64,000 bases of DNA from Candidatus Poribacteria bacterium (GTDB lineage: Bacteria; Poribacteria; WGA-4E; PCPOR2b): the NCBI GenBank assembly GCA_028819845.1, contig JAPPKS010000015.1, forward strand, positions 1 through 64,000, in the 5' to 3' direction. Every line of letters begins with the position of its first letter. The stretch's first letter is position 1. The notes beneath the pieces are model-generated. The model was not told the DNA's origin and made no database searches. It saw only the letters and a program-made list of their open reading frames with translations. Both the position numbers and the translations under genes were made by a program. This document shows, piece after piece, positions 1-64,000 of this stretch.

Positions 1-354
1 TTACTCATTATAAAATCCTTCTTAGCTCACTGTCCAGTTTTTAGGGGTCATTCCATTCAATATGCTTTGGCACATCTGAATGGTCATACCAGTGCTTCTG
101 CGGACGCACGATTAGAAACTACGGGAGATGACTTCTATATGTTGGTAGAAGGCGACGGCGTTGCCGATGTTGGTCCTCCGGGCACTTTTCAACATCCTGC
201 GGGCTATAAACATACGGCGGATTATTACCTTCACCTTACTATAGCCGAAGTATTCCCATTGGAAACAGTTTATGTAATTTTCTTCTATAAGTTAATCTGG
301 GATAGACGTTTGACACATACGGATGACCCAAAAGAAAAAAGAAGAGTATATTAA
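1..354 (+). CDS. C-terminal part of an unrecognised ORF, cut by the window start
   Basis: The frame is open from base 1 to the TAA at 352-354, so the start lies outside the window; the first possible internal start is a TTG at 67. About 117 residues are visible, with no recognised domain, signal peptide or membrane segment. The codons are AT-richer than in genes after 2.8 kb. The same frame resumes after the stop and runs into the next ORF, so the two may be one broken gene. No function is proposed. Confidence 0.35.
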   Translation, partial: LLIIKSFLAHCPVFRGHSIQYALAHLNGHTSASADARLETTGDDFYMLVEGDGVADVGPPGTFQHPAGYKHTADYYLHLTIAEVFPLETVYVIFFYKLIWDRRLTHTDDPKEKRRVY

Positions 355-378
355 ACTGGTGACCAAAAGACAAGGACT

Positions 379-882
379 TTGGCAGGTGTTAGTCTCCGTG
401 GAACAGCCACTTCAGATATGCGTATGAAGTATGTTGATGATGATGGGAACATACTAAGCCAATCTTCCAGTACGGATACCGATTCGTACTTTGCATGCCC
501 AGGAGGCACATCAGGTATGAGTAGTAAAGGTATATCCGGTATAAATATTATGGAAGCACAGGGTTTTACTCCCGATCAACATGAAGCGTTTAGAGAAGAA
601 CTTGCCGACTTAGTGGCTTCTGCAAATGACCCTGATGTTGTGGGTGCATTTAGTGTTAACGGATATCTATTCTTGCAACGTAGGGGTGTTACTTATACCT
701 ATATTATTGATGGTAGAGAGCAAAGAATTGAATCCGATGAAGCGAATGCCAGCATAGAACGCATAAATGTAACAGACGGTATGGAGTCGGCTCTAATTGA
801 ACTTATACCTGCTGCTCCTCCTCACTATAACTATCAGCGTCCACGTATAGCTACTACCTGGGGAAGTCTGAAACAAGGCTAA
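379..882 (+). CDS. Hypothetical protein
   Basis: A 167-codon ORF starting at TTG 379, or more likely at ATG 418 or 424; no start has a convincing ribosome-binding site. It is in the same frame as the preceding ORF and separated from it only by a stop and eight sense codons. The protein is acidic and soluble-looking, with Ser/Thr/Gly-rich N-terminal sequence and no motif I recognise. Its AT-rich codon use matches the two flanking ORFs and differs from the rest of the window, which may point to acquired DNA. Confidence 0.45.
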   Translation: MAGVSLRGTATSDMRMKYVDDDGNILSQSSSTDTDSYFACPGGTSGMSSKGISGINIMEAQGFTPDQHEAFREELADLVASANDPDVVGAFSVNGYLFLQRRGVTYTYIIDGREQRIESDEANASIERINVTDGMESALIELIPAAPPHYNYQRPRIATTWGSLKQG

Positions 883-946
883 ACTTTCTACTGGGTTAGG
901 TGTGTAGTATTGCATCTGACCCGGCTTTTATTTAAGGAGGATTCAG

Positions 947-1885
947 ATGAAAGTGCTTGTGATAGTATTGCTTAGTGTTCTAGTTATGAGTTGTGGTGAT
1001 GATGAAGAATCCTTGACTGTAATTGAACCAGCTAAGCTAGTAGTGGAAAAACCTGAACCTGAAGTCGAAGTAGAGCCAAAAGAGATTATACAACATGAAA
1101 TCCCAGAAGGTATTCCACAAGGGTTAGTTGAGCATTTTGCAGGTTTACAAGCACACATGACACAGGAAGAATGGCAATTAGTCCTGACTCAAGTCGATAA
1201 GGTCTGTAATAGCAGTAGTGGCTATTTTGGGGTACTAGAAAGGAATTTATCCGAAAAAGCCTTGAAAGCCTTGGAACAATTCAGACCTTTATTGCCCATA
1301 GAACGCAATACAGTTGAAGCGCGTATTAGAGTAATGGGTGAAATACTGCCAGATGTACACTACGCTGAATTGGAGCGTAATGGTGATAAGGTAGTACACC
1401 ACAAACATGCGTACACAGCCATAATCAATTTAGATGGTGTAATTAACAGTCGGGGTGTTGGTAGCGGCGCGGGCTACATGTTGCGTAGTAGTATCGGTAG
1501 TAACCGAATTGATGATGTTCGAGTATCACAGGTAATTGGAAAAGTAGTTGACGCATGGGGCGTACAATGGCGAGAAGAATTTCACCCTCGCTGGAAAGAA
1601 GGAGAATTTCAAGGTAAGCCTATCGAGCTACGCCGTTCATTAGCTACAGAAGATTTAAGGCGTGTTCGTAAATTTTTTAATGAAACATTTAGGATACCAC
1701 ACACTCCTAATGATTTAGATTTGTTTATAATCTATGTAGATGAGGCATTTGACCCACTAAACCCAGCAGAAGTCGAAGGTGTGTGGTTTGACCGCGAAGA
1801 TGCGCCTCGAGCAACCCGAGAACAACTGGCAGAATATAACAGGATTCATAGTCCTGATGCTTATGATTGTGTGGGGGCAGAATAG
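947..1885 (+). CDS. Predicted lipoprotein of unknown function
   Basis: The start is fixed by a strong ribosome-binding site (AAGGAGG at 935-941) just upstream of ATG 947. Residues 1-16 form a lipoprotein signal peptide with a lipobox ending in Cys16 (VLVMSC), followed by an acidic linker rich in Glu, Pro and Val (about residues 18-48). The remaining 260 residues are soluble-looking and not recognised. Lipidation and export are family knowledge for such signal peptides; the role is unknown. Base composition is AT-rich, like the two ORFs before it. Confidence 0.7.
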   Translation: MKVLVIVLLSVLVMSCGDDEESLTVIEPAKLVVEKPEPEVEVEPKEIIQHEIPEGIPQGLVEHFAGLQAHMTQEEWQLVLTQVDKVCNSSSGYFGVLERNLSEKALKALEQFRPLLPIERNTVEARIRVMGEILPDVHYAELERNGDKVVHHKHAYTAIINLDGVINSRGVGSGAGYMLRSSIGSNRIDDVRVSQVIGKVVDAWGVQWREEFHPRWKEGEFQGKPIELRRSLATEDLRRVRKFFNETFRIPHTPNDLDLFIIYVDEAFDPLNPAEVEGVWFDREDAPRATREQLAEYNRIHSPDAYDCVGAE

Positions 1886-1903
1886 AAGGAGATTAATTGG
1901 ACG

Positions 1904-1996
1904 TTGGCGAACCATACCTATTCGGGGATTATCAGCTTGGTGATCATCGTGTGGATTGTGCTGTCGATGTTAATTTTATTTTACTTACCCCAGTAA
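1904..1996 (+). CDS. Possible small single-span membrane peptide
   Basis: In the same frame as the lipoprotein, immediately after its TAG stop, the frame stays open to a TAA at 1994-1996. From TTG 1904 it would encode about 30 residues, almost all one hydrophobic helix rich in Ile, Leu and Val. AGGAG at 1887-1891 lies 12 bases before the TTG. It could be a small membrane peptide, a read-through tail of the lipoprotein, or chance. Confidence 0.3.
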   Translation: MANHTYSGIISLVIIVWIVLSMLILFYLPQ

Positions 1997-2146
1997 CCTT
2001 GTATTGAACCTCCCTATCCTGTTTACTGCCGTCGCTTTACAACGGGTGCCCACAGTGAAGCGCGGCAGAGGGAACTCGGCGCACGAGATTTTTTTCCTGA
2101 TTGCGAGTTGTTTTCTGTTGTTAAGAATCATGGCACCCTTTGTCAC

Positions 2147-2176
2147 TTGACTTCATGGGCCAGCTCTGTGTATAAT
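2147..2176 (+). promoter_or_regulatory. Sigma70-type promoter before the broken RHH gene
   Basis: TTGACT at 2147-2152 and TATAAT at 2171-2176 are separated by 18 bases. The element ends 31 bases before the ATG of the ribbon-helix-helix gene at 2208. Confidence 0.6.
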
Positions 2177-2207
2177 ACTAATAATAAATTCTTTGACCTA
2201 TGGCTTT

Positions 2208-2414
2208 ATGACAAAAGGAACAGAAAGCACGCGGAAAACCACGCGCCAAAAATCTTTCGAGGAAGAGCCAATCCCGTTTCGGGTTCGCCTGGAGCCGAAA
2301 CTTTAAGAACGGCTTCGGGTGAACGCGTTGAAGAACCGCAATTCGATTAGTTTTGAGATTCATCTGTTGCTGGAAAAGGCGTTAGAAACTGTAGACCCAG
2401 AACCTATTTCTTAA
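2208..2414 (+). pseudogene. Arc/CopG-like ribbon-helix-helix gene interrupted by an in-frame TAA
   Basis: Reading from ATG 2208, one frame gives 32 codons, a TAA at 2304-2306, then 35 more codons to a TAA at 2412-2414. Joined across the stop it resembles a ribbon-helix-helix DNA-binding protein: a basic N-terminus, a beta strand (IPFRVRLEP), helix A (ERLRVNALKNRN), the turn NSIS, then helix B ending LLLEKALE. Such proteins are usually plasmid or toxin-antitoxin regulators. The stop falls between strand and helix A, where it would abolish the fold. A GTG at 2319 could restart the C-terminal half. The good promoter upstream argues that it was once a real gene. Confidence 0.55.
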
Positions 2415-2863
2415 CTCCCACACCAAAGGTTAGCGAAGTACGTTGAAACTTCTTCCCACAGATTCACGAACGCCGGTTGCGGCTTACTTTCAGGTTGCGT
2501 GCATCTGTTACAGCTAGCGCTCAATCAGAATCCCGCCTTGCTTGCTGGTAACACTCACTTCTACCGCCTAACACTAAATATTATTTATTTTGTCGTCGTG
2601 GTTGAGTTCAATTGAGCGAAGGCGATAGTTTTATTTGAAACCCAACGCTTTTGTGATCTCCGGACAACAGAAAACGTAGGGTTTCGCTGCGTTCTACCCA
2701 ACCAACGACCTCCTTCCTCCTTGGTAAGGAGGGGAATGAATATTGAATGAACCGAAAAAGATTGCCCACTTGGGAGTGGTGCGGCGATTGGCGAACTCGA
2801 CGCTTGGGTTGGGTTCGTTAATCTCGGTAGAGCAGGAAGAAACGCATATTGCGGAGGCGTTTA
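2415..2863. other. Intergenic region with a small hairpin and a dispersed-repeat copy
   Basis: No convincing gene is seen. A member of the repeat family ending GCGAAGGCGATAGTTTT lies at about 2601-2633. A hairpin CCTCCTT/AAGGAGG with a 3-base loop lies at 2716-2732. The ribosome-binding site of the next gene (GGAGG) is at 2853-2857. Confidence 0.5.
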
Positions 2864-5371
2864 ATGCAAGATTATCAACCGTTGGATATTTCCACACTTT
2901 GCAACGTCGGGTCTGAGGTGCTCGGTGAAAATGCCAAGCCCGCGATTGGTGCGCAGACGTTTCACGGGCTGCCCTTCCAAATCGGATTGTCAGGGGATAC
3001 CGAGGGGACGTGTTTTCTTGGTTTCGGTGAAGAGGTCAACACCGATTCGATTGTCGTGCCGTTGAAGGCGCGCGCGAAACGCATCATCGTGGCGCATCGT
3101 CTGCTCGAATCGACAATCCTTGAGGGCGATCCCGTCGGACGTTTAACCGCGAACTATATCTTTCGCTATGCGAACGGTGAAGAGATTTCCGCGCCGATTC
3201 GCGAACGCTTCGAAATCGCCGTTGTCCCGCCGGGATGGGGGCAGTTTCCGTTTCTAGCATGGCCGGACCAAAAGGATGGACTGCACCCCCGCGAAAGAGG
3301 GCATTGGGGCGAAACGGGATACCGCCAGACCGAGGCTACCCAAGCCTGGCCCAAAGACTACTACCTCTGGGTTTGGGAAAACCCGAATCCGGCGGAATCA
3401 ATTGAATCGGTCCGAATCGTGCCCGAAGGACCGAAATTTATCCTTGCTGCTATCACTTTGGGGCACCTCGACGAAGATGTAATTCCCCGGACAGCGACCC
3501 GCGAAGTTAAAATCACATTGCCGCAGGTGGAAGATGCCGAAAAGCCGTTCCGCATGGAAGTCGAGGTTGATCGCGGCGTCGCAACCTACCCCTATCCGTT
3601 GCCGGAGAAACCGGCGGATGAGTTCCTGTGCGATGACCTCAAAGGGTGGGGCGAATCGCAAAACAACAAGAGCAGCCCCGCGTACGTTGAAGTATCGGCA
3701 ACACCTTCTGCGACGGTCAAAGTCTCGAATCGCGGAGAAACCTTGGGCGAGGTGAACTGGGGCGAATTAGAGCAAGGCGGCAGCGTCCAACCGAACCCGC
3801 GCTTGCAGGTGGAGATCATCGACACGGGCAGAAACTGGGTGCACACGACGGTAGTCGACGACCAGACCGGCAACCCTGTGCCGTGCCGCGTGCACTTCCG
3901 CTCCGCGCAAGGCGTGCCTTACGCACCGCACGGGCATCACGCGCACGTCAACTCGAACATGGATACTTGGCATATTGATGTCGGCGGCGATGTTCGGCTT
4001 GGACAGATTAGCTACGCCTATATCGACGGCACGTGTCAGGGCTGGCTGCCGCGCGGCGAAGTCCTGGTTGATGTTGCACGGGGCTATGAATACGAACCGC
4101 TGCGGACTAAAATCGAAATTAAACCGGGGCAGCGCGAACTTACGCTGCGGTTGAAGCGCTGGTGCGACATGAATGCCGAACGCTACTTCAGCGGCGATAC
4201 GCACGTCCACTTCCTTTCCACGCAAGGGTCGCATACCGAGGCGCGGGGTGAAGACCTCAACGTAGTCAATCTATTGCTTTCGCAGTGGGGGCATCTCTTT
4301 ACCAACACCGAGGAGTTCATCGGGCGTCCAAACGTATCCGATGATGGGCGCAGTATCGTCTATGCGTCTCAGGAAAACCGCCAACATCTACTGGGCCATC
4401 TCACGCTGCTAGGCTTGAAAAAGCAGGTTAGCCCGTGGTGTTCCGACGGCCCCGGCGAAGCCGAACTGGGCGGAAATCTGGAAACCACGCTCTCGCACTG
4501 GGCGGATGCCTGCCACGAACAGGGCGGCACGGTTATCCTGCCGCATATACCCGTGCCGAACTGTGAACCGGCAACCTTGATTGCAACTGGCCGCGTCGAT
4601 GCGGTTGAATACCTGTTAGAAGCCATGTACGGGCATATCGAGTATTACCGGTATCTAAACTGCGGTTATAAGCTGCCGTTGGTTGGCGGGACGGACAAGA
4701 TGACGAGTAATGTACCGGTCGGCATATACCGAACGTACGTCCATATCCCGGAAGACGAAGAGTTCAACTACGATAACTGGTGCAAGTATCTGAGTAGGGG
4801 CAACACTTTCCTCAGCGGCGGCCCCATTATTCGGTTAACCGTTGACGGACAGCCGATCGGAAGCACGATTAACCTACCCGGCAACGGCGGCACGGTGGAA
4901 GTCGAAGCGTCGGCGGAATCGATTTTCCCCATTCACACACTGCAAATTGTCCAACAAGGCAAGGTCGTTGCCTCGACCGACGAGCAAAAGGGCGCGCGGA
5001 CGTTGCGCCTGAGGGCAACCCTGGCGATCGACAAACACACGTGGATCGCGGCTCGCTGCGGCGGTCCCGGTTATACGCAAGCCGTTCCGCACCACGACGG
5101 CTGGGGACGCGGCATTATCGCGCATACGTCCCCGATTTACATCGCCGTTGGCGGTGAATGGTGGATGTTCGATTCCGATGCGGCGAACTATATGTTAACG
5201 CTAATCGAAGGCGGATTGTCTTATATCCGTAGAACGGCGCACCACCATCGACCGGGCAGCGTTACCCACCATCACGGGGAGGAGGACCATCTCGCTTTCC
5301 TCGAACGTCCGTTTCAAGAAGCAAAAGAGGCGATTCACCGGCGGATGCACCGGATGGGGATCCCGCACTAA
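2864..5371 (+). CDS. CehA/McbA-like metallohydrolase
   Basis: About 835 residues. ATG 2864 is preceded by GCGGAGG at good spacing and is preferred over an upstream in-frame start at 2849. The N-terminal half looks like beta-sandwich material. After about residue 440 comes a PHP/CehA-type domain opening with the metal-binding motif SGDTHVH, followed by further His/Asp motifs (ILPHIPVP, GGTDK). The C-terminus is His-rich (AHHHRPGS, THHHGEED), perhaps an additional metal site. Known relatives include carbaryl and carbofuran ester hydrolases, but the family is broad and the substrate cannot be read from sequence. There is no clear signal peptide. It stands alone, not in an operon. Confidence 0.75.
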   Translation: MQDYQPLDISTLCNVGSEVLGENAKPAIGAQTFHGLPFQIGLSGDTEGTCFLGFGEEVNTDSIVVPLKARAKRIIVAHRLLESTILEGDPVGRLTANYIFRYANGEEISAPIRERFEIAVVPPGWGQFPFLAWPDQKDGLHPRERGHWGETGYRQTEATQAWPKDYYLWVWENPNPAESIESVRIVPEGPKFILAAITLGHLDEDVIPRTATREVKITLPQVEDAEKPFRMEVEVDRGVATYPYPLPEKPADEFLCDDLKGWGESQNNKSSPAYVEVSATPSATVKVSNRGETLGEVNWGELEQGGSVQPNPRLQVEIIDTGRNWVHTTVVDDQTGNPVPCRVHFRSAQGVPYAPHGHHAHVNSNMDTWHIDVGGDVRLGQISYAYIDGTCQGWLPRGEVLVDVARGYEYEPLRTKIEIKPGQRELTLRLKRWCDMNAERYFSGDTHVHFLSTQGSHTEARGEDLNVVNLLLSQWGHLFTNTEEFIGRPNVSDDGRSIVYASQENRQHLLGHLTLLGLKKQVSPWCSDGPGEAELGGNLETTLSHWADACHEQGGTVILPHIPVPNCEPATLIATGRVDAVEYLLEAMYGHIEYYRYLNCGYKLPLVGGTDKMTSNVPVGIYRTYVHIPEDEEFNYDNWCKYLSRGNTFLSGGPIIRLTVDGQPIGSTINLPGNGGTVEVEASAESIFPIHTLQIVQQGKVVASTDEQKGARTLRLRATLAIDKHTWIAARCGGPGYTQAVPHHDGWGRGIIAHTSPIYIAVGGEWWMFDSDAANYMLTLIEGGLSYIRRTAHHHRPGSVTHHHGEEDHLAFLERPFQEAKEAIHRRMHRMGIPH

Positions 5372-5463
5372 GCATTAGGGATAAGCCCCCATGCCTCCGT
5401 TTGAATGTGCGTCTTACTCACCCAGCAGACAGCGATTTCCAGTGAACGAGGCACATCACAGCG

Positions 5464-5480
5464 CCGTTAAGGTTTAACGG
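5464..5480. repeat. Short inverted repeat CCGTTAA/TTAACGG
   Basis: CCGTTAA at 5464-5470 and TTAACGG at 5474-5480 form a perfect inverted repeat with a 3-base spacer. A third half-copy lies at 5492-5498. It lies upstream of the metal-uptake promoter and has no T-run, so it is more likely a protein-binding site than a terminator. Confidence 0.35.
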
Positions 5481-5517
5481 TTGAGCGCACACCGTTAAAT
5501 CTACCACCCCATTTTCC

Positions 5518-5546
5518 TTGACTTTAGCCACAAAATTACATATAAT
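5518..5546 (+). promoter_or_regulatory. Sigma70-type promoter of the metal ABC operon
   Basis: TTGACT (5518-5523) and TATAAT (5541-5546) with a 17-base spacer. The predicted start near 5553 gives a leader of about 135 bases to ATG 5687. The -10 box is overlapped by the palindrome beginning at 5545. Confidence 0.7.
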
Positions 5547-5585
5547 TTAGTCATGCCTAAATTTTATTCGTGGGCATGCCTAATA
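5545..5585. promoter_or_regulatory. Two DtxR/MntR-like operators
   Basis: Site 1 (5545-5562, ATTTAGTCATGCCTAAAT) is palindromic at 16 of 18 positions. Site 2 (about 5568-5585) is a weaker palindrome centred on GGCATGCC. The TTTAGGCATGCCTAAA pattern is typical of operators for MntR/TroR/DtxR-family metalloregulators. Site 1 covers the end of the -10 box and the predicted transcription start, as expected for a repressor. The regulator itself is not encoded separately in this window, although both permease genes downstream end in DtxR-like domains. Confidence 0.65.
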
Positions 5586-5686
5586 GTGTTTTTAGACTGC
5601 GCAGTGAATTGACATAGCGTCCAAATCATGACTATCAATTCGCACGGAGCGCGGTTTGAATCTTGACAGAAAGTGAAGTTGGTACA

Positions 5687-6616
5687 ATGCGTATCTTTGC
5701 ATCTCTGCTGATAGTCGCCTCCATCGTGTTTTTACCGGCTTGCGGGCAACAGGATAAAGGGAAAAGTGCGGACCGGGTAGATATTGTCGCAACAATCGGC
5801 ATGATTGCCGACATCGCGCACATTTTGGGCGGCGATCATGCCAAAGTGACTGCACTCATGGGACCCGGTATTGATCCGCACCTGTACAAAGCGAGCGCGG
5901 GCGATGTCGCCCGCCTGTCAAACGCGGACATTATTTTCTACAACGGCTTACATCTTGAAGCCAAACTGTCGGAGGTGTTAGCGCAAATGCCGGGCCGTGC
6001 CAAAACCGTCGCCGTCACAGACGGAATCGACCGGTCGGCGCTGCTCACGCCTCCGGAGTTTAAGGGCGCCTACGACCCACACGTCTGGTTTGATGTTACG
6101 CTCTGGAAAAAGGCGGTTGAGGCGGTGCGTGACACGCTTGTTGAAGCGGACGCCGATCACGCTGAAGACTACCGGCGAAATTCGGACGATTATCTCGCTA
6201 AGCTGGATGAACTCCACCAATACGTACAGGCGCAAGCATCGCGTTTGACGCAAAATCAACGCGTATTGGTTACGGCTCATGACGCATTCAACTACTTTGG
6301 CAAGGCGTACGGCTTCGAGGTGCGCGGACTTCAAGGCATCAGCACAGCCTCAGAAGCCGGCGCCGCAGATATACAGGAGTTGGCTGAATTCATTGCGCAA
6401 GCCCGTATCCCGGCGATGTTTGTTGAAACGTCGGTGTCGCCGCGCAACATTGAAGCTGTACAGGCGGCAGTCAAATCGAGGGGGTTCGACGTAAAAATTG
6501 GCGGTCAACTTTTCTCCGATGCCATGGGGGAAGCAGGCACGCCAGAAGGCACGTACATCGGTATGATTCGCCACAATATTGATACGATTGTGGAATCCCT
6601 CATGCCAGTTGAATAG
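5687..6616 (+). CDS. Metal-binding lipoprotein of a Mn/Zn ABC importer
   Basis: Periplasmic solute-binding protein of the ZnuA/MntA/TroA cluster A-1 family, about 309 residues. ATG 5687 gives a lipoprotein signal with lipobox LPAC; an in-frame TTG at 5663 is less likely. Family metal ligands are visible: His in DPHLYK, His in DPHVWF, Glu in VETSVSP, and Asp in LFSDAMG. There is no long His-rich loop, which in this family favours manganese or iron over zinc, though this is weak evidence. It is first in a four-gene operon controlled by DtxR-like boxes. Confidence 0.88.
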   Translation: MRIFASLLIVASIVFLPACGQQDKGKSADRVDIVATIGMIADIAHILGGDHAKVTALMGPGIDPHLYKASAGDVARLSNADIIFYNGLHLEAKLSEVLAQMPGRAKTVAVTDGIDRSALLTPPEFKGAYDPHVWFDVTLWKKAVEAVRDTLVEADADHAEDYRRNSDDYLAKLDELHQYVQAQASRLTQNQRVLVTAHDAFNYFGKAYGFEVRGLQGISTASEAGAADIQELAEFIAQARIPAMFVETSVSPRNIEAVQAAVKSRGFDVKIGGQLFSDAMGEAGTPEGTYIGMIRHNIDTIVESLMPVE

Positions 6617-6681
6617 GATATGGGTGCAACGATTCCTGACGCCTCCGTTCCGTAGCCGTGGACATCTTCATAGAGGGAAAA

Positions 6682-7503
6682 ATGGCAAATTATCCTGGTT
6701 CTCTAGCAATTGAAGTCGAAGATCTTACAGTGGCTTACCGTGATGAACCGGTGCTCTGGGATGTCGATTTGAACGTACCCACCGGGGTTTTGATGGCGAT
6801 AGTCGGACCCAACGGAGCGGGGAAAACAACGCTTATTAAGGTAATTTTGGGGTTAGTGGGGTCGGCAGCCGGGCGAGTCTCGATTTACGGGCAGTCTTAC
6901 GCCGCGCAGCGCCGGCTCGTGGGTTACGTGCCGCAGCGAGGCAGCGTGGATTGGGATTTCCCCACGAACGTGCTGGACGTGGTAATGATGGGGCGGTACG
7001 GCGCGCTGGGTTGGATTCGCCGACCGAAATCTAAAGAACGAAAACTAGCCTTGGAAGCGCTTGAAAAAGTTGGTATGGAAGCGTTTGCATCGCGACAGAT
7101 TAGCCAGCTCTCCGGCGGACAACAGCAGCGTGTTTTTCTCGCACGCGCACTCATTCAAGACGCACAGATTTATCTTATGGACGAGCCGTTTCAGGGAGTA
7201 GACGCAACGACTGAACGCGCAATAGTCTCCTTGCTGCAGGCACTGCGGGCGGCGGGGAAAACGTTGGTTGTCGTTCACCACGACTTGCAAACCGTCGAAG
7301 ACTACTTCGACTGGGTGACGCTGCTTAATGTACGGCGCATTGCCAGCGGGCCGGTCAATGAGGTATTTAATGAAAAGAATCTGCGGCTGACCTACGGCGG
7401 ACGTGTGGCTTTCCTCAATCGAAATGGGAATGCGCACGACGAGACACAAACTGCGATAAAGCGGCCGAATAGCGAGGAACCTAACCGACAGGTGCGTGGC
7501 TGA
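6682..7503 (+). CDS. Metal ABC transporter ATP-binding protein
   Basis: Cytoplasmic ATPase that powers import with the adjacent binding protein and permeases. Walker A is GPNGAGKTT, the signature is LSGGQQQR, Walker B is IYLMDEP and the switch His is in VVHHD. About 273 residues from ATG 6682, which has AGAGGGAAAA just upstream; a GTG at 6658 is the alternative. It closely follows the binding-protein gene and ends 12 bases before the first permease. Confidence 0.9.
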
Positions 7504-7515
7504 CGGAGATTGGAA

Positions 7516-8643
7516 ATGCCCTTTCTGGAACTAGGCAGAGACCTGTTCTACGATTATACCCTTCGCACAGTGGCAATGGGTTCGGCGGTGCTCGGCGTGG
7601 TGAGCGGCGCACTCGGTGCTTACGCGGTGCTGCGGAAACAGAGTTTGTTGGGAGACGCGATTTCGCATGCGGCGCTGCCCGGTATAGCCCTGGCGTTCCT
7701 CCTGACGCAGAGCAAAGCCCCTCTTGTACTTGTGTTCGGCGCGGCGATAGCCGGATGGATTGGAACACTCCTTGTGATAAGCATTGTCAACCAAACGCGA
7801 ATCAAAGAGGACACCGCACTCGGTTTGGTGTTATCGGTATTCTTCGGTACGGGTTTGGTCTTGCTTACCTTCATTCAGAAGATGCCGACCGCGAAGCAGT
7901 CCGGATTGGATACTTTCCTGTTCGGACAAGCGGCTGCGCTCATGGAGCATGATGTGATTACGATGGTTACTCTGGGAGGAATCAGCCTTTTCGTTATGCA
8001 ACTCTTTTGGAAGGAGTTTAAGCTGCTTTGCTTCGATTCCAATTTTGGCGCAAGCCTCGGCTTCCCGATGCGAATCCTTGATGTTCTTTTGATTACGCTC
8101 CTCGTTGCAGCGATTGTAATAGGACTGCAAACGGTTGGCGTGGTATTGATGAGCGCCATGATTGTTGCGCCCGCCGCCGCCGCGCGGCAGTGGACAGATC
8201 GGCTCGGCGCCATGGTTGCACTCTCAGCCACATTTGGCGCAATTGCCGGTGTGTGCGGCGCGGTCATCAGCAGCAGTATGGCTCGTATGCCGACAGGCCC
8301 CACCATCGTGCTATGTATCAGTGCTATCGTGGTGGCGTCAATCACCATCGCACCCAATCGCGGGCTTGTGTGGAATTGGATACGCAATCAACGTGAACGC
8401 CGAAAACTACAGATTGAAGTCGTGTTGAACAATCTCTACGCACTCGCTTCGCAGCATGCTGACCTCCGACATAGCCACTCGATTGCTGCATTGGGTACGA
8501 TGAGCGCAAACCGCAGCAACGTCCGTAACAGCCTCAAAGAGTTATCATCACGGGGATGGGTTGAGCGGGTTAGTTCCGATGAATGGGCGTTAACACCGGA
8601 AGGGATTGTTCAAGCGCAACAGATTGCCGATCGGGGGAGGTGA
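7516..8643 (+). CDS. Metal ABC permease with C-terminal DtxR-like winged helix
   Basis: ABC-3 (ZnuB/MntB) family permease. About 290 residues of multiple membrane helices with the typical GDAISHAALPGIALAF and VGVVLMSAMIVAPAAAA segments precede a cytoplasmic domain of about 80 residues ending in a winged-helix pattern (SLKELSSRGWVERV, LTPEGIVQA). That tail resembles the DNA-binding part of DtxR/MntR repressors, a fusion known in some metal ABC permeases. It could sense metal or bind the operon's own operators, but this is inference. ATG 7516 is favoured by CGGAG at 7504-7508. Confidence 0.85.
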   Translation: MPFLELGRDLFYDYTLRTVAMGSAVLGVVSGALGAYAVLRKQSLLGDAISHAALPGIALAFLLTQSKAPLVLVFGAAIAGWIGTLLVISIVNQTRIKEDTALGLVLSVFFGTGLVLLTFIQKMPTAKQSGLDTFLFGQAAALMEHDVITMVTLGGISLFVMQLFWKEFKLLCFDSNFGASLGFPMRILDVLLITLLVAAIVIGLQTVGVVLMSAMIVAPAAAARQWTDRLGAMVALSATFGAIAGVCGAVISSSMARMPTGPTIVLCISAIVVASITIAPNRGLVWNWIRNQRERRKLQIEVVLNNLYALASQHADLRHSHSIAALGTMSANRSNVRNSLKELSSRGWVERVSSDEWALTPEGIVQAQQIADRGR

Positions 8644-8653
8644 TCTTGTTCAT

Positions 8654-9763
8654 ATGTCCCTCGAAGGGTTACAGATTCAACTGATTGCGGCTGTCGTTGC
8701 GGCGGCATGCGCCTTGCCGGGTGTGTTTCTCGTATTGCGCCGTATGGCGATGATGAGCGATGCAATTAGCCACGCTATTCTTCCCGGGATTGTTCTTGCT
8801 TTCTTCATTACTAAAAATCTTTCATCACCAATCTTAATTATTGCGGCGGCGGCTACCGGCGTGCTAACCGTAAGTTTGGTTGAGCTGCTTAACCGCACGA
8901 GACTTGTCAATGTAGATGCCGCTATCGGCATCACATTTCCCGCCCTGTTCAGTATTGGCGTGATTCTCATCGCCCGCTACGCGGAAAATGTGCATCTTGA
9001 CACCGACGCCGTGCTATTGGGTGAACTGGCTTTCGCGGCGTTTCACCGGGTAGCGCTCTTTGGGCTGGACATCGGACCTCGTGCGTTTTGGGCAATGGCT
9101 GCAATTCTCATCATCAACATCGCCTTCATCAAGTTTTTCTATAAAGAATTGAAGTTGGCGACCTTCGATGCAGGCCTAGCTGCAACGCTAGGTTTCTTTC
9201 CCGGACTGATTCACTACGGTTTAATGACACTGGTTTCAATTACAATCGTCGGCGCGTTCGACGCTGTCGGGTCAATTTTGGTGGTCGCGTTGATGATTGC
9301 GCCGCCCGCTACGGCTTATCTGCTCACCGACCGGTTGTCTCGCATGATATGGCTTAGCGGTGCATTTGGTATTGCCAGTGGGATATCCGGATACTGGCTT
9401 GCACACTGTCTAGATGCTTCCATAGCGGGTTCGATGGCGATGATGGCGGGTGTCTTCTTTAGTTTCGCGTTTCTGTTTGCGCCCCGCCACGGCATCGTTG
9501 CCATCGCACGCCGCCGGGTAAGCCAACGTTGGGAATTTGCGCAGACGATGCTCGCGATACACCTTTTTAGCCACGAAGGACTGCCCGAAGCGGAGCGGGA
9601 ATCGCACGTTTATCACCTCAGCAGCCATCTCCACTGGGAACCGGATTTTGCCCGGCAGGTGGTCAGGAACGCCGAACGCCGCGGCTTTATTCGCAATCAC
9701 GGCGGTCGATTGGATTTAACCGACGAGGGGCGCGAGATGGCGCAGTTAGCACTCGTGGAATAG
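8654..9763 (+). CDS. Second metal ABC permease with C-terminal DtxR-like winged helix
   Basis: Paralogue of the preceding permease, about 369 residues. Multiple membrane helices include MSDAISHAILPGIVLAFF and VGSILVVALMIAPPA. A soluble C-terminal tail contains a winged-helix-like part (VRNAERRGFIRNHGG, LDLTDEGREMA). ATG 8654 overlaps no upstream coding sequence and lies 13 bases after a GGGGGAGG ribosome-binding site that is part of the end of the previous gene. The two permeases would form a heterodimeric pore, as in MntCD/TroCD systems. Confidence 0.85.
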   Translation: MSLEGLQIQLIAAVVAAACALPGVFLVLRRMAMMSDAISHAILPGIVLAFFITKNLSSPILIIAAAATGVLTVSLVELLNRTRLVNVDAAIGITFPALFSIGVILIARYAENVHLDTDAVLLGELAFAAFHRVALFGLDIGPRAFWAMAAILIINIAFIKFFYKELKLATFDAGLAATLGFFPGLIHYGLMTLVSITIVGAFDAVGSILVVALMIAPPATAYLLTDRLSRMIWLSGAFGIASGISGYWLAHCLDASIAGSMAMMAGVFFSFAFLFAPRHGIVAIARRRVSQRWEFAQTMLAIHLFSHEGLPEAERESHVYHLSSHLHWEPDFARQVVRNAERRGFIRNHGGRLDLTDEGREMAQLALVE

Positions 9764-9914
9764 ACCGTATCATCCGGATTTTTTGCTTGATCTTAGTATT
9801 CTCATCACCTATAATCTTCACGCATTCTTCAAATTTATAAACCTGCTTCATACGCGTACAAGCCCTCTGGCGGCAAGAAAGGACGCATGAAGATTTACGG
9901 CGGGGATAACGACT

Positions 9915-10284
9915 TAGGACTTACGCAGTTCAGTCATTTCTTCGGCTATGGCTGTAAGCAATGGGCAAGATGCCAGAGACTGAACTTATAGACCTGTCGC
10001 CCCTCTGGGGCTTTGGTATAGAGGGGTTTGATGTTTCTATACACCTGTCGCGCCGCTGGCGCTTAGGTGTGTGAAGTTTTGCCGTTTCTGCAAGCCCCAG
10101 CGGGGCGATAGGTGTATAGGAAACAGCGTAAAATCTGCGCTAAAGCCCCAGAGGGGCGACAGGTGTGCTGCATTGAGTTGGTGCTCGACAACCTTGATAA
10201 ATTGTCTTTGGTTGCGAGATTTCAACGTGAACAGAATCCTACAATCGGATACGAACCTTTGGATGTTCAACTGCGTAAGTCCTA
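9915..10284. mobile_element. MITE-like element, 370 bp
   Basis: Perfect 16-base terminal inverted repeats (TAGGACTTACGCAGTT at 9915-9930 and its complement at 10269-10284) bound a 370-base segment with no credible gene. No clear target-site duplication is seen. The interior carries four copies of a REP-like palindrome. The terminal sequence resembles ends of known bacterial insertion sequences, from memory only. Confidence 0.6.
9988..10166. repeat. Four REP-type palindromes in opposing pairs
   Basis: Copies of a CACCTGTCGCCCCTCTGGGG-like unit lie at about 9988-10013 and 10041-10065 on the plus strand, and in reverse orientation at about 10091-10115 and 10142-10166. Each contains its own GC-rich palindrome (GCCCCTCTGGGGC or variants with compensating changes), so single copies and pairs can fold. 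They lie inside the MITE-like element. Confidence 0.7.
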
Positions 10285-10316
10285 CGACCAATAAAATCTG
10301 CACCCTCCGTCAGGCG

Positions 10317-11588
10317 ATGCTTATAGATTATCCCAAACTCCGTCCCATCGAAATTTTCCCGGTAGAAGCCGAAGGGCGCCAGCTATTGTGTCTTCGGGAC
10401 GCTTTTCAGTACGTTTCTGAACCCATCTTTGTTCCCCGTGAAGTGCTTCCGATTCTGCAATATTTTGATGGACAACACTCCATCGTAGATATACAGGCGG
10501 AGTATGCCCGTAAGACCGGCGAAATATTGTTCAGCAATGTGATTACAAAAATTGCTGAAGAATTGGATGCTCACTTGATGATGGATAGTGAGAAATTCCG
10601 TGAATATCGACAAGAATTGGAAAGGGAGGTTCGAGAACAGAAAACCCGTCCCGCCGCCCACGCGGGCAGTGCATATCCAAGCGATGCCGATGAACTCAAA
10701 GCGCAGTTGACGGGCTACTTTCAGCCGCCGGAAGGGCCTGGACTGCCAAATGCGCCCGCCGAACCAGATAATGCATTGGTAGGTGTTATCGCGCCGCACA
10801 TTGATTTGAGGCGCGGCGGGTCGTGTTTCGCACACGCTTACAAGGAGATTGCCGAGCGGTCCGCTGCGGAAATTTTCGTCATCCTCGGCGTCAAGCACAC
10901 CGGCGGGAACGGAATGTACACAGCGACGTATAAGGATTTCGAGACACCGTTAGGGGCAGTAAAGACGGATACCGATTTCATTGATCTGATTCGACAACAT
11001 TACGGCGGAGATTTGTTGGAGGATGAGTTTTTTCATAGGAACGAGCACTCCATTGAGTTTCAGGCAGTGTTTCTGCAATCCCTTTTTGGCGAATCCCGGC
11101 GTTTCCAAATTGTCCCGATTATATGCAACTCCTTTGATTCGCTGCTGATTAACGGGAAACCCCCGCGTGATGAACCGCTGGTACAAGGATTTATCGAAGG
11201 ATTAAAGCGCGCAATCGAGGCGTGCGACGCTTCTGTCTGCATTATCGCTAGCGTCGATTTGAGCCATATTGGCAGTAGATTTGGGGACGGCTTTCGGCTT
11301 GATACGCCCGCGCTGCAGCGCATTCGAGCGTCGGACCTGGAAATGCTTGGTGCGGTAGAGCGCAGGGATTCTGGTGCCTTCTTGGAGACGATTCAACGCA
11401 CGAAAAACCGGCAGCGGGTCGATGGCGTGTGTCCGATTTACACGCTGCTTGAAACGCTGAATCCGGCGGCGGGGAAGCTGCTCCGATATGAGCAGGGACT
11501 CGAACCGGAGGCGAACTCGGTTGTGACGTTTGCAAGTATGGGGTTTTTTTGCGTGAAACGAGATTCGCGGCGCTTCTCTCGTGAATAG
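10317..11588 (+). CDS. Memo-like (AmmeMemoRadiSam system protein B) family protein
   Basis: About 423 residues. Residues 1-120 form an unrecognised N-terminal domain; after it comes a Memo-family domain with HAGSAYP, VIAPHIDLRRGG, FVILGVKHTG, EHSIEFQ and ASVDLSHIG motifs. These His residues resemble the metal-site residues of MEMO1 and of extradiol dioxygenase-like folds. In bacteria the family often lies with an AMMECR1 protein and a radical SAM protein, but neither is next to it here. ATG 10317 is chosen because upstream in-frame codons lie inside the MITE-like repeat element. Activity is unknown. Confidence 0.8.
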   Translation: MLIDYPKLRPIEIFPVEAEGRQLLCLRDAFQYVSEPIFVPREVLPILQYFDGQHSIVDIQAEYARKTGEILFSNVITKIAEELDAHLMMDSEKFREYRQELEREVREQKTRPAAHAGSAYPSDADELKAQLTGYFQPPEGPGLPNAPAEPDNALVGVIAPHIDLRRGGSCFAHAYKEIAERSAAEIFVILGVKHTGGNGMYTATYKDFETPLGAVKTDTDFIDLIRQHYGGDLLEDEFFHRNEHSIEFQAVFLQSLFGESRRFQIVPIICNSFDSLLINGKPPRDEPLVQGFIEGLKRAIEACDASVCIIASVDLSHIGSRFGDGFRLDTPALQRIRASDLEMLGAVERRDSGAFLETIQRTKNRQRVDGVCPIYTLLETLNPAAGKLLRYEQGLEPEANSVVTFASMGFFCVKRDSRRFSRE

Positions 11589-11878
11589 ACTTTGCCATAG
11601 AGCCTGTTTGAAAACCGTTGGGTAGAGCAATCAACCGAGTGTGTGTCGCGATTCGGAGATCGCTCCTACAGGAGTGTGTTCTCGTATGAGGGAATTCCGT
11701 ATTGAAAAGTCTAAATCCGTCTTCACGAGCAGCCGTGTTGGGGTAAACGCCTTGAATATCCCGAAATTTTGACCCTCATACGACCAAAAATTGGGTGTGC
11801 CACGTACCTTTGAAGCAGGCTCTTAAGACGCCGGAAAAAATACAACCATCTTATCCGCACCATGAATTTAAGAACATA

Positions 11879-14056
11879 ATGCTTAGTCTTCAAAATAATC
11901 ATAAAACCTCAATTTACATACGTTTTGCACTGATTCTCTTTCTCACAGTTTTCATCACAAATACGCTTTGCGCCCAGACAGAGCTGTTGCTCAAGATTCC
12001 AGAAACATCCGACCATGAGATTCGTCCTCTGAAAGCGCGTTTCAACATTAAACTGCGCTACCGCACACAGGATTACTCCATTGTTCAAGCTTACCGTAGT
12101 ACGCTGCCCGATTTGCCGTCCGCCGAAATCTTGGATTCGATCTCGCCCGGTTTCGATTACTACATCCTCATGCCAACGTCTACGCAGGAACGCACGAAGG
12201 TTGAGCGGTATGGAGAGATTATAGATGCGGCCGGCGGATTACTGCTTTTCAAATTGCGTACCGATTTCGAACCGGTTCTATTCGACCTGCCGGTGCATCA
12301 CCGCGCTAAATTGCCCGCTGATGTCGCCGTACCGGAGGTGGAATTTGTACCGTACGCACCAAGCGGCACAACACCGCCGCAACAGCAATCCGTAATTCGT
12401 GATTTGCTGAATCGGGTTGATTCCGATCAGTGGTTCAGGCAAATTATCGCGCTTGTCGAAAACGAAGATTTGAACCGGCCGGGGAGTTTTTTCAGGAGCC
12501 GATTCGCCCTACGGGTTCGCGAAGCGGTTCAACTCGACGGCAATCCCAAGCCGGACCACGCTTGCGACAATGCCGCAGACTACATTGCCGAACAGTTCCG
12601 AAGTTACGGCTTACAAGTCGAATTTGATCCGTTTCCTCACCGCCGCCGCACAGCGCTTGGCGATCCGGTAGGAGAATATGTTATGCGGAATGTGGTGGCA
12701 ACGCTGCCGGGCAAGGGGCCGAATAGAGACCTTATCTATCTAGTCACAGCACACTACGATAGCATCGCCTCCAAAACGCCGGGCTGGGAGCAGAGCTGGC
12801 ACACATTGCCTGCGCCGGGCGCATCGGACAATGCTTCAGGCGTCGCCGAAATAATCGAAACTGCGCGTATCCTTAGTAACACCGATTTCGACCATACTAT
12901 CAGGTTTATCGCCTTTACGGGTGAGGAATTGTTTCTCTTTGGAAGCAGACACTATCGAAATCTCGTAAAAGAGCGCGGCGATCAGATTGCGGGCGTTCTG
13001 AACTTCGATTTGCTCGGACACGATCCGGACGGTATTCTGGACATCCATGTCCTTGGGAACGAGCAATCGCAATGGCTGGTGCACGCCTTCGCGAAGGCGG
13101 CAGAGAAATATGACATTCCGGTCGATTTGCGCATGAAGAACGATCCGAGTTTTATCTTCAGCGATCATTCCCCGTTTTGGGACATTGGTATCCCTGCCGT
13201 GATGGTAGCGGAAGAATCTTCGCTTGATGCACCAGAGGAATCAATAGACTATATCCACAGCCAAGAAGACAGTCTGGCTAAAATCTCTCGTCCGTTGTTC
13301 GGGGAAATTGCCGTTAAATTGGGGGTGGCGACGCTTGCGGAACTTGCCCGCCCAATCAATCGTCCGGGCGAAGCGGACGAATTGCGTCCCGATATTTTCT
13401 GGGAATCCAGCGAGATTGAGTTTTCCAACCCGACGCCTACCGAAGGGGATGAGGTTATCCTGCACGCGAACGTTAAAAACGCGGGACCTATCGCTGTAAC
13501 GGGAATCAAGATTCGGTTTGTCGCCGAATCGCCCAACGGAGACTTTGAAGTTCTTTTGGATGAAGCGGTAAATCTCGACGTAGGTGAATCGAAAATGATT
13601 AGTGCGGCCTTCACCCCATCCGCATGGGGTGAATTTACGCTCCTCGCCACAGCGAACAGCGAGGTGCATTTCCTCGAGTCGGATTTCAGCAACAACCAGA
13701 TAGAAACGCCGTTGCCGGTCACCGATCCCGGCGTAACGGTCGAAAACGTCTATACATATCCGAACCCGATTGACTTCAACAGAGACGGGGCGTCCTTAAG
13801 GTTCGTATATACGCTTAGCCGCGATGCCGACATCACTATCGGCGTGTATAACGTATCCGGCGAAAAGGTTTTCGAAGAGCTGTTTTCGGCGGGGAGCAAA
13901 AACGGGAGATTAGGCGTTAATGATTCCTTTACTTGGTCCGGCCTGAAGACGTTCGGTGAGAAAGTTGCCCCGGGCATCTACGTCGGCCGAATCTCCGCGA
14001 CGGCTCTAAACGGCGCATCCTCGCAAGAAGAAACAAAGTTTGCCGTGATTTGGTAG
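11879..14056 (+). CDS. Secreted M28-family zinc aminopeptidase-like protein
   Basis: About 725 residues. A signal peptide runs from ATG 11879 to about Ala32 (TNTLCAQ). A unique N-terminal part is followed by an M28 peptidase core: TAHYDS, PGASDNASG, TGEELFLFGS and FSDHSPFW supply the two-zinc ligands and the catalytic Glu. After the peptidase come a CARDB-like Ig domain (about 520-610) and a C-terminal FlgD-like/type IX-sorting-like Ig domain (VYTYPNPID, then LSRDADITIGVYNVSG). Known M28 enzymes cleave N-terminal residues. The protein is probably exported to the envelope or outside. Confidence 0.85.
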   Translation: MLSLQNNHKTSIYIRFALILFLTVFITNTLCAQTELLLKIPETSDHEIRPLKARFNIKLRYRTQDYSIVQAYRSTLPDLPSAEILDSISPGFDYYILMPTSTQERTKVERYGEIIDAAGGLLLFKLRTDFEPVLFDLPVHHRAKLPADVAVPEVEFVPYAPSGTTPPQQQSVIRDLLNRVDSDQWFRQIIALVENEDLNRPGSFFRSRFALRVREAVQLDGNPKPDHACDNAADYIAEQFRSYGLQVEFDPFPHRRRTALGDPVGEYVMRNVVATLPGKGPNRDLIYLVTAHYDSIASKTPGWEQSWHTLPAPGASDNASGVAEIIETARILSNTDFDHTIRFIAFTGEELFLFGSRHYRNLVKERGDQIAGVLNFDLLGHDPDGILDIHVLGNEQSQWLVHAFAKAAEKYDIPVDLRMKNDPSFIFSDHSPFWDIGIPAVMVAEESSLDAPEESIDYIHSQEDSLAKISRPLFGEIAVKLGVATLAELARPINRPGEADELRPDIFWESSEIEFSNPTPTEGDEVILHANVKNAGPIAVTGIKIRFVAESPNGDFEVLLDEAVNLDVGESKMISAAFTPSAWGEFTLLATANSEVHFLESDFSNNQIETPLPVTDPGVTVENVYTYPNPIDFNRDGASLRFVYTLSRDADITIGVYNVSGEKVFEELFSAGSKNGRLGVNDSFTWSGLKTFGEKVAPGIYVGRISATALNGASSQEETKFAVIW

Positions 14057-14118
14057 AGGAGATATGTTTCACCGCGTGGGTTGAGCTTAGAAGAAATTCA
14101 CCATAGAGAGGCAATTTA

Positions 14119-14478
14119 ATGAAGACTGCGATAAAACAGTGGCTGGATACCTGCCGCGAGAAACATCAAGAGGGTGAATTGACAGATGGCGATTTCCTGC
14201 GATTGGAATCGCTTCTTGCCGAACGGAAACAGATGGTGCTTTACCTGTATTCGAAATCGACCAACATGCGTTCGCCCATCGCTAGCTGGGCTTTGTACGA
14301 TCCCACAAAACCTGATGAACCCACCCTTCCATCACAGGAGACACCATACGCCTCAGTCATCGAAGCGGTGTGCGACGGCTGGCGGATCGTTCAATTTCCT
14401 ATCTCGAAACTCTACCGGTTTTCGGATATCGATAACGCATACCTGGGTTATGAATTTATCTTGGAAAAATGGACGTGA
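14119..14478 (+). CDS. Hypothetical protein
   Basis: 119 residues, ATG 14119 with AGAGAGGCAA upstream. No signal peptide or membrane helix. The sequence is mixed charged and aromatic, with a C-terminal part (YLGYEFILEKW) that looks like a compact soluble domain. It lies between the peptidase and the PhyH gene with short gaps and may be cotranscribed with the latter. I do not recognise the family. Confidence 0.65.
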   Translation: MKTAIKQWLDTCREKHQEGELTDGDFLRLESLLAERKQMVLYLYSKSTNMRSPIASWALYDPTKPDEPTLPSQETPYASVIEAVCDGWRIVQFPISKLYRFSDIDNAYLGYEFILEKWT

Positions 14479-14532
14479 GATGATTTTGGGCAGGACAGAA
14501 CAGCGTTCCTATACCTCAACGGAAAGGAGTAG

Positions 14533-15327
14533 ATGATGATCGACGTTCAACCCACCATGGACGACAAGCGAGTGATGGAATTCGTTTCAAACGGATATGT
14601 CGTTCTTGAGGGTATTGTTTCGGACGCATTTAACCGCTATTGTGAAACGCTGCCGGGCGGGCAGATCGACGAATTCTTCAATACACCTGAGTTTTTCAAG
14701 GAAGTTATCATGACGCCGGAAGCTGCCGGGGTCGCCCGTTCACTTTTGGGCAAAGATTTCCTCGTGCCCGTCACGGCTCATCATCACCTGTTTGAAACAC
14801 CGCACACCGGCCAGTTTTGGCATTCCGACGGGATTTCCGAATATGGTTACGGCGTTCACCATCTCCAATGTTATTACTATCCCAAAGCGGTTAGCCTTGA
14901 GGACGGTCCAACAATGGTGCTTCCGGGCTCGCACTATCGATTAGTCGAACGAGAAGCCCTAGCGCATTACGGCAATATCATTGGGCAGCTCTCCTTGACC
15001 GTCCCTGCGGGTTCAGTTGTTATGACCCACTACGGCATCTGGCACAAGGCGGGGGCAAAGTTGAATTCGACGCGGCGCGGGATGATAAAATATTCCTATT
15101 TTCGCACCTCCCCGCCGAAGCGGGACTGGGTGACAGATACGGATAAAGTGCCGCCTTATGGCAACCAAGGCCGCCATGCCTACGCATCCGAAGTGGAATG
15201 CTACCGCGACCTGATTCGATGTGAACGCACATGGGCGTGGCTGTGCGGCGTGGAACCAAATGATGACGTCTGCCGGGGCGCGAAACTATTCATGGATGCC
15301 CGCCCGCTCGCGGACATCAGCTATTGA
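14533..15327 (+). CDS. Phytanoyl-CoA dioxygenase (PhyH) family protein
   Basis: 264 residues, ATG 14533 or 14536 after GGAAAGGAG. A Fe(II)/2-oxoglutarate oxygenase fold is supported by the HxD motif (QFWHSDG), a distal His (GIWHKAG) and a downstream Arg suitable for 2-oxoglutarate binding (STRRGM). Members hydroxylate diverse small molecules, and the substrate cannot be inferred. Such genes are abundant in Poribacteria-like genomes, which influenced the lineage guess. Confidence 0.85.
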   Translation: MMIDVQPTMDDKRVMEFVSNGYVVLEGIVSDAFNRYCETLPGGQIDEFFNTPEFFKEVIMTPEAAGVARSLLGKDFLVPVTAHHHLFETPHTGQFWHSDGISEYGYGVHHLQCYYYPKAVSLEDGPTMVLPGSHYRLVEREALAHYGNIIGQLSLTVPAGSVVMTHYGIWHKAGAKLNSTRRGMIKYSYFRTSPPKRDWVTDTDKVPPYGNQGRHAYASEVECYRDLIRCERTWAWLCGVEPNDDVCRGAKLFMDARPLADISY

Positions 15328-15538
15328 GTCGGCATACCCGCCGACAATAAACCATCTAATTCCCGATGTGCTAGACGAGGAGCAGAAACAATATGTGAAG
15401 GCATTAAGATTCGGCTGGCTTCGCTTCTACTCCTACGCACTCATTTATGAATGCGCTTTCCCTTGATGTTTATCCGAGCGATGGACAATTGAAAACTTGG
15501 GGCGAGTTCCGACGTTATCAAACGTGCATCTTTTTCGC

Positions 15539-15567
15539 TTGGCACGCAACCGCTATCAAGGTATAAT
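15539..15567 (+). promoter_or_regulatory. Sigma70-type promoter for the YceI/NPC-repeat gene
   Basis: TTGGCA (15539-15544), 17-base spacer, TATAAT (15562-15567). It lies in the 371-base gap after the PhyH gene, about 130 bases before the TTG start at 15699. Nothing else is recognised in the gap. Confidence 0.6.
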
Positions 15568-15698
15568 GTGCCCACCAGAACGTCTAAGCGGACAATCGAG
15601 TGGAAGAGACACGTTCCTGCTGCGAAGTTCTCAACACATTGAAATAGACACCTGTTTTCGAAAACCAAAGCAAACAAAACGTCGAAAGGAAGAATATC

Positions 15699-16700
15699 TT
15701 GCGTAAATTAACCTTGAGTGCCTTTTTCTTAGTTCTGATTGGATCTCTGATACTGCCAACCGTGAGTTTAGCCAGCGAAAACCCCTGTAATCCTTGCGCG
15801 GACGCAAGTGAAGAGCAGTCAAACCCCTGTAATCCCTGCAACCCGTGCGCGGCGAATCCGTGCAACCCTTGTAACCCGTGTGCGGCGAATCCATGCAATC
15901 CTTGTAACCCATGCGCGGTGAATCCATGCAACCCGTGCGCGCCAGGGGCAACGCTGTTCACAATTGACGATGACAGAAACACATTCACATTTGAGTCCAA
16001 GGCGCCGTTGGAAAAAATTATCGGCATGAGCAACAAAGTTGCAGGGCATGTTCATGTGAACCCGAACGATGTCACCAGCGGTTCAATGGCGAAATTTGAG
16101 TTGGACCTCGCAAGCATGTCGACAGGGATTGGCCTTCGAGATGAGCACATGCGTGACCAGTTTCTGGAAACGGACAAGTACCCTAAAGCGGTGCTCACAA
16201 TAGATACAGTTACGAAAGCGTCCAGCGATACGCTTATGGATCAAAAGCCTGTAACCCTAGATGCAAAAGGAACGCTAGAGTTGCACGGCGTAAAGAATGA
16301 GGTGCGCCTCGAAGGTATCACCGTGACCTTTCTCAAGGAAAATGAACAAACCAATATGAGGCTGCCCGGCGATCTTATACATATTGACGGCAGCTTTGTA
16401 TTGAAGCTTTCCGATTACAAAATCAAAAGGCCGCAGTTAGTCCTTCTCAAGTTGGACGACAACATCAAAGTCAGTGTTGATCTGTTTGGCACAACCGCCA
16501 AGATGTCGACGGAAAATCCGTGCAACCCCTGTAATCCGTGCGCGGCGAATCCATGCAACCCGTGCAATCCTTGTAACCCATGTGCGGCGAATCCATGTAA
16601 CCCGTGCAATCCTTGCAACCCATGTGCGGCAAATCCGTGTAACCCGTGCAATCCTTGCGCGGAAAATCCCTGCAATCCGTGTAACCCGTGCGGCAAATAG
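15699..16700 (+). CDS. YceI-family protein flanked by Asn-Pro-Cys repeat tracts
   Basis: 333 residues. The TTG start has AAAGGA 8 bases upstream and opens a signal peptide (about 1-26). Residues 27-83 are mostly NPC triplets interrupted by Ala-Ala or Ala-Val (13 Cys). Residues 84-265 are a YceI-like lipocalin-fold domain ([54 protein letters not shown]). Residues 268-333 are again NPC repeats ending CGK (17 Cys). YceI proteins bind isoprenoid quinones or similar lipids in the periplasm. The repeat tracts could bind metal or form disulfide-linked rods; both ideas are inference. It is monocistronic, with its own promoter and a downstream hairpin. Confidence 0.85.
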
Positions 16701-16761
16701 ATAGCAGGCAGCAATCGTGAGAGGCATTAACGCTCTACGATTATTACAGTATCGTGTAATG

Positions 16762-16832
16762 GTAACCGTTCAGAATTTTACGGCTATATCCTGACTGAAC
16801 AGCATCAGCCCCTGAACGGTTACCTTTTTTTT
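16762..16832 (+). terminator. Inverted repeat with T-run after the YceI gene
   Basis: GGTAACCGTTCAG (16762-16774) pairs perfectly over 13 bases with 16812-16824 and is followed by eight T. The 37-base loop is unusually long for an intrinsic terminator, so it could also be a small mobile repeat acting as a terminator. Confidence 0.5.
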
Positions 16833-16902
16833 GCCCTTTCGATTTGGCGCTTATAGCCGTTTACATTCATATTTACACACATTCAAATACCACCCTGATA
16901 AG

Positions 16903-16937
16903 GGATCAACTGAGTGGATAGCGAAGGCGATAGTTTT
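16903..16937. repeat. Dispersed intergenic repeat, family A copy
   Basis: A GATCAACTGAGTGGATAGCG-like start followed by AAGGCGATAGTTTT. Related copies lie at about 2601-2633, 22972-23030 and 47901-47945, all in gaps between genes. Confidence 0.5.
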
Positions 16938-17087
16938 GGGGGTTGACACCTCTTTTTGATCGGATTGAAGGTAATGTGTAATTTTGAGTTGCGGTGACTA
17001 TAAGAGCAATCGTCCTGCGCTGCTCAAGATCATTGCAGCCGGAAGGTGAACTTTAAACTAAAGCGCGTAACACAAACAAGCAAACCA

Positions 17088-17837
17088 ATGGAAACGGAAA
17101 AATTCTGGTATTTGAAGCACACTAACATCTTTGCCGGCATGACGGATGTAGACTTCGGCGATCTAAATCGAATTGCGGACATGGTGCGCTACACTCGCCA
17201 CGAGCAGGTCCACGGCCGAGACGATTCGGACGATGTCATCTATCTGATCAAGGAGGGGCGGGTCAAAATCTACAAGCCTTTGCCGGAAGAAAAAGAGCTA
17301 ACGCTAGCGGTTCTTGAACCGGGGGAAATCTTCGGGGAGATGGCGATGTTTGAGGAGGAACCGCATGGCACAATCGCAGAGACATTGGATGACACGCTGC
17401 TTTGCGTCATACGCCGGCGAGACTTTGGAATCCTGCTGCGCAAAAGACCGGAGTTGGCAATGCGTACCGCGATTATCGTTGGGGTGAAAAGACGATTTAT
17501 CGAAAACCGGCTTGAAAATTTGGTGTTTCGGAGTGTGTCCTCGCGGCTGGCACTGCTGTTGATTGCCTTAGCGGAAAAAGACGGCATCCGCGAAAGCCGG
17601 GGAATCACGTTGAACGTAAAACTTTCAGAACAGAAACTGGCGCGTTTAACTGCAACTCCACGTGAGACAACCAGCCCGCTTCTCAATGAAATTGAACGCT
17701 TGGGGTATATCGAAATCCGGCGTCGCCGAATCAAAATTTTTAATCAGTGGGCATTGAAAAAGATTGCAGATGATAGAATGAGAGAATTATCGATTCAGGA
17801 AGATCCAGAACCGACAGATGACTTTGCGGGAATATAA
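17088..17837 (+). CDS. Crp/Fnr-family transcriptional regulator
   Basis: About 250 residues from ATG 17088; an in-frame GTG at 17046 is possible. An N-terminal cyclic-nucleotide-binding-like beta-roll (about 15-125; IYLIKEGRVKIYK, EPGEIFGEMAMF) is followed by a long dimer helix and a C-terminal winged helix with recognition helix around TATPRETTSPLLNEIERLG. Compared with CRP (R-E-x-x-x-R) the first Arg-Glu pair is kept but the third determinant is Pro, so DNA specificity may differ. No Cys cluster of the FNR iron-sulfur type is seen. It stands alone and is the only recognised transcription factor near the respiratory region. Confidence 0.85.
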   Translation: METEKFWYLKHTNIFAGMTDVDFGDLNRIADMVRYTRHEQVHGRDDSDDVIYLIKEGRVKIYKPLPEEKELTLAVLEPGEIFGEMAMFEEEPHGTIAETLDDTLLCVIRRRDFGILLRKRPELAMRTAIIVGVKRRFIENRLENLVFRSVSSRLALLLIALAEKDGIRESRGITLNVKLSEQKLARLTATPRETTSPLLNEIERLGYIEIRRRRIKIFNQWALKKIADDRMRELSIQEDPEPTDDFAGI

Positions 17838-18082
17838 GCACGCCGATGATTCGGTTAACCCTTTTGTCCAAGAGCTAGTTGGGCAGATTTGCTCATGCCA
17901 ACATTTCATTTGAAGCGGAAACGTGTGGAAATGCAGCCAAGTCAATTTAAACGGTTCAGAGAGATGAACTAATTGTTAAAGCGGAGGAGGTCAAACGCAC
18001 AATGGTTATTTATGACGCGACGATTTGCTCCGCTGAAACGGGTGTAGCTGTGCAGATTAACTACCCTTCCAAAATATAGAGA

Positions 18083-18140
18083 AATTGCAATTTTTTGTGT
18101 AAATTCCTTCTTGGCAAAATATTGCAATTTTTTGTATAAT
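18083..18140 (+). promoter_or_regulatory. Promoter with duplicated ATTGCAAT operator-like boxes
   Basis: TTGGCA (18111-18116) and TATAAT (18135-18140) are separated by 18 bases. The sequence ATTGCAATTTTTTGTGTAA at 18083-18101 recurs with one change at 18121-18139, a period of 38 bases. One copy lies upstream of the -35 box and the other fills the spacer and -10. Each includes the palindrome ATTGCAAT. This may be a regulated promoter for the gene at 18304. The rest of the 17838-18263 gap holds nothing I recognise. Confidence 0.55.
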
Positions 18141-18263
18141 CTAGTTTATTTGTGAGTAATATCCGCGCCATAAGGATTATGGGAAATCCCATCTCCATCG
18201 TCAAATCACACATAACTTTGCATCATTAGGTTGAACTCAGAGACACAATTTCAAAGGGTTGTT

Positions 18264-18338
18264 ATGATGAAGTGTGAAGTTCTCCGTTCTTGGACCGGAG
18301 AGAATGATGAAACGACAAAAGGGTTTAAATCGGTTTAG
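18264..18338 (+). CDS. Putative leader peptide overlapping the first duplicated gene
   Basis: 24 codons from ATG 18264 with AAAGGG at 18254-18259. It runs through the hairpin that masks the next ribosome-binding site and overlaps the start of the gene at 18304 in another frame. Its first 12 codons match those of the corresponding ORF before the second copy (two amino-acid changes by position 10). It may be a translational coupling leader, or part of a conserved RNA structure read as an ORF. Confidence 0.4.
   Translation: MMKCEVLRSWTGENDETTKGFKSV
18281..18301 (+). promoter_or_regulatory. Hairpin masking the ribosome-binding site, copy 1
   Basis: TCTCCG (18281-18286) can pair with CGGAGA (18296-18301), leaving a 9-base loop. 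The right arm contains the GGAG ribosome-binding site for ATG 18304/18307. The same structure is kept before the paralogous gene at 19310 despite changes nearby. Confidence 0.5.
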
Positions 18339-19053
18339 GTTTGTGACAATTTCAATGGTTGTCATTGGGGTTGGATTTGTTCTGTTTTCTTTTTTCTACA
18401 CACGGCATGATAAACAACGGTTTACCAGATGGTTAGGAAAAAACAAGAAGATTATGGAGCAAGAAAGAACCTCCCGTTCTTTTTCGGATGTTAATCGTGA
18501 CGAGACGATCGAAGAATCGCATAAATCGGCTGAAGACGAAGACATTGATAAATTCATCGCCTCGCTCGAAGCAATGGAGGATGAGAGCACACTTGAACCG
18601 ACAACTAACTCTGTGAATTTTTTCAATGGAAGTTCTAATGGGAGTTCTAGCAGAAGCAAAGAAGTTGGTGATATTGAGGACATTGATTTTCCACAGAGAA
18701 TAATTGACTCCGAAGAAGTAGAAGCTGTAACTACGGCGATTCATGAGAACACTCAAGACTACCTTGATATTCTGCTTACCAAGATAGATCTCTATGAAGG
18801 ACGCGTGTACCTTTACCCAGAGTCGGCCTCGGAGGACTATCCCGAACAACTGCAACGCAGGACTATACAAGTACGATTGAAGGCGCATGAACTCTGGTTT
18901 GAATATCTTTTCCTAACAGAGGATTTTGATGCGTTCAACCCAGGAGGTTGGATTAATGAAGTGTATTCTGGCATGGCGGCGTTGTCAGGAAACTCATCAA
19001 CCAAAAGGATTACTATATTTTTTTCAGATGACATGCTTGCTGAGTACGAATAA
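18304..19053 (+). CDS. Single-span membrane protein of unknown function, duplicate copy 1
   Basis: About 250 residues. One membrane helix near residues 14-34 is followed by a short basic stretch (YTRHDKQRF), an acidic low-complexity region with Asn/Gly/Ser runs, and a C-terminal domain ending in LTEDFDAFNPGGWINEVYSGM. This end and the N-terminus are shared with the next gene, while the middle has diverged. The C-terminal domain would be outside the cytoplasm if the N-terminus is inside. No known domain is recognised. ATG 18304 or 18307 lies just after a GGAG locked in a hairpin. Confidence 0.7.
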   Translation: MMKRQKGLNRFRFVTISMVVIGVGFVLFSFFYTRHDKQRFTRWLGKNKKIMEQERTSRSFSDVNRDETIEESHKSAEDEDIDKFIASLEAMEDESTLEPTTNSVNFFNGSSNGSSSRSKEVGDIEDIDFPQRIIDSEEVEAVTTAIHENTQDYLDILLTKIDLYEGRVYLYPESASEDYPEQLQRRTIQVRLKAHELWFEYLFLTEDFDAFNPGGWINEVYSGMAALSGNSSTKRITIFFSDDMLAEYE

Positions 19054-19269
19054 CATCGGTGAAAATGAATGGGAACGTTGCTAAGGATTCAGCCGTAATT
19101 GCAGGCGGTAGTTGTATTGAAAACAGGTGGAAAAAGTGGTTCAGTTTGATAAATCGGACAAAATCTTTGGACTATGAGTTATTTATCCCGATATTGCTGA
19201 ATAGATGATGGCATTACAAACTTGTCATCAGAACGTTGAAACCCAGAGGTTTAATATCAAAGGGTTGTT

Positions 19270-19416
19270 ATGATGAAGTGTGAATTTCTCCGTTATTGGA
19301 CCGGAGGTAATGATGAAACGACAAACGGGTACAAATCGGTTCAGGATTGTGGCAATATCCATGGTTGTCATTGGGGTGGGATATTTTCTGTTTTCGCTCA
19401 TTTATTCAAGGCATGA
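19270..19416 (+). CDS. Putative leader ORF before the second duplicated gene
   Basis: 48 codons from ATG 19270, same position and first residues as the leader at 18264 (MMKCE, then LR, then WTG), with AAAGGG upstream. It overlaps the main gene far further than copy 1 does, so its C-terminal part is probably not selected. Only the region across the hairpin is conserved. Confidence 0.35.
   Translation: MMKCEFLRYWTGGNDETTNGYKSVQDCGNIHGCHWGGIFSVFAHLFKA
19288..19306 (+). promoter_or_regulatory. Hairpin masking the ribosome-binding site, copy 2
   Basis: CTCCG (19288-19292) pairs with CGGAG (19302-19306) around a 9-base loop. The right arm is the ribosome-binding site for ATG 19310/19313. Confidence 0.5.
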
Positions 19417-20056
19417 TAAGGAGCAGTTTGCTAGCTGGTTGGAGCAAAATGAGAAATCTATGAAAAAGGTGGCGGGTCCCCAACCTTCTTCTAACATGGA
19501 TGGAAACAAACCTCTTAAGAAGCTATCAACCGAGCAAGATGAAGAAGATACGGCAGTTAATGAGATCATTGCCTGGCTTGAATCAATAGAAGCAACGAGT
19601 GAACCGACCTTGTCTGAAGAAGCAGACTTTCCTGAAATCGACACCGGTGCGGTGAGTGGTTCTTTGGGGGTTGATTTTCCCGAACAAGAGGTTGATTCAG
19701 AAGAATTGGCTGCTTTAGAGGCTAAATTGGATGCTATAGTCACTCAGGTTTATGAAAGTGCTGACAAGTATCTGCAAACCTTGCATCGCAGGAAAGACTT
19801 GTCATCCGGACTTGGGCATCTTTACCCAGATGTCGATCCTGTTCGGTACCCAGGCAGAGAATTACGCGAATATATCCAGGCGCAGGTTGAAGCTGAAGAT
19901 ATTGTGCATGACTACCTACGATTAACAGATGATTTTGATGCCTTTAATCCAGGCGGGTGGATTAATGACGCCTTTTCTGGAATGATGGAGATGTGGGCAT
20001 CTCCGGAATCTAGAACGGTTACCATGGGGTTTACGGATGAAATGATAAGTAGGTGA
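19310..20056 (+). CDS. Single-span membrane protein of unknown function, duplicate copy 2
   Basis: About 248 residues, paralogue of the gene at 18304. It has the same N-terminal helix (ISMVVIGVGYFLFSLIYSRHDK), an acidic middle, a helical segment (VDSEELAALEAKLDAIV) and the same C-terminal signature (DDFDAFNPGGWINDAFSGM). The duplication includes about 50 bases of upstream DNA. Function unknown. Confidence 0.7.
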   Translation: MMKRQTGTNRFRIVAISMVVIGVGYFLFSLIYSRHDKEQFASWLEQNEKSMKKVAGPQPSSNMDGNKPLKKLSTEQDEEDTAVNEIIAWLESIEATSEPTLSEEADFPEIDTGAVSGSLGVDFPEQEVDSEELAALEAKLDAIVTQVYESADKYLQTLHRRKDLSSGLGHLYPDVDPVRYPGRELREYIQAQVEAEDIVHDYLRLTDDFDAFNPGGWINDAFSGMMEMWASPESRTVTMGFTDEMISR

Positions 20057-20264
20057 TAATGATAGTTTGGTTTGGCTAGACTTACCTAAGGAGCTCAGCT
20101 AATAGCCTTGAGATTAGCGACTTGATTGTGATTGGACTTGAAGCCACTGATACAGGCGTATGCATGCTTAAAACTCTTTTCATCAGGAGTTGGGGACGGG
20201 AAGTAAATTTTCCCCTAGTCGCTTTTATAATCAATTTCACCCTATATCCACAAGGAGTTTTGAA

Positions 20265-21206
20265 ATGAAGAATCGAAATCTCCGGCTAGACAATCTATTG
20301 GTTTTTGCCTTAAGTTTAACGTTCATGTATGTAGTTGTTGACGCCAATTCTGAACCATTACTGCCACCAACTAACACGGAGGTCATTATCGCTGGCGTGG
20401 CTCATACAGCTTCTTTGCTAAAATCTGGAAAGGGGCATTTCAAGCATTACGGTAATGCTTATTTTGAGGAAAAGAAGGAAATCTTTGATGAAAAACGGGA
20501 AGCAGAACCAAACGCCGAAACCGTCAACGCCGCTAGTTCGACTCGATCCGTTGAAGCCTTTGAGTTTGCATTCAGTAATGAGTATAGTTATTTCAAATCC
20601 GCTAGTGGTGAAGTAATCTCCGATGGGAAAGTTCAGTTGATTATCCCTTCCCCTCAAAACATTTCAGCGTTGTTTGACAACTTTTTTCCGCCCTTTCCGT
20701 TGGATCCTCGAGATCGTGGATTATGGTACCAACGACAAGAACTAAGTGATTTTCTGCATCAGCACAAGGAAGCGATTCGTCTGATTGGGAATGAGACGGT
20801 TGATGGTGTTCGTTGCTATGTCCTTGAGATGCCCGATTCAAGAGTTAGTGGCGCAAATCTGACGTTCTGGATTGCTCCAGATGGTGGCTACCGTCTCATA
20901 CAAAGTCTGCACGCAAAGAAGACCGAAAACACGATTGTGAAGATTGAGTGGCAACAATGGAAAACCGAAGAAGGTGATTCTGTTTGGTTTCCCAGGCATA
21001 GCGTTGCCCTTTTTTCCAGAGAAGGCCAAAAAACGCCCCTTCGCAACGAGGGGGAAATTACAGATTTTCGACCCAACATAGATGTCTCGCATCTATTTGT
21101 CCTCCAAATTTCCCCCGAGACGAAGATTTTTAACACTGAAATCGGAAAATTGACGCCATTCAAGGAACTTGGCTGGCAAACATTTCAGACACACTCGAGT
21201 AGATAA
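20265..21206 (+). CDS. LolA/outer-membrane-lipoprotein-sorting-like protein
   Basis: About 313 residues from ATG 20265, which has AAGGAG 7 bases upstream. A signal-like N-terminal helix (LLVFALSLTFMYVVVDA) is followed by a sequence with the general pattern of LolA-like beta-barrel halves: GKGHFKHYGNAYF, a central VRCYVLEM strand, and FWIAPDGGYRLIQ. LolA-type folds bind lipoproteins or lipids in the periplasm. The match is to overall pattern rather than a sharp motif, so the family call is tentative. Confidence 0.55.
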   Translation: MKNRNLRLDNLLVFALSLTFMYVVVDANSEPLLPPTNTEVIIAGVAHTASLLKSGKGHFKHYGNAYFEEKKEIFDEKREAEPNAETVNAASSTRSVEAFEFAFSNEYSYFKSASGEVISDGKVQLIIPSPQNISALFDNFFPPFPLDPRDRGLWYQRQELSDFLHQHKEAIRLIGNETVDGVRCYVLEMPDSRVSGANLTFWIAPDGGYRLIQSLHAKKTENTIVKIEWQQWKTEEGDSVWFPRHSVALFSREGQKTPLRNEGEITDFRPNIDVSHLFVLQISPETKIFNTEIGKLTPFKELGWQTFQTHSSR

Positions 21207-21671
21207 GGAACATTCGATGAGAGTGGAAGAAGTTTACAGAGAACAGCTTATCTTGGTTTGTCTTTTGTTGATTCTAAAATCCCTCGTTATTTTAGTCGTC
21301 CTCCGCAACTCTATTCTACTACTCTCACCCAAAAACTAGATGTGTGATTAGGGCGGCCCTCCCATTGGGTATTGCGCAGTTTGTGGACAACCCCGTTCAT
21401 TTATTGGACAGTTTTTAAAGCAATGTTCGCCATCACGCCTTATTTAAAAGCATTTCAATCTGGCATCATACTTGCTATATTATACATAACATATCGGCTT
21501 TACCGCATAATAAATGCACTAAAATTCTGTCTTCAATTTTCTCTCTGTCATTCGATTTCCGGAATGGGATTTGTACGGTGCAAAACTGGTCAGCAAAACT
21601 GGTCAGATAGAATCAGCGAAACTTGCGGATGACAATTCTAATCTCAACACAAAGTAATGGAGGACACGCCA
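21207..21671. other. Intergenic region, no clear gene
   Basis: An 86-codon ORF at 21372-21632 has a hydrophobic stretch but no ribosome-binding site and I do not call it. AAAACTGGTCAG occurs twice in tandem within about 21583-21606. The ribosome-binding site GGAGG of the next gene is at 21659-21663. Confidence 0.4.
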
Positions 21672-22796
21672 ATGACATCGAAAAATCGACGCAAACACGC
21701 ACCTATTGTATTGGGACTCATCATTTTTATCAGCCAACCATTTTTTGGCAGCAGTCAAGCCGCGGATGCTTCAGATTACCGTGAGTTGAATCAGCAAGTG
21801 ATAGAAGCGATTGATCGGGGACTTAATTGGCTGAAATTACAGCAAGGGGAGGACGGGCTTTTTCGTGATCACCCCGGTTTAACCGCTCTGGCAATATCTG
21901 CGTTCCTGCGGCACCCTGAAAATAGGTTTAAGGAAGCCGAACATCCGTTTATCCAAAAGTCAATCGAGGCATTGCTCAAATTGCAGCAACCCAATGGCGG
22001 GATTTATGATGTAGAAAAACAGCCCGCGCTGCCGAACTACAACACCTCCGTCGCGCTACTAGCGCTGTCAGATACGAACAATCCCAAATACAACGACGCA
22101 ATTGAGAATGCGCAGAGGTTTGTCAAAGGGCTTCAAGTTCAGGATACGAATAGCGTGTATTACGGCGGTATCGGTTATGGAAGCCGCGAGACCGTGCACG
22201 ATTTGTCCAATCTGAATTTTGCGCTCCAATCCTTAAAAGAGAGCGGTGTTGAAGATCAGGCTGTATGGGACAAAGCCATCAAGTTTCTCGAAAGGTGCCA
22301 AAATAACAGCGAAACCAACGATCAGCGTTGGGCAGGGAACGACGGCGGTTTTATTTATGCCCCTGACGGCGAGAGCAAAGCCGGGAGCAACAAATCCTAT
22401 GCGAGCATGACGTACGCGGGGTTGTTGAGTTTTATCTACGCCAATGTTGACAAAAACGACCCGCGTGTGCAGGCTGCCGTCAATTGGATAAAGCAGCACT
22501 TCACCGTTGAAGAAAACTACGGTATGGGCAAACAGGGACTTTACTATAATTACCATACAATGGCAAAAGCGCTCAAAACCTACGATGAAGCGGTTATTGT
22601 CGATGCTAAAGGCATCTCTCACGATTGGTACAGGGTGCTCGCCGAAAAACTAATCTCCGAGCAGATTGTTTTAGATACGGAACAATCCCAAGGATACTGG
22701 CAGAACTCGGAAGCGAGATGGTGGGAACGTGATCCCGTACTCGTAACCTCGTATTCGGTATTGGCTCTTGCCGCAGCGTACCGACCATCGTCATAG
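21672..22796 (+). CDS. Secreted prenyltransferase/squalene-oxidase-repeat protein
   Basis: About 374 residues from ATG 21672 (GGAGG 8 bases upstream). A signal peptide ends near GSSQAADA. The rest is an alpha/alpha-toroid with repeats typical of the squalene cyclase/prenyltransferase superfamily: GLNWLKLQQGEDGLF, ALLKLQQPNGGIYD, AGNDGGFIYAPDG and SYASMTYAGLLSFI. The DXDD acid motif of true hopene cyclases is absent, so a cyclase role is unlikely. Similar proteins are common in planctomycete-like genomes with unknown function. It is followed by its own terminator. Confidence 0.75.
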   Translation: MTSKNRRKHAPIVLGLIIFISQPFFGSSQAADASDYRELNQQVIEAIDRGLNWLKLQQGEDGLFRDHPGLTALAISAFLRHPENRFKEAEHPFIQKSIEALLKLQQPNGGIYDVEKQPALPNYNTSVALLALSDTNNPKYNDAIENAQRFVKGLQVQDTNSVYYGGIGYGSRETVHDLSNLNFALQSLKESGVEDQAVWDKAIKFLERCQNNSETNDQRWAGNDGGFIYAPDGESKAGSNKSYASMTYAGLLSFIYANVDKNDPRVQAAVNWIKQHFTVEENYGMGKQGLYYNYHTMAKALKTYDEAVIVDAKGISHDWYRVLAEKLISEQIVLDTEQSQGYWQNSEARWWERDPVLVTSYSVLALAAAYRPSS

Positions 22797-22825
22797 CCAG
22801 CTTATTCAATTTATTACACGAACAT

Positions 22826-22854
22826 AGCCCAAGCCGTGCGATTGGGCTTTTTTT
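22826..22854 (+). terminator. Rho-independent terminator
   Basis: AGCCCAA (22826-22832) pairs with TTGGGCT (22842-22848) around a 9-base loop, followed by a run of seven T. It ends the transcript of the squalene-oxidase-repeat gene. Confidence 0.85.
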
Positions 22855-22971
22855 ATGTCAGCGCGGCGCTGGCAACCTTCTGCGGTCAATTTTTTGGGAA
22901 GGGTTTGTCAACTCTGACTAGGGCGTGTTGACATTTATGTAAAACTATGTAAAACGGCCTGTAATCGTAGG

Positions 22972-23030
22972 GGATCAACCGAGTGAATAGCGAGGGATCA
23001 AGCGACTGAATAGGGAGTGCGATAGTTTTA
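22972..23030. repeat. Dispersed intergenic repeat, family A copy with internal duplication
   Basis: GGATCAACCGAGTGAATAGCG is followed by a second partial unit (AGGGATCAAGCGACTGAATAG) and then GTGCGATAGTTTTA. It belongs with the copies near 2601, 16903 and 47901. The surrounding gap (22855-23271) holds no credible gene. Confidence 0.5.
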
Positions 23031-23271
23031 CTTATAGTGTTTATCTGGTTACCTCGCCCATTGACCAACGCGGGCAGGGAACTTCCAACCATACAGATTG
23101 AGTCGAGTTTGGTCAAACAACCTACAGCAGTCCGAAATCGTATCTGATTGTGAAAAAAGGGTTGGGGGACCCAACCCCTACGAATCGTCTCGGGGTTGTG
23201 CACTGCCCCCATGATTGTTCAGTTGCGATGAAATGTCAACAGAACCTAGTCTCGGCAACACAGTTAGAGGA

Positions 23272-23289
23272 GTCACGGATATCCGTGAC
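23272..23289. promoter_or_regulatory. Perfect 18-base palindrome, activator-site candidate
   Basis: GTCACGGATATCCGTGAC is a perfect palindrome centred at 23280.5, 49.5 bases before the -10 box, which places it near -61.5. The same 16-base core recurs at 29605-29620 at the same distance from another promoter. Confidence 0.7.
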
Positions 23290-23306
23290 CAGCTTTATTT
23301 TAACGC

Positions 23307-23335
23307 TTGATCTCTATCTGTGGGAATGCTATAAT
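23307..23335 (+). promoter_or_regulatory. Promoter of the Rieske/cytochrome b operon
   Basis: TTGATC (23307-23312), 17-base spacer, TATAAT (23330-23335). Predicted start near 23342, about 35 bases before the GTG start of the Rieske gene. Confidence 0.7.
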
Positions 23336-23376
23336 ACGCGCCGTAAATTCAATCTTTGAAGTGTGAGGTGGCAAAA

Positions 23377-23865
23377 GTGTTATCTCGACGCCAGTTTTTT
23401 CAATCGTCAGGCTGGGCGATTTTTACGGCTGCTTTGGGTTTTGCCTTCGGTCCCGGATTAGTTAGGTATTTATATCCGCGCGTCCTTTTTGAGCCGTCGT
23501 CCGTCTTTAAGGCGGGATTTCCGGCTGAATATCCCCCCGGCACTGTGAGCGAACGGTGGAAAAAAACGCCGTATGGGGTTTGGATCGCTCGAAAAGAAGA
23601 TGGCGAGTTTTATGCGCTGTTAGCAATCTGCACTCATCTAGGTTGTACGCCGCGATGGTTCGGGGCGGAGAACAAGTTCAAGTGCCCCTGCCACGGGAGC
23701 GGTTTTGATCGGGAAGGCATTAACTATGAAGGGCCTGCGCCGCGTCCGCTTGAGCGTGTAAAAATTTCTCTGGCAGAGGACGGGCAACTGTTAATTGATA
23801 AATCCATCAAATTCCTATATGAGAAAGATCAGTGGGACAATCCGGGAGCGTCGTTAAAGGCTTAG
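23377..23865 (+). CDS. Rieske iron-sulfur protein of a bc-type complex
   Basis: About 162 residues from GTG 23377 (GAGGTGG just upstream); a TTG at 23356 is the alternative. A twin-Arg-like start (SRRQFF) and one membrane helix (WAIFTAALGFAFG) anchor a periplasmic domain with the [2Fe-2S] ligand motifs CTHLGC and CPCHGSGF. In bc and b6f complexes this subunit passes electrons from quinol to cytochrome c. It is first in an operon with split cytochrome b and c-type cytochromes. Confidence 0.92.
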   Translation: MLSRRQFFQSSGWAIFTAALGFAFGPGLVRYLYPRVLFEPSSVFKAGFPAEYPPGTVSERWKKTPYGVWIARKEDGEFYALLAICTHLGCTPRWFGAENKFKCPCHGSGFDREGINYEGPAPRPLERVKISLAEDGQLLIDKSIKFLYEKDQWDNPGASLKA

Positions 23866-23974
23866 TTGAATTTGTTTTTCCAAAAGCATATTTCTGATAA
23901 AAGAAAGGGGTTATCCAGTTTCGCTAGACAGGACTGCAATAGGGTTCTGTACAGGCATGGGCTGCTGATTTCTA

Positions 23975-24745
23975 ATGGACGAAAAACGTAACGGACTCAA
24001 GGAAAAGATAACAAACTCCCAGATTTGGCGATCCATGTTTCGGCATGGTTACGAAAAGACCGGGAGGCGGTATACCCTCCAAATTCTCCAGAACGTCTGG
24101 CTGCATTTGCACCCGCCTCGTGTGCCGCGGCACGGCATCAACTTCCGGTTTACATGGTGCATGGGCGGAATTACCTTCTTGATGTTTCTTGTCACTGCGG
24201 TGACGGGTGTATTGCTTATGTTTTACTACCGCCCCACGGCTGAATACGCCTTTCGAGATATCCAGTATCTTGAATTTGATATTCCTTTCGGAATGCTGCT
24301 TCGGAATATGCACCGCTGGGCAGCGCACGGTATGGTCATCGCTGTGATGCTTCACATGTTCCGGGTTTTCCTGACGGGTTCTTACAAAAAACCGCGCGAG
24401 TTCAATTGGGCGGTTGGCGTTATCCTGCTGGTTGTCACCCTCTTTCTCAGCTTTACCGGTTATCTGCTGCCCTGGGACCAGCTCGCATTATGGGCGGTAA
24501 CCGTCGGCACAAATATGGCGCGCGCCACGCCGGTTTTGGGGCACGAAGGCCCGTTCGTTCCGCAAGCTATCACGCAGTCTAATGATGTCCGATTTGTGCT
24601 CCTTGGTGGAACGGAGGTAAGCCCTTCGACGCTATTGCGGTTTTATATTCTGCACTGCGTGGGTGTCCCGATTTTAGCCAGCGTGCTGATGGCACTGCAC
24701 TTTTGGCGCGTCCGCAAAGACGGCGGAATATCCGGTCCTCTGTAA
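23975..24745 (+). CDS. Cytochrome b N-terminal subunit (b6-like)
   Basis: 256 residues. Four or so membrane helices carry the bis-heme His pairs: HRWAAH and HMFR in one helix region and matching His residues in LRFYILHCVG and ALHFW in the last helix. The LPWDQLALWAVTVGTNM segment belongs to the quinol-oxidising site region. The length and the separate C-terminal subunit that follows show the split, b6f-type arrangement used by many menaquinol:cytochrome c reductases. Confidence 0.92.
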   Translation: MDEKRNGLKEKITNSQIWRSMFRHGYEKTGRRYTLQILQNVWLHLHPPRVPRHGINFRFTWCMGGITFLMFLVTAVTGVLLMFYYRPTAEYAFRDIQYLEFDIPFGMLLRNMHRWAAHGMVIAVMLHMFRVFLTGSYKKPREFNWAVGVILLVVTLFLSFTGYLLPWDQLALWAVTVGTNMARATPVLGHEGPFVPQAITQSNDVRFVLLGGTEVSPSTLLRFYILHCVGVPILASVLMALHFWRVRKDGGISGPL

Positions 24746-24793
24746 ACATTCAATTGTCTCATTCCAGTCCAAAAAGTAGAGGGGTAAAAGCCT

Positions 24794-25660
24794 ATGGAAC
24801 CTTTCCTTGCGCTTGTTAGTAAGCCTGATAATGTCCCAATTATTGCTATCATATTTCTCCTGCCATTTTTTACATGGCTTGCATTTAGCCAAGGGCGAAG
24901 AAACGATAAAGCCGGAACACCGGCTGAGGCGGCGCTTAAAGACAAGGTCTATGTGTGGCCTTACCTTTGCCGCGCCGAATTCCTTTGCGCGATTATTGTA
25001 ATGTTGATTCTCGGTGTATGGTCGATTGCGTTGGACGCGCCGTTGGAGGAAATGAGCGACCCGGCAAAGACCCCAAATCCTTCCAAAGCGCCTTGGTATT
25101 TTCTGGCGCTGCAAGAGATGTTAGTGTATTTCGACCCATGGATTGCGGGGGTGGTGCTGCCAGGCTTGATTATCGCAGGCCTTATCGCTATTCCTTACAT
25201 AGATATCAATCCCAAGGGAAAAGGGTATTACACGCTGAAGGAGCGTCCATTTGCGATTGCCACGTTCTGTTTCGGATTTTTTATGCTCTGGATTGTCTTG
25301 ATGGTTGTCGGTACGTTCTTGAGGGGGCCTGGATGGAACTTCTTCGCACCATGGGTAAAGTGGGATCCGCACAAAGTTGTATCGCTGACCAACGTCAACC
25401 TGTCTTATAAATTTGGCATCCGCGGCGACCTAACGGCAAACATCTTCGGGTTCATTGTTGTCGCCGGTTACTTTTCGTTAGGTCCGCTCCTCTATTTCTG
25501 GAAGAGAAAGACAAGCCGATTCTTGCAGGAACTCGGGTTGATCCGGTATATTATCGTCTCATTTTTATTTCTGACCATGATGGCATTGCCGATTAAAATG
25601 ATTCTCCGCTGGGTTTGGAACATTAAATATATCTGGGTTTCTCCATGGTTCAATGTATAG
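24794..25660 (+). CDS. Cytochrome b C-terminal subunit (subunit IV-like)
   Basis: 288 residues, AGAGGGG upstream of ATG 24794. Membrane helices and the typical motif NPSKAPWYFLALQEMLVYFD identify the C-terminal half of cytochrome b. A TM N-terminal segment (VPIIAIIFLLPFFTWLAF) and an extra C-terminal two-helix region make it longer than plant subunit IV (about 160 residues), as seen in some bacterial quinol reductases. It is 48 bases after the b6-like gene. Confidence 0.85.
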   Translation: MEPFLALVSKPDNVPIIAIIFLLPFFTWLAFSQGRRNDKAGTPAEAALKDKVYVWPYLCRAEFLCAIIVMLILGVWSIALDAPLEEMSDPAKTPNPSKAPWYFLALQEMLVYFDPWIAGVVLPGLIIAGLIAIPYIDINPKGKGYYTLKERPFAIATFCFGFFMLWIVLMVVGTFLRGPGWNFFAPWVKWDPHKVVSLTNVNLSYKFGIRGDLTANIFGFIVVAGYFSLGPLLYFWKRKTSRFLQELGLIRYIIVSFLFLTMMALPIKMILRWVWNIKYIWVSPWFNV

Positions 25661-25690
25661 GCGAAAAAGGATAAGGAGGTCTACTGGTTC

Positions 25691-28600
25691 GTGAGAAGCA
25701 AAAAGGAAATCCCGGTCGAAGAAAAATCATATTCAGCTCTGTTTTTTATCCTTTCCGCTCTATTGGGGTTTGTGACGCTGTGGGGATTCTGGAATGAAGC
25801 CATAACGAGACGGCCGTGGAAAGCGATTCAGCAACGGTTTTACCAATATGAATACGAGAAAACGAAAATTGCACTTGAAGGTGCCCAAAAGCAGCTTCCC
25901 GAAATAGAAACGCCGGAACCTCTTGACGCTAAGCGCTTCAGCAAACTTGAACAAAACATCAACGATGCAACAATAAAACTAGATGAAGCCTTACAAGAAC
26001 GAAAGTTTCTTCAGAGCGAGGCGGATGCAATTAACTACAAATATCAATTTGCTTTGCACCATTCAAAAGCAATTCATGAGAAAGGCGACAAGAGCGATCC
26101 GGAGGTTGACAAATGGAAGAGTCGGCTAGACGACTATGACAGGCAAATCGAGGGCAAACTGACACAAGATGTGGTAGCAGCGGAACGTACGCTGGCTGAC
26201 GCCTATCGCGAGTCGGCTTCATTTTATGAAACCGGCGGACACATTGAGGATGCGTTGAGCCAGTTCTTACTCGTCCAGAAATACGACCCCACGTCCGAAG
26301 CCTTGCCGGCGAAAATAAGAGACCTCCGCTTACAGGTCGAATCCATTCGAGCAGATAGAACTGCAAAGGCGGAAGTTGACAAACTCGAAGAGAAGCTTTC
26401 CTCATTGTCCCCCTTAAAGCGGAGTTTCTTGGGAAGTCTATTAGAAAGTCCATTTCATAAGACACGATCATTAGTTCAATACTATCTTGAGGATTTTGAG
26501 TATACGGCTGACCGGTGCGCCACATGCCATTTTTCAGTGGACCGAAGCGGTTACGACCGTTTCGCCGCGGAATCATTTGAGGTTGAAGGCGGCGAGGGCG
26601 GGCAGACGCCTTCTAAACAATTGATGCATCCGCTTGTAAAGGTAGGCAGCGAGAGCGTCTTGATTGATGATGAGGAGGCGGAAAGCGATCAGTACGTCCT
26701 GAACGAAAACGGCTTACTTACTTTTGTAGACCCCGATATTGCCGATTTTGGCGCGGAAGTGGAAATCGAATACGAAACCGGTTACGACGCTGTACTGCGA
26801 ACCCATCCTTACCGGGACGTGCTGCTCGGCAACCATCCTGTGGAGCGGTTTGGCTGTACACCGTGCCACGGCGGGCAAGGGCAAGCCCTTACGGCGCAAT
26901 CCGCTCACGCTTTGACGCACGCAGAGTTCTGGCTGGAACCCGTATTGGGGTTGGATGAACATACGAGCGAGCTGTCGGGGCAGTTGTCGCGGGAAAGAAA
27001 GAAAGGCAAACGCGCCGACCAACACAAAATCGCGGATCTTGAGAAGGAGTTGGAAGAGAAGCGATCTGAGCTTCGCGGCTATCTGTACACCAACTGCCGC
27101 CGCTGCCACAGCGAAGTAATGATGTTGGACTATCCTTCGCCTCCACCTGAAACGGCGGACGCGCGAGATTATGCGCCCGATCTCTCAAAAGGGATGGCGC
27201 TGTTCGAAGATTTGGGTTGCCAAGGTTGCCACGCTGTCGACGGCTATCCTGCGCTCGAAAATTTGGCGAATGTCGGCCCTTCGCTCGCCAAAATTGGCAG
27301 TAAGGTGAACGGCACGGAGTGGCTCGTAGGCTGGCTTAAAGACCCGCCTTCGTATCTGCCTGACACCAAGATGCCCGTATTCTTCCCGACCGAAGACATG
27401 TCAAAATTGGTTTATCTGAAAAATGGGATGAAGCGAGAAGGCACGGTCAGAAGTGAAGCGGGGGCGATTATTGTACGCACGGATGATGGGACAGAATACC
27501 CCTACCGAGAGGACGAAGTTGACCGCATTGTCGATATCGTTAAGTCTATCGCAGCCTACCTTGAGCAGCAGACGGACTCTACCATTGATGGAATTGAACC
27601 GAACTATTCGACATCATCGAAAGCAATTGCGGCGGGCGAGGAGACCGTCAAATCGGTCGGATGTATTGCGTGCCACGCCGTTGACGGATTAGGCAGCGAT
27701 TTCGCGCCCAACCTTGATGATGTCGGCAATAAGCTCACCCCCAATTTCCTACGCCAATGGGTTGACAATCCGAAATCCTATGACCCTGATACCGTCATGC
27801 CGGACATGCGCCTTAGCGATACGGAGGTGGATAACGTCGTTGCCTATTTGATGAGCCTGAAATCGCCGGAGTCTCCTGCTGTGAAAGTGACTGCTGATTC
27901 TTATGGAAATATTGTCGAGGAGATTGACTCCGAAGAAGGCGAGACGTTAGTTCGGCTATACGGGTGCTTTGGTTGCCATACTATCCCGGGATTTGAAGAC
28001 GAACCGAAGGTTGGTGCAGAGCTTAGTGCATTCGGATCCAAGACCGTTGACGAATTCGATTTTGGCGATAGCGTGGGTATTGAGCACAGTTGGCACGGCT
28101 GGACAATCGGCAAACTCACCGACCCGAGGCGGTATCAAACACGCCGCATAATACAACGTATGCCGGTGTTTCCGATTAGCCAAGAAGACGCATATGCGCT
28201 CGCGGTTTTGCTTAAGAGTTTCCAAGCCAAAAAGTACCCGTTGAGTTATATCCACCAGCCGAGCGACACGCTTCGATCGGTGGATGCCGGGCGCCGATTG
28301 GTCAAGAAATATAATTGCCAAGGGTGCCACGAGATTGAAGCGAAGGGCGGGGAATATGTTGAGTTCATTGACAGTCAACGCGATGACCTGGATTTGAATC
28401 AAGCGAAACAGTTTGCACCGCCGACGCTGCGTGCCGAAGGGGCAAAGGTTCATCCGGACTGGCTGTTTAGTTTCTTGAAGGAGCCGACGCTGATTCGCTA
28501 CGGTCTTGATGTCCGCATGGCGACGTTTGGGTTCTCGGACGAAGAAACCACTGCGCTTGTTCAGTATTTCTCGGCGCTTTCGGACGAACCGTTCCCCTAT

Positions 28601-28945
28601 GAGACCATTCCATTGCCGCCAACGGCGCAAGCAGATCTCAGAGTTGGCAAACAGATTTTTGACGCGCTGCAGTGTATATCATGCCACCCGGAGCAAGGTG
28701 AGGTTATCCCGGCAGGAAGCGATAAGACCGGCCGCCCCGACCTCTCTCTGGCTAAAGGTCGTCTCAAGGAAGATTGGCTGATTGACTGGATGAAAGATCC
28801 GGCATTTTTCCAACCGGGTACCGCGATGCCTCAAGCTTGGCCGAAAATCGGCGGCGTGTATCAACCTGTCGACGGTTTCGCCATCCAAGACGCCGAGGAA
28901 CAGATTCGGTTAGTCAGAGATTATCTCCTCTCGTTGAGCAAGTGA
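25691..28945 (+). CDS. Large membrane-anchored octaheme c-type cytochrome
   Basis: 1084 residues from GTG 25691, with AAGGAGG 11 bases upstream. One N-terminal membrane helix (about 15-35), then a coiled-coil/TPR-like region (50-260) and eight CxxCH heme motifs near residues 276, 388, 469, 510, 658, 759, 876 and 995. The last motifs lie in repeated cytochrome c domains with downstream Met ligands (GTAMPQAW, TVMPDM, TKMPVF). It probably replaces cytochrome c1 as electron acceptor of the Rieske/b complex or wires it to the oxidases. That role is inferred from position. Confidence 0.88.
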   Translation: MRSKKEIPVEEKSYSALFFILSALLGFVTLWGFWNEAITRRPWKAIQQRFYQYEYEKTKIALEGAQKQLPEIETPEPLDAKRFSKLEQNINDATIKLDEALQERKFLQSEADAINYKYQFALHHSKAIHEKGDKSDPEVDKWKSRLDDYDRQIEGKLTQDVVAAERTLADAYRESASFYETGGHIEDALSQFLLVQKYDPTSEALPAKIRDLRLQVESIRADRTAKAEVDKLEEKLSSLSPLKRSFLGSLLESPFHKTRSLVQYYLEDFEYTADRCATCHFSVDRSGYDRFAAESFEVEGGEGGQTPSKQLMHPLVKVGSESVLIDDEEAESDQYVLNENGLLTFVDPDIADFGAEVEIEYETGYDAVLRTHPYRDVLLGNHPVERFGCTPCHGGQGQALTAQSAHALTHAEFWLEPVLGLDEHTSELSGQLSRERKKGKRADQHKIADLEKELEEKRSELRGYLYTNCRRCHSEVMMLDYPSPPPETADARDYAPDLSKGMALFEDLGCQGCHAVDGYPALENLANVGPSLAKIGSKVNGTEWLVGWLKDPPSYLPDTKMPVFFPTEDMSKLVYLKNGMKREGTVRSEAGAIIVRTDDGTEYPYREDEVDRIVDIVKSIAAYLEQQTDSTIDGIEPNYSTSSKAIAAGEETVKSVGCIACHAVDGLGSDFAPNLDDVGNKLTPNFLRQWVDNPKSYDPDTVMPDMRLSDTEVDNVVAYLMSLKSPESPAVKVTADSYGNIVEEIDSEEGETLVRLYGCFGCHTIPGFEDEPKVGAELSAFGSKTVDEFDFGDSVGIEHSWHGWTIGKLTDPRRYQTRRIIQRMPVFPISQEDAYALAVLLKSFQAKKYPLSYIHQPSDTLRSVDAGRRLVKKYNCQGCHEIEAKGGEYVEFIDSQRDDLDLNQAKQFAPPTLRAEGAKVHPDWLFSFLKEPTLIRYGLDVRMATFGFSDEETTALVQYFSALSDEPFPYETIPLPPTAQADLRVGKQIFDALQCISCHPEQGEVIPAGSDKTGRPDLSLAKGRLKEDWLIDWMKDPAFFQPGTAMPQAWPKIGGVYQPVDGFAIQDAEEQIRLVRDYLLSLSK

Positions 28946-28958
28946 CACTGAGGCAATT

Positions 28959-29330
28959 ATGCGACACCTACTCATCGTCGTTGGGATATTTGCTGCCAGC
29001 ATGAGTGGTTTGATTTGGTTGTGCCGCACAGTGGATCCAAGTACGCGATACAGCTCCAAAGTCGAGTTCAATTACGCGAGATATTGTGCGGGCTGCCATG
29101 GCGCCAACGGTGAAGGCAACGGACGGATTGGGCGGTTCAAGAAGTTAGAACCTGCAAACTTGACGACTGCCGATTTTTGGGACGGCAGCAGCGACGAAAA
29201 ACTTATTCACAGTATTGACGCCGGCAAGGATGACATGCCGGCGTTTTTCTACTATCTAACACATGGCGAACAGCGGGAACTTCTCGATTTCATCAAAGAA
29301 AATTTTCGACCAACGCTGGCACACGATTGA
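28959..29330 (+). CDS. Monoheme membrane-anchored cytochrome c
   Basis: 123 residues, starting 13 bases after the octaheme gene with GAGG upstream. An N-terminal helix anchors or exports it. CAGCH binds heme and a downstream Met (DDMPAFF) is the likely sixth ligand. It ends the bc operon before a HicB-like gene and may shuttle electrons to the oxidases. Confidence 0.88.
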   Translation: MRHLLIVVGIFAASMSGLIWLCRTVDPSTRYSSKVEFNYARYCAGCHGANGEGNGRIGRFKKLEPANLTTADFWDGSSDEKLIHSIDAGKDDMPAFFYYLTHGEQRELLDFIKENFRPTLAHD

Positions 29331-29363
29331 GTCAATAGCACACATTGGCACAGAGGCGGCATA

Positions 29364-29567
29364 ATGAGACAAGTGGTTGTTTATCCGGGTGAAGATAGCT
29401 ACTGGGTTGCTGAATGCCCTAGCTTGCTAGGTTGCATAAGCCAAGGGAGAACGAAGCAAGAAGCTATCGCGAACATCAGAGAGGCAATTGAAGGATACAT
29501 TGCGGCTCTTAAGGACGATGGTCTGCCGGTGCCGGGCAAAGAGAAGTTGGAGCGGACGAGATTCTGA
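29364..29567 (+). CDS. HicB-like antitoxin-family protein (orphan)
   Basis: 67 residues. The N-terminal part matches the HicB partial RNase H-like fold (YPGEDSYWVAECPSLLGCISQG, then EAIANIREAIEGYI). The usual C-terminal DNA-binding domain is missing, which is common for the short HicB subfamily. No HicA toxin with its dsRNA-binding-like motif is adjacent on either side. Confidence 0.75.
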   Translation: MRQVVVYPGEDSYWVAECPSLLGCISQGRTKQEAIANIREAIEGYIAALKDDGLPVPGKEKLERTRF

Positions 29568-29604
29568 ACTAAGAGTGTGGTCGGCCTAAGGAGCGCTCAT
29601 CCAG

Positions 29605-29620
29605 TCACGGATATCCGTGA
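29605..29620. promoter_or_regulatory. Second copy of the TCACGGATATCCGTGA palindrome
   Basis: Perfect 16-base palindrome centred at 29612.5, again 49.5 bases before a -10 box, so near -61.5. See the copy at 23272-23289. Confidence 0.7.
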
Positions 29621-29637
29621 GTTCTTCCTATTCAACC

Positions 29638-29667
29638 TTGATTCTTAGTGTCGTATACTGCTATCAT
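29638..29667 (+). promoter_or_regulatory. Promoter of the cupredoxin/CydA-like operon
   Basis: TTGATT (29638-29643), 18-base spacer, TATCAT (29662-29667). The start codon at 29724 has AAAGGA upstream. The weak -10 fits an activator-dependent promoter. Confidence 0.55.
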
Positions 29668-29723
29668 TGATGTTTAATACGTTCCATAATCGCATTTTAA
29701 TAAAGAAAGGATAAGCCAAAACT

Positions 29724-30485
29724 ATGAAAACTGTAACGACCCTGACCGTATTCAGCTTCATCCTCATCGCAAGCCTCACTTATGCCGCCAACATCACAGG
29801 AACAGTTATGTATGACGGAGATGCGCCGGCGCGTCCAGCGATGAAAGCCACTAAAGACCAGCACTGCATTGATAAGCTTGCAAATGGAAAGTCCGAAGCG
29901 CTTGTCGTCTCTAAAGGTAAAGGAATTAAGAACGTTGTTGTCTATTTGCGTGCGCGAGGCGCGACGCCCACGCTGCCTGCCAAAAATCCGGTAATGGATC
30001 AGGTGGACTGTAGGTATTATCCGCATGTTCTCGTTGTAACTGAAGGCACCACGGTGGATGTGACCTCCAGCGATCCGGTTGCGCATAACGTCCATTCTCA
30101 CGCCAAGAAGAATGAGGCGGTGAATTGGCAGATACCTGTTGCCGGGAAGGTGCTGCCACTGAAGTTAGAAAAGCGAGAGGCGATTAAATTTACTTGCGAT
30201 ATTCACAACTGGATGACGGGATATATATTTGTGGTAGACAATGACTACTATACCGTTACGGGGTATAAGGACAGCAAGGAAAACTGGATTAGTTCGGACA
30301 GTTATGAGGCTTCGAGCGACAAGGGAGCATACACCATTAAAGATGTTCCCGCGGGGAAATACCGCATCCAGGCGTGGCACGAGGAGCTTGGAACGACGAA
30401 AGCAAAGACGATAGAAGTTTCTGAAAGTGAAGACCTTCAAGTCAACTTTACGAACGCTGATTTCAGGAAGAAAGCCGCGAAATAA
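29724..30485 (+). CDS. Exported cupredoxin-like protein with C-terminal Ig-like domain
   Basis: 253 residues. A signal peptide (about 1-21) is followed by a plastocyanin-like domain. Type 1 copper ligands are visible: His in VAHNVHSH, Cys and His in FTCDIHNW and Met in the next residues (NWMTGY). From about residue 180 there is a carboxypeptidase-regulatory-like Ig domain (GAYTIKDVPAGKYRIQAWHEELG). It may be a soluble electron carrier for the oxidases. A related protein is encoded at 36831. Confidence 0.8.
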   Translation: MKTVTTLTVFSFILIASLTYAANITGTVMYDGDAPARPAMKATKDQHCIDKLANGKSEALVVSKGKGIKNVVVYLRARGATPTLPAKNPVMDQVDCRYYPHVLVVTEGTTVDVTSSDPVAHNVHSHAKKNEAVNWQIPVAGKVLPLKLEKREAIKFTCDIHNWMTGYIFVVDNDYYTVTGYKDSKENWISSDSYEASSDKGAYTIKDVPAGKYRIQAWHEELGTTKAKTIEVSESEDLQVNFTNADFRKKAAK

Positions 30486-30539
30486 ACCACTGCATTGACG
30501 CTTGACGAGACGCTATAAACATTGCTCGTTTCGTCCGTC

Positions 30540-32372
30540 ATGATTGCGAGACGCAAGATTATGCGTTCCATACGGAATAGTTCCAAAAACAGGTTAGCTC
30601 TATTGTTCGGGCTGCTTGCCATCTATCTATTCTTGGTGGTTGTGCCTGTTGCCTTCACCCAAGATGCGACCGACACGGAATACCGCGCCTTCCCGAAAAT
30701 CGGCAGCCGCAACGCCGCGTGGATAGCCGCCCAGTTGCATCTGTTGTTCGGGTCCTTTATCTTGGGTGTGCCGATGTTCGCGGTTGTCATTGAATATGTC
30801 GGCATGCGGACGAAGGACAAACGATACGACAAGATGGCGCAGGAGTTCATCAAGCTATGCATGGGTGCGTTCTCGACGACGGCGCTGATGGGCGGTGTGT
30901 TGGTTTTCGTTCTTATTTGGTGCTACCCCAAAGTGATGAACAAAATGACGGGAATTTTCGGGCCGACGATGATTTTCTACGTCTTCTTGTTCTTCGGAGA
31001 GACGTTTACGCTCTATCTCTACTCCTACGGGTGGGATCGGATGCAGGGCAAGGTATCCAAGATGTGGCACCTATTCCTCGGTGTGCTCTTGAACGTTTTC
31101 GGTACAGCGATAATGTTTGTGTCTAACGCGTGGCTGACGTACCAGACAAGTCCAGCAACAATGGATTCCCGCCATAAGCCAATTCCGCTTCATAACGAAG
31201 AAACGGGCGAATTTATCGGTACGCTGTGGCAGGCGGTCAATAACTTCACGTGGATGCCCGTGAACATCCACCGCCTCATTGGGAATGTGGCTTTCGGCGG
31301 AGCAATCGTCGGCGCCTACGCCGCCTTTCGATTTTTGGTCGCCAAAACGAAAGAGGATAAGGCGCATTATGACTGGATGGGATATACGGGCAATTTCATC
31401 GCGCTATGCGGCTTAATTCCGCTGCCGTTCGCCGGATATTGGTTGGGGCGCGACATCTACAAGTTCAATCAAACAATGGGCATCAACATGATGGGCAGCC
31501 TCTTTTCGTGGTTGTTCATCATTCAGGCGGTGATGATTGGGGTGTTGTTCATCGGCGCGAACTACTATCTCTGGTCCGGCATGACCCGCATCAAAGGCGG
31601 TGAAGTTTACGCGCGTTTACGCCCCTATATGGTGGGAATCATTGTTATCTGCGTCGCGGTGTGGATGACGCCGCGCACATTGATTGCTACTGCCGGTGAG
31701 AAAGCCGCAATGGGCGGTCCGAACCATCCACTAATCGGATATTTCGGTTTGATGACGGCGAAAAATACGGTCGTCAATCTCATCATTTTGACGACTTTTC
31801 TGAGTTTTCTGTTTTACCGCCGATCGGGGAAAACGCCGGCGGTCGGTTGGAGGAAAGCAGGAAATATCATCATCTCGGGAATTTTTGGCCTTGCTGTCGC
31901 CGCGATTGTCACGATTGGTCTCATAGGTTTCAAAGTTGAGACCGATTTTCGCGTCGAAGTTCTAACGCCGGTTCAAGTGTTGATTGCGTTAGCTGTTTTG
32001 ATTTTGGTTACGGCGATCGATTTAATCATGTATCGAAAAGCGATGCGTTCTAGCGACATCAACTGGGGGCAGATGTCCGACCGGTCGCAGTACGTGCTAA
32101 TTCTTCTCGCCATTACCTTTACCTCCCTGATGGGATTGATGGGGTATGCGCGGTCTGGCCTCCGCGAGAATTGGCACATTTTTGGTGTGATGCCCGACAC
32201 CTCTCCGGATGCGTTTACACCTCTTCTTGCTGATGCCGTCAATGTCATCGCCGTTATCATAGTGATATTCTTCGCCTTGGTCGGCTTTATCTTCTGGATC
32301 GGTTTATGGGGCGACAAGAAGAAAGCGAAACTTGCAAATCTTGAAGCAGGAAATGCCGTGGGAGACGACTAA
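30540..32372 (+). CDS. CydA-like cytochrome bd subunit I, without CydB
   Basis: About 610 residues from ATG 30540 (or 30561). Many membrane helices; heme-ligand and proton-path residues typical of subunit I are visible: His in AAQLHLLFGSF, Glu in FFGETFTLYLYSYGW, and His in VNIHRLIGNV. No CydB gene follows; instead two c-type cytochrome genes do. It is longer than E. coli CydA (about 520), with extra C-terminal helices. Similar CydA-like proteins linked to cytochromes c are known in nitrite oxidisers and others, so cytochrome c rather than quinol could be the electron donor (inference). Confidence 0.8.
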   Translation: MIARRKIMRSIRNSSKNRLALLFGLLAIYLFLVVVPVAFTQDATDTEYRAFPKIGSRNAAWIAAQLHLLFGSFILGVPMFAVVIEYVGMRTKDKRYDKMAQEFIKLCMGAFSTTALMGGVLVFVLIWCYPKVMNKMTGIFGPTMIFYVFLFFGETFTLYLYSYGWDRMQGKVSKMWHLFLGVLLNVFGTAIMFVSNAWLTYQTSPATMDSRHKPIPLHNEETGEFIGTLWQAVNNFTWMPVNIHRLIGNVAFGGAIVGAYAAFRFLVAKTKEDKAHYDWMGYTGNFIALCGLIPLPFAGYWLGRDIYKFNQTMGINMMGSLFSWLFIIQAVMIGVLFIGANYYLWSGMTRIKGGEVYARLRPYMVGIIVICVAVWMTPRTLIATAGEKAAMGGPNHPLIGYFGLMTAKNTVVNLIILTTFLSFLFYRRSGKTPAVGWRKAGNIIISGIFGLAVAAIVTIGLIGFKVETDFRVEVLTPVQVLIALAVLILVTAIDLIMYRKAMRSSDINWGQMSDRSQYVLILLAITFTSLMGLMGYARSGLRENWHIFGVMPDTSPDAFTPLLADAVNVIAVIIVIFFALVGFIFWIGLWGDKKKAKLANLEAGNAVGDD

Positions 32373-32396
32373 GAACCGCGCAGTTGGGATGAAACG

Positions 32397-33917
32397 ATGC
32401 AAAAACCGCATATTAGAATTGCCACCTTAATTTTAATGATTGTGAGTTTTATCGCCTACGTCGCGAAATTTCCTGCTTTTCCGATCGCGTCGGAAAACCT
32501 GCTGCCGTGGTCAGTGTGGTTTTTTATCCTTGCCTTGGCGAATATTATACTTTGGCAGAGCGTGATAAAACTGCTGTCATTCTCATTGATGGTCATCTGG
32601 TTCTATGCGTTTGCTGCCAGTGTTGTTCCAGACACATCGACTGCGACGGTGGATTTGTCAAGCATTGAGCGAACACCGGAGGCATTTGTTGAGGCAGGGG
32701 AGATAATTTTTAACGGAAAAGGAAAGTGCAACACCTGCCACACGCTCGATCCGTCCGCACCAAAAGGCCGCTGTCCCGATTTATCGGTTATCGGCTCCCA
32801 AGCCGGGACGCGCAAACCCGGAGTCTCGGCAAAGGATTATCTAATTGAATCTACGTATGAACCGCATAAATTCCTCGTCACCGGCTACGGCAACATTATG
32901 CCGCCAGTCTGGAAACCGCCCATCAGTTTGTCCGAGTTGGAGATTGAAACGGTAATTGCCTTCCTCCAAAATCAAGGCGGTGACGTGGACTTGACGCCCT
33001 TTGATCCGCCTGTTGATATTGAAAGCGCGGCAGATGTGGTTGAGGAATTGCCGCCCCTCCTCAGCGGCGACGTTGAGCGCGGCAAACGGGTTTTTGTAGA
33101 CGGTGCGAAGTGTATCGCGTGCCACGCTGTTGCCGGAGTAGAGCAACCTGCCGGTCAAACGCTTGATGACGGCGTTGAAGTGGTCGCCGCCCCCGATTTG
33201 TCAGAGATTGCCGCATTAAACAGTCTCCGGTACATTGAAGAGTCCATCCTGTTACCAAATGCGCTAATTGTGAGCGGATACGGTTCCGTCACGGTGAAAA
33301 CCGGGGGCGCCTCAATTCAGGGGACGCTCGTATCCCAAGACAACGAGAATATTACCCTGCGGGTGAAAGATGCGGCAGGCGTTGAAACCGAACAGCAAAT
33401 ACGCTTGAGCGAACTCGATCCGGAACCGATTGAAGCGCTTACCGATTTGAATGCAAACGGATACTTTTGGATCCAAGCGGCACTCGCCGATACCGGAGAA
33501 ACTATAAGCGGTGACCTTCTCGAAGAGGATGAGGAAAACATTACACTGCAGGATGGTGGAGAAACGCTGACAGTTTCTAAATCGAAAGTGAAGGTTCAGG
33601 CGACCATCATTGATTTTGATGAGAACGTCATCGTCGGGGAGTTGGTAGCGGAAAATGAAGACGAAATTACGTTAAATGTTGACGGCGAAGAACAGACGAT
33701 TGACAAGTTCGATATTGACGAAGGGCCGACCTACAGCCGCGCCTTTGGGAAACGACTTTATGTGACCTCCCCGATGCCGAACAACTTTCCGCTGTTGCTG
33801 TCGGTTGGGGACATGAGCGATCTGCTCGCATATTTATCAACCCTAACGGGCACAGTGGAGGCGGCAGTGGCTGAAGGTGAATCCCAAGACGAAGCGGTGG
33901 AAGAAACCGCCGAATAA
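32397..33917 (+). CDS. Membrane-bound diheme cytochrome c with repeated beta-strand modules
   Basis: 506 residues, 24 bases after the CydA-like gene. Three N-terminal membrane helices (within about 1-80), then heme motifs CNTCH (about residue 118) and CIACH (about 240). Between residues 300 and 430 three short Sm-like/heme-binding-associated repeats occur (QGTLVSQDNENITLRVKD, SGDLLEEDEENITLQDGG, VGELVAENEDEITLNVDG), each flanked by acidic segments. The tail is very acidic (EAVEETAE). It is probably the redox partner of the CydA-like protein. Confidence 0.8.
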   Translation: MQKPHIRIATLILMIVSFIAYVAKFPAFPIASENLLPWSVWFFILALANIILWQSVIKLLSFSLMVIWFYAFAASVVPDTSTATVDLSSIERTPEAFVEAGEIIFNGKGKCNTCHTLDPSAPKGRCPDLSVIGSQAGTRKPGVSAKDYLIESTYEPHKFLVTGYGNIMPPVWKPPISLSELEIETVIAFLQNQGGDVDLTPFDPPVDIESAADVVEELPPLLSGDVERGKRVFVDGAKCIACHAVAGVEQPAGQTLDDGVEVVAAPDLSEIAALNSLRYIEESILLPNALIVSGYGSVTVKTGGASIQGTLVSQDNENITLRVKDAAGVETEQQIRLSELDPEPIEALTDLNANGYFWIQAALADTGETISGDLLEEDEENITLQDGGETLTVSKSKVKVQATIIDFDENVIVGELVAENEDEITLNVDGEEQTIDKFDIDEGPTYSRAFGKRLYVTSPMPNNFPLLLSVGDMSDLLAYLSTLTGTVEAAVAEGESQDEAVEETAE

Positions 33918-33933
33918 GGAGCGTTGAGCCGAT

Positions 33934-34713
33934 ATGCCAAAATTATCGCTTTTCACCAAATGCGTTATCCTATTTGCCGCGGTTTGGCTCTTCTTAGAGT
34001 TTTTCATCGGCGGCGTATGGTCCGTGCCGCTGCCCGCCAGCGTAATTGGCATGTATCTCGGTCTCATACTAGTGGCGATTCTGGTTCACGTATCCGTTGA
34101 AGATGACAGGTTTCGAGAATTTCTGCGCCCCATCAAAGAGACTTTGGCTGATGATAAAAGAAGGACAAGATGTACTGTATTGTTCGTCCTTGTTCCGCTG
34201 GTTATGCTCGTTTTCACCTTTTCAAAGGTATCGACGAAAGCAGAAGCGCCAGCATCGGTGCGCATTGCCCATCCAGCGCCACCTGATGAACTGACTTACG
34301 GTGACAAGGTAATCGGTCCCATACAAGAGGTGGAGAACCCTTTCCGGCACCTTGAAAAAGACGACAAAGATGCGTTCCGGGCGCATGCAGAGAATGGACG
34401 CCGAGTCTACTATCAAAACTGCTTTTATTGCCACGGCGACGATCTTGACGGTGAAGGGCATTTCGCCCACGGATTGAACCCGCTGCCTGCCAACTTTCAA
34501 GACCCTGGCATCATCCCAAATTTCCAAGAGTCATTCTTTTTCTGGCGTATCAGTAAAGGGGGACCAGGCTTGCCGCCATCCGCTACGCCATGGGACTCCG
34601 CCATGCCGGTCTGGGAAGACTACTTGACTGAAGAAGAGATATGGGACGTCATTATCTTTTTGTCGGAATACACCGGCTATAAGCCGAGGACGTTTGGCGA
34701 GGCAGCCCACTAA
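33934..34713 (+). CDS. Membrane-bound monoheme cytochrome c
   Basis: 259 residues, 16 bases after the diheme gene. Three predicted membrane helices in residues 1-105 (FTKCVILFAAVWLFLEFF, PASVIGMYLGLILVAILV, TVLFVLVPLVMLVFTF) precede a periplasmic cytochrome c domain with CFYCH and a downstream Met (DSAMPVW). It is part of the same operon as the CydA-like oxidase. Confidence 0.85.
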   Translation: MPKLSLFTKCVILFAAVWLFLEFFIGGVWSVPLPASVIGMYLGLILVAILVHVSVEDDRFREFLRPIKETLADDKRRTRCTVLFVLVPLVMLVFTFSKVSTKAEAPASVRIAHPAPPDELTYGDKVIGPIQEVENPFRHLEKDDKDAFRAHAENGRRVYYQNCFYCHGDDLDGEGHFAHGLNPLPANFQDPGIIPNFQESFFFWRISKGGPGLPPSATPWDSAMPVWEDYLTEEEIWDVIIFLSEYTGYKPRTFGEAAH

Positions 34714-34743
34714 ACGCTGGTGAAGAGCGGATGAAGTGCTAAA

Positions 34744-34989
34744 ATGCAATCAGTTACCTGCTTGGTAAAACGAGAAAGCAATCAATATGTTTCTCTATGT
34801 GTTGAATTAGATGTCGCCTCGTGCGGTAAAACGAAAAGGGAAGCCATTGAAGGGTTAAAAAACGCAATTGAGGCCTATATCGAGTATATGTCCTCCGAAA
34901 TGCGTGACAAAGAGATTTACAGGCCAGTGCCTTTGCATGAGTTGCGAAATTTCCTTTTTTCTGTGAAAAATGAACCGATTATTTGCTAA
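34744..34989 (+). CDS. HicB-like antitoxin-family protein (second orphan)
   Basis: 81 residues. Motifs VKRESNQYVSLCVELDVASCGKT and EAIEGLKNAIEAYIEYM fit the short HicB family. It overlaps the following cytochrome gene by 20 bases, so it is translated from the same operon. No HicA toxin is adjacent. Confidence 0.7.
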   Translation: MQSVTCLVKRESNQYVSLCVELDVASCGKTKREAIEGLKNAIEAYIEYMSSEMRDKEIYRPVPLHELRNFLFSVKNEPIIC

Positions 34990-36700
34990 GAAATCATTCA
35001 TAATACATATTGCAAGTTTCCTGCTGCTTCCTGCAATCATAACATGTCCGCTATTTGCGCAGGGCAAATCTGCCCCGGCTGCTTCCGAGGCGGGAAATTT
35101 GCTCTATATAGATAAGTGTGGGCATTGCCACGGAATTGAAGGAGCCGGGGACGGGGATGCTGCTGAGAACCTGTTGCCAAGGCCGAGGGATTTCACGTCA
35201 GGGCTTTACAAGATTCGGTCCACAGAGAGCGGTAACTTACCAACCGACCAGGACCTATTTGAGGTAATCTCAAACGGTATGCCGGGATCGTCTATGCCAG
35301 CGTGGAAAGGGCTCCTCAGTGAGGACGAACGATGGAGCCTCGTCGCCCAAATCAAGACATACTTCGACGGTTTTGAAGAGGCGTCAAGGCGAGTAATTGA
35401 CCTGTCAGGGAAAATACCCTATTCTGAGGAAAGCGTGGCTAAAGGGAAAACGTTCTATGCCGAACTCGGGTGCGTCGAATGTCACGGCGTACTTGGACGG
35501 GGAGACGGCACGTCTGCGCCAGACCTCACCGATGAATCGGGATTTCGCTCGTGGCCCGCGAATATGGAGCACAGTTGGAACTTCAGGGGCGGTTCAGCGA
35601 CGGAGGAAATTTTTAAGCGGTTTATAGGCGGAATTGCCGGTTCGCCGATGCCGGCATTCGTGTCCTCATTCCGACTCGGTTTAACCGACGCCGAGTCAGC
35701 CCGGATAATCGCGCTTGAAGATCAAGACGAAATGACTGAGGAGGAGGAAGCCGAGTATACGCAGTTAGAGGAAAAAGCCTACGAGTATGAAGACATCATG
35801 CTCAGAATCGAGGAAGGCGAAGAAATCACACACGAAGAGCAGAACAAACTCGACGAAGCCATGAAGCCAATATTTGAGAAAAGTTGGCACTTGGCAAACT
35901 ATGTCAAATCGTTGGGGCGCGAAGGCCGCCCCCCAGCTGCGGTCGGTGATAAGGTCCTACGCTCCCAATATTTTGTCGGTGACCTGCCGGGGTTGAATGA
36001 TGCCGCCTGGAGTGAAATCAAGGAGGCTAGTTACTTTCCGCTTGTGGGTCAGGTTGTTATTGAACCGCGGCAGTTCAACCCTTCAATCGATTCCGTAACC
36101 GCCAAGTCTTACTATAACGATAATGAAGCCGCGTTTCTCTTTGAGTGGGACGATCGGACGAAAACCCTTCCGCAAGCGGACGATGAGACGGGAGAAACTG
36201 TTGAGGACGCCATTGCGATTCAGTTCCCTGTAAAGGTGCCGAAGAGTCCGTCTGATCCCAAACCGTACTTTATCTGGGGCGGACGCCGCCCCGTTTACCT
36301 CTGGCACTGGAAGGTTTCCGAACCAAACAAAATCACGGAGATGAACGCCAAGGGAATTGATAAAGCCACTGTTCAGGCGTCACAAAGCCAGATGCAGGTT
36401 GAAGGTGTTTACGAAGACGGACGATACCGCCTGTGGGTTAAGCGAGCGTTGAAGACAGATGACAGGAACGACCTTAAGTTTGAACCTGAAACTTTCATCC
36501 CCATCGCTTTTTCCGCTTGGGACGGCGCCAACGGCGACGTGAAAACGAAGCGAGCCATTTCGACGTGGTATTCTTTCGTTCTAGATCCTGTTCCTTCAAA
36601 CAAGCGTTTCGTGTATCCGCCGGTTGTAGCGCTTATCTCCGCCGGGTTGCTTTTTGGCTTGAGAAAAAGCGTAAGAAATCGTGAGAAACTGAATCAATAG
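34970..36700 (+). CDS. Diheme cytochrome c fused to an ethylbenzene-dehydrogenase-like heme domain
   Basis: 576 residues. Signal peptide (about 1-28), two cytochrome c domains (CGHCH near 47 and CVECH near 167) and a C-terminal domain like the gamma subunit of ethylbenzene dehydrogenase/DMSO reductase family II (GDLPGLNDAAWSEIKEASYFPL, ...FLFEWDDRTK, WHWKVSEPNKI), which normally binds heme b through Met and Lys. A C-terminal helix (VYPPVVALISAGLLFGL) anchors it. No molybdopterin subunit is near, so it may serve only as an electron-transfer protein. Confidence 0.8.
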   Translation: MNRLFAKKSFIIHIASFLLLPAIITCPLFAQGKSAPAASEAGNLLYIDKCGHCHGIEGAGDGDAAENLLPRPRDFTSGLYKIRSTESGNLPTDQDLFEVISNGMPGSSMPAWKGLLSEDERWSLVAQIKTYFDGFEEASRRVIDLSGKIPYSEESVAKGKTFYAELGCVECHGVLGRGDGTSAPDLTDESGFRSWPANMEHSWNFRGGSATEEIFKRFIGGIAGSPMPAFVSSFRLGLTDAESARIIALEDQDEMTEEEEAEYTQLEEKAYEYEDIMLRIEEGEEITHEEQNKLDEAMKPIFEKSWHLANYVKSLGREGRPPAAVGDKVLRSQYFVGDLPGLNDAAWSEIKEASYFPLVGQVVIEPRQFNPSIDSVTAKSYYNDNEAAFLFEWDDRTKTLPQADDETGETVEDAIAIQFPVKVPKSPSDPKPYFIWGGRRPVYLWHWKVSEPNKITEMNAKGIDKATVQASQSQMQVEGVYEDGRYRLWVKRALKTDDRNDLKFEPETFIPIAFSAWDGANGDVKTKRAISTWYSFVLDPVPSNKRFVYPPVVALISAGLLFGLRKSVRNREKLNQ

Positions 36701-36830
36701 ACTGTGGAAATGGCAACAGGCGGATGTGAACCGCTAATCCCTAGGTAGTTGGCAATTGAGCAATTATAGTTTGGAAACACCACAATGCATCGAAATAACT
36801 TTAAAAAAAATCTATAAAAGGAGTTCAATC

Positions 36831-37619
36831 ATGAAAACCCATGTTTTTACAATGTTAACTTTAGTCATCACGGGTATGTTTGCCGCGAGTGCCGCCGCCG
36901 CGGGTGATGATGAAGCCGCCGAATCGCTTGTGTTCCCCGAAAGTTATAAAGCCGGAAGCGTTTCAAATGGGGGCACTATCACCGGTACGGTGACGTTTGA
37001 GGGTGAAGCCCCCGCAATGAAAAAACTTGAAATCACGAAGAACCCGGAAGTCTGCGGTGTAACCGATAAGTTTGATGAGTCGGTAGTGGTCGGCGAAGGA
37101 AACGGTTTGAAAAACACCATCATTTATCTGATGGATATCTCGTCAGGCGCAGGTTTTCCGAAAGGCGCAAAGGTCAAACACCAGATTGATCAGAAAGGAT
37201 GTCAATTTAACCCGCATGTCAATTTGATTCCAGTGGGGAAGCGATTAACCATGCTCAACCCTGACAAAATCATGCACAACGTCCATATTTTTAGCAAAGA
37301 GAACCCACCCTACAACAAATCGCAGCCGGGCAGCAGGAGGAAGATGCCGGTTAAAGCCGTCAAAAAGGCGGAAGGGCCTGTGGCTGTCAAATGCGATGTG
37401 CACGGTTGGATGAAAGCCTGGATTGCTTACATACCACATCCATACTTTGCCGTCAGCGATGAGAACGGGCAATACAAACTGGAAAACGTGCCGCCGGGAA
37501 CGTATAAGCTTGGCTACTGGCACGAAGCCTGCGGGACGAATACGGAATCACCCGAGTCTGTAACCGTTGACGCCGGCGGTGCAGCCACAAAAGACTTCAC
37601 GCTTTCACTCAAAAACTGA
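36831..37619 (+). CDS. Second exported cupredoxin-like protein with Ig-like tail
   Basis: About 262 residues from ATG 36831 (AAAGGAG upstream); an in-frame ATG at 36756 lies in likely promoter DNA. Signal peptide to about Ala23, plastocyanin-like domain with copper ligands His (IMHNVH), Cys-x-x-His (VKCDVHGW) and Met (GWMKAW), then an Ig-like domain (NGQYKLENVPPGTYKLGYWHEACG). Same architecture as the protein at 29724 but about 35% similar by eye. It may carry electrons between the bc-like complex and an oxidase. Confidence 0.8.
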   Translation: MKTHVFTMLTLVITGMFAASAAAAGDDEAAESLVFPESYKAGSVSNGGTITGTVTFEGEAPAMKKLEITKNPEVCGVTDKFDESVVVGEGNGLKNTIIYLMDISSGAGFPKGAKVKHQIDQKGCQFNPHVNLIPVGKRLTMLNPDKIMHNVHIFSKENPPYNKSQPGSRRKMPVKAVKKAEGPVAVKCDVHGWMKAWIAYIPHPYFAVSDENGQYKLENVPPGTYKLGYWHEACGTNTESPESVTVDAGGAATKDFTLSLKN

Positions 37620-37644
37620 AGCACCCTATTCGGTTTTGCCATAT

Positions 37645-37667
37645 AGTCGCCGTTTTAGGCGACTTTT
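37645..37667 (+). terminator. Probable intrinsic terminator
   Basis: AGTCGCC (37645-37651) pairs with GGCGACT (37658-37664) around a 6-base loop, followed by only four T. It separates the cupredoxin gene from the ABC-2 genes. Confidence 0.55.
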
Positions 37668-37709
37668 GGAAATCTTGGATTTGTGTGGTGATTGCAGGTC
37701 ATCAAGTGG

Positions 37710-38666
37710 ATGAAAAAAATGCATCCGATTGAAGTCGAGAATCTCCACCACGCTTATGGTGATCGACAAGCGCTGGTTGGCGTGACTCTTGATGTGCCGC
37801 AAGGTGAAATTTTTGGCGTCCTTGGACCGAATGGCGGCGGCAAAACTACACTTTTTAAGATTCTTTCGACACTTATCACCGCTAACAACGGAACGGTGCG
37901 ATTGTTCGGTTATGATCAGACCGACAAACCGCACGAAGTTAGAAAACACTTGGGGGTGGTTTTTCAGCATCCTAGTCTGGATTTGAAGCTGACGGCGGTT
38001 GAAAATCTTCGTCATCACGGGCACCTCTACGGACTGTGGGGTAAAGCGCTCAACCGTAGAATCCAAGTTGTGATTGACCAACTGGGACTTTCAGAGCGCG
38101 GGGCGGATTTGGTAGAAGCGCTCTCCGGCGGTTTGCGAAGGCGGGTTGAACTCGCGAAGGCAATCCTCCATCAACCCAACTTACTGTTGCTTGATGAACC
38201 GAGCACCGGCCTCGATCCTGGGATTCGTCAACAGTTTAGATTGCATCTTCAATATCTGCGAGAACAAGATGGTACTACCATCGTGCTGACAACCCACATT
38301 CTGGATGAAGCCGAGTGGTGCGATCGTGTAGGTATCCTTGATGAGGGTAGGTTGGTTGCCATAGGAACGCCGGCGGCGTTGAAAGAACAGGTGGGCGCGG
38401 ACGTTGTCATTATTGATGCGTCGAATCCAGAAGCGTTAGCCGATAGAATCAAACAGCGCTTTGGGTACGGTTTTACCTTGGTTGACCGATCGCTGCGCGT
38501 AGAATGCGCTCAAGGGCATGAATTTGCTCGAGACGTTGTCGCTGCGTTTCCGCAAGAGATTCAATCGGTGCGATTCGGAAAACCGACGTTAGAAGATGTA
38601 TTTGTAAAAGCGACCGGGCATGGCTTCTCGGAATCAGCCATCAACGAAAATAGGGATCAAGCGTAG
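37710..38666 (+). CDS. ABC-2 type transporter ATP-binding protein
   Basis: About 318 residues from ATG 37710 (or 37719). Walker A is GPNGGGKTT, the signature is LSGGLRRR, Walker B is LLLLDEP and the switch His is in TTH. The C-terminal extension (about 225-318) is typical of drug, Na+ or polysaccharide exporters of the ABC-2 class. Next to it lies the permease, and then the cytochrome oxidase operon; a NosFY- or CcmA-like role in oxidase biogenesis is possible but unproven. Confidence 0.88.
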   Translation: MKKMHPIEVENLHHAYGDRQALVGVTLDVPQGEIFGVLGPNGGGKTTLFKILSTLITANNGTVRLFGYDQTDKPHEVRKHLGVVFQHPSLDLKLTAVENLRHHGHLYGLWGKALNRRIQVVIDQLGLSERGADLVEALSGGLRRRVELAKAILHQPNLLLLDEPSTGLDPGIRQQFRLHLQYLREQDGTTIVLTTHILDEAEWCDRVGILDEGRLVAIGTPAALKEQVGADVVIIDASNPEALADRIKQRFGYGFTLVDRSLRVECAQGHEFARDVVAAFPQEIQSVRFGKPTLEDVFVKATGHGFSESAINENRDQA

Positions 38667-38681
38667 CTAGATCTTACCGTC

Positions 38682-39455
38682 ATGAGAAGATTATTACTTC
38701 CCGTGATGACCTTATGGCGGCGTGAGGTCATAAGATTTATCCGGCAGCGAAGCCGCTTAATCAGTGCATTTGCGCAGCCCTTAGTCTTCTGGCTGCTGTT
38801 GGGAGCGGGATTAGGACAATCGTTTCACCCATCTGGTGCACCAGAGACAACACGGTATTTTGAATATCTGTTCGTCGGCATAATTGTGCTGGTACTCTTG
38901 TTTACCGCAATTTTCGCAACCATTTCGATTGTTCAAGACCGGCGCGAAGGGTTTCTTCAGGGTGTACTTGTCGCGCCGGTTTCAAGAGGTTCTATCGTTC
39001 TCGGGCAAGCGCTTGGCGGTACGACACTAGCCCTGCTGCAGGGTGTTCTATTTCTTTGCCTGGCGCCCGTAGTGGGAGTGAGCTTGAGCATCTCCTCCAC
39101 CGCCGCAACAATAGGGATAATTGCTTTACTTGCGTTTGGGTTGACAAACCTCGGCTTGATGATTGCTTGGCGCATGGATTCGCCGCAAGGTTTTCACGCA
39201 ATAATGAATTTAATTCTATTCCCAATTTGGATTCTCTCCGGCGCTTTTTTCCCTATCTCCGGAGTTCCCGCGTTTTTTGAATGGGTGATGAAACTCAATC
39301 CGTTAACCTACGGCGTTGCAGCGCTGCGCCGATGTTTGTATTTACATGACGCTGCAGGAGTCGGAGAGATACCTCAACTAACACTGTCTTTGTTAATAAC
39401 CAGCTTGTTCTGTATTTTGACCTATGTAGGCGCCGCTCGAACAGCGGCAAGTTAG
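38682..39455 (+). CDS. ABC-2 type transporter permease
   Basis: 257 residues with six predicted membrane helices, including the conserved segment LFTAIFATISIVQDRREGFLQGVLVAPVSR and the later helix FPIWILSGAFFPISGVP. ATG 38682 lies 15 bases after the ATPase gene. Together they form one exporter. The substrate is unknown. Confidence 0.88.
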   Translation: MRRLLLPVMTLWRREVIRFIRQRSRLISAFAQPLVFWLLLGAGLGQSFHPSGAPETTRYFEYLFVGIIVLVLLFTAIFATISIVQDRREGFLQGVLVAPVSRGSIVLGQALGGTTLALLQGVLFLCLAPVVGVSLSISSTAATIGIIALLAFGLTNLGLMIAWRMDSPQGFHAIMNLILFPIWILSGAFFPISGVPAFFEWVMKLNPLTYGVAALRRCLYLHDAAGVGEIPQLTLSLLITSLFCILTYVGAARTAAS

Positions 39456-39559
39456 GATCAGGCGAACGAAAATTTAGCGCAATAGTCTTCACCCTCGGTT
39501 AGAACTATTGCCATCGTAATTCACTCGGTTGATCTTATAAATAAAGAAAGGAGATTTTG

Positions 39560-40270
39560 ATGCTTAAATGGCTGAATTTTCCTGAGTGGCTTCCAGAAAA
39601 CGTATCAACGTTCGGTAAAGGGGTTGACAACTTGTTTGTCGCTATTTACTGGATAACTTCAATTGCGTTTCTGGGTGTGATGATTACTTTGATTGTGTTT
39701 CTCATCAAATACCGCTATCAGGAAGGCCGTAGTGCAGGGTACATCCACGGCAATACGACGCTAGAATATGTGTGGACGATTGCGACCGCAGTAATTGTGT
39801 TCGGACTCGCGATGTTCAGCTTGCCGCAATGGAACAAAATTAAATTCCCTTCCCAGTTTCCCGGCGACCCGGGTGCTGTCGTTCAAGTGAACGGAAAGCA
39901 GTTCAACTGGGATATGACCTATCCGGGCCCTGATGGTGAATGGGAAACTGACGATGACCTGCAACTCGAGAACCAGCTTCATGTACCTGTTAACGAGGTG
40001 GTGCATATCAGGCTGACGTCGGACGATGTTATTCATAGCTTCTTTGTGCCGCAACTCCGTCTCAAACAGGACGCCCTTCCCGGTAGGTTTATCAACGTTT
40101 GGTTCGAAGCAACGAAGCCCGGCACATATGAGATTCCGTGTGCGGAACTTTGCGGTTTTGGGCACTCCGGGATGCTCGGATACCTTACTGTCCACACGGA
40201 AGAAGATTACGAAGCGTGGAAGAGTGAGCGGTGGCCAGATACTGAAACGAAAGGAGTCAACGTAGAATGA
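39560..40270 (+). CDS. coxB: Cytochrome c oxidase subunit II
   Basis: 236 residues from ATG 39560 (AAAGGAG upstream). Two N-terminal membrane helices, then a CuA domain: residues in QFNWDM, His in DVIHSFFVPQL and the binuclear copper motif CAELCGFGHSGM. No heme c domain is fused at the C-terminus. It accepts electrons from soluble cytochrome c or cupredoxin. Its TGA overlaps the ATG of coxA. Confidence 0.93.
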   Translation: MLKWLNFPEWLPENVSTFGKGVDNLFVAIYWITSIAFLGVMITLIVFLIKYRYQEGRSAGYIHGNTTLEYVWTIATAVIVFGLAMFSLPQWNKIKFPSQFPGDPGAVVQVNGKQFNWDMTYPGPDGEWETDDDLQLENQLHVPVNEVVHIRLTSDDVIHSFFVPQLRLKQDALPGRFINVWFEATKPGTYEIPCAELCGFGHSGMLGYLTVHTEEDYEAWKSERWPDTETKGVNVE

Positions 40271-42114
40271 ACGAACACACACAGGAATCACATGATCATC
40301 ACCATGAAGAGAGTTTTGTCCGCAAATATATCTTTTCGCTCGATCATAAAACAATAGGCAAGCAGTTCCTCATCTTCGGTCTGATTATGTTCATTGTCGG
40401 GGGCGGGCTTGCGCTGCTTTTCCGTTGGCAACTCGCCTGGCCCGACAGGCCGCTGCCGATAATCGGGGCTTCCCAAACCTATCTGGAGGAGGGCGAAGTT
40501 GAAACTGCTGCAGACCGGAAGTGGGAAGAACGTTACGATGACGATAAAGACTCTTGGTTAGAGACGAACATGCCCAGCGGGATTATAGACCCGAACTTTT
40601 ATAATTCGCTGTTTACAATGCACGCCACCATTATGGTTTTCTTCGTGGTTGTACCGCTGCTTGTTGGTGCGTTTGGCAATTTCCTCATCCCGCTGATGAT
40701 TGGGACCAGAGATATGGCGTTCCCGGTGCTGAATATGCTTTCTTTCTGGTCCAACATGCTCGGGACGATAATAATGATTGCGGGGTTCTTTGTTCCCGGC
40801 GGGCACGCTGCGGCGGGCTGGACCGGCTACGCGCCGCTGTCTTCAGTCCCAGAGCTTAGCGGTGTAGATTGGGGACAGAATCTCTGGTGCATCAGCCTTA
40901 TTGTCATGGGTATCTCCTCGCTGATGGGGTCTATCAACTATATCACCACAATCATCAACATGCGTGCGCCGGGGATGACATGGTTCCGTCTCCCGCTGGC
41001 GATTTGGGCGCTGTTTATCGTGGCGATTCTTCTGCTGCTCGCATTTCCTGTCGTGGCTTCTGCGCTCGGGCTAATCCTCTTCGACCGGTTGGCGGGAACG
41101 TCCTTCTTTTCCGCCGAAGGCGGCGGCGATGCCTTATTATGGCAGCACCTTTTCTGGTTCTTCGCGCATCCGGAGGTTTATATCCTCATTTTGCCCGGCA
41201 TGGGTATGGCATCTGAAATGTTGCCTGTCTTTTCCAGAAAGCCCATCTTTGGCTATAAGTCAATGGTCTATGCCATGATAGCAATTGCCTTTCTCAGCTG
41301 GATTGTATGGGGACACCACATGTTCCAGAGTGGGATGAACCCCGCATTGGGGATGGCGTTCATGACCACCACCATGCTAATTGCTGTACCTTCGGCAATT
41401 AAGACGTTTAACTGGCTCGGTACGCTATACCGGGCATCAATTCGATTCACCGTGCCGATGTTAAACACGCTTGCCTTTGTCTCAATGTTCGTCATTGGCG
41501 GTCTGAGCGGCATATACATGGCAAATTCGCCGGTTGACATCTACATCCACGATACATACTATATCGTGGCGCATATTCATTATGTCGTCTTCGGCGGCAG
41601 CGTCTTCGCCATTTTTGGAGGTGTCTTCTACTGGTTCCCCAAAATGTTTGGGCGGCACATGAATGAGATTCTTGGAAAAATTCATTTTTGGATTTCGTTC
41701 ATCGCCTTTAACGGCGTCTTTTTCCCGATGCACATCATCGGTGTTGGGGGGCACATGCGGCGAATCTCCAACCCGACGCAATACGAATTTTTGCAACATA
41801 TGCAATGGATAAATGTATTGATTACGATGTTTGCGTTTGTTTTGGGCGCGGCTCAAATTCTGCTGCTCATAAATGTATTTTGGAGCATGTTCCGCGGGAA
41901 GGTGGCTGAGCAGAATCCGTGGCAGGCAACCACCTTGGAATGGCAAGCACCGACGCCTGTCCCCCATGGCAATTTCGGAGCCATTCCGCACGTATATCAC
42001 GGCCCCTATGAGTATAGCGTCCCTGGAGCTGAATCGGACTGGATCCCGCAGACGCAGCCGAACGGCGAATCGCTGCCCGACGAACCGGTACCGGCCGGAG
42101 CCGCCGCGGATTAA
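40267..42114 (+). CDS. coxA: Cytochrome c oxidase subunit I
   Basis: 615 residues, heme-copper oxidase catalytic subunit. Heme a/a3 and CuB ligands are visible: His in LFTMHATIMVFF, HPEVY (CuB His and the D-channel Glu), WGHHMF (CuB His pair) and AHIHYVVFGG (heme a3 and a His). HPEVY with Glu puts it among A1-type oxidases. It pumps protons while reducing O2. The N-terminus has a His-rich stretch (SHDHHHEESF). Confidence 0.95.
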   Translation: MNEHTQESHDHHHEESFVRKYIFSLDHKTIGKQFLIFGLIMFIVGGGLALLFRWQLAWPDRPLPIIGASQTYLEEGEVETAADRKWEERYDDDKDSWLETNMPSGIIDPNFYNSLFTMHATIMVFFVVVPLLVGAFGNFLIPLMIGTRDMAFPVLNMLSFWSNMLGTIIMIAGFFVPGGHAAAGWTGYAPLSSVPELSGVDWGQNLWCISLIVMGISSLMGSINYITTIINMRAPGMTWFRLPLAIWALFIVAILLLLAFPVVASALGLILFDRLAGTSFFSAEGGGDALLWQHLFWFFAHPEVYILILPGMGMASEMLPVFSRKPIFGYKSMVYAMIAIAFLSWIVWGHHMFQSGMNPALGMAFMTTTMLIAVPSAIKTFNWLGTLYRASIRFTVPMLNTLAFVSMFVIGGLSGIYMANSPVDIYIHDTYYIVAHIHYVVFGGSVFAIFGGVFYWFPKMFGRHMNEILGKIHFWISFIAFNGVFFPMHIIGVGGHMRRISNPTQYEFLQHMQWINVLITMFAFVLGAAQILLLINVFWSMFRGKVAEQNPWQATTLEWQAPTPVPHGNFGAIPHVYHGPYEYSVPGAESDWIPQTQPNGESLPDEPVPAGAAAD

Positions 42115-42168
42115 AGGTCTGCCGAACGCTCTAAACACCACCGAAACGGTTGGAAGGAAACCGATTCA

Positions 42169-43311
42169 ATGTATCGTCGATGGCTCTATGGACTCGCTGT
42201 CCTCACTGCTGTGATGACGTTTATCCTGATTTGCATGGGCGGACTTGTGACGAGTACGGACTCAGGGCTGGCTGTCCCCGATTGGCCGACGACCTTCGGA
42301 TACAACATGTTTCTCTATCCGCTATCGAAAACGGTCAGCGGTTTTCTCTTCAGCATTGACTCAAACCTCCAAGCTAGTTTGGATGACAGTAATCCTTCGG
42401 TAGAGTTGCGGACGGCGCTTGAAAATGATGAGAATTCGGTGTCGGAGGATGTTAGAATTACTGTTATTGCGCCAGGCAGCAGATGGCGGCTAACAGATGA
42501 CGAGAACGGGCGCACCTATTCGGTGATTAAAACGGGGGATCGGCTCGATGTTTACGTTCACGGCGTTCTGTACGAACACAGCCATCGCTTGATTGGGTCG
42601 GTCGTCGGACTGCTGACGATTGGGTTGATGGTCTCAATATTGGCGAAGGACAATCGGAATTGGATGAAATGGCTTGGCGTTGTTGCGCTCGCCGCGGTGG
42701 TTTTGCAGGGAGTGATGGGCGGGATGCGTGTCACAAACCTTAGTAGAATACTTGCTATCATTCACGCCTGTTTTGCCCAAGCATTTTTCGCACTGACGGC
42801 AAGCCTCGCGTTATTTACGTCACGCGGATGGTTGGGGGCATCGGAGCAAATTGAAGCCGCAAATACTTCTCGCTTGAGAAATTTGACCATCATCACGGTA
42901 TGTCTCATCTATGTCCAATTCATCTTCGGTGCCGTGTTGAGGCATACCGGCAATCGGCTGGACGCCCATCTGCTTTTCGCAGGTTTAGTAACTATTCACA
43001 TATTTTTGCTCTTGAGGCGTATCTTGCTAGATTATCTGGAGAACCGGCTTCTTGTTCGCCTTATTCTGCTATTGGGCGGTCTGCTCGCCGTACAATTGGT
43101 GTTGGGATTTGGGGCATTCGTCACCGAGTTCACCGTTCTTGGAAAAGGCGTGTCCCCTGTGGCAGGCGTAGCAATCACCACCGCCCATGTTGCGATAGGT
43201 GCGTTAATGATGGCCAGTTCTGTCCTACTGGCTTTGAATGTGTTTCGTTTCACAATGGGATCAGAACCTGTTGCGAATCGAGGGCTTGTTTCCGACGAGG
43301 TATCCGCATGA
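42169..43311 (+). CDS. ctaA: Heme A synthase (CtaA-like)
   Basis: 380 residues with about eight membrane helices. Family motifs include GGLVTSTDSGLAVPDWPTTFG at the N-terminus, the heme-ligand His in YEHSHRLIGSVVG and later His residues (IIHACFAQAFFA, VLRHTGNRLDAHL). It oxidises heme O to heme A for CoxA. Its TGA overlaps the ATG of ctaB. A loop of about 70 residues after the first helix is longer than usual. Confidence 0.92.
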   Translation: MYRRWLYGLAVLTAVMTFILICMGGLVTSTDSGLAVPDWPTTFGYNMFLYPLSKTVSGFLFSIDSNLQASLDDSNPSVELRTALENDENSVSEDVRITVIAPGSRWRLTDDENGRTYSVIKTGDRLDVYVHGVLYEHSHRLIGSVVGLLTIGLMVSILAKDNRNWMKWLGVVALAAVVLQGVMGGMRVTNLSRILAIIHACFAQAFFALTASLALFTSRGWLGASEQIEAANTSRLRNLTIITVCLIYVQFIFGAVLRHTGNRLDAHLLFAGLVTIHIFLLLRRILLDYLENRLLVRLILLLGGLLAVQLVLGFGAFVTEFTVLGKGVSPVAGVAITTAHVAIGALMMASSVLLALNVFRFTMGSEPVANRGLVSDEVSA

Positions 43312-44210
43312 TGCCAACAACACACACGCTAGACATCGGCTTATCCCAGATGAGCCGCCGCTTATCCATCTTTGTTGAGTTGACTAAACCGCGGCTGGTT
43401 TCGATGATACTAGTTACAACTTCAGCCGGCTTCTACCTCGCCTCTCCCCAGGTGCTAAATTGGCTGCAGTTCATTCACGCCATTATCGGCACGGGTCTAT
43501 CGGCAGCGGGAGTGTTAGCCCTTAATCAGTACCTTGAACGCGACTTAGATGCCCAGATGGTGCGGACATGCCACCGGCCGTTGCCGGATCGTCGGCTTCA
43601 ACCGACGACAGCGCTGTCCTTCGGGGTTTTGTTGACGGCTGGCGGCTTGCTCTACATGGCGTTTGCCGTAAACGCCTTGAGCGCACTAGTCACGTCAGCC
43701 ATTGTTGTGACTTATCTGTTCGTCTATACTCCGCTAAAGCAGAAAACATCGCTCTGTACTGTGGTGGGCGCGGTACCCGGGGCATTACCGCCTGTAATCG
43801 GTTGGGTTGCGGCACGGGGTACGCTCAATATTGAGGCGTGTGTGCTTTTCGCAATTCTGTTCCTCTGGCAACTGCCGCATTCGCTGTCGATTGCGTATAT
43901 CTACCGAGACGAATACGCAAAGGCAGGTTTCCGCTTGCTTCCGGTAATTCACCCGGACGGCAAGAGCACCGGAAGGCAGATTGTCAGCAACTGTCTAGGC
44001 CTTCTCTTTGCGGCGCTGCTGCCCACGTTAATCGGCATAGCGGGTATTGTCTATTTTTTCGTTGCGCTGGCGTTGAGCATCGGGTTTCTTGGGTTCGGCA
44101 TCAGCCTCTCAATTTCTCGATCGACTGCGGCAGCAAAACGGCTGCTGTGCGCTTCATTGATATACTTGCCGCTTGTATTTCTAGTGATGGCATTTGACAA
44201 GATGGCGTAA
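43308..44210 (+). CDS. ctaB: Protoheme IX farnesyltransferase (heme O synthase)
   Basis: 300 residues. The UbiA-family Asp-rich motif NQYLERDLDAQMVRTCHRPL and multiple membrane helices identify heme O synthase, which farnesylates heme b for CtaA. ATG 43308 forms an ATGA overlap with ctaA; longer in-frame starts upstream lie inside ctaA. Confidence 0.93.
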   Translation: MMPTTHTLDIGLSQMSRRLSIFVELTKPRLVSMILVTTSAGFYLASPQVLNWLQFIHAIIGTGLSAAGVLALNQYLERDLDAQMVRTCHRPLPDRRLQPTTALSFGVLLTAGGLLYMAFAVNALSALVTSAIVVTYLFVYTPLKQKTSLCTVVGAVPGALPPVIGWVAARGTLNIEACVLFAILFLWQLPHSLSIAYIYRDEYAKAGFRLLPVIHPDGKSTGRQIVSNCLGLLFAALLPTLIGIAGIVYFFVALALSIGFLGFGISLSISRSTAAAKRLLCASLIYLPLVFLVMAFDKMA

Positions 44211-44233
44211 CGAATTGGGAGAATAAAATTCGA

Positions 44234-44344
44234 ATGAATAACGACGAAAAGCGGCGGCGCAACCGACGTGTAGGCTGGTTCTTATTCGGAATATTCATCG
44301 TCTTGTTTTTTCTGGCAACGCTGCTCGCACTCTTTAAAAACTGA
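44234..44344 (+). CDS. 36-residue single-span membrane protein in the cox operon
   Basis: ATG 44234, 23 bases after ctaB, GGGAG upstream. The protein has a very basic N-terminus (NDEKRRRNRRVG) and one membrane helix (FLFGIFIVLFFLATLLALF). Small membrane proteins of this kind are often accessory subunits or assembly factors of heme-copper oxidases. No homology is claimed. Confidence 0.6.
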   Translation: MNNDEKRRRNRRVGWFLFGIFIVLFFLATLLALFKN

Positions 44345-44354
44345 TGAATAACGT

Positions 44355-44386
44355 CTTGTAGGCGAGGTTTCCTAGTCTCGATTGTT
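44355..44386. repeat. Dispersed palindromic repeat, family B copy
   Basis: TTGTAGGCGAGGTTTCCTAG followed by TCTCGATTGTT. A near-identical copy is at 56854-56882. The core GAGGCTTCCTAGCCTC of that copy is a perfect hairpin; this copy has mismatches. Confidence 0.55.
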
Positions 44387-44434
44387 CGGTAATGGGGCTT
44401 TTCTTCTTTAACTGCGTTTCAAATAAAATCTTCG

Positions 44435-45040
44435 ATGAATGAATTAGAACACACGTCATACACAAGCACCGAAGGCGAAAACAGGCCGATAAGCAATGCG
44501 CGTTTAGCCGTATTGGTACTATTGGGCGCAGAAATCATGTTTTTCGCAGGGCTGATAGGGACATTCCTTGTGTTCCGCCTAGGCAGTACAACATGGCCCC
44601 CTGCTTCTCAGGTAGACGTTCGTTTGCCCGTGGGTGTGACAGGACTGAACACAATCGTACTGCTCTTGAGCGGTTTTACGATGTTTAAAGCGCAGCAAGC
44701 CATTCGGCAAGGCCTTCAGAATGCGCTTAGAAACAGGCTTTTCCTGACGGGGCTGCTCGGCGTCATCTTCCTCGCTGTGCAGGGTTACGAATGGGTGCGC
44801 TTGGTGCATCACGGATTCACGCTTTCATCGGGAGTATACGGCTCAATATTTTATGTGCTTATCGGTTGCCATGCCCTGCACGTACTGGTGGCAGTATTTT
44901 GGTTGTTAGCCGTTTTCATTGGGGCGACAGCCGGACGGTTTTCCGTTGATCGCCACGTGGGTGTTGAGGTCTGCGCTATTTACTGGGCGTTTGTTGTGTT
45001 GTTGTGGCCCATTCTTTATGTCCTTGTATATTTGATCTAA
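44435..45040 (+). CDS. Cytochrome c oxidase subunit III family protein (first)
   Basis: 201 residues with five predicted membrane helices. Subunit III motifs: LGAEIMFFAGLIGTFLVFR, QGYEWVRLVHHGFTLSS, GCHALHVLVAVFWL and a C-terminal VEVCAIYWAFVVLLWPILYVLVYLI. It stabilises CoxA and guides oxygen and proton paths. A second subunit III gene lies at 45876. Confidence 0.9.
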   Translation: MNELEHTSYTSTEGENRPISNARLAVLVLLGAEIMFFAGLIGTFLVFRLGSTTWPPASQVDVRLPVGVTGLNTIVLLLSGFTMFKAQQAIRQGLQNALRNRLFLTGLLGVIFLAVQGYEWVRLVHHGFTLSSGVYGSIFYVLIGCHALHVLVAVFWLLAVFIGATAGRFSVDRHVGVEVCAIYWAFVVLLWPILYVLVYLI

Positions 45041-45099
45041 ATGGAGGACGTTCAAAACAGCCGCGAGATGTCCATGCCTCGACTTTCGGAGGTTGAGAA

Positions 45100-45321
45100 A
45101 TGACCGCAATTTCCAAAAAAAGGTACCAATCAAGAAAGAAAAAATGCCTCGACTCGAAAAACGAAGAAACTGTTATGCAATGTCAGTCACAAGAACCGAT
45201 ATGGAAAATTGTTGCTGGCATTGGGTCACAGATTCCCTTGGCATCGTGGGAGAATGTGCCCGATGATGCCTCAATAAACTTCAAGCATTATCTTTACGGG
45301 GAACCCAAAAGGACCGTATGA
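45100..45321 (+). CDS. Antitoxin-like protein of a decayed PIN-toxin pair
   Basis: 73 codons from ATG 45100 (GGAGG upstream), or 48 from ATG 45175. The C-terminal part (PIWKIVAGIGSQIPLASWEN, then VPDDASINFKHYLYG) resembles short antitoxins found before PIN-domain toxins, chiefly in cyanobacteria. Its stop overlaps the ATG of the broken PIN gene (ATGA). Its function is probably lost or free of toxin. Confidence 0.55.
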   Translation: MTAISKKRYQSRKKKCLDSKNEETVMQCQSQEPIWKIVAGIGSQIPLASWENVPDDASINFKHYLYGEPKRTV

Positions 45322-45501
45322 ATGCCGTTTTTGCCGATGCAGGATATTGGATAGCGTTGTTCAATCCGGGCGATCGGCTGCATGGGGCTCATCGACTGTG
45401 CTTCATTTCTCATTATGCAGCAACGGCGCATCATAGACGCACTGGCTTTTGATGAACATTTCAGGCAAGCGGGTTTCAATCCTTTATTGCGCGCGAATTA
45501 A
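45318..45501 (+). pseudogene. PIN-domain (VapC-like) toxin remnant with internal deletion and frameshift
   Basis: From ATG 45318 the frame gives the start of a PIN domain (VFADAGYWIALFNPGDRLHGAH) with the first catalytic Asp, then runs out of frame to a TGA after 44 codons. Shifting frame, the codons before the TAA at 45499-45501 encode a typical PIN C-terminus (IIDALAFDEHFRQAGFNPLL). The middle of the domain, about 60-70 residues with the other acidic residues, is missing, so no RNase activity is expected. Confidence 0.65.
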
Positions 45502-45617
45502 ATAAAGGAAATGTTCATGAATTCCTGTGCATCTAGACGTTTTCCCGTTGAATATTGGGTTGCACTGGAATGCGCGATTTGCTCCTGTCGTTATTTTGCA
45601 AATGAGGGGATTTATTA

Positions 45618-45872
45618 ATGATGTGGCGATATTTTTCACTAATAGTTGGGATGATGGTCCTTTCAACGTTTATACCAACGGTTGTGGACGCGTGCCCTTC
45701 ATGTAAAACGATTGATGACCCAATTGTTCAAGGATTTAAGTGGAGTATTTTATTCCTTATGGCGATGCCTTATATTGTTTCCGGTCTGATTGGTGGCAGT
45801 GTATTCTATATTTACAAACACTCACATCGGACCAATAATCATAAACCATCTTCAAATGTGAAAGGAGTGTGA
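45618..45872 (+). CDS. Small membrane protein with CxxC after its signal-like helix
   Basis: 84 residues, GAGGGG upstream of ATG 45618. A first helix (about 4-24) is followed by DACPSCKTID, then a second helix (WSILFLMAMPYIVSGLIGGSVFYIY) and a basic tail. The CPSCKT site could bind metal or act in thiol redox. It lies 3 bases before the second subunit III gene, so it probably belongs to oxidase assembly. Confidence 0.65.
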   Translation: MMWRYFSLIVGMMVLSTFIPTVVDACPSCKTIDDPIVQGFKWSILFLMAMPYIVSGLIGGSVFYIYKHSHRTNNHKPSSNVKGV

Positions 45873-45875
45873 AAA

Positions 45876-46520
45876 TTGGAAGACACTGCAACACTCGATC
45901 ATTCCGCAGATGTCTATGAACCATCCCTCACGCCTGACAGTCTGGGAAAGTTGGGGATGTGGCTCTTTCTTATTAGCGATGCGATGTCGTTTGGCGCGCT
46001 GTTGGCTGCCTACGGCGCTATCCGTGCTGGCGCAGCCGAGTGGGCGCCGCCATCCGAAGTACTCGGCATTGAACTCACGGCGTTTATGACCTTTCTGTTA
46101 ATCTGTAGTAGTGTCACGATGGTCAAAGCCCTCGAAGCCATCCAGAACGGCAATCAGAGGAGGATGTGTACCTTCCTCGGTTTGACTATCCTAGGCGGCG
46201 TAATCTTCTTGGGATTGCAAGCCTACGAATGGACACACCTAATTAAACACGGGCTTACTCTCACCACAATTCCTCATCACGGGTTGTCTGGGGCTGAGAT
46301 TTCAGGTTCTGTGCTTTTTGGTCCCACTTTCTACACAATTACAGGTTTCCACGGTGCCCACGTCACTGGCGGAGTCATTTACCTCATCGTTATCTTGATA
46401 CAAGGGCTGCGGGGGAATTACACAGCCGAGTATAACCACAAGGTCGAGATTTTGGGGTTGTATTGGCACTTCGTAGACCTTATTTGGATCATGGTCTTTA
46501 CCTTTGTCTATCTACTGTAA
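45876..46520 (+). CDS. Cytochrome c oxidase subunit III family protein (second)
   Basis: 214 residues, TTG start at 45876 after AAAGGAG. It has five membrane helices and shares with the first subunit III the pattern LGMWLFLISDAMSFGALLAAY, GLQAYEWTHLIKHGLTL, ITGFHGAHVTGGVIYLI and LGLYWHFVDLIWIMVFTFVYLL. Identity to the first copy looks low outside the motifs, so it is an ancient paralogue rather than a recent copy. Confidence 0.9.
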   Translation: MEDTATLDHSADVYEPSLTPDSLGKLGMWLFLISDAMSFGALLAAYGAIRAGAAEWAPPSEVLGIELTAFMTFLLICSSVTMVKALEAIQNGNQRRMCTFLGLTILGGVIFLGLQAYEWTHLIKHGLTLTTIPHHGLSGAEISGSVLFGPTFYTITGFHGAHVTGGVIYLIVILIQGLRGNYTAEYNHKVEILGLYWHFVDLIWIMVFTFVYLL

Positions 46521-46540
46521 TCACCGAATGGAGAATCAAG

Positions 46541-46885
46541 ATGGAACACGGTCATAAAGAACATCCGAAATACATGAGAATATTTTGGATACTTTTGGTG
46601 CTCACAATCCTTGAAGTCCTTGTTGCTTTGCCTTTTTTGAAGCAGGTGTTGGGGACAGCTATAACCGCAATCTTGCTAATCGGTATGGCATGTTCTAAAG
46701 CAGCTTACGTTGCGCTCTATTTCATGCACTTGAAATTTGAGAAGAAAACCTTGACAGCCATCGCATTAACACCGTTTATCATCTGTGTTTTTCTCGTGTT
46801 TATGCTGCTTCCGGATTTGATGGAAGACGCTCGTCACGCAGGAATGGAAACATCCGCATCTCAAACTGTTGAATCCTCTCATTGA
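46541..46885 (+). CDS. Cytochrome c oxidase subunit IV family protein
   Basis: 114 residues from ATG 46541 (GGAG upstream); a longer in-frame start at 46463 lies within the subunit III gene. Three helices (IFWILLVLTILEVLVALPFL, AITAILLIGMACSKAAYVALYFMHLKFE, LTPFIICVFLVFMLLPDLM) fit the prokaryotic COX4 family, including KAAYVALYFMHLK. It stabilises the heme-copper oxidase. Confidence 0.9.
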   Translation: MEHGHKEHPKYMRIFWILLVLTILEVLVALPFLKQVLGTAITAILLIGMACSKAAYVALYFMHLKFEKKTLTAIALTPFIICVFLVFMLLPDLMEDARHAGMETSASQTVESSH

Positions 46886-46926
46886 TGCGCAATGATTGGT
46901 ATTCTACCTAAAATCTAATTACGTTT

Positions 46927-47574
46927 ATGGAAACAGAAACACCGGCACAGAATCCTAAACCGAGGGAACGCCTGCGGCATGGACTGTTGTGGGGGGTGTT
47001 GATTGTCGTCATCGTCGGTATTGTTGGCGCCAATATTTGGTCGCCGCATCATCAAGATTCAGGCGACGACACCGAACCGGATCTTTCCGTCCATCATCAG
47101 GTGCCTGATTTCTCTTTGATTGATCAGCGCGGTGCTTTAGTTACTCCGTCGGATCTACGCGGCAAGATTTGGGTTGTGGATTTTATCTTCACCCGCTGCG
47201 TTGCGGCATGTCCACTAATGACGGACAAGATGAAGAAACTTCAGGAAGAATTCGCGGAGTCAGGTGTTTACTTCGTCTCGGTTTCTGTCGATCCGGAATA
47301 TGACACGCCGGACGTTCTCTTTCAGTACGCTAATCGCTTCGGCGTGGATGGAAACACATGGTTGTTTCTTACAGGAGAAAAGGAAAATATCTATCACCTC
47401 ACACAAGATGGCTTCGGCTTAGCCATCGGGCAGCAAGAATCCGAAGTTCTTCATAGTGCTCGGTTTGTCTTGGTTGATCACCGCGGGCAAATACGCGGCT
47501 ACTACGATAGCAATGAAGATGAGGCGCTTCAAAAACTTCGCCGAGATATACCGCAATTACTCATCGAATCGTGA
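46927..47574 (+). CDS. Sco1/SenC-family copper chaperone
   Basis: 215 residues. One N-terminal helix (about 20-38) anchors a periplasmic thioredoxin-like domain with the copper site CVAACP in FIFTRCVAACPLMTDKM and a later His (VLHSARFVLVDHRGQI). Sco proteins deliver copper or reduce CuA cysteines of CoxB. Its stop overlaps the GTG of the next gene. Confidence 0.9.
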   Translation: METETPAQNPKPRERLRHGLLWGVLIVVIVGIVGANIWSPHHQDSGDDTEPDLSVHHQVPDFSLIDQRGALVTPSDLRGKIWVVDFIFTRCVAACPLMTDKMKKLQEEFAESGVYFVSVSVDPEYDTPDVLFQYANRFGVDGNTWLFLTGEKENIYHLTQDGFGLAIGQQESEVLHSARFVLVDHRGQIRGYYDSNEDEALQKLRRDIPQLLIES

Positions 47575-47861
47575 ACCTTGATGCAGTGCGACTCGGCGTT
47601 TCGCTGGCAGTTCTCATCATCAATCTGCCTTTTGGATATTTTCGTGTTCGCTACAAAAGGTTTACCCGCCCTTGGGGGCGGTGTATCTACATCCCCATTC
47701 TTATTAACATAGTCCTCCGCCGCTTTATCCTGCACTGGGAGTGGGACGGAGCGCTCTTTCTCTTTTCAGCCGCGATTCTTGGACACATTTTAGGCGGACT
47801 CTGGGGTAGGCGCCAGCAGAAAAAGCGGGAAGCGATGTCGGAATTAAACCTTGAGAGTTGA
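47571..47861 (+). CDS. Small membrane protein at the end of the cox operon
   Basis: 96 residues, GTG start at 47571 overlapping the Sco gene stop by 4 bases. Two or three membrane helices (VRLGVSLAVLIINLPFGYF, DGALFLFSAAILGHILGGLWG) with a basic loop. No family recognised. Translational coupling to Sco suggests a role linked to oxidase assembly. Confidence 0.7.
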   Translation: MNLDAVRLGVSLAVLIINLPFGYFRVRYKRFTRPWGRCIYIPILINIVLRRFILHWEWDGALFLFSAAILGHILGGLWGRRQQKKREAMSELNLES

Positions 47862-47900
47862 AGATAAAATTCGTCAGTTTGCCGGTTGTTGATTGGAGAT

Positions 47901-48005
47901 GGGTCAATCGACCCATTACGCGAATAGCGAAGGCAACAGTCTTAGTAATTCGTTACGCATTACGTGTTACGTATTACGCATTAAGCATTACTCATCACGC
48001 ATCAC
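47901..48005. repeat. Family A repeat copy followed by ATTACGC-type tandem repeat
   Basis: 47901-47945 carries a GGTCAATCGACCCATTACGC start, then GAATAGCGAAGGCAACAGTC. 47951-48005 is a degenerate tandem array of units like TTACGCA and TTACGTA. It lies between the cox operon and the UspA/PCP_red gene. No promoter is obvious. Confidence 0.55.
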
Positions 48006-48058
48006 TAAATCCGTTCGCTTGATTGATGGTTTAAACTGACAGTCAAGGAAGAGCAACG

Positions 48059-49987
48059 ATGTTTAAAAAAATCTACGTGCCTGTTGACAATTCGGATTAT
48101 TCAGACGCGAGCGTCAATCTTGCCGTCGCGTTTGCCAAAAAATTCGCCTCCCTACTGGTCGGCTCGCATGTCTACGCGGCGAAGATGCACGACGTTCGCT
48201 TCAAACAGATGGAGTACACCCTGCCGGAGGAATATCAAGACGAAGTCGAACTCGAAAAACAGCGCCGCATCCATGACACCCTGATTACGATGGGGCTCCA
48301 ACTTATCTCGGATTCGTACCTTGATGTCATGCAGAAAATATGTTTGAAAGAGAATATCCCTTTTGAAGCAAAAATGCCTGAAGGCAAGCATTTCATCAAG
48401 CTGGTGGAGGATATTCAGTCTAGCGGCTACGATCTGGTAATTATGGGCGCGCTCGGTATGGGTGCCGTCAAAGACAGCTTACTCGGCGGCGTGTGCGAAC
48501 GGGTTGTCCGCCGAATCCAAACCGATGTACTCGTGGTCAGAAACATTCGGCCCGTCGAAGAGCAGCGCGGACACATTCTCGTAGGAATTGACGGCAGCCC
48601 TGAATCGTTCGCTGGCTTGAAAACGGCGATTCAGGTTGGTAAAGCATTTAACCGGCACGTCGAGGCGGTTGGTGTCTACGATCCATATCTCCATTATGTG
48701 GTATTTAATTCAGTCGTCAATGTGCTGACGGAACGCGCATCTAAAACCTTTCGATTCAAAGAGCAGGAGCAGTTACACGAGGAGGTAATCGACACTGGAC
48801 TCGCCAAGATTTATCAGTCCCATTTAGAGGTGGCGCGAACAATCGCAAAAGAAGACCACAACTACGACCTCAAGATAACCTTGCTTGACGGCAAAGCCTT
48901 TGAAAAAATCTTGCAATATACGCGTAAGACCCAACCGTGGCTGCTGGTGCTTGGTCGAATTGGCGTGCACAGCGAATCCGACATGGACATCGGCAGCAAC
49001 ACGGAAAATCTGCTTCGGCTCGCCCCTTGCAACGTCCTATTATCGAGCCAGCGTTATGTCCCCAAGGTTGATGTCAAGGCGGAAGAAACTGTCGTTTGGA
49101 CGCAGGAAGCCTTAGACCGTATGGAGAAAGCGCCGCCGCTTATCAAAGGAATTGCCAGGACGGCAGTCCACCGCTTTGCGCTTGAGCGCGGGCACTCGGT
49201 CATTACCGAAAGCGTCATTGAGGGCGCTATGGATACGTTTATGCCGGGGCGCTCTGCAGAACGGATGACGAGAGTCGCCAAAGAGGTCGCGGCGCAGACG
49301 GTGTTGGAGGGTAATGCAGTCAAGACTTACATCTGTGAAGATTGCGGTTATGCCGCCCGCGAACAGCAACCGGTGAAATGTCCGGTCTGCGGCGTCGGCA
49401 GCGACCGCTTCCAGATGGTTGACAAAGATGCGCTGCAGAATATTGCGGCTCAAGAGGGCGGCGTCAGCGAAGAACGTACCTTTGACGGCGTCCGCCTCCA
49501 GTGGTCGGATCAGGCAAAGAAGGCGTTGCGGAATGTTCCGCGCGGTTATATGCGGCGTAATGTCAAGGCGCGCATCGAAAAATCGGCACGGACGCAGAAA
49601 ATCGACACCATCACGAATGAATTTGCCATGCGGATTGTCAACGAGAGCATGGATGACGCCTCCGCTATCCGAGAAGACGCGCCTGAACTCAGGGCTGTGT
49701 CTCAAGCTCGCGGCACCGCCGACCCCGCCCAAGGGGAGGCATTTGAAAGTCCGTTTGAATGGACAACAGACGCCCGTGAGCGGTTGAATCTCGTGCCAGC
49801 AGGATTTATGAGGAACATCACAAAGTCCCGCGTCGAGCAGCGGGCGCAGGAAGCCGCCCTCGAAACAATCAACCTCGAATTTGCGGCACAGGTAATTGAA
49901 GACGGACGGAGTCTGGCTAACGAGGTGCTTGGCAGCTATTATCAACAGGATGAACATGCTGGCGAGGTAGGCGCACAGGCAAAATGA
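48059..49987 (+). CDS. Double universal-stress protein with rubredoxin-like zinc ribbon and three PCP_red-type domains
   Basis: 642 residues, AAGGAAGAG upstream of ATG 48059. Two UspA domains (about 1-162 and 178-330; the nucleotide-loop pattern GALGMGAVKDSLLGGVCERV is clear in the first). Then PCP_red-type domain 1 (from Trp347), a zinc ribbon with CEDCGYAA and CPVCGVG (about 424-462), PCP_red-type domain 2 (from Trp482) and domain 3 (from Trp568). PCP_red is the small helical domain at the end of the dark protochlorophyllide reductase B subunit. No bchL/N/B genes are in the window. The fusion suggests a sensor or scaffold in the cluster that follows. Confidence 0.82.
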   Translation: MFKKIYVPVDNSDYSDASVNLAVAFAKKFASLLVGSHVYAAKMHDVRFKQMEYTLPEEYQDEVELEKQRRIHDTLITMGLQLISDSYLDVMQKICLKENIPFEAKMPEGKHFIKLVEDIQSSGYDLVIMGALGMGAVKDSLLGGVCERVVRRIQTDVLVVRNIRPVEEQRGHILVGIDGSPESFAGLKTAIQVGKAFNRHVEAVGVYDPYLHYVVFNSVVNVLTERASKTFRFKEQEQLHEEVIDTGLAKIYQSHLEVARTIAKEDHNYDLKITLLDGKAFEKILQYTRKTQPWLLVLGRIGVHSESDMDIGSNTENLLRLAPCNVLLSSQRYVPKVDVKAEETVVWTQEALDRMEKAPPLIKGIARTAVHRFALERGHSVITESVIEGAMDTFMPGRSAERMTRVAKEVAAQTVLEGNAVKTYICEDCGYAAREQQPVKCPVCGVGSDRFQMVDKDALQNIAAQEGGVSEERTFDGVRLQWSDQAKKALRNVPRGYMRRNVKARIEKSARTQKIDTITNEFAMRIVNESMDDASAIREDAPELRAVSQARGTADPAQGEAFESPFEWTTDARERLNLVPAGFMRNITKSRVEQRAQEAALETINLEFAAQVIEDGRSLANEVLGSYYQQDEHAGEVGAQAK

Positions 49988-50151
49988 CTTAATTGGCTCA
50001 GAACGATCAAATGAGCGGAAAGTGAAGGGATGGTTTACTGCGAATCCCAACGCATTGGAAAACTTCGTCAATCCAAATACAAAAAACTGTCGCGATTACT
50101 ATCTTTTCTCTAATTTGGCGGATTGTTTAGGAATTTGGGAGGCTTTATCAC

Positions 50152-51435
50152 ATGGGCTCCGCGCGGAAAAAACAGTGGCAAATTGCAATACTTTCCATAA
50201 TTTTCCTTTCGGCTGTGGGCGTTGCCGCAGCGGAAAACTGGCCGCATTGGCGCGGACCGCGCAACAATGGCACAAGTCTCGAAACCGGCCTTCCAATCCA
50301 ATGGAGTAGCTCTGAAAACGTCCTGTGGCGGCTTCCGCTTCCGGGCGCCGCCGGCGCAACACCGGTCGTGTGGGAAGACCGCATCTTCCTGACCTCGGCA
50401 GAGGGCAATGATCTGGTGCTGCTGTGCATCAATACAAACGGCAAGATCCTCTGGAAACGCACCTTGGGGACTGGAAATCGCAACGTCCACGGCGGAGAGG
50501 GAAACGCCGCCTCCCCTTCTCCATCCACCGACGGCAAACATGTCTGGGCATTCATCAGCACTGGAGACTTAGCCTGCTATGACTTCGACGGCAACGAGGT
50601 CTGGAAAACTAATCTGGAAGACCGGTACGGCGACTTCAATCTCTACTTCGTCATGGCATCCACTCCGCTCCTTGACGGTGACCGGCTCTATCTCCAGTTA
50701 ATTCACAGCAATGCGTGGCTCGTGCTGGCGTTGGACAAGTCCACCGGCCGTGAGATTTGGAAACACAATCGAAAAAGCGACGCATACGCGGAGTGCGAAC
50801 ATTCTTACGCCTCCCCTTCGATCTATCAAGACGATAAACGTGAATTCTTGCTCGTTCACGGTGCGGACTACATCACCGCCCACCGTCTCACGGACGGAAG
50901 CGAGATTTGGCGCTGCGGAAACCTTAATCCGAAGAATAGCTACAACACCTCCCTGCGGTTGGTTGCCTCCCCTGTAGCCGTTCCCGGACTCGTCGTCGTT
51001 CCTTCCGCCAAGAATGGGCCGGTCATCGGTCTGCGTCCCGGCGGCAAGGGGGATATTACCGGCTCAAAGCGATGGTATCACTGGCAGCGAGCGGATGGCA
51101 CGCCGGATGTGCCGTCTCCACTCATCCATGAAGGACTTGTTTATCTATGCCGGGAAAATGGCGATCTAATTTGCTTGGACGCCGAAACCGGTAAGCAAGT
51201 GTACAAAGAGCGGACACACCGTCACAGGCACCGTGCGTCGCCAGTTTGCAGCGGCGGCAACATCTACCTGACTTCGAGAGACGGACGCGTGACCGTTGTA
51301 AAATCTGGGCGGAATTTTGAGGTTCTTGCCTCCAACGACATCGACGAGACCATCTCTGCGTCGCCTGTTATCTCGAACGGCAAGCTCTACCTTCGGAGCT
51401 ACAAAGCGCTGTATGCCATCGGTGTTGCGGAGTGA
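50152..51435 (+). CDS. Exported PQQ-like beta-propeller protein
   Basis: 427 residues from ATG 50152 (GGGAGG upstream). Signal peptide to about Ala25, then a beta-propeller of PQQ-type repeats, opening with NWPHWRGPRNNG. Typical blades are NTNGKILWKRTLG, ALDKSTGREIWKHN, LTDGSEIWRCGN and CLDAETGKQVYKE. No catalytic Asp/Ca2+ site of true PQQ dehydrogenases is evident. It may be structural or a lipoprotein-assembly type propeller. It lies inside the PCP_red cluster on the same strand. Confidence 0.85.
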   Translation: MGSARKKQWQIAILSIIFLSAVGVAAAENWPHWRGPRNNGTSLETGLPIQWSSSENVLWRLPLPGAAGATPVVWEDRIFLTSAEGNDLVLLCINTNGKILWKRTLGTGNRNVHGGEGNAASPSPSTDGKHVWAFISTGDLACYDFDGNEVWKTNLEDRYGDFNLYFVMASTPLLDGDRLYLQLIHSNAWLVLALDKSTGREIWKHNRKSDAYAECEHSYASPSIYQDDKREFLLVHGADYITAHRLTDGSEIWRCGNLNPKNSYNTSLRLVASPVAVPGLVVVPSAKNGPVIGLRPGGKGDITGSKRWYHWQRADGTPDVPSPLIHEGLVYLCRENGDLICLDAETGKQVYKERTHRHRHRASPVCSGGNIYLTSRDGRVTVVKSGRNFEVLASNDIDETISASPVISNGKLYLRSYKALYAIGVAE

Positions 51436-51465
51436 ATTGCCAAGCACGGAGAATTGTGAAGTCGG

Positions 51466-52392
51466 GTGCCGCTCATGAAAACCTACAAAGACTTACCTTC
51501 CGACGGCGGTTCTAATATCGTTGGGCAGGTGACTCAACAAGTCTACCGCCTGCAGAAACGGCTTGCATCGGTGCGTTATACTGTCGCTATCATGAGCGGA
51601 AAGGGCGGCGTAGGCAAGAGTTTGTTGACTGCAAATCTCGCTGCAGCGCTTAGATTGCGCGGATACGATGTTGGGATAGTTGACGCTGATATCAATGGCC
51701 CGTCAATCGCCAAAATGACGGGGGTGAGGTCGGCACAGATTAATTACGACGCTGCCGGTGTGAAACCTGCAGTGAGTCCATCGGGCGTCAAGGTGATGTC
51801 GATGGATCTGTTCCTCAAGAACGACGAATCCCCGGTGCTCTGGGAAGCCCAAACGCAGAAGGACGCTTTCACTTGGCGCGGGACGATGGAGGTGACCGCA
51901 CTCCGCGAATTCCTATCTGATACCGAATGGGGCGCGCTTGACTATCTGCTAATCGATCTGCCGCCCGGTTCGGACCGGCTGCCGAATCTCGTCGATTTGC
52001 TGCCGACGCTCGGCGGCGCCATCGTGGTAACAATCCCTTCCGGCGTCTCGCAGCTTGTCGTAAAGAAATCGTTGACGATGGCAAAGGCAGCACTCAACAT
52101 ACCGGTGATTGGTATCGTCGAAAACATGAGCGCATACATCTGCGCCAGTTGCGGCAAGACGGAAGGCTTGTTCCCGACTGGAAATACCGAGGAGACGGCG
52201 CATCAATTCAACATTCCGTTACTCCCCAGAATTCCGTTCGACCCGCGACTTTCAATCGCCGCCGACGGCGGTGAGAACTTTTTGGAACACAACGCCGAAA
52301 CACCAGCCGCAAAGGCGATAATCGAAGTTGGCAACAAAATCGAGACGTTTTTTCAGTACAGTATTGCAAGTGTGGCACGGAGCGACCCATGA
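51466..52392 (+). CDS. Mrp/NBP35-family ATPase
   Basis: 308 residues from GTG 51466, or 305 from ATG 51475. The deviant Walker A motif SGKGGVGKS, switch residues (DADINGPSIAKMTG) and a CxxC (ICASCG) identify the Mrp/NBP35 family, which carries and transfers Fe-S clusters. It overlaps the next gene by ATGA and therefore probably acts with that PCP_red-domain protein. Confidence 0.88.
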   Translation: MPLMKTYKDLPSDGGSNIVGQVTQQVYRLQKRLASVRYTVAIMSGKGGVGKSLLTANLAAALRLRGYDVGIVDADINGPSIAKMTGVRSAQINYDAAGVKPAVSPSGVKVMSMDLFLKNDESPVLWEAQTQKDAFTWRGTMEVTALREFLSDTEWGALDYLLIDLPPGSDRLPNLVDLLPTLGGAIVVTIPSGVSQLVVKKSLTMAKAALNIPVIGIVENMSAYICASCGKTEGLFPTGNTEETAHQFNIPLLPRIPFDPRLSIAADGGENFLEHNAETPAAKAIIEVGNKIETFFQYSIASVARSDP

Positions 52393-52904
52393 AATTTCTA
52401 TGCCTCGAATGTAACACGGCTATGCAATTTAAGGAAGCCGCAAAACCCGAACAAGGTTCATTAACGGCAATCTTCGAGTGTCCGGACTGTTTCGCCGAGT
52501 TTGCAATGCACATGAACCCGTGGGAAACCCAAATGCTGAAGTCCCTCAACGTTCAGCTCGGCGGCAAAAGCGAAGCGGCGCAGCCGATGCAGATGGTACG
52601 CTCCTTTTTAAGCGAGCAGGGCGGCGCCACCGCCGCAACAGATCAAAACACGCAGACAACAACCATGACGCCCGAGTCGGAAGGCGGCAAATGTCCGTTT
52701 ACATCGGTTGTCGCAGATGCATTTCAAGAACCGGATTCGTCCGGACCAGTATGGACGCCGGAAGCCTTAGCACGTTTGGAACGTGTGCCTAGTTTCGTCC
52801 GTCCGATGGCAAAGACTAGCATCGAAGAGTTCGCACGTGAAAATGGGCACACCGAAATCACGACCGACGTCATGGATTCTGCACGCGGCAGTATTGGGAT
52901 GTAG
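52389..52904 (+). CDS. Zinc-ribbon protein with C-terminal PCP_red-type domain
   Basis: 171 residues, translationally coupled to the Mrp-like ATPase. CLECNTAMQF at the N-terminus and CPDCFAEFAM about 27 residues later form a zinc ribbon. A flexible Gln/Thr-rich linker contains KCPF. From Trp122 the PCP_red-type domain follows (WTPEALARLERVPSFVRPM, then SIEEFARENGHTEIT). It may dock the ATPase to other PCP_red-bearing partners; this is inferred from operon order. Confidence 0.78.
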   Translation: MKFLCLECNTAMQFKEAAKPEQGSLTAIFECPDCFAEFAMHMNPWETQMLKSLNVQLGGKSEAAQPMQMVRSFLSEQGGATAATDQNTQTTTMTPESEGGKCPFTSVVADAFQEPDSSGPVWTPEALARLERVPSFVRPMAKTSIEEFARENGHTEITTDVMDSARGSIGM

Positions 52905-53051
52905 GAGTGTGTCGCAGCAATTACGGAAAAAATCTTCTTACACAAGTATTGGCAGAACAGTGTGAGGCGTTAACGTAGAACATTTCATTCTGCAGATTGT
53001 ATTCACTTTTCTCCACGGAACCGCTTCTATGTTTCACGGTACACTTAGTTA

Positions 53052-53549
53052 ATGCGCCAATTCGTCGAACTTGTCATACGTTGGATACACCTAATCGCCG
53101 CAATTGTTTGGTTCGGCAGCATCTTTTTTTCAGTCAGCATCGCTACACCGGTATTGAGGAAGCATTTCCAAATTGCTGAAAGTGTCCGGCATGCCGCCGA
53201 GATTCGGGAGCGCTTACGGCATATTATCCGTTTCACAATTCACGTGCTTCTCATCACCGGTGCGATGAACGTGTTCATCGTTGGATTGAACACGCAGATG
53301 CGCTTTTCTCAGGACTACGGCTATTTTGTTGTTTTTATCGCGAAACTCGCTTTTGTTGGATTGATGACACTGTTCCATAGCCTGCATATCGCCGTTTTCA
53401 ACCGAAGATTGGAATCCGCGGCGGCAAATCCAGATTTTGACGCTTCAGAGGTCTCCAAGCTTCAAAAGCGGGTGGACCTATTTGGAGTTTTTACAATACT
53501 CACCGGGCTTGTTGTCTTTGCGTTATCGTTGCGTTTGAGAGTGGATTGA
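53052..53549 (+). CDS. CopD-like four-helix membrane protein
   Basis: 165 residues with four predicted membrane helices. The pattern RWIHLIAAIVWFGSIFFSV, a His in FTIHVLLITGAMNVF and LFHSLHIAVF resembles the CopD/copper-resistance D type or related heme-binding quinone-site membrane proteins. His residues in three helices could bind heme b or copper. The exact family is uncertain. Confidence 0.65.
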   Translation: MRQFVELVIRWIHLIAAIVWFGSIFFSVSIATPVLRKHFQIAESVRHAAEIRERLRHIIRFTIHVLLITGAMNVFIVGLNTQMRFSQDYGYFVVFIAKLAFVGLMTLFHSLHIAVFNRRLESAAANPDFDASEVSKLQKRVDLFGVFTILTGLVVFALSLRLRVD

Positions 53550-53586
53550 TAAACTGAGTGAAGCGTGGCATTGGGGAAGTAAATAC

Positions 53587-54888
53587 ATGGAAACGAAAAT
53601 CCAAGCCGTCTCATGGAATATCACACGGTTGTGTAATCTCAAATGCACACACTGCTATCTCCCCGCCGGCTTTGTGGATACCAACGAGTTTCCAAACGGG
53701 TATTATCGAGACGCGGAACTGACGCAGCCCGAGTGTTTCCGCGTGATTGACGAGATTGCCGAAGTCAATCCTAACATCCTCCTGATTTTGACAGGCGGCG
53801 AACCGTTGCTGCGGCCTGACATTTTGAAAATCTCGGATTATGCGGCTCAAACCGGATTCTTAGTGGTGATGGGTACGAACGGCGTCCTGCTGAACGATGA
53901 AACGGTTCAGCGGATGAGCGATCACGGCGTTGCCGGTGCAGGCATCAGTTTGGATGCTGTGGACGCGGTTAATCACGACAAGTTCCGGGGAATGGAAGGC
54001 GCTTGGGAAGGCACGATGAACGGGGTTGAAGCCCTTAAGCGGGCAAACCTTGATTTTCTTGTGCAAACCTCTGTGACACAGTGGAATTACGATGAGATTC
54101 CGCAAATCGTTGATTTTGCCTATGAACTCGGCGCGAAAGTGTTCAACCTCTATTTCCTTGTGAGAACCGGCAGGGGGAAAACGGTGATGGATATCACACC
54201 GGCTCAATACGAACAGATGCTCTCAACGCTCTTTGAGTTGCAGTCGAAATATCGCGGCAAGATGTTGGTTGCAGCGAAATGCGCGCCGCACTACAAACGG
54301 GTCATTTATGAACAGCAGTCAGATTCGCCCTTCCTGCAAGCCTATCCGAGCGGTACGTGTCCCTGCGGCATCTATTACTCCCGCATTACGCCGGAAGGCG
54401 ATTTGACACCGTGTCCCTACATGCCGGTGAGCGTCGGCAACCTGAAGACGGACAGCTTCGAGACGCTCTGGAACCAGTCGAAAGTCTTTCGCGAACTGCG
54501 AAATCGGGAATTGCTGGAAGGCAAGTGCGGCTCCTGCGAATTTCGAGACGTTTGCGGCGGTTGCCGCGCCCGCGCCTATGCCCAAACCGGCAACTATCTC
54601 GCTGAAGATGAGTCCTGCGAATACCAACCCGGACAGATTGGCGGTCAAAACGTCCGGTTCGAAAAGACTACCCCCTTTGCGGCCGAAACTGCCTACGAGT
54701 TACAGTGGACGGATGCCGCGCAGAAAAGATTGCAGCGTGTGCCCTCCTTTGCACGCGGGATGGTCACCAAAAGCGTCGAGAATTACGCCCGCGAACACGG
54801 TTGCCATGAAATTACACCGGAAATCATGAAAGCTGTCAAGGATAGGTTTGACAAAACGGGAATCCCGTCGTTTAGACCTCGGCGGTAA
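53587..54888 (+). CDS. SPASM radical SAM enzyme with C-terminal PCP_red-type domain
   Basis: 433 residues. The radical SAM motif CNLKCTHC (Cys16, 20, 23) follows a typical first strand (VSWNITRL); GGEPLLRPDI is the SAM-binding glycine motif. The SPASM region (about 258-345) has cysteines in CPCGIY, CPYMPV, CGSCEFRDVCGGC and CEYQ for auxiliary Fe-S clusters. From Trp374 comes a PCP_red-type domain (WTDAAQKRLQRVPSFARGM, SVENYAREHGCHEIT). The core resembles NirJ/AhbD enzymes, which act on heme precursors, and peptide-modifying SPASM enzymes. Heme involvement would fit the neighbours. Confidence 0.85.
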   Translation: METKIQAVSWNITRLCNLKCTHCYLPAGFVDTNEFPNGYYRDAELTQPECFRVIDEIAEVNPNILLILTGGEPLLRPDILKISDYAAQTGFLVVMGTNGVLLNDETVQRMSDHGVAGAGISLDAVDAVNHDKFRGMEGAWEGTMNGVEALKRANLDFLVQTSVTQWNYDEIPQIVDFAYELGAKVFNLYFLVRTGRGKTVMDITPAQYEQMLSTLFELQSKYRGKMLVAAKCAPHYKRVIYEQQSDSPFLQAYPSGTCPCGIYYSRITPEGDLTPCPYMPVSVGNLKTDSFETLWNQSKVFRELRNRELLEGKCGSCEFRDVCGGCRARAYAQTGNYLAEDESCEYQPGQIGGQNVRFEKTTPFAAETAYELQWTDAAQKRLQRVPSFARGMVTKSVENYAREHGCHEITPEIMKAVKDRFDKTGIPSFRPRR

Positions 54889-54949
54889 AAAACAGTTCAC
54901 AAAGGTAAATTCCACGTATGACGCCCGCACATTTTGAGGAGAAATAACT

Positions 54950-55363
54950 ATGAATAGTGAAACCCGAGTTGAAGACCGGCTATCCGCCGTTGAAGACCGG
55001 TTAAACCGCTTGGAAGACTTGCTGGTCGGCATCAGCCAGAAACTGGATCGGAAACCTCAGCCGACTGCGGTTGACGAGGAGAAAGGCGAAGCGTTCAAAG
55101 AGTGGGTGACCGATTACGTTTCAATGCGCTTGCAGCAGCTTGTGCCCGAAACATGCGATCATCCGGCTGACACAAATTCGCACGAAGGTCCATTCTTGGA
55201 TAACACCTCAGTCCGCTGCACGGAGGAAGTTGTTCACCGCGTCAAACGCATCCCGATTCCGTTTGTTCGGGAGATGGTGGTTCAACGTGTGGCGGAAAAT
55301 GCCCGCCGTGCAGAGGTTGATGTGGTCGACGTGGAATTCTTTGAGAGTGCGGCGACCTTTTGA
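54950..55363 (+). CDS. Coiled-coil protein with degenerate PCP_red-type domain
   Basis: 137 residues, GAGGAGAAATAACT upstream of ATG 54950. Residues 1-35 form a heptad coiled coil (VEDRLSAVEDRLNRLEDLL). The C-terminal 50 residues follow the PCP_red pattern (VVHRVKRIPIPFVREMVV, then NARRAEVDVVDVEFF) but lack the conserved Trp, which is replaced by Arg-Cys. It follows the radical SAM gene closely and overlaps the next gene by TTGA. It may serve as an oligomerisation module for the cluster. Confidence 0.65.
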   Translation: MNSETRVEDRLSAVEDRLNRLEDLLVGISQKLDRKPQPTAVDEEKGEAFKEWVTDYVSMRLQQLVPETCDHPADTNSHEGPFLDNTSVRCTEEVVHRVKRIPIPFVREMVVQRVAENARRAEVDVVDVEFFESAATF

Positions 55364-55839
55364 CAGTGCAAAGCCACGGAGGAGTTTCCTCTGCCGCATT
55401 TCCACTGGGAGGATTTTTTAACGACTCCGCTCTGAACCAAGATTCAAAAATCTTCAATCTAAAAATGGATTGGGTGTTTAATCTTTTCTCCGAGTATCTT
55501 GAGAACGATTTCAAAAAGCGGCTAGGCATTCCCAAGCCGACAGTGGACCAGCTTTGGGACGCCTTCAAAGTCATGTTCCCGGCGACTTCGGCGAGACTCC
55601 TGGTGCAAGAGCCGGTTGGGAACACGGTCCGATTCAAACCACTCGCCTTTTATTATGCGGACGAAATGGGACCGCTGATTGAAGATGCGATGGGCTATAT
55701 CAAGGAAAATTTCGGCGGCGGCAAATTCAAAATCAATTTCTACCAAGGGATGCAGTTCATTGCAACAATCAACTTTAAGCCCGAAGGCCCCGAAATTTGG
55801 CGTGATTTGCCGGAACTTGATGGGGCGGGGGTATCATGA
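55360..55839 (+). CDS. Hypothetical protein of the PCP_red cluster
   Basis: 159 codons if translation starts at TTG 55360 (overlapping the previous stop), or 124 from ATG 55465. The conserved-looking part begins there (FNLFSEYLENDFKKRLG, ...VRFKPLAFYYADEMGP, GKFKINFYQGMQFIATINF). It is soluble with mixed alpha/beta character and no recognised motif. It overlaps the next gene by ATGA, so it belongs to the same operon. Confidence 0.6.
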   Translation: MTVQSHGGVSSAAFPLGGFFNDSALNQDSKIFNLKMDWVFNLFSEYLENDFKKRLGIPKPTVDQLWDAFKVMFPATSARLLVQEPVGNTVRFKPLAFYYADEMGPLIEDAMGYIKENFGGGKFKINFYQGMQFIATINFKPEGPEIWRDLPELDGAGVS

Positions 55840-56258
55840 CACTTCAGCAGACCGTTACGGTATGCCCCGCGTGCAACAGCAAAAACGTGGAAGCCGTCGA
55901 CCAAAATTCGTCGTTCTGCCTCGATTGCGATTGGGATAATTTACCGTTCGTCTCGAAAAGAACTGACGCACTGATTTCTGCGCTGCGGCACGGCGATCCG
56001 GAGGCGCGGCGGGAAGCGGCGCAGACGCTAATCAATATCGGCGATGCGAACCGGCACGTCGCAACGCCCGACGACCTCAATCCCCTGCTCGAAGCCCTTG
56101 ATGACACAGATGACGATGTCCGCTATTTTGCTGCCGTGGCGCTGGGAAAGCTTCGGGATACGCGTGCACTGGCAAGGCTTGAGCGCATTGTGCATAACGA
56201 TCCCTCTGGACTCGTGCGCGAAGGCGCTAAAAGCGCAATTGAATGGATTGAAGATTGA
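55836..56258 (+). CDS. Zinc-ribbon/HEAT-repeat protein
   Basis: 140 residues. CPACNSKN and CLDCDWD near the N-terminus form a zinc ribbon. From residue 45 two HEAT-type helical repeats follow (ALRHGDPEARREAAQTLINI and ALDDTDDDVRYFAAVALGKL, then a shorter third). HEAT proteins are scaffolds, and similar ones include phycocyanin-lyase-like and deoxyhypusine-hydroxylase-like repeats. It is coupled to the preceding gene and may bind protein partners in the cluster. Confidence 0.75.
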   Translation: MTLQQTVTVCPACNSKNVEAVDQNSSFCLDCDWDNLPFVSKRTDALISALRHGDPEARREAAQTLINIGDANRHVATPDDLNPLLEALDDTDDDVRYFAAVALGKLRDTRALARLERIVHNDPSGLVREGAKSAIEWIED

Positions 56259-56319
56259 TTCGGCGGCTTATGCCCTACTTCAGTACCAACCTCAAAATCC
56301 TGCGTCAAGAATAGTCCCT

Positions 56320-56739
56320 GTGATTGCCATTTCTAACCTACCCATGATTAATGCCGCCCTAAACTCGATTAGCGCGGCTCTGCTGACTGCCGGATATTTG
56401 ATGGTCCGGGGGCGGAGGATTGAAGCCCATAGAAAGTGCATGATTGCGGCATTCGCGGTCTCCGCGCTTTTTCTTACCAGTTATCTCGTCTACCACTACC
56501 ACGCCGGATCCAAGAATTTTACCCTGTACGGCTGGATTCGCCCGGTTTATTTTACGATTCTCATTTCCCATATTATCCTCGCCGCGCTTATCCTCCCGCT
56601 TGCCTTAAGAACCCTCTACCTTGCCTGGCGCAAACAGTTTGCTAAACACCGCCGTATCGCGCGTCTGACACTACCGTTGTGGCTATATGTTTCTGTCACC
56701 GGTGTAATCATCTATTTCATGCTATACCATCTCCAATGA
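56320..56739 (+). CDS. DUF420 membrane protein (oxidase-assembly type)
   Basis: About 139 residues. I choose GTG 56320, because the family normally begins with a short segment ending LPxxNAxLN, here NLPMINAALNSISA; ATG 56344 is the alternative. Four membrane helices with conserved His/Tyr positions (RRIEAHRKCMIAAF, SYLVYHYHAG, LRTLYLAWRKQFAKHRRIARLTLPLWLYVSVTGVIIYFML). DUF420 proteins such as CtaM/YozB are needed for heme A-type oxidase activity in Bacillus and Staphylococcus, which fits the cox operon upstream. Confidence 0.82.
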   Translation: MIAISNLPMINAALNSISAALLTAGYLMVRGRRIEAHRKCMIAAFAVSALFLTSYLVYHYHAGSKNFTLYGWIRPVYFTILISHIILAALILPLALRTLYLAWRKQFAKHRRIARLTLPLWLYVSVTGVIIYFMLYHLQ

Positions 56740-56777
56740 TGGGTTGGTATGCTGCCGATATTCAGCAGCAATTTGGT

Positions 56778-56807
56778 TTGAAATTGCCGACGGCGGTGTA
56801 GTATACT
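56778..56807 (+). promoter_or_regulatory. Possible promoter before the chlorite-dismutase-like gene
   Basis: TTGAAA (56778-56783), 18-base spacer, TATACT (56802-56807). Leader of about 175 bases to ATG 56990, containing a family B repeat. Confidence 0.4.
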
Positions 56808-56853
56808 GTCTGTTATAGTCATTGCGACTAAAAATCATACATTTACTCATTGG

Positions 56854-56882
56854 TTTGTAGGAGAGGCTTCCTAGCCTCGATT
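56854..56882. repeat. Dispersed palindromic repeat, family B copy
   Basis: TTTGTAGGAGAGGCTTCCTA followed by GCCTCGATT. GAGGCT/AGCCTC around TCCT form a perfect hairpin. Matches the copy at 44355-44386. Confidence 0.6.
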
Positions 56883-56989
56883 ATTAATCAGTCAATTACT
56901 CCTTGTGTAAATATGAACCGAATTGACTATAAAGCCAAACCCTGTCCCGAATTAGCGCAATCCTAAAAACGAGTAAGGTAAATCAACAC

Positions 56990-57745
56990 ATGCGTCCCCA
57001 GAGTTCAACGCAGACAGAAAAAAGAGCACAATCCCCGGATACTTTAGACCTATCTGAAATTGGCGCATCAATTGACGGCACACCCCAAGTCAGTAGCCGG
57101 CGGTTGTTTGTGCAACTTCAGATGTTCGATGGGTGTGTTCAACCGCAAGATCTGGTTGCAGCTTTAGAAGGCAGCGATCTGGAGTGTGTCCTGTATCAGG
57201 ATGTGCACGATTCGTCCGGCGTGGGGCTGCTCTATATGACAGAAAACCCTAACGATCTGGTGACCGAACTCGGGATCCTACTAAGGCGGGGTCCGTTTGC
57301 ATCGTTGCGTCGAAAACCTGAATATACCATGATTGGCAGGACATATTCTTCCGGACGCGAGCCAAATTTAGAGGAATGGCTGCTCCGAAAGCCGCGCCGG
57401 AACATGCTGAACCCAGAATTTTCATGGGCGATTTGGTATCCGCTCCGACGGAAACCCGAGTTTTACCTGCTTCCAAGATCGGATCAGGGCAAGATTCTAG
57501 GCGAACACGCCATGATTGGCCGAGCCTACGCACAAGCGGGATATGCGCAGGATATCCGACTGGCGTGTTTCGGACTCGATACGCACGATAATGAGTTTGT
57601 GATTGGATTAGTGGGGCCAGACCTGTACCCGCTGTCGCGGCTTGTGCAAGACATGCGGAAAACTCAGCAAACCGCCAAATACATCGACTCGCTGGGACCA
57701 TTTTTTGTGGGCAAAGTCTGCTGGCAAAAACCGTTGGCGTTGTGA
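56990..57745 (+). CDS. Chlorite dismutase/HemQ-family protein
   Basis: 251 residues. The C-terminal half follows the Cld/HemQ pattern: IWYPLRRKPEFYLLPRSDQGKIL, then EHAMIGRAYA with the proximal heme-ligand His, IRLACFGLDTHDNEFVIGL and a last strand FFVGKVCW. The N-terminal ferredoxin-like half is less conserved. Known members either split chlorite or oxidatively decarboxylate coproheme to heme b (HemQ). The distal Arg of true chlorite dismutases is not evident, so a HemQ-like role is preferred. It may join the heme theme of the neighbouring genes. Confidence 0.75.
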   Translation: MRPQSSTQTEKRAQSPDTLDLSEIGASIDGTPQVSSRRLFVQLQMFDGCVQPQDLVAALEGSDLECVLYQDVHDSSGVGLLYMTENPNDLVTELGILLRRGPFASLRRKPEYTMIGRTYSSGREPNLEEWLLRKPRRNMLNPEFSWAIWYPLRRKPEFYLLPRSDQGKILGEHAMIGRAYAQAGYAQDIRLACFGLDTHDNEFVIGLVGPDLYPLSRLVQDMRKTQQTAKYIDSLGPFFVGKVCWQKPLAL

Positions 57746-57910
57746 GATGAGAAGCGAAGTACCAGAAAAAACCTGCCGGTTCGTCCAGCGATTTCTAATC
57801 GTATCTAAAATGAGAGTTGTGAAATACCGGCGTCTCGAACTGTTCGGTGGCATGCCTCCCTTCCAGTTGGCTTCCGGCTTCTGAATAGTGTCCCATCTCA
57901 AAGGCACATT

Positions 57911-58636
57911 ATGAAGAACATTGCTGCAATTGCGTTGAAAGAGTTGTACACCTATTTTGTTTCACCGGTAGCTTACTTTGTGTTCTTTATCTTCACGGCC
58001 GTCTCTGGCGTTTTCTTTATTTTCATCTTTTACCATGTGTTTCGTTCCCAAGCGCCAAGCGACGCGGTAATGGAGAGTTTATTTCCGACCATGAGTGTTA
58101 TTCTCCTCTTCTTCACGCCCGCCCTGACCATGAAACTCTTTGCGGAAGAGCGGAAAAGCGGAACCATTGAACTGATGTCGACTTCGCCAGTGAGAGACAC
58201 GGAGATGGTGTTCGGAAAGTTTTTGGCAAGTTTCGTGCTGACGCTATTCATGTTGGTGCTGACGCTGCTGTTTCCAATCCTCATTGCCGCATTCGGCGAC
58301 ATCGATATGGGCAAAATCGCCAGCGGGTATTTCGGTCTTATCCTGCTGGCATCCACATTTCTCGCGCTCGGTCTCCTCATCTCCTCAATGAGCAAGAATC
58401 AGATTGTCGCGGCGTTGACCAGTTTCGGGATTCTGTTAGCCCTCTGGATGATTGGTTTTCTATCGAATTCTGCGGGGCAGTTCGGCGAATTTTTGGCGTA
58501 TCTTTCCCTCACTGAGCATTCCCAGGGCTTCGCACGCGGGGTAGTCGGTGTCAAACATGTTGTCTACTTTCTGAGTTTCACAACCGTCTGCCTGTTCGCA
58601 ACTGTTAAATCCGTGGAATCATCAAAATGGAGATAA
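57911..58636 (+). CDS. GldF-like ABC-2 permease
   Basis: 241 residues with six membrane helices (ALKELYTYFVSPVAYFVF, SVILLFFTPALTMKLFAEERKSGTIELMSTSPV are family landmarks). In other bacteria GldA-GldF-GldG form an ABC transporter linked to gliding or envelope functions. No ATPase gene lies next to it here. It is 6 bases before the GldG-like gene. Confidence 0.85.
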   Translation: MKNIAAIALKELYTYFVSPVAYFVFFIFTAVSGVFFIFIFYHVFRSQAPSDAVMESLFPTMSVILLFFTPALTMKLFAEERKSGTIELMSTSPVRDTEMVFGKFLASFVLTLFMLVLTLLFPILIAAFGDIDMGKIASGYFGLILLASTFLALGLLISSMSKNQIVAALTSFGILLALWMIGFLSNSAGQFGEFLAYLSLTEHSQGFARGVVGVKHVVYFLSFTTVCLFATVKSVESSKWR

Positions 58637-58642
58637 TCCCTT

Positions 58643-60304
58643 ATGCCCGTTGAACCGAGCGGACTCCCAGATCGCGAACCGATGAAAGGTGCAAACTCCC
58701 CAACGAGCGATAAGCTGGGACCGCTGTTCGGCTTTTTCAGCCTCATTTTTCTATTCGCAACACTCGTTATCCTGTTTCTTTCCAATAACCGTACATCCAC
58801 TGTCTTCTGGATCTCCCTCGCGCTTGGAATCGCTGCATTTAGCGTTTTCGCTGCCAAGCGTTTTCAGACAGTATTGCACTTCTTTGTTAGCCGCCAAGCC
58901 CGCTACGGCGCAAACGTCGCAATTAGCATACTGGCGACCCTTGGAATTGCAATCATCCTAAATGTCGTCGTTGCTCAACGATTCGATAAGGCTGCCGATT
59001 GGACAGCCGATAAAACCTTCACCCTATCGGATCAGACGAAGAACATCCTGCACGGATTGGACCGTGAGGTTAAGGTGATAGCCTTTTTCAGTAACACTCC
59101 AAACAATCCACGGTCGCAACAGCAATATGGACTCGCTAAAGATATGTTGGAAAGGTACAAGCGAGAAACGGACAAACTCACGGTTGAATTCGTTGATCCC
59201 TACGCAGATCCGCTGAAGAAAGAGGAGCATGGTGTTCGACTCGATGAAACAACAGTGTTTGAGAGCAGCGGTGAACGGGAGCGGGTAACAGCCGTTGATG
59301 AACAAATGTATACAAGCGCAATCATGAAGGTGGTTCGCGACGAAATTAAGAAAATCTACTTTCTGACAGGCCATGAAGAGCAGTCAATCGACGACTTTGA
59401 GCAGGGCGGCTATTCCCAAGCCAAAGAGGAATTAGAGACGCAGAACTATCTTGTTAAAACACTGGTTTTGACAACCGAGCCGCAAGTCCCCGCCGATTGC
59501 GCGCTGCTCGTTATTCCCGGTCCAAAATCGCCGCTCGCATTACACGAGATTAACGCGATTTCAAAATACCTAGATAATAACGGCAAATTACTTGTCATGT
59601 TTGAACCTTCGATAACACGATCGGAAGATCCGAACCGGAACCTGGTTCGTTTAATGGACCGGTGGGGCATTGCGGTTGGCAATAACCTCGTGGTAGATCT
59701 ATCTCGATTCGACTTTATTGGCGGCATTGCCGCACCCGCTGTCATTCGATTTGAATTCCATCAGATAGTGCGCCACATGCTTAAGCCTGTTACTTTTTTG
59801 TCCGCCCGTTCCGTGACGCCAAAGGAAGGCGCAAGACCGGAACTCAACCCCAAATCGCTCGCCAAGACGACGGATGCGGTTGGCGTTAGTTGGGGGGAGA
59901 CCGCTCGGAACGAAGACGGCACTTTCGCCGATGCCGAATACACTCCGAACGAGGATGCGCCGCCGCCAGTTTCACTCGCCGCCGCGGTCGAATTGATGAA
60001 CGACGAGGAAATATCCGTCAATGAACCAAAGAAAACGACAACCCGTATCGTTGCTATAGGCGACGCCGACTTCGCCTCAAACTTCTTTTTTAAATCCACC
60101 GGCGGCGGCGATCTATTTTTGAATGCAGTGAACTGGCTCACGCTGGAAGAAGATTTGATTGCCATCCGCCCGAAAGACCCAAACCAGCGAACCCTGCGTT
60201 TTTTGACGCGCGGCGAAGCTGCCTTCATTCAGATTGCATCAATTTTTCTTATCCCGTTAATTATCTTCCTTGTCGGGTTGGTCGTCTGGTGGCGGCGGCG
60301 GTAG
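58643..60304 (+). CDS. GldG-like ABC-type auxiliary protein
   Basis: 553 residues from ATG 58643 (GGAG upstream). Three membrane helices in residues 20-120 precede a large extracytoplasmic ABC_transp_aux domain (TLSDQTKNILHGLDREVKVIAFF, ...MLERYKRETDKLTVEFVDPYADP, IYFLTGHEEQSI) and a final C-terminal helix (IQIASIFLIPLIIFLVGLVVWW). Unlike many relatives it has two additional N-terminal helices. It probably partners the permease before it. Confidence 0.85.
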   Translation: MPVEPSGLPDREPMKGANSPTSDKLGPLFGFFSLIFLFATLVILFLSNNRTSTVFWISLALGIAAFSVFAAKRFQTVLHFFVSRQARYGANVAISILATLGIAIILNVVVAQRFDKAADWTADKTFTLSDQTKNILHGLDREVKVIAFFSNTPNNPRSQQQYGLAKDMLERYKRETDKLTVEFVDPYADPLKKEEHGVRLDETTVFESSGERERVTAVDEQMYTSAIMKVVRDEIKKIYFLTGHEEQSIDDFEQGGYSQAKEELETQNYLVKTLVLTTEPQVPADCALLVIPGPKSPLALHEINAISKYLDNNGKLLVMFEPSITRSEDPNRNLVRLMDRWGIAVGNNLVVDLSRFDFIGGIAAPAVIRFEFHQIVRHMLKPVTFLSARSVTPKEGARPELNPKSLAKTTDAVGVSWGETARNEDGTFADAEYTPNEDAPPPVSLAAAVELMNDEEISVNEPKKTTTRIVAIGDADFASNFFFKSTGGGDLFLNAVNWLTLEEDLIAIRPKDPNQRTLRFLTRGEAAFIQIASIFLIPLIIFLVGLVVWWRRR

Positions 60305-60381
60305 CGCAATAAATACATCCTGCCTCGCGCAGCGCTGGAAACGCCAAACACACCCGGATAGGACTGAGATCAGAAATACTC

Positions 60382-62157
60382 ATGAACTTCAAAACTACGC
60401 TGATAATTCTCCTAATATTCATCGTCTTTGGCGGGTCGTACCTGCTGTTTTTTCAGGACAAACCTGCTGATGATTCGGACGCCGACCAACCGAAAATCGG
60501 CGACGCCTACGCACTGGGCAAAGACGACATCCGTCGAATGCGCATCTCATTCAACGATACCGCCTATGCCCCGCTTTCACTTACAAAAGACGTTGACAGC
60601 GCTTGGCAGTTAACAGAACCCATTGCCGCCGACGCGCAGGGCGCAAAGATTGACGAGATGCTTGCCGGCCTGCTAAACAAGAAAATCAAGCGCACCCTTG
60701 AAGTGGCCGCGCTGCCGGAGTACGAACTCGATCCGCCCAAGATACAGATTAAACTCTGGACGACAGGCGAATCACCCGCAAAGACCTTTCTCATCGGCAA
60801 GAGGACAGTCAACTACTCCGTCTACGCAAAGGAGGGATCCGAGCCTCACATCTTCCTAATTGAATCGAGCGCGCTCGAAGATTTCACGAAATCGCCGTCG
60901 GATCTCCGGGATCGGTCGGCTTTAAAATTCGATCCGGAAGAAGTTACGGCGTTGACGCTGCGGGTCATGGGCGAGAGTGAGATTCGTTGCCATAAACGTG
61001 ACGCGAACCTCTGGCAGATGGACGAACCTGTGGAGACAGCGGCGGACGCCAAAGCGATCGAGTCAATCCTGTCGGCGCTGGACGCCTTGAAGGTCGTCGT
61101 CTTTGTGGAGGACGGCGCCGCGGATGTCACCCCGTATGGACTCGATACGCCGCGAATCCAAGTCCGCCTCGACCTATCAGACGGGAACACTCAGTCGCTG
61201 CTAATCGGCGGGGATGATGAAGCAACCGGCCGTATCTACACAAAACGTGCGGACCTCGACGCAGTCTACGCTGTCAACAGCGAAATTTACGCCAGTCTCA
61301 ATAAGTCTGTTTTCGATCTTCGAAGCAAGCGCGTTATCGACTTCCAGCGAACCGCGGCAATCCGATTTGAGATTGAACGGCAGGGCAAAAATAAGGTTGT
61401 TTGCGAGAAAAACAGCGGCGGCGAATGGGAAATAAGAGCGCCGGTTGTGTTGAAAGCGGATGCATCCGCAGTCGACGATCTGCTGTTCGGCGTAGATTCG
61501 CTGAAGGCGGTCGAATTTGCCGCCGATTCGCCCAAAAGCCTTCAACCGTATGGATTAGATGCCCCGTCGATCAAAGTTTCATTCACAACCACGGACGAGG
61601 ATACAGTGGCTCTCCTGATCGGGGATTTAAAGGGTGAGACTGTCTACGTAAAATCTCAAAACGCCGAACCTGTCTACGCGGTGAAGAAAAATCTCATTGA
61701 CCTCGTTGGGGTAGGCGTTGCAGCGCTGCGCGACAAACAGATTCTCGACTTCGACAGCGATTCCGCGGTTAAGCTGTCGCTTCGGCATGGCGACACCAAC
61801 TTGACCTGCCAGAAACAGGGGACGAACTGGCGGCTGATTCATCCGGTGCAGGAGGACGCAAAAAATGGAACCGTCAACACCATCCTTTATCAGCTTGGCG
61901 AACTGAAAGTCGAGGAGTTTGTAGCGGATACACACGATGCAACTAGAACCGGATTGGATGCGCCGGCAATTCAGGTCAACGTCACGTTGAAGGATGGAAC
62001 CGAGCATGTGCTGCAAATCGGAAAACCTGCGGAATCCGAACATCTCCACGCCCGGTTGTGGCGCTCGCCGGACACAGTTTTTTTGCTCAAAGCGGAGGTT
62101 GCCGAAACGTTCAAGAAAACAGTGGAGGATTTGAGAGCGATTCCCGATGAGGCTTAA
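60382..62157 (+). CDS. DUF4340 repeat protein
   Basis: 591 residues. One N-terminal helix (about 5-22), then four tandem DUF4340-like units of about 130 residues, each with a pattern like WQLTEPIAADAQGAKIDEML, then a short strand pair (YGLDTPRIQVRL or TGLDAPAIQVNV) and a hydrophobic LLIG element. DUF4340 genes usually follow GldF/GldG-type genes, as here. The domain is extracytoplasmic and of unknown activity. Confidence 0.85.
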   Translation: MNFKTTLIILLIFIVFGGSYLLFFQDKPADDSDADQPKIGDAYALGKDDIRRMRISFNDTAYAPLSLTKDVDSAWQLTEPIAADAQGAKIDEMLAGLLNKKIKRTLEVAALPEYELDPPKIQIKLWTTGESPAKTFLIGKRTVNYSVYAKEGSEPHIFLIESSALEDFTKSPSDLRDRSALKFDPEEVTALTLRVMGESEIRCHKRDANLWQMDEPVETAADAKAIESILSALDALKVVVFVEDGAADVTPYGLDTPRIQVRLDLSDGNTQSLLIGGDDEATGRIYTKRADLDAVYAVNSEIYASLNKSVFDLRSKRVIDFQRTAAIRFEIERQGKNKVVCEKNSGGEWEIRAPVVLKADASAVDDLLFGVDSLKAVEFAADSPKSLQPYGLDAPSIKVSFTTTDEDTVALLIGDLKGETVYVKSQNAEPVYAVKKNLIDLVGVGVAALRDKQILDFDSDSAVKLSLRHGDTNLTCQKQGTNWRLIHPVQEDAKNGTVNTILYQLGELKVEEFVADTHDATRTGLDAPAIQVNVTLKDGTEHVLQIGKPAESEHLHARLWRSPDTVFLLKAEVAETFKKTVEDLRAIPDEA

Positions 62158-62305
62158 CTCGATATTGAATCGGTGTTTCCGGCTGGAGACATCCCATCGC
62201 TTCATGCATCTTTGGCGCAACTGAACCCGATATCGCCTTCAACCTCCGTTGCGCTGACCCGCTCGCGGTACGAAACTCGCAACGGCGGCCCAAACCCCTC
62301 GTCGC

Positions 62306-62466
62306 CGTCCACCTTCAATCCATTATGCAATGTGACTACTACTATACCTTCATCGTTAAATCAAAGTAGCAGGCACACTCCGTGTGCCGTAATCTTCCTG
62401 CACGCGCTGCCGTCCACCTTCAAACCATTACGCACAACTGGCGGCACACGGAGTGTGCCTACTACT
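62306..62466. repeat. Palindromic intergenic repeats in the 62158-62475 gap
   Basis: GGCACACTCCGTGTGCC (62372-62388) and GGCACACGGAGTGTGCC (62443-62459) are each palindromic and lie inside inverted copies of a 26-base unit (62365-62390 and 62441-62466). Near-direct copies of CCGTCCACCTTCAA(T/A)CCATT lie at about 62309 and 62410. No gene is seen in the gap. Confidence 0.65.
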
Positions 62467-62468
62467 TT

Positions 62469-62508
62469 AAAAAAATAGAGGGGGTTGCTAAACTAGCAAC
62501 CCCCTCTA
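62469..62508 (-). terminator. Strong intrinsic terminator for tRNA-Leu (minus strand)
   Basis: A perfect 15-base stem (62476-62490 with 62494-62508) around a 3-base loop. On the minus strand it is followed by seven U (complement of A at 62469-62475). It lies 13 bases beyond the tRNA 3' end. Confidence 0.85.
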
Positions 62509-62521
62509 TCGTGTCCTGTTA

Positions 62522-62604
62522 TGCCCCCGACTGGACTCGAACCAGCATGCCCGTTAAGGCACAGGCCCTCAACCTGCCGTGTATACCAATTCCACCACAG
62601 GGGC
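62522..62604 (-). tRNA. tRNA-Leu (anticodon GAG)
   Basis: On the minus strand the sequence begins GCCCCTGTGG and ends with GTTCGAGTCC and the acceptor strand CGGGGGC plus discriminator A. The acceptor pairs 7/7 with one G-U. The anticodon stem GCAGG/CCTGT holds loop TTGAGGG, giving anticodon GAG. The long variable arm (GCCTTAACGGGC) fits class II tRNA-Leu. No CCA is encoded. It is 83 nt long. Confidence 0.93.
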
Positions 62605-62705
62605 GCATTAACTTGCAAACATCAAAAAAATTATATCATCGGCAATCTGGGAATGTCAAGTGGAATCAATCGGCTGACAAAGCGGAATTGGAGGCTGGGA
62701 AGGGT

Positions 62706-63191
62706 CTACTTTCTCCGCAGGAAGAGAAAGCTGTACGAGTACGGGTTGTTTTCATCTGGCTGACAGTCGACGCGCTTGTCCTCGTGCCAGTCTTCCAAAT
62801 TAAACGCTGGAAAATAGGTGTTGCCTTCAAAGCAGTGATGAACCAGCGTCATATAGATACGTTCTGCCCGCGGCAAGAACTGCGCGTAGATTGGCGCGCC
62901 GCCGCATATCATCACCTCTTCGTGTGTCTGGACAACATCCAAAGCCTCTTCGACGGAATTCACCACGACGCATCCTTCCGCCTGATAACCGCGGTTGCGC
63001 GTCAACACAATATTGATACGGTTCTTCAGCGGTTCCCCAACGGTTTCATAAGTCCTACGCCCCATCACCACAGGCTTGCGCAAGGTCATTCGGAAGAAGT
63101 GTTTCAAATCGGCGGGCAGATTCCAAGGCAGCCCATCGCCCGTGCCAATCAGGCGGTTTTTGTCCATTGCTGTGATGATGGAGATAACCAT
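62706..63191 (-). CDS. folA: Dihydrofolate reductase
   Basis: 161 residues, ATG at 63191 reading left, AAGGGG upstream. Motifs: ITAMDKNRLIGTGDGLPWNLPADLKHF (the W-x-L-P-x-D substrate/acid residue), VMGRRTYE (NADPH), ICGGAPIY and the late beta hairpin. It regenerates tetrahydrofolate from dihydrofolate produced by ThyA. It lies 12 bases downstream of thyA in one operon. Confidence 0.93.
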   Translation of the reverse strand: MVISIITAMDKNRLIGTGDGLPWNLPADLKHFFRMTLRKPVVMGRRTYETVGEPLKNRINIVLTRNRGYQAEGCVVVNSVEEALDVVQTHEEVMICGGAPIYAQFLPRAERIYMTLVHHCFEGNTYFPAFNLEDWHEDKRVDCQPDENNPYSYSFLFLRRK

Positions 63192-63203
63192 CGGCGCGCC
63201 CCT

Positions 63204-64000
63204 TCACACCACCATCGGCGCTTTAATTACGGCGTGAGGTTTATAATTGCGCAGTTCGATATCCTGCATCTTGAAGTCGTCAATCGAGGTTATCGTCGGG
63301 TTCAGGTAGAGTTCCGGCAGTTGGTGCGGTTCGCGCCTCAACTGCGTTTCTACCTGTTCGAAATGAAGGTGGTAGATGTGGGCATCGCCCAAAGTGTGGA
63401 TGAACTCGCCCGGCGCCAAGTCCGTTATTTGTGCGACCATGTGCAGCAGCAAGGCGTATGAGGCGATATTGAACGGCACACCGAGAAACATGTCACAGCT
63501 CCGCTGATACAACTGCAGCGACAGTTTTCCGCCAGCCACGAAGAACTGGAAAAGTGTGTGGCAGGGTTCAAGCGCCATCTGATCCAATTCACCCGGATTC
63601 CAAGCCGACACCACATGGCGGCGGCTGTAGGGTTGAGATTTGATGCCTTCGATAGCGTTGGAAAGCTGGTCTATGGATTGCCCGTCGCCAGTTTTCCAAG
63701 ACCGCCACTGCACACCGTAAATTCGCCCGAGATCGCCTTCAAAACGCGCCTTGGGCTTCCAATAATCCGCATCGGCATTTGCGTCCCAGATGCGGCAACC
63801 TAGCTTCTGGAAATCTTTTACATCGGAATAGCCTCTCAAGAAACCCAGCAGCTCGGCTTTCACGCCGGTTTTGAACGCAAGTTTTTTGGTCGTGACGGCT
63901 GGGAATCCGTCCGCCATATCGTAGCGCATCTGCATACCGAACAGTGCGCGCGAGAGGCCGTTGCGGCCGTCGCGGTCCGCGCCGTTATCCATAATCTGCT
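63204..64000 (-). CDS. thyA: Thymidylate synthase, N-terminus cut by window end
   Basis: About 265 residues are visible; the first methionine in frame is at 63992, but the frame is open to the window edge and the family start lies further upstream. The active site PCH in LEPCHTLFQFF, the dUMP/folate motifs YQRSCDMFLGVPFNIASYALL and GDAHIYHLH and the C-terminal KPHAVIKAPMVV identify ThyA. It methylates dUMP with methylene-tetrahydrofolate. It is first in the thyA-folA operon on the minus strand. Confidence 0.92.
   Translation of the reverse strand, partial: QIMDNGADRDGRNGLSRALFGMQMRYDMADGFPAVTTKKLAFKTGVKAELLGFLRGYSDVKDFQKLGCRIWDANADADYWKPKARFEGDLGRIYGVQWRSWKTGDGQSIDQLSNAIEGIKSQPYSRRHVVSAWNPGELDQMALEPCHTLFQFFVAGGKLSLQLYQRSCDMFLGVPFNIASYALLLHMVAQITDLAPGEFIHTLGDAHIYHLHFEQVETQLRREPHQLPELYLNPTITSIDDFKMQDIELRNYKPHAVIKAPMVV

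Follow-up and report, generated by a model that had tools for sequence, protein, structure and literature searches.

The gene at positions 15699–16700 (forward strand) of the window, the whole 64,000-nt stretch of Candidatus Poribacteria DNA that was analyzed, encoded a protein of 333 aa in which a YceI domain was flanked on both sides by an arm built of Asn-Pro-Cys (NPC) units. The YceI core was ordinary, and the arms are what is new in this protein. The best reading, to which a probability of roughly 0.4 was given, is that the arms are disordered periplasmic strings of thiolate beads that bind soft metals and are attached to a redox or lipid carrier. The protein may also represent, within Poribacteria, a class that has yet to be described, a view put forward tentatively.

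Translation and a Pfam search agreed with the earlier note, which had described NPC tracts with 13 and 17 Cys around a YceI domain. The open reading frame began with TTG, 6 nt downstream of a ribosome-binding site, AAAGGAAG, read from the sequence (15685–15692, forward strand), and its product opened with a probable Sec-type signal peptide, recognized by eye from the translation (15699–15773, forward strand; ending SLA/SE, with neither twin Arg nor lipobox Cys), which suggests a periplasmic location. The N-terminal tract (aa 28–80; 15780–15938, forward strand) comprised 13 NPC units, grouped as 2, 3, 3, 3, and 2 per run, and the C-terminal tract (aa 273–331; 16515–16691, forward strand) 17 units in runs of 3, 4, 4, 3, and 3, followed by GK and the stop codon. 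Between them lay the YceI domain (PF04264, aa 87–262; 15957–16484, forward strand), which matched with an E-value of 4.8e-22 and 79.4 bits against a cut-off of 23.7, so that the globular core belongs by sequence to the YceI family; its closest solved sequence relatives were 2x32 and 2x34, the YceI domain of X158. Cys-repeat arms are undescribed in the material found on this family and belong to the window protein. All 30 Cys lay inside an NPC unit, and the YceI domain had none. Among 20,000 shuffles that kept the composition, the mean was 0.39 NPC per protein and the maximum 4, in line with the claim that such tracts are unusual. The runs were separated by AA (five times), AV, AE, and one ADASEEQS, the last two adding to the Ala-Ala and Ala-Val spacers reported before. 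This was the single locus of its kind found in the source genome. A perfect 12-bp palindrome, GTTTTCGAAAAC, was located at window 15654-15665, ∼34 bp 5′ of the start codon; it was absent upstream of the gene in relatives and was rejected as a common operator of NPC-YceI genes.

The repeat had no matching entry in Pfam, NCBIfam, or the PDB. Neither the tracts nor short NPC proteins from other bacteria matched NCBIfam, and hence they fell in no curated exported-metallophore-precursor family, while a PDB search with the C-terminal tract returned only CDC50A matches (E about 2). A literature search for ‘NPCNPC’ yielded no relevant paper, with CdeC alone found as an NPC-repeat protein. Because no profile exists, automated annotation overlooks the module.

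Searching 59 relatives with the YceI core revealed intact orthologues in nine other genomes, at 58–65% identity over the core. NPC units flanked the core on both sides in 10 of the 10 intact poribacterial orthologues, at 30, 29, 28, 17, 17, 17, 16, 12, 10, and 7 units per genome. Repeat number was thus variable, but no loss of an arm was seen among intact orthologues. Retention of both arms across a span of 7 to 30 units would be expected of a capacity-type ligand rather than of a rigid structure. The NPC-YceI gene of genome G008 (L230:8084-10843) lacked its 5′ part, with only the C-terminal portion and its 10 NPC units remaining, and was directly flanked upstream and downstream by TnpB-like transposase genes. 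YceI proteins at 27–36% identity elsewhere in the order came from genomes without the NPC pattern.

The similarity of the two tracts at the DNA level had been ascribed to recent expansion by slippage. Tandem DNA repeats were indeed present, with 33-bp and 42-bp units matching at 88–90%, so the tracts were built by duplication; against slippage as the whole account, 13 different 9-mers encoded the 30 NPC units, and all 763 base differences over 435 unit pairs fell at the third codon position, with 0 at the first or second. Because these differences are all synonymous, the amino-acid unit is, on the evidence of codon positions, held by selection and not slippage noise. The antisense strand of the tract DNA read as a collagen-like GLQ/GLH repeat, in which variation at the third base of Pro codons would swap His and Gln, arguing that the sense frame is the selected one. 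That the tracts are a functionless neutral repeat expansion, or a misread antisense collagen-like Gly-X-Y gene, would accord with the tandem repeats and the antisense strand at this locus, with the differing repeat numbers of relatives, and with the many viral and Bacteroides pattern matches that proved to be short open reading frames or collagen-like antisense readings. The in-frame fusion to YceI, with start codon, ribosome-binding site, and signal peptide, speaks against it, as do the synonymous unit differences and the retention of both tracts by all intact orthologues. Codon-position and orthologue evidence together, both drawn from sequence, refute this explanation for the NPC-YceI locus, and it was rated as extremely improbable; an antisense collagen-like gene was rejected on frame and codon positions. 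Recoding of a stop within the tracts, as selenocysteine or otherwise, was rejected as well, as two orthologues ended in ...NPCNP-stop (TGA in one, TAA in the other) and neither had NPC after the stop.

The most constant neighbor was a Crp/Fnr gene, located 3′ of the NPC-YceI gene on the same strand in 10 of 10 loci (the window and L224–L232), either next to it or with one glycosyltransferase-like gene between; other neighbors differed between genera. In the window, this regulator (PF00027 and PF13545; 17046–17837, forward strand), identified by Pfam search and neighborhood comparison, was separated from the NPC-YceI gene by a terminator-like inverted repeat read from the sequence, GGTAACCGTTCAG ... 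CTGAACGGTTACC, then T8 (16761–16832, forward strand), and it may control NPC-YceI expression. A TlpA-type thioredoxin-fold lipoprotein gene lay immediately 5′ of NPC-YceI in G009 and G012, and close by in G002 and in the gammaproteobacterial locus L246; over the poribacterial genomes, its position was directly 5′ in two (WCKPC) and two genes 5′ in a third (WCAPC). The source genome encoded a DsbA adjoining VKOR, plus a DsbD, so both oxidizing and reducing thiol pathways are present. Elsewhere in the window were a ZnuABC-type metal uptake operon (window:5663-9763, ∼6 kb upstream) with ZnuA (PF01297), an ATPase, and two permease ORFs; two related tandem ORFs (∼259 aa each; window:18274-20056) whose N terminus is transmembrane and whose middle is acidic; and a respiratory cluster (window:23356-36700) with Rieske, split cytochrome b, a 1084-aa multi-CXXCH cytochrome c, a cytochrome bd-like subunit, and an ethylbenzene-dehydrogenase-like domain.

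A scan for three consecutive NPC codon units in a collection of 84,980 species, in which class counts are lower bounds, revealed the same arms on other proteins. YceI with NPC was represented by at least 12 sequences, redundant ones included, and among the matches listed came from Poribacteria only. NPC tracts accompanied a cytochrome P460-type domain in at least 41 sequences from Alphaproteobacteria and a monohaem cytochrome c in at least 5 from Gammaproteobacteria and similar groups, were fused in a SAR324 bacterium (L077) to a domain without an assigned family, and occurred in at least about 28 short secreted proteins. The P460 identity was based on PF16694 and on a fold match to 7ead and 6hiu (cytochrome c′-beta, P460). 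Alphaproteobacterial members of this family carry NPC arms as the window protein does, but on a different partner domain, one absent from NPC-YceI. Run lengths of 2 and 3 prevailed in four protein classes whose domains are unrelated, and the residues after a run were mostly AA, AG, GA, GG, or AV, alike across all classes; the window protein, with its probable signal peptide, repeated runs of 2–4 NPC, and Ala/Gly cap, followed the same grammar, which is common to unrelated redox domains. Pattern matches in viral contigs and gut Bacteroidales were not counted, being short chance or collagen-antisense readings without a signal peptide.

In NPC-bearing genomes of other groups, DUF6969 (PF22308) was present in 30 of 35. 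Within an even draw of 190 genomes from the class of one NPC carrier, it was found in 16 of 17 NPC-positive and 23 of 173 NPC-negative genomes (Fisher p = 8e-12, or 1.7e-10 after removing two genomes known beforehand), p-values that overstate independence because the genomes share descent. In several of the 23 NPC-negative DUF6969 genomes, NPC-like or Cys-rich genes that the DNA pattern had missed adjoined DUF6969, so these counts would, if anything, underestimate the association. Twenty loci picked for having both NPC and DUF6969 genes also contained genes for a secreted FGE-type protein (10), the YeeE-like sulphur-transport family (7), a small secreted protein of cupredoxin-like look (6), SNase (5), DUF302 (4), and cytochrome c (4–5). 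DUF6969 genes traveled with secreted Cys-repeat proteins across Proteobacteria (L233-L252, e.g., L252:2415-3182); Aestuariispira insulae and Hahella ganghwensis are cultivable carriers of both. The secreted FGE-superfamily proteins adjoining NPC genes had a conserved SWDDKGCGxCRPAARH (L234:5390-6268, L236:9982-10854, L246:7002-9266), the one in L246 being fused to a multi-CXXCH cytochrome. A small secreted family ending in YSCPLNxTPxY near NPC genes (L252:7045-7554, L241:6127-6732) had no Pfam match and was cupredoxin-like by eye only. No paper on DUF6969 was found in a literature search, and the company of NPC proteins offers a first hint at what this uncharacterized domain does.

DUF6969 was absent from the source genome and from the 59 poribacterial relatives, and was rejected as a poribacterial partner of NPC-YceI. 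Because the neighborhood of the poribacterial gene, unlike the proteobacterial loci, showed nothing of the DUF6969 cluster apart from the NPC module itself, the two settings have the module in common, not the system. The (NPC)n tract could be an undescribed mobile periplasmic thiol module, placed on electron-transfer or quinone-binding domains or standing alone, and occurring in Poribacteria, Alpha- and Gammaproteobacteria, and SAR324 at the least, with the proteobacterial DUF6969 system, often joined by a secreted FGE-like protein, as a new metal/redox buffer or carrier. Taken jointly, this is a possibility held with somewhat less than even confidence.

The proteobacterial loci also bear on the proposal that the tracts are a bufferin-like RiPP core with modified Cys, made in Proteobacteria by the secreted FGE-like protein and/or DUF6969. 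The layout of the short secreted NPC proteins resembles that of bufferin precursors, DUF6969 shows its close association with NPC genes, and the secreted FGE-superfamily protein with its GCGxCR motif was encoded in 10 of 20 loci. Within a run, x-P follows each Cys as in the FGE substrate motif, C-x-P-x-R, but NPC lacks the Arg, and FGE-like genes were missing from half of the loci. The lack of DUF6969 in the 59 poribacterial relatives also weighs against it, and a search for the MNIO gene (PF05114) gave 0 matches in the source genome and positive results in two control genomes, so that bufferin/MNIO modification was rejected there. A RiPP core was regarded as improbable. Bufferins are copper chelators that are exported by Sec and rich in Cys; one class carries EGKCG repeats in variable number, with as many as 58 Cys, and fusions of the type Buf1–cytochrome c–FGE have been described (PMC12452194). 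NPC-YceI resembles them in its probable Sec signal peptide and its many Cys in short variable repeats, and the cytochrome c and FGE found fused to bufferins are matched by cytochrome c and FGE-type genes adjoining NPC genes; it differs from Buf_EGKCG/oxazolin bufferins in its motif (NPC instead of EGKCG) and in having no MNIO gene in the source genome to set against their MNIO modification.

Under the preferred metal-bead reading, a secreted periplasmic YceI carrier would bear two flexible thiol arms, each a string of beads in which a bead is C-Asn-Pro-C or C-Asn-Pro-C-Asn-Pro-C with an Ala/Gly cap. The beads would be multivalent soft-metal ligands offering two to three thiolates per ion, with Cu(I) likelier than Zn(II), and the arms would store or buffer metal beside a domain meeting quinones or isoprenoid lipids. 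TlpA/DsbD-type reductants are proposed to hold the arm thiols reduced, and thereby usable. The limitation of Cys to a strict NPC unit and the purely synonymous variation of that unit are consistent with such a ligand, the arms are joined to redox or haem domains (P460, monohaem cytochrome c) or to YceI, and the TlpA-type neighbors fit. AlphaFold modeled the window protein at pLDDT 32 from an alignment of only 3 sequences, too poorly to show a YceI pocket. For an alphaproteobacterial P460 homologue, modeled from 8 sequences, pLDDT was 70–89 over most of the haem domain and about 87 in a conserved C-x-V-P-R-L spacer between tracts, with the NPC tracts at about 30–35 and devoid of secondary structure. 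The contrast between arms modeled without order and a mostly ordered P460 domain would also suit the beads, and suggests, weakly, that the arms are flexible in the apo state; the model covers no metal-bound form. Of the functions proposed earlier, metal-thiolate or disulfide chemistry was judged reasonable, whereas the rod form was not supported, AlphaFold having given the tracts no order, a weak indication with such shallow alignments.

An organism rich in copper proteins had been assumed, yet neither the Cu-ATPase CPC motif nor the multicopper-oxidase HCHxxxH motif was found within the 64-kb window, where the metal genes were of ZnuABC type, and no CPC ATPase, HMA chaperone motif, or multicopper oxidase was found in the window or the proteobacterial NPC loci. 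A Cu-type ATPase lay ∼8–9 kb from NPC-YceI in one poribacterial genus only (L226, L227, L230), and classical copper genes were rejected as conserved neighbors of NPC loci. For the suggested copper storage or quinone/copper link, the argument for copper is one of analogy: copper is preferred over zinc mainly because of the likeness to bufferins, and by that analogy is plausible. Against metal beads stand this missing copper signature at the locus, the shallowness of both structure models, and a DsbA/VKOR periplasm that could oxidize the arm thiols. Among classical thiolate proteins, Csp folds as a helical bundle, and metallothioneins use CxC/CC motifs and mostly reside in the cytosol. NPC-YceI is like them in high Cys content and in the metal-thiolate idea, and a disordered apo state would suit metallothioneins, but no profile match was found.

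The DsbA-VKOR oxidizing pair would suit the main rival to metal beads, in which the arms are cross-linking or anchoring tails whose inter-protein disulfides tie the carrier into an envelope or extracellular network, as two arms per protein would permit. The Clostridioides difficile CdeC, a Cys-rich outer-layer protein with a 6-NPC repeat, assembles into DTT-sensitive lamella-like bodies (PMC7677010), but the role of the NPC part alone was not isolated there, and CdeC differs from NPC-YceI in that it belongs to the spore exosporium, has Cys motifs of other kinds and six NPC units against 30, and lacks the YceI layout. Runs of three Cys were almost as common as runs of two, so pairing of Cys within a run is not enforced. 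The arms also sit on redox or haem domains, TlpA-type proteins, some of them adjacent, are more usual in systems that hold Cys reduced, and no structural partner gene was conserved; cross-linking was considered doubtful.

Still less likely is a role for the arms as sacrificial thiols that buffer against quinones, other electrophiles, NO, or peroxides and bind no stable metal, with the attached domain handling the species concerned: quinone or lipid for YceI, NO or related chemistry for P460 and cytochrome c. The X158 domain was reported to bind ubiquinone-8, which its structure holds (PMC8981238), the other partner domain has the P460/c′-beta haem fold, and genes for TlpA-like, DUF302, and Sulf_transp proteins recurred near NPC genes. 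The polyphenol methyl gallate is reported to induce a Ralstonia yceI gene (PMC8472277). A plain buffer would need neither a strict N-P-C unit nor a set run length, however, and no catalytic thiol-cycling enzyme was conserved across phyla.

The NPC module is short, repetitive, and simple to study in isolation. If its beads bind copper or zinc, as in the metal-bead reading, it would be another modular way to seat a high-capacity thiolate store on a redox or lipid carrier; if they cross-link, envelope proteins would gain a new kind of structural element.
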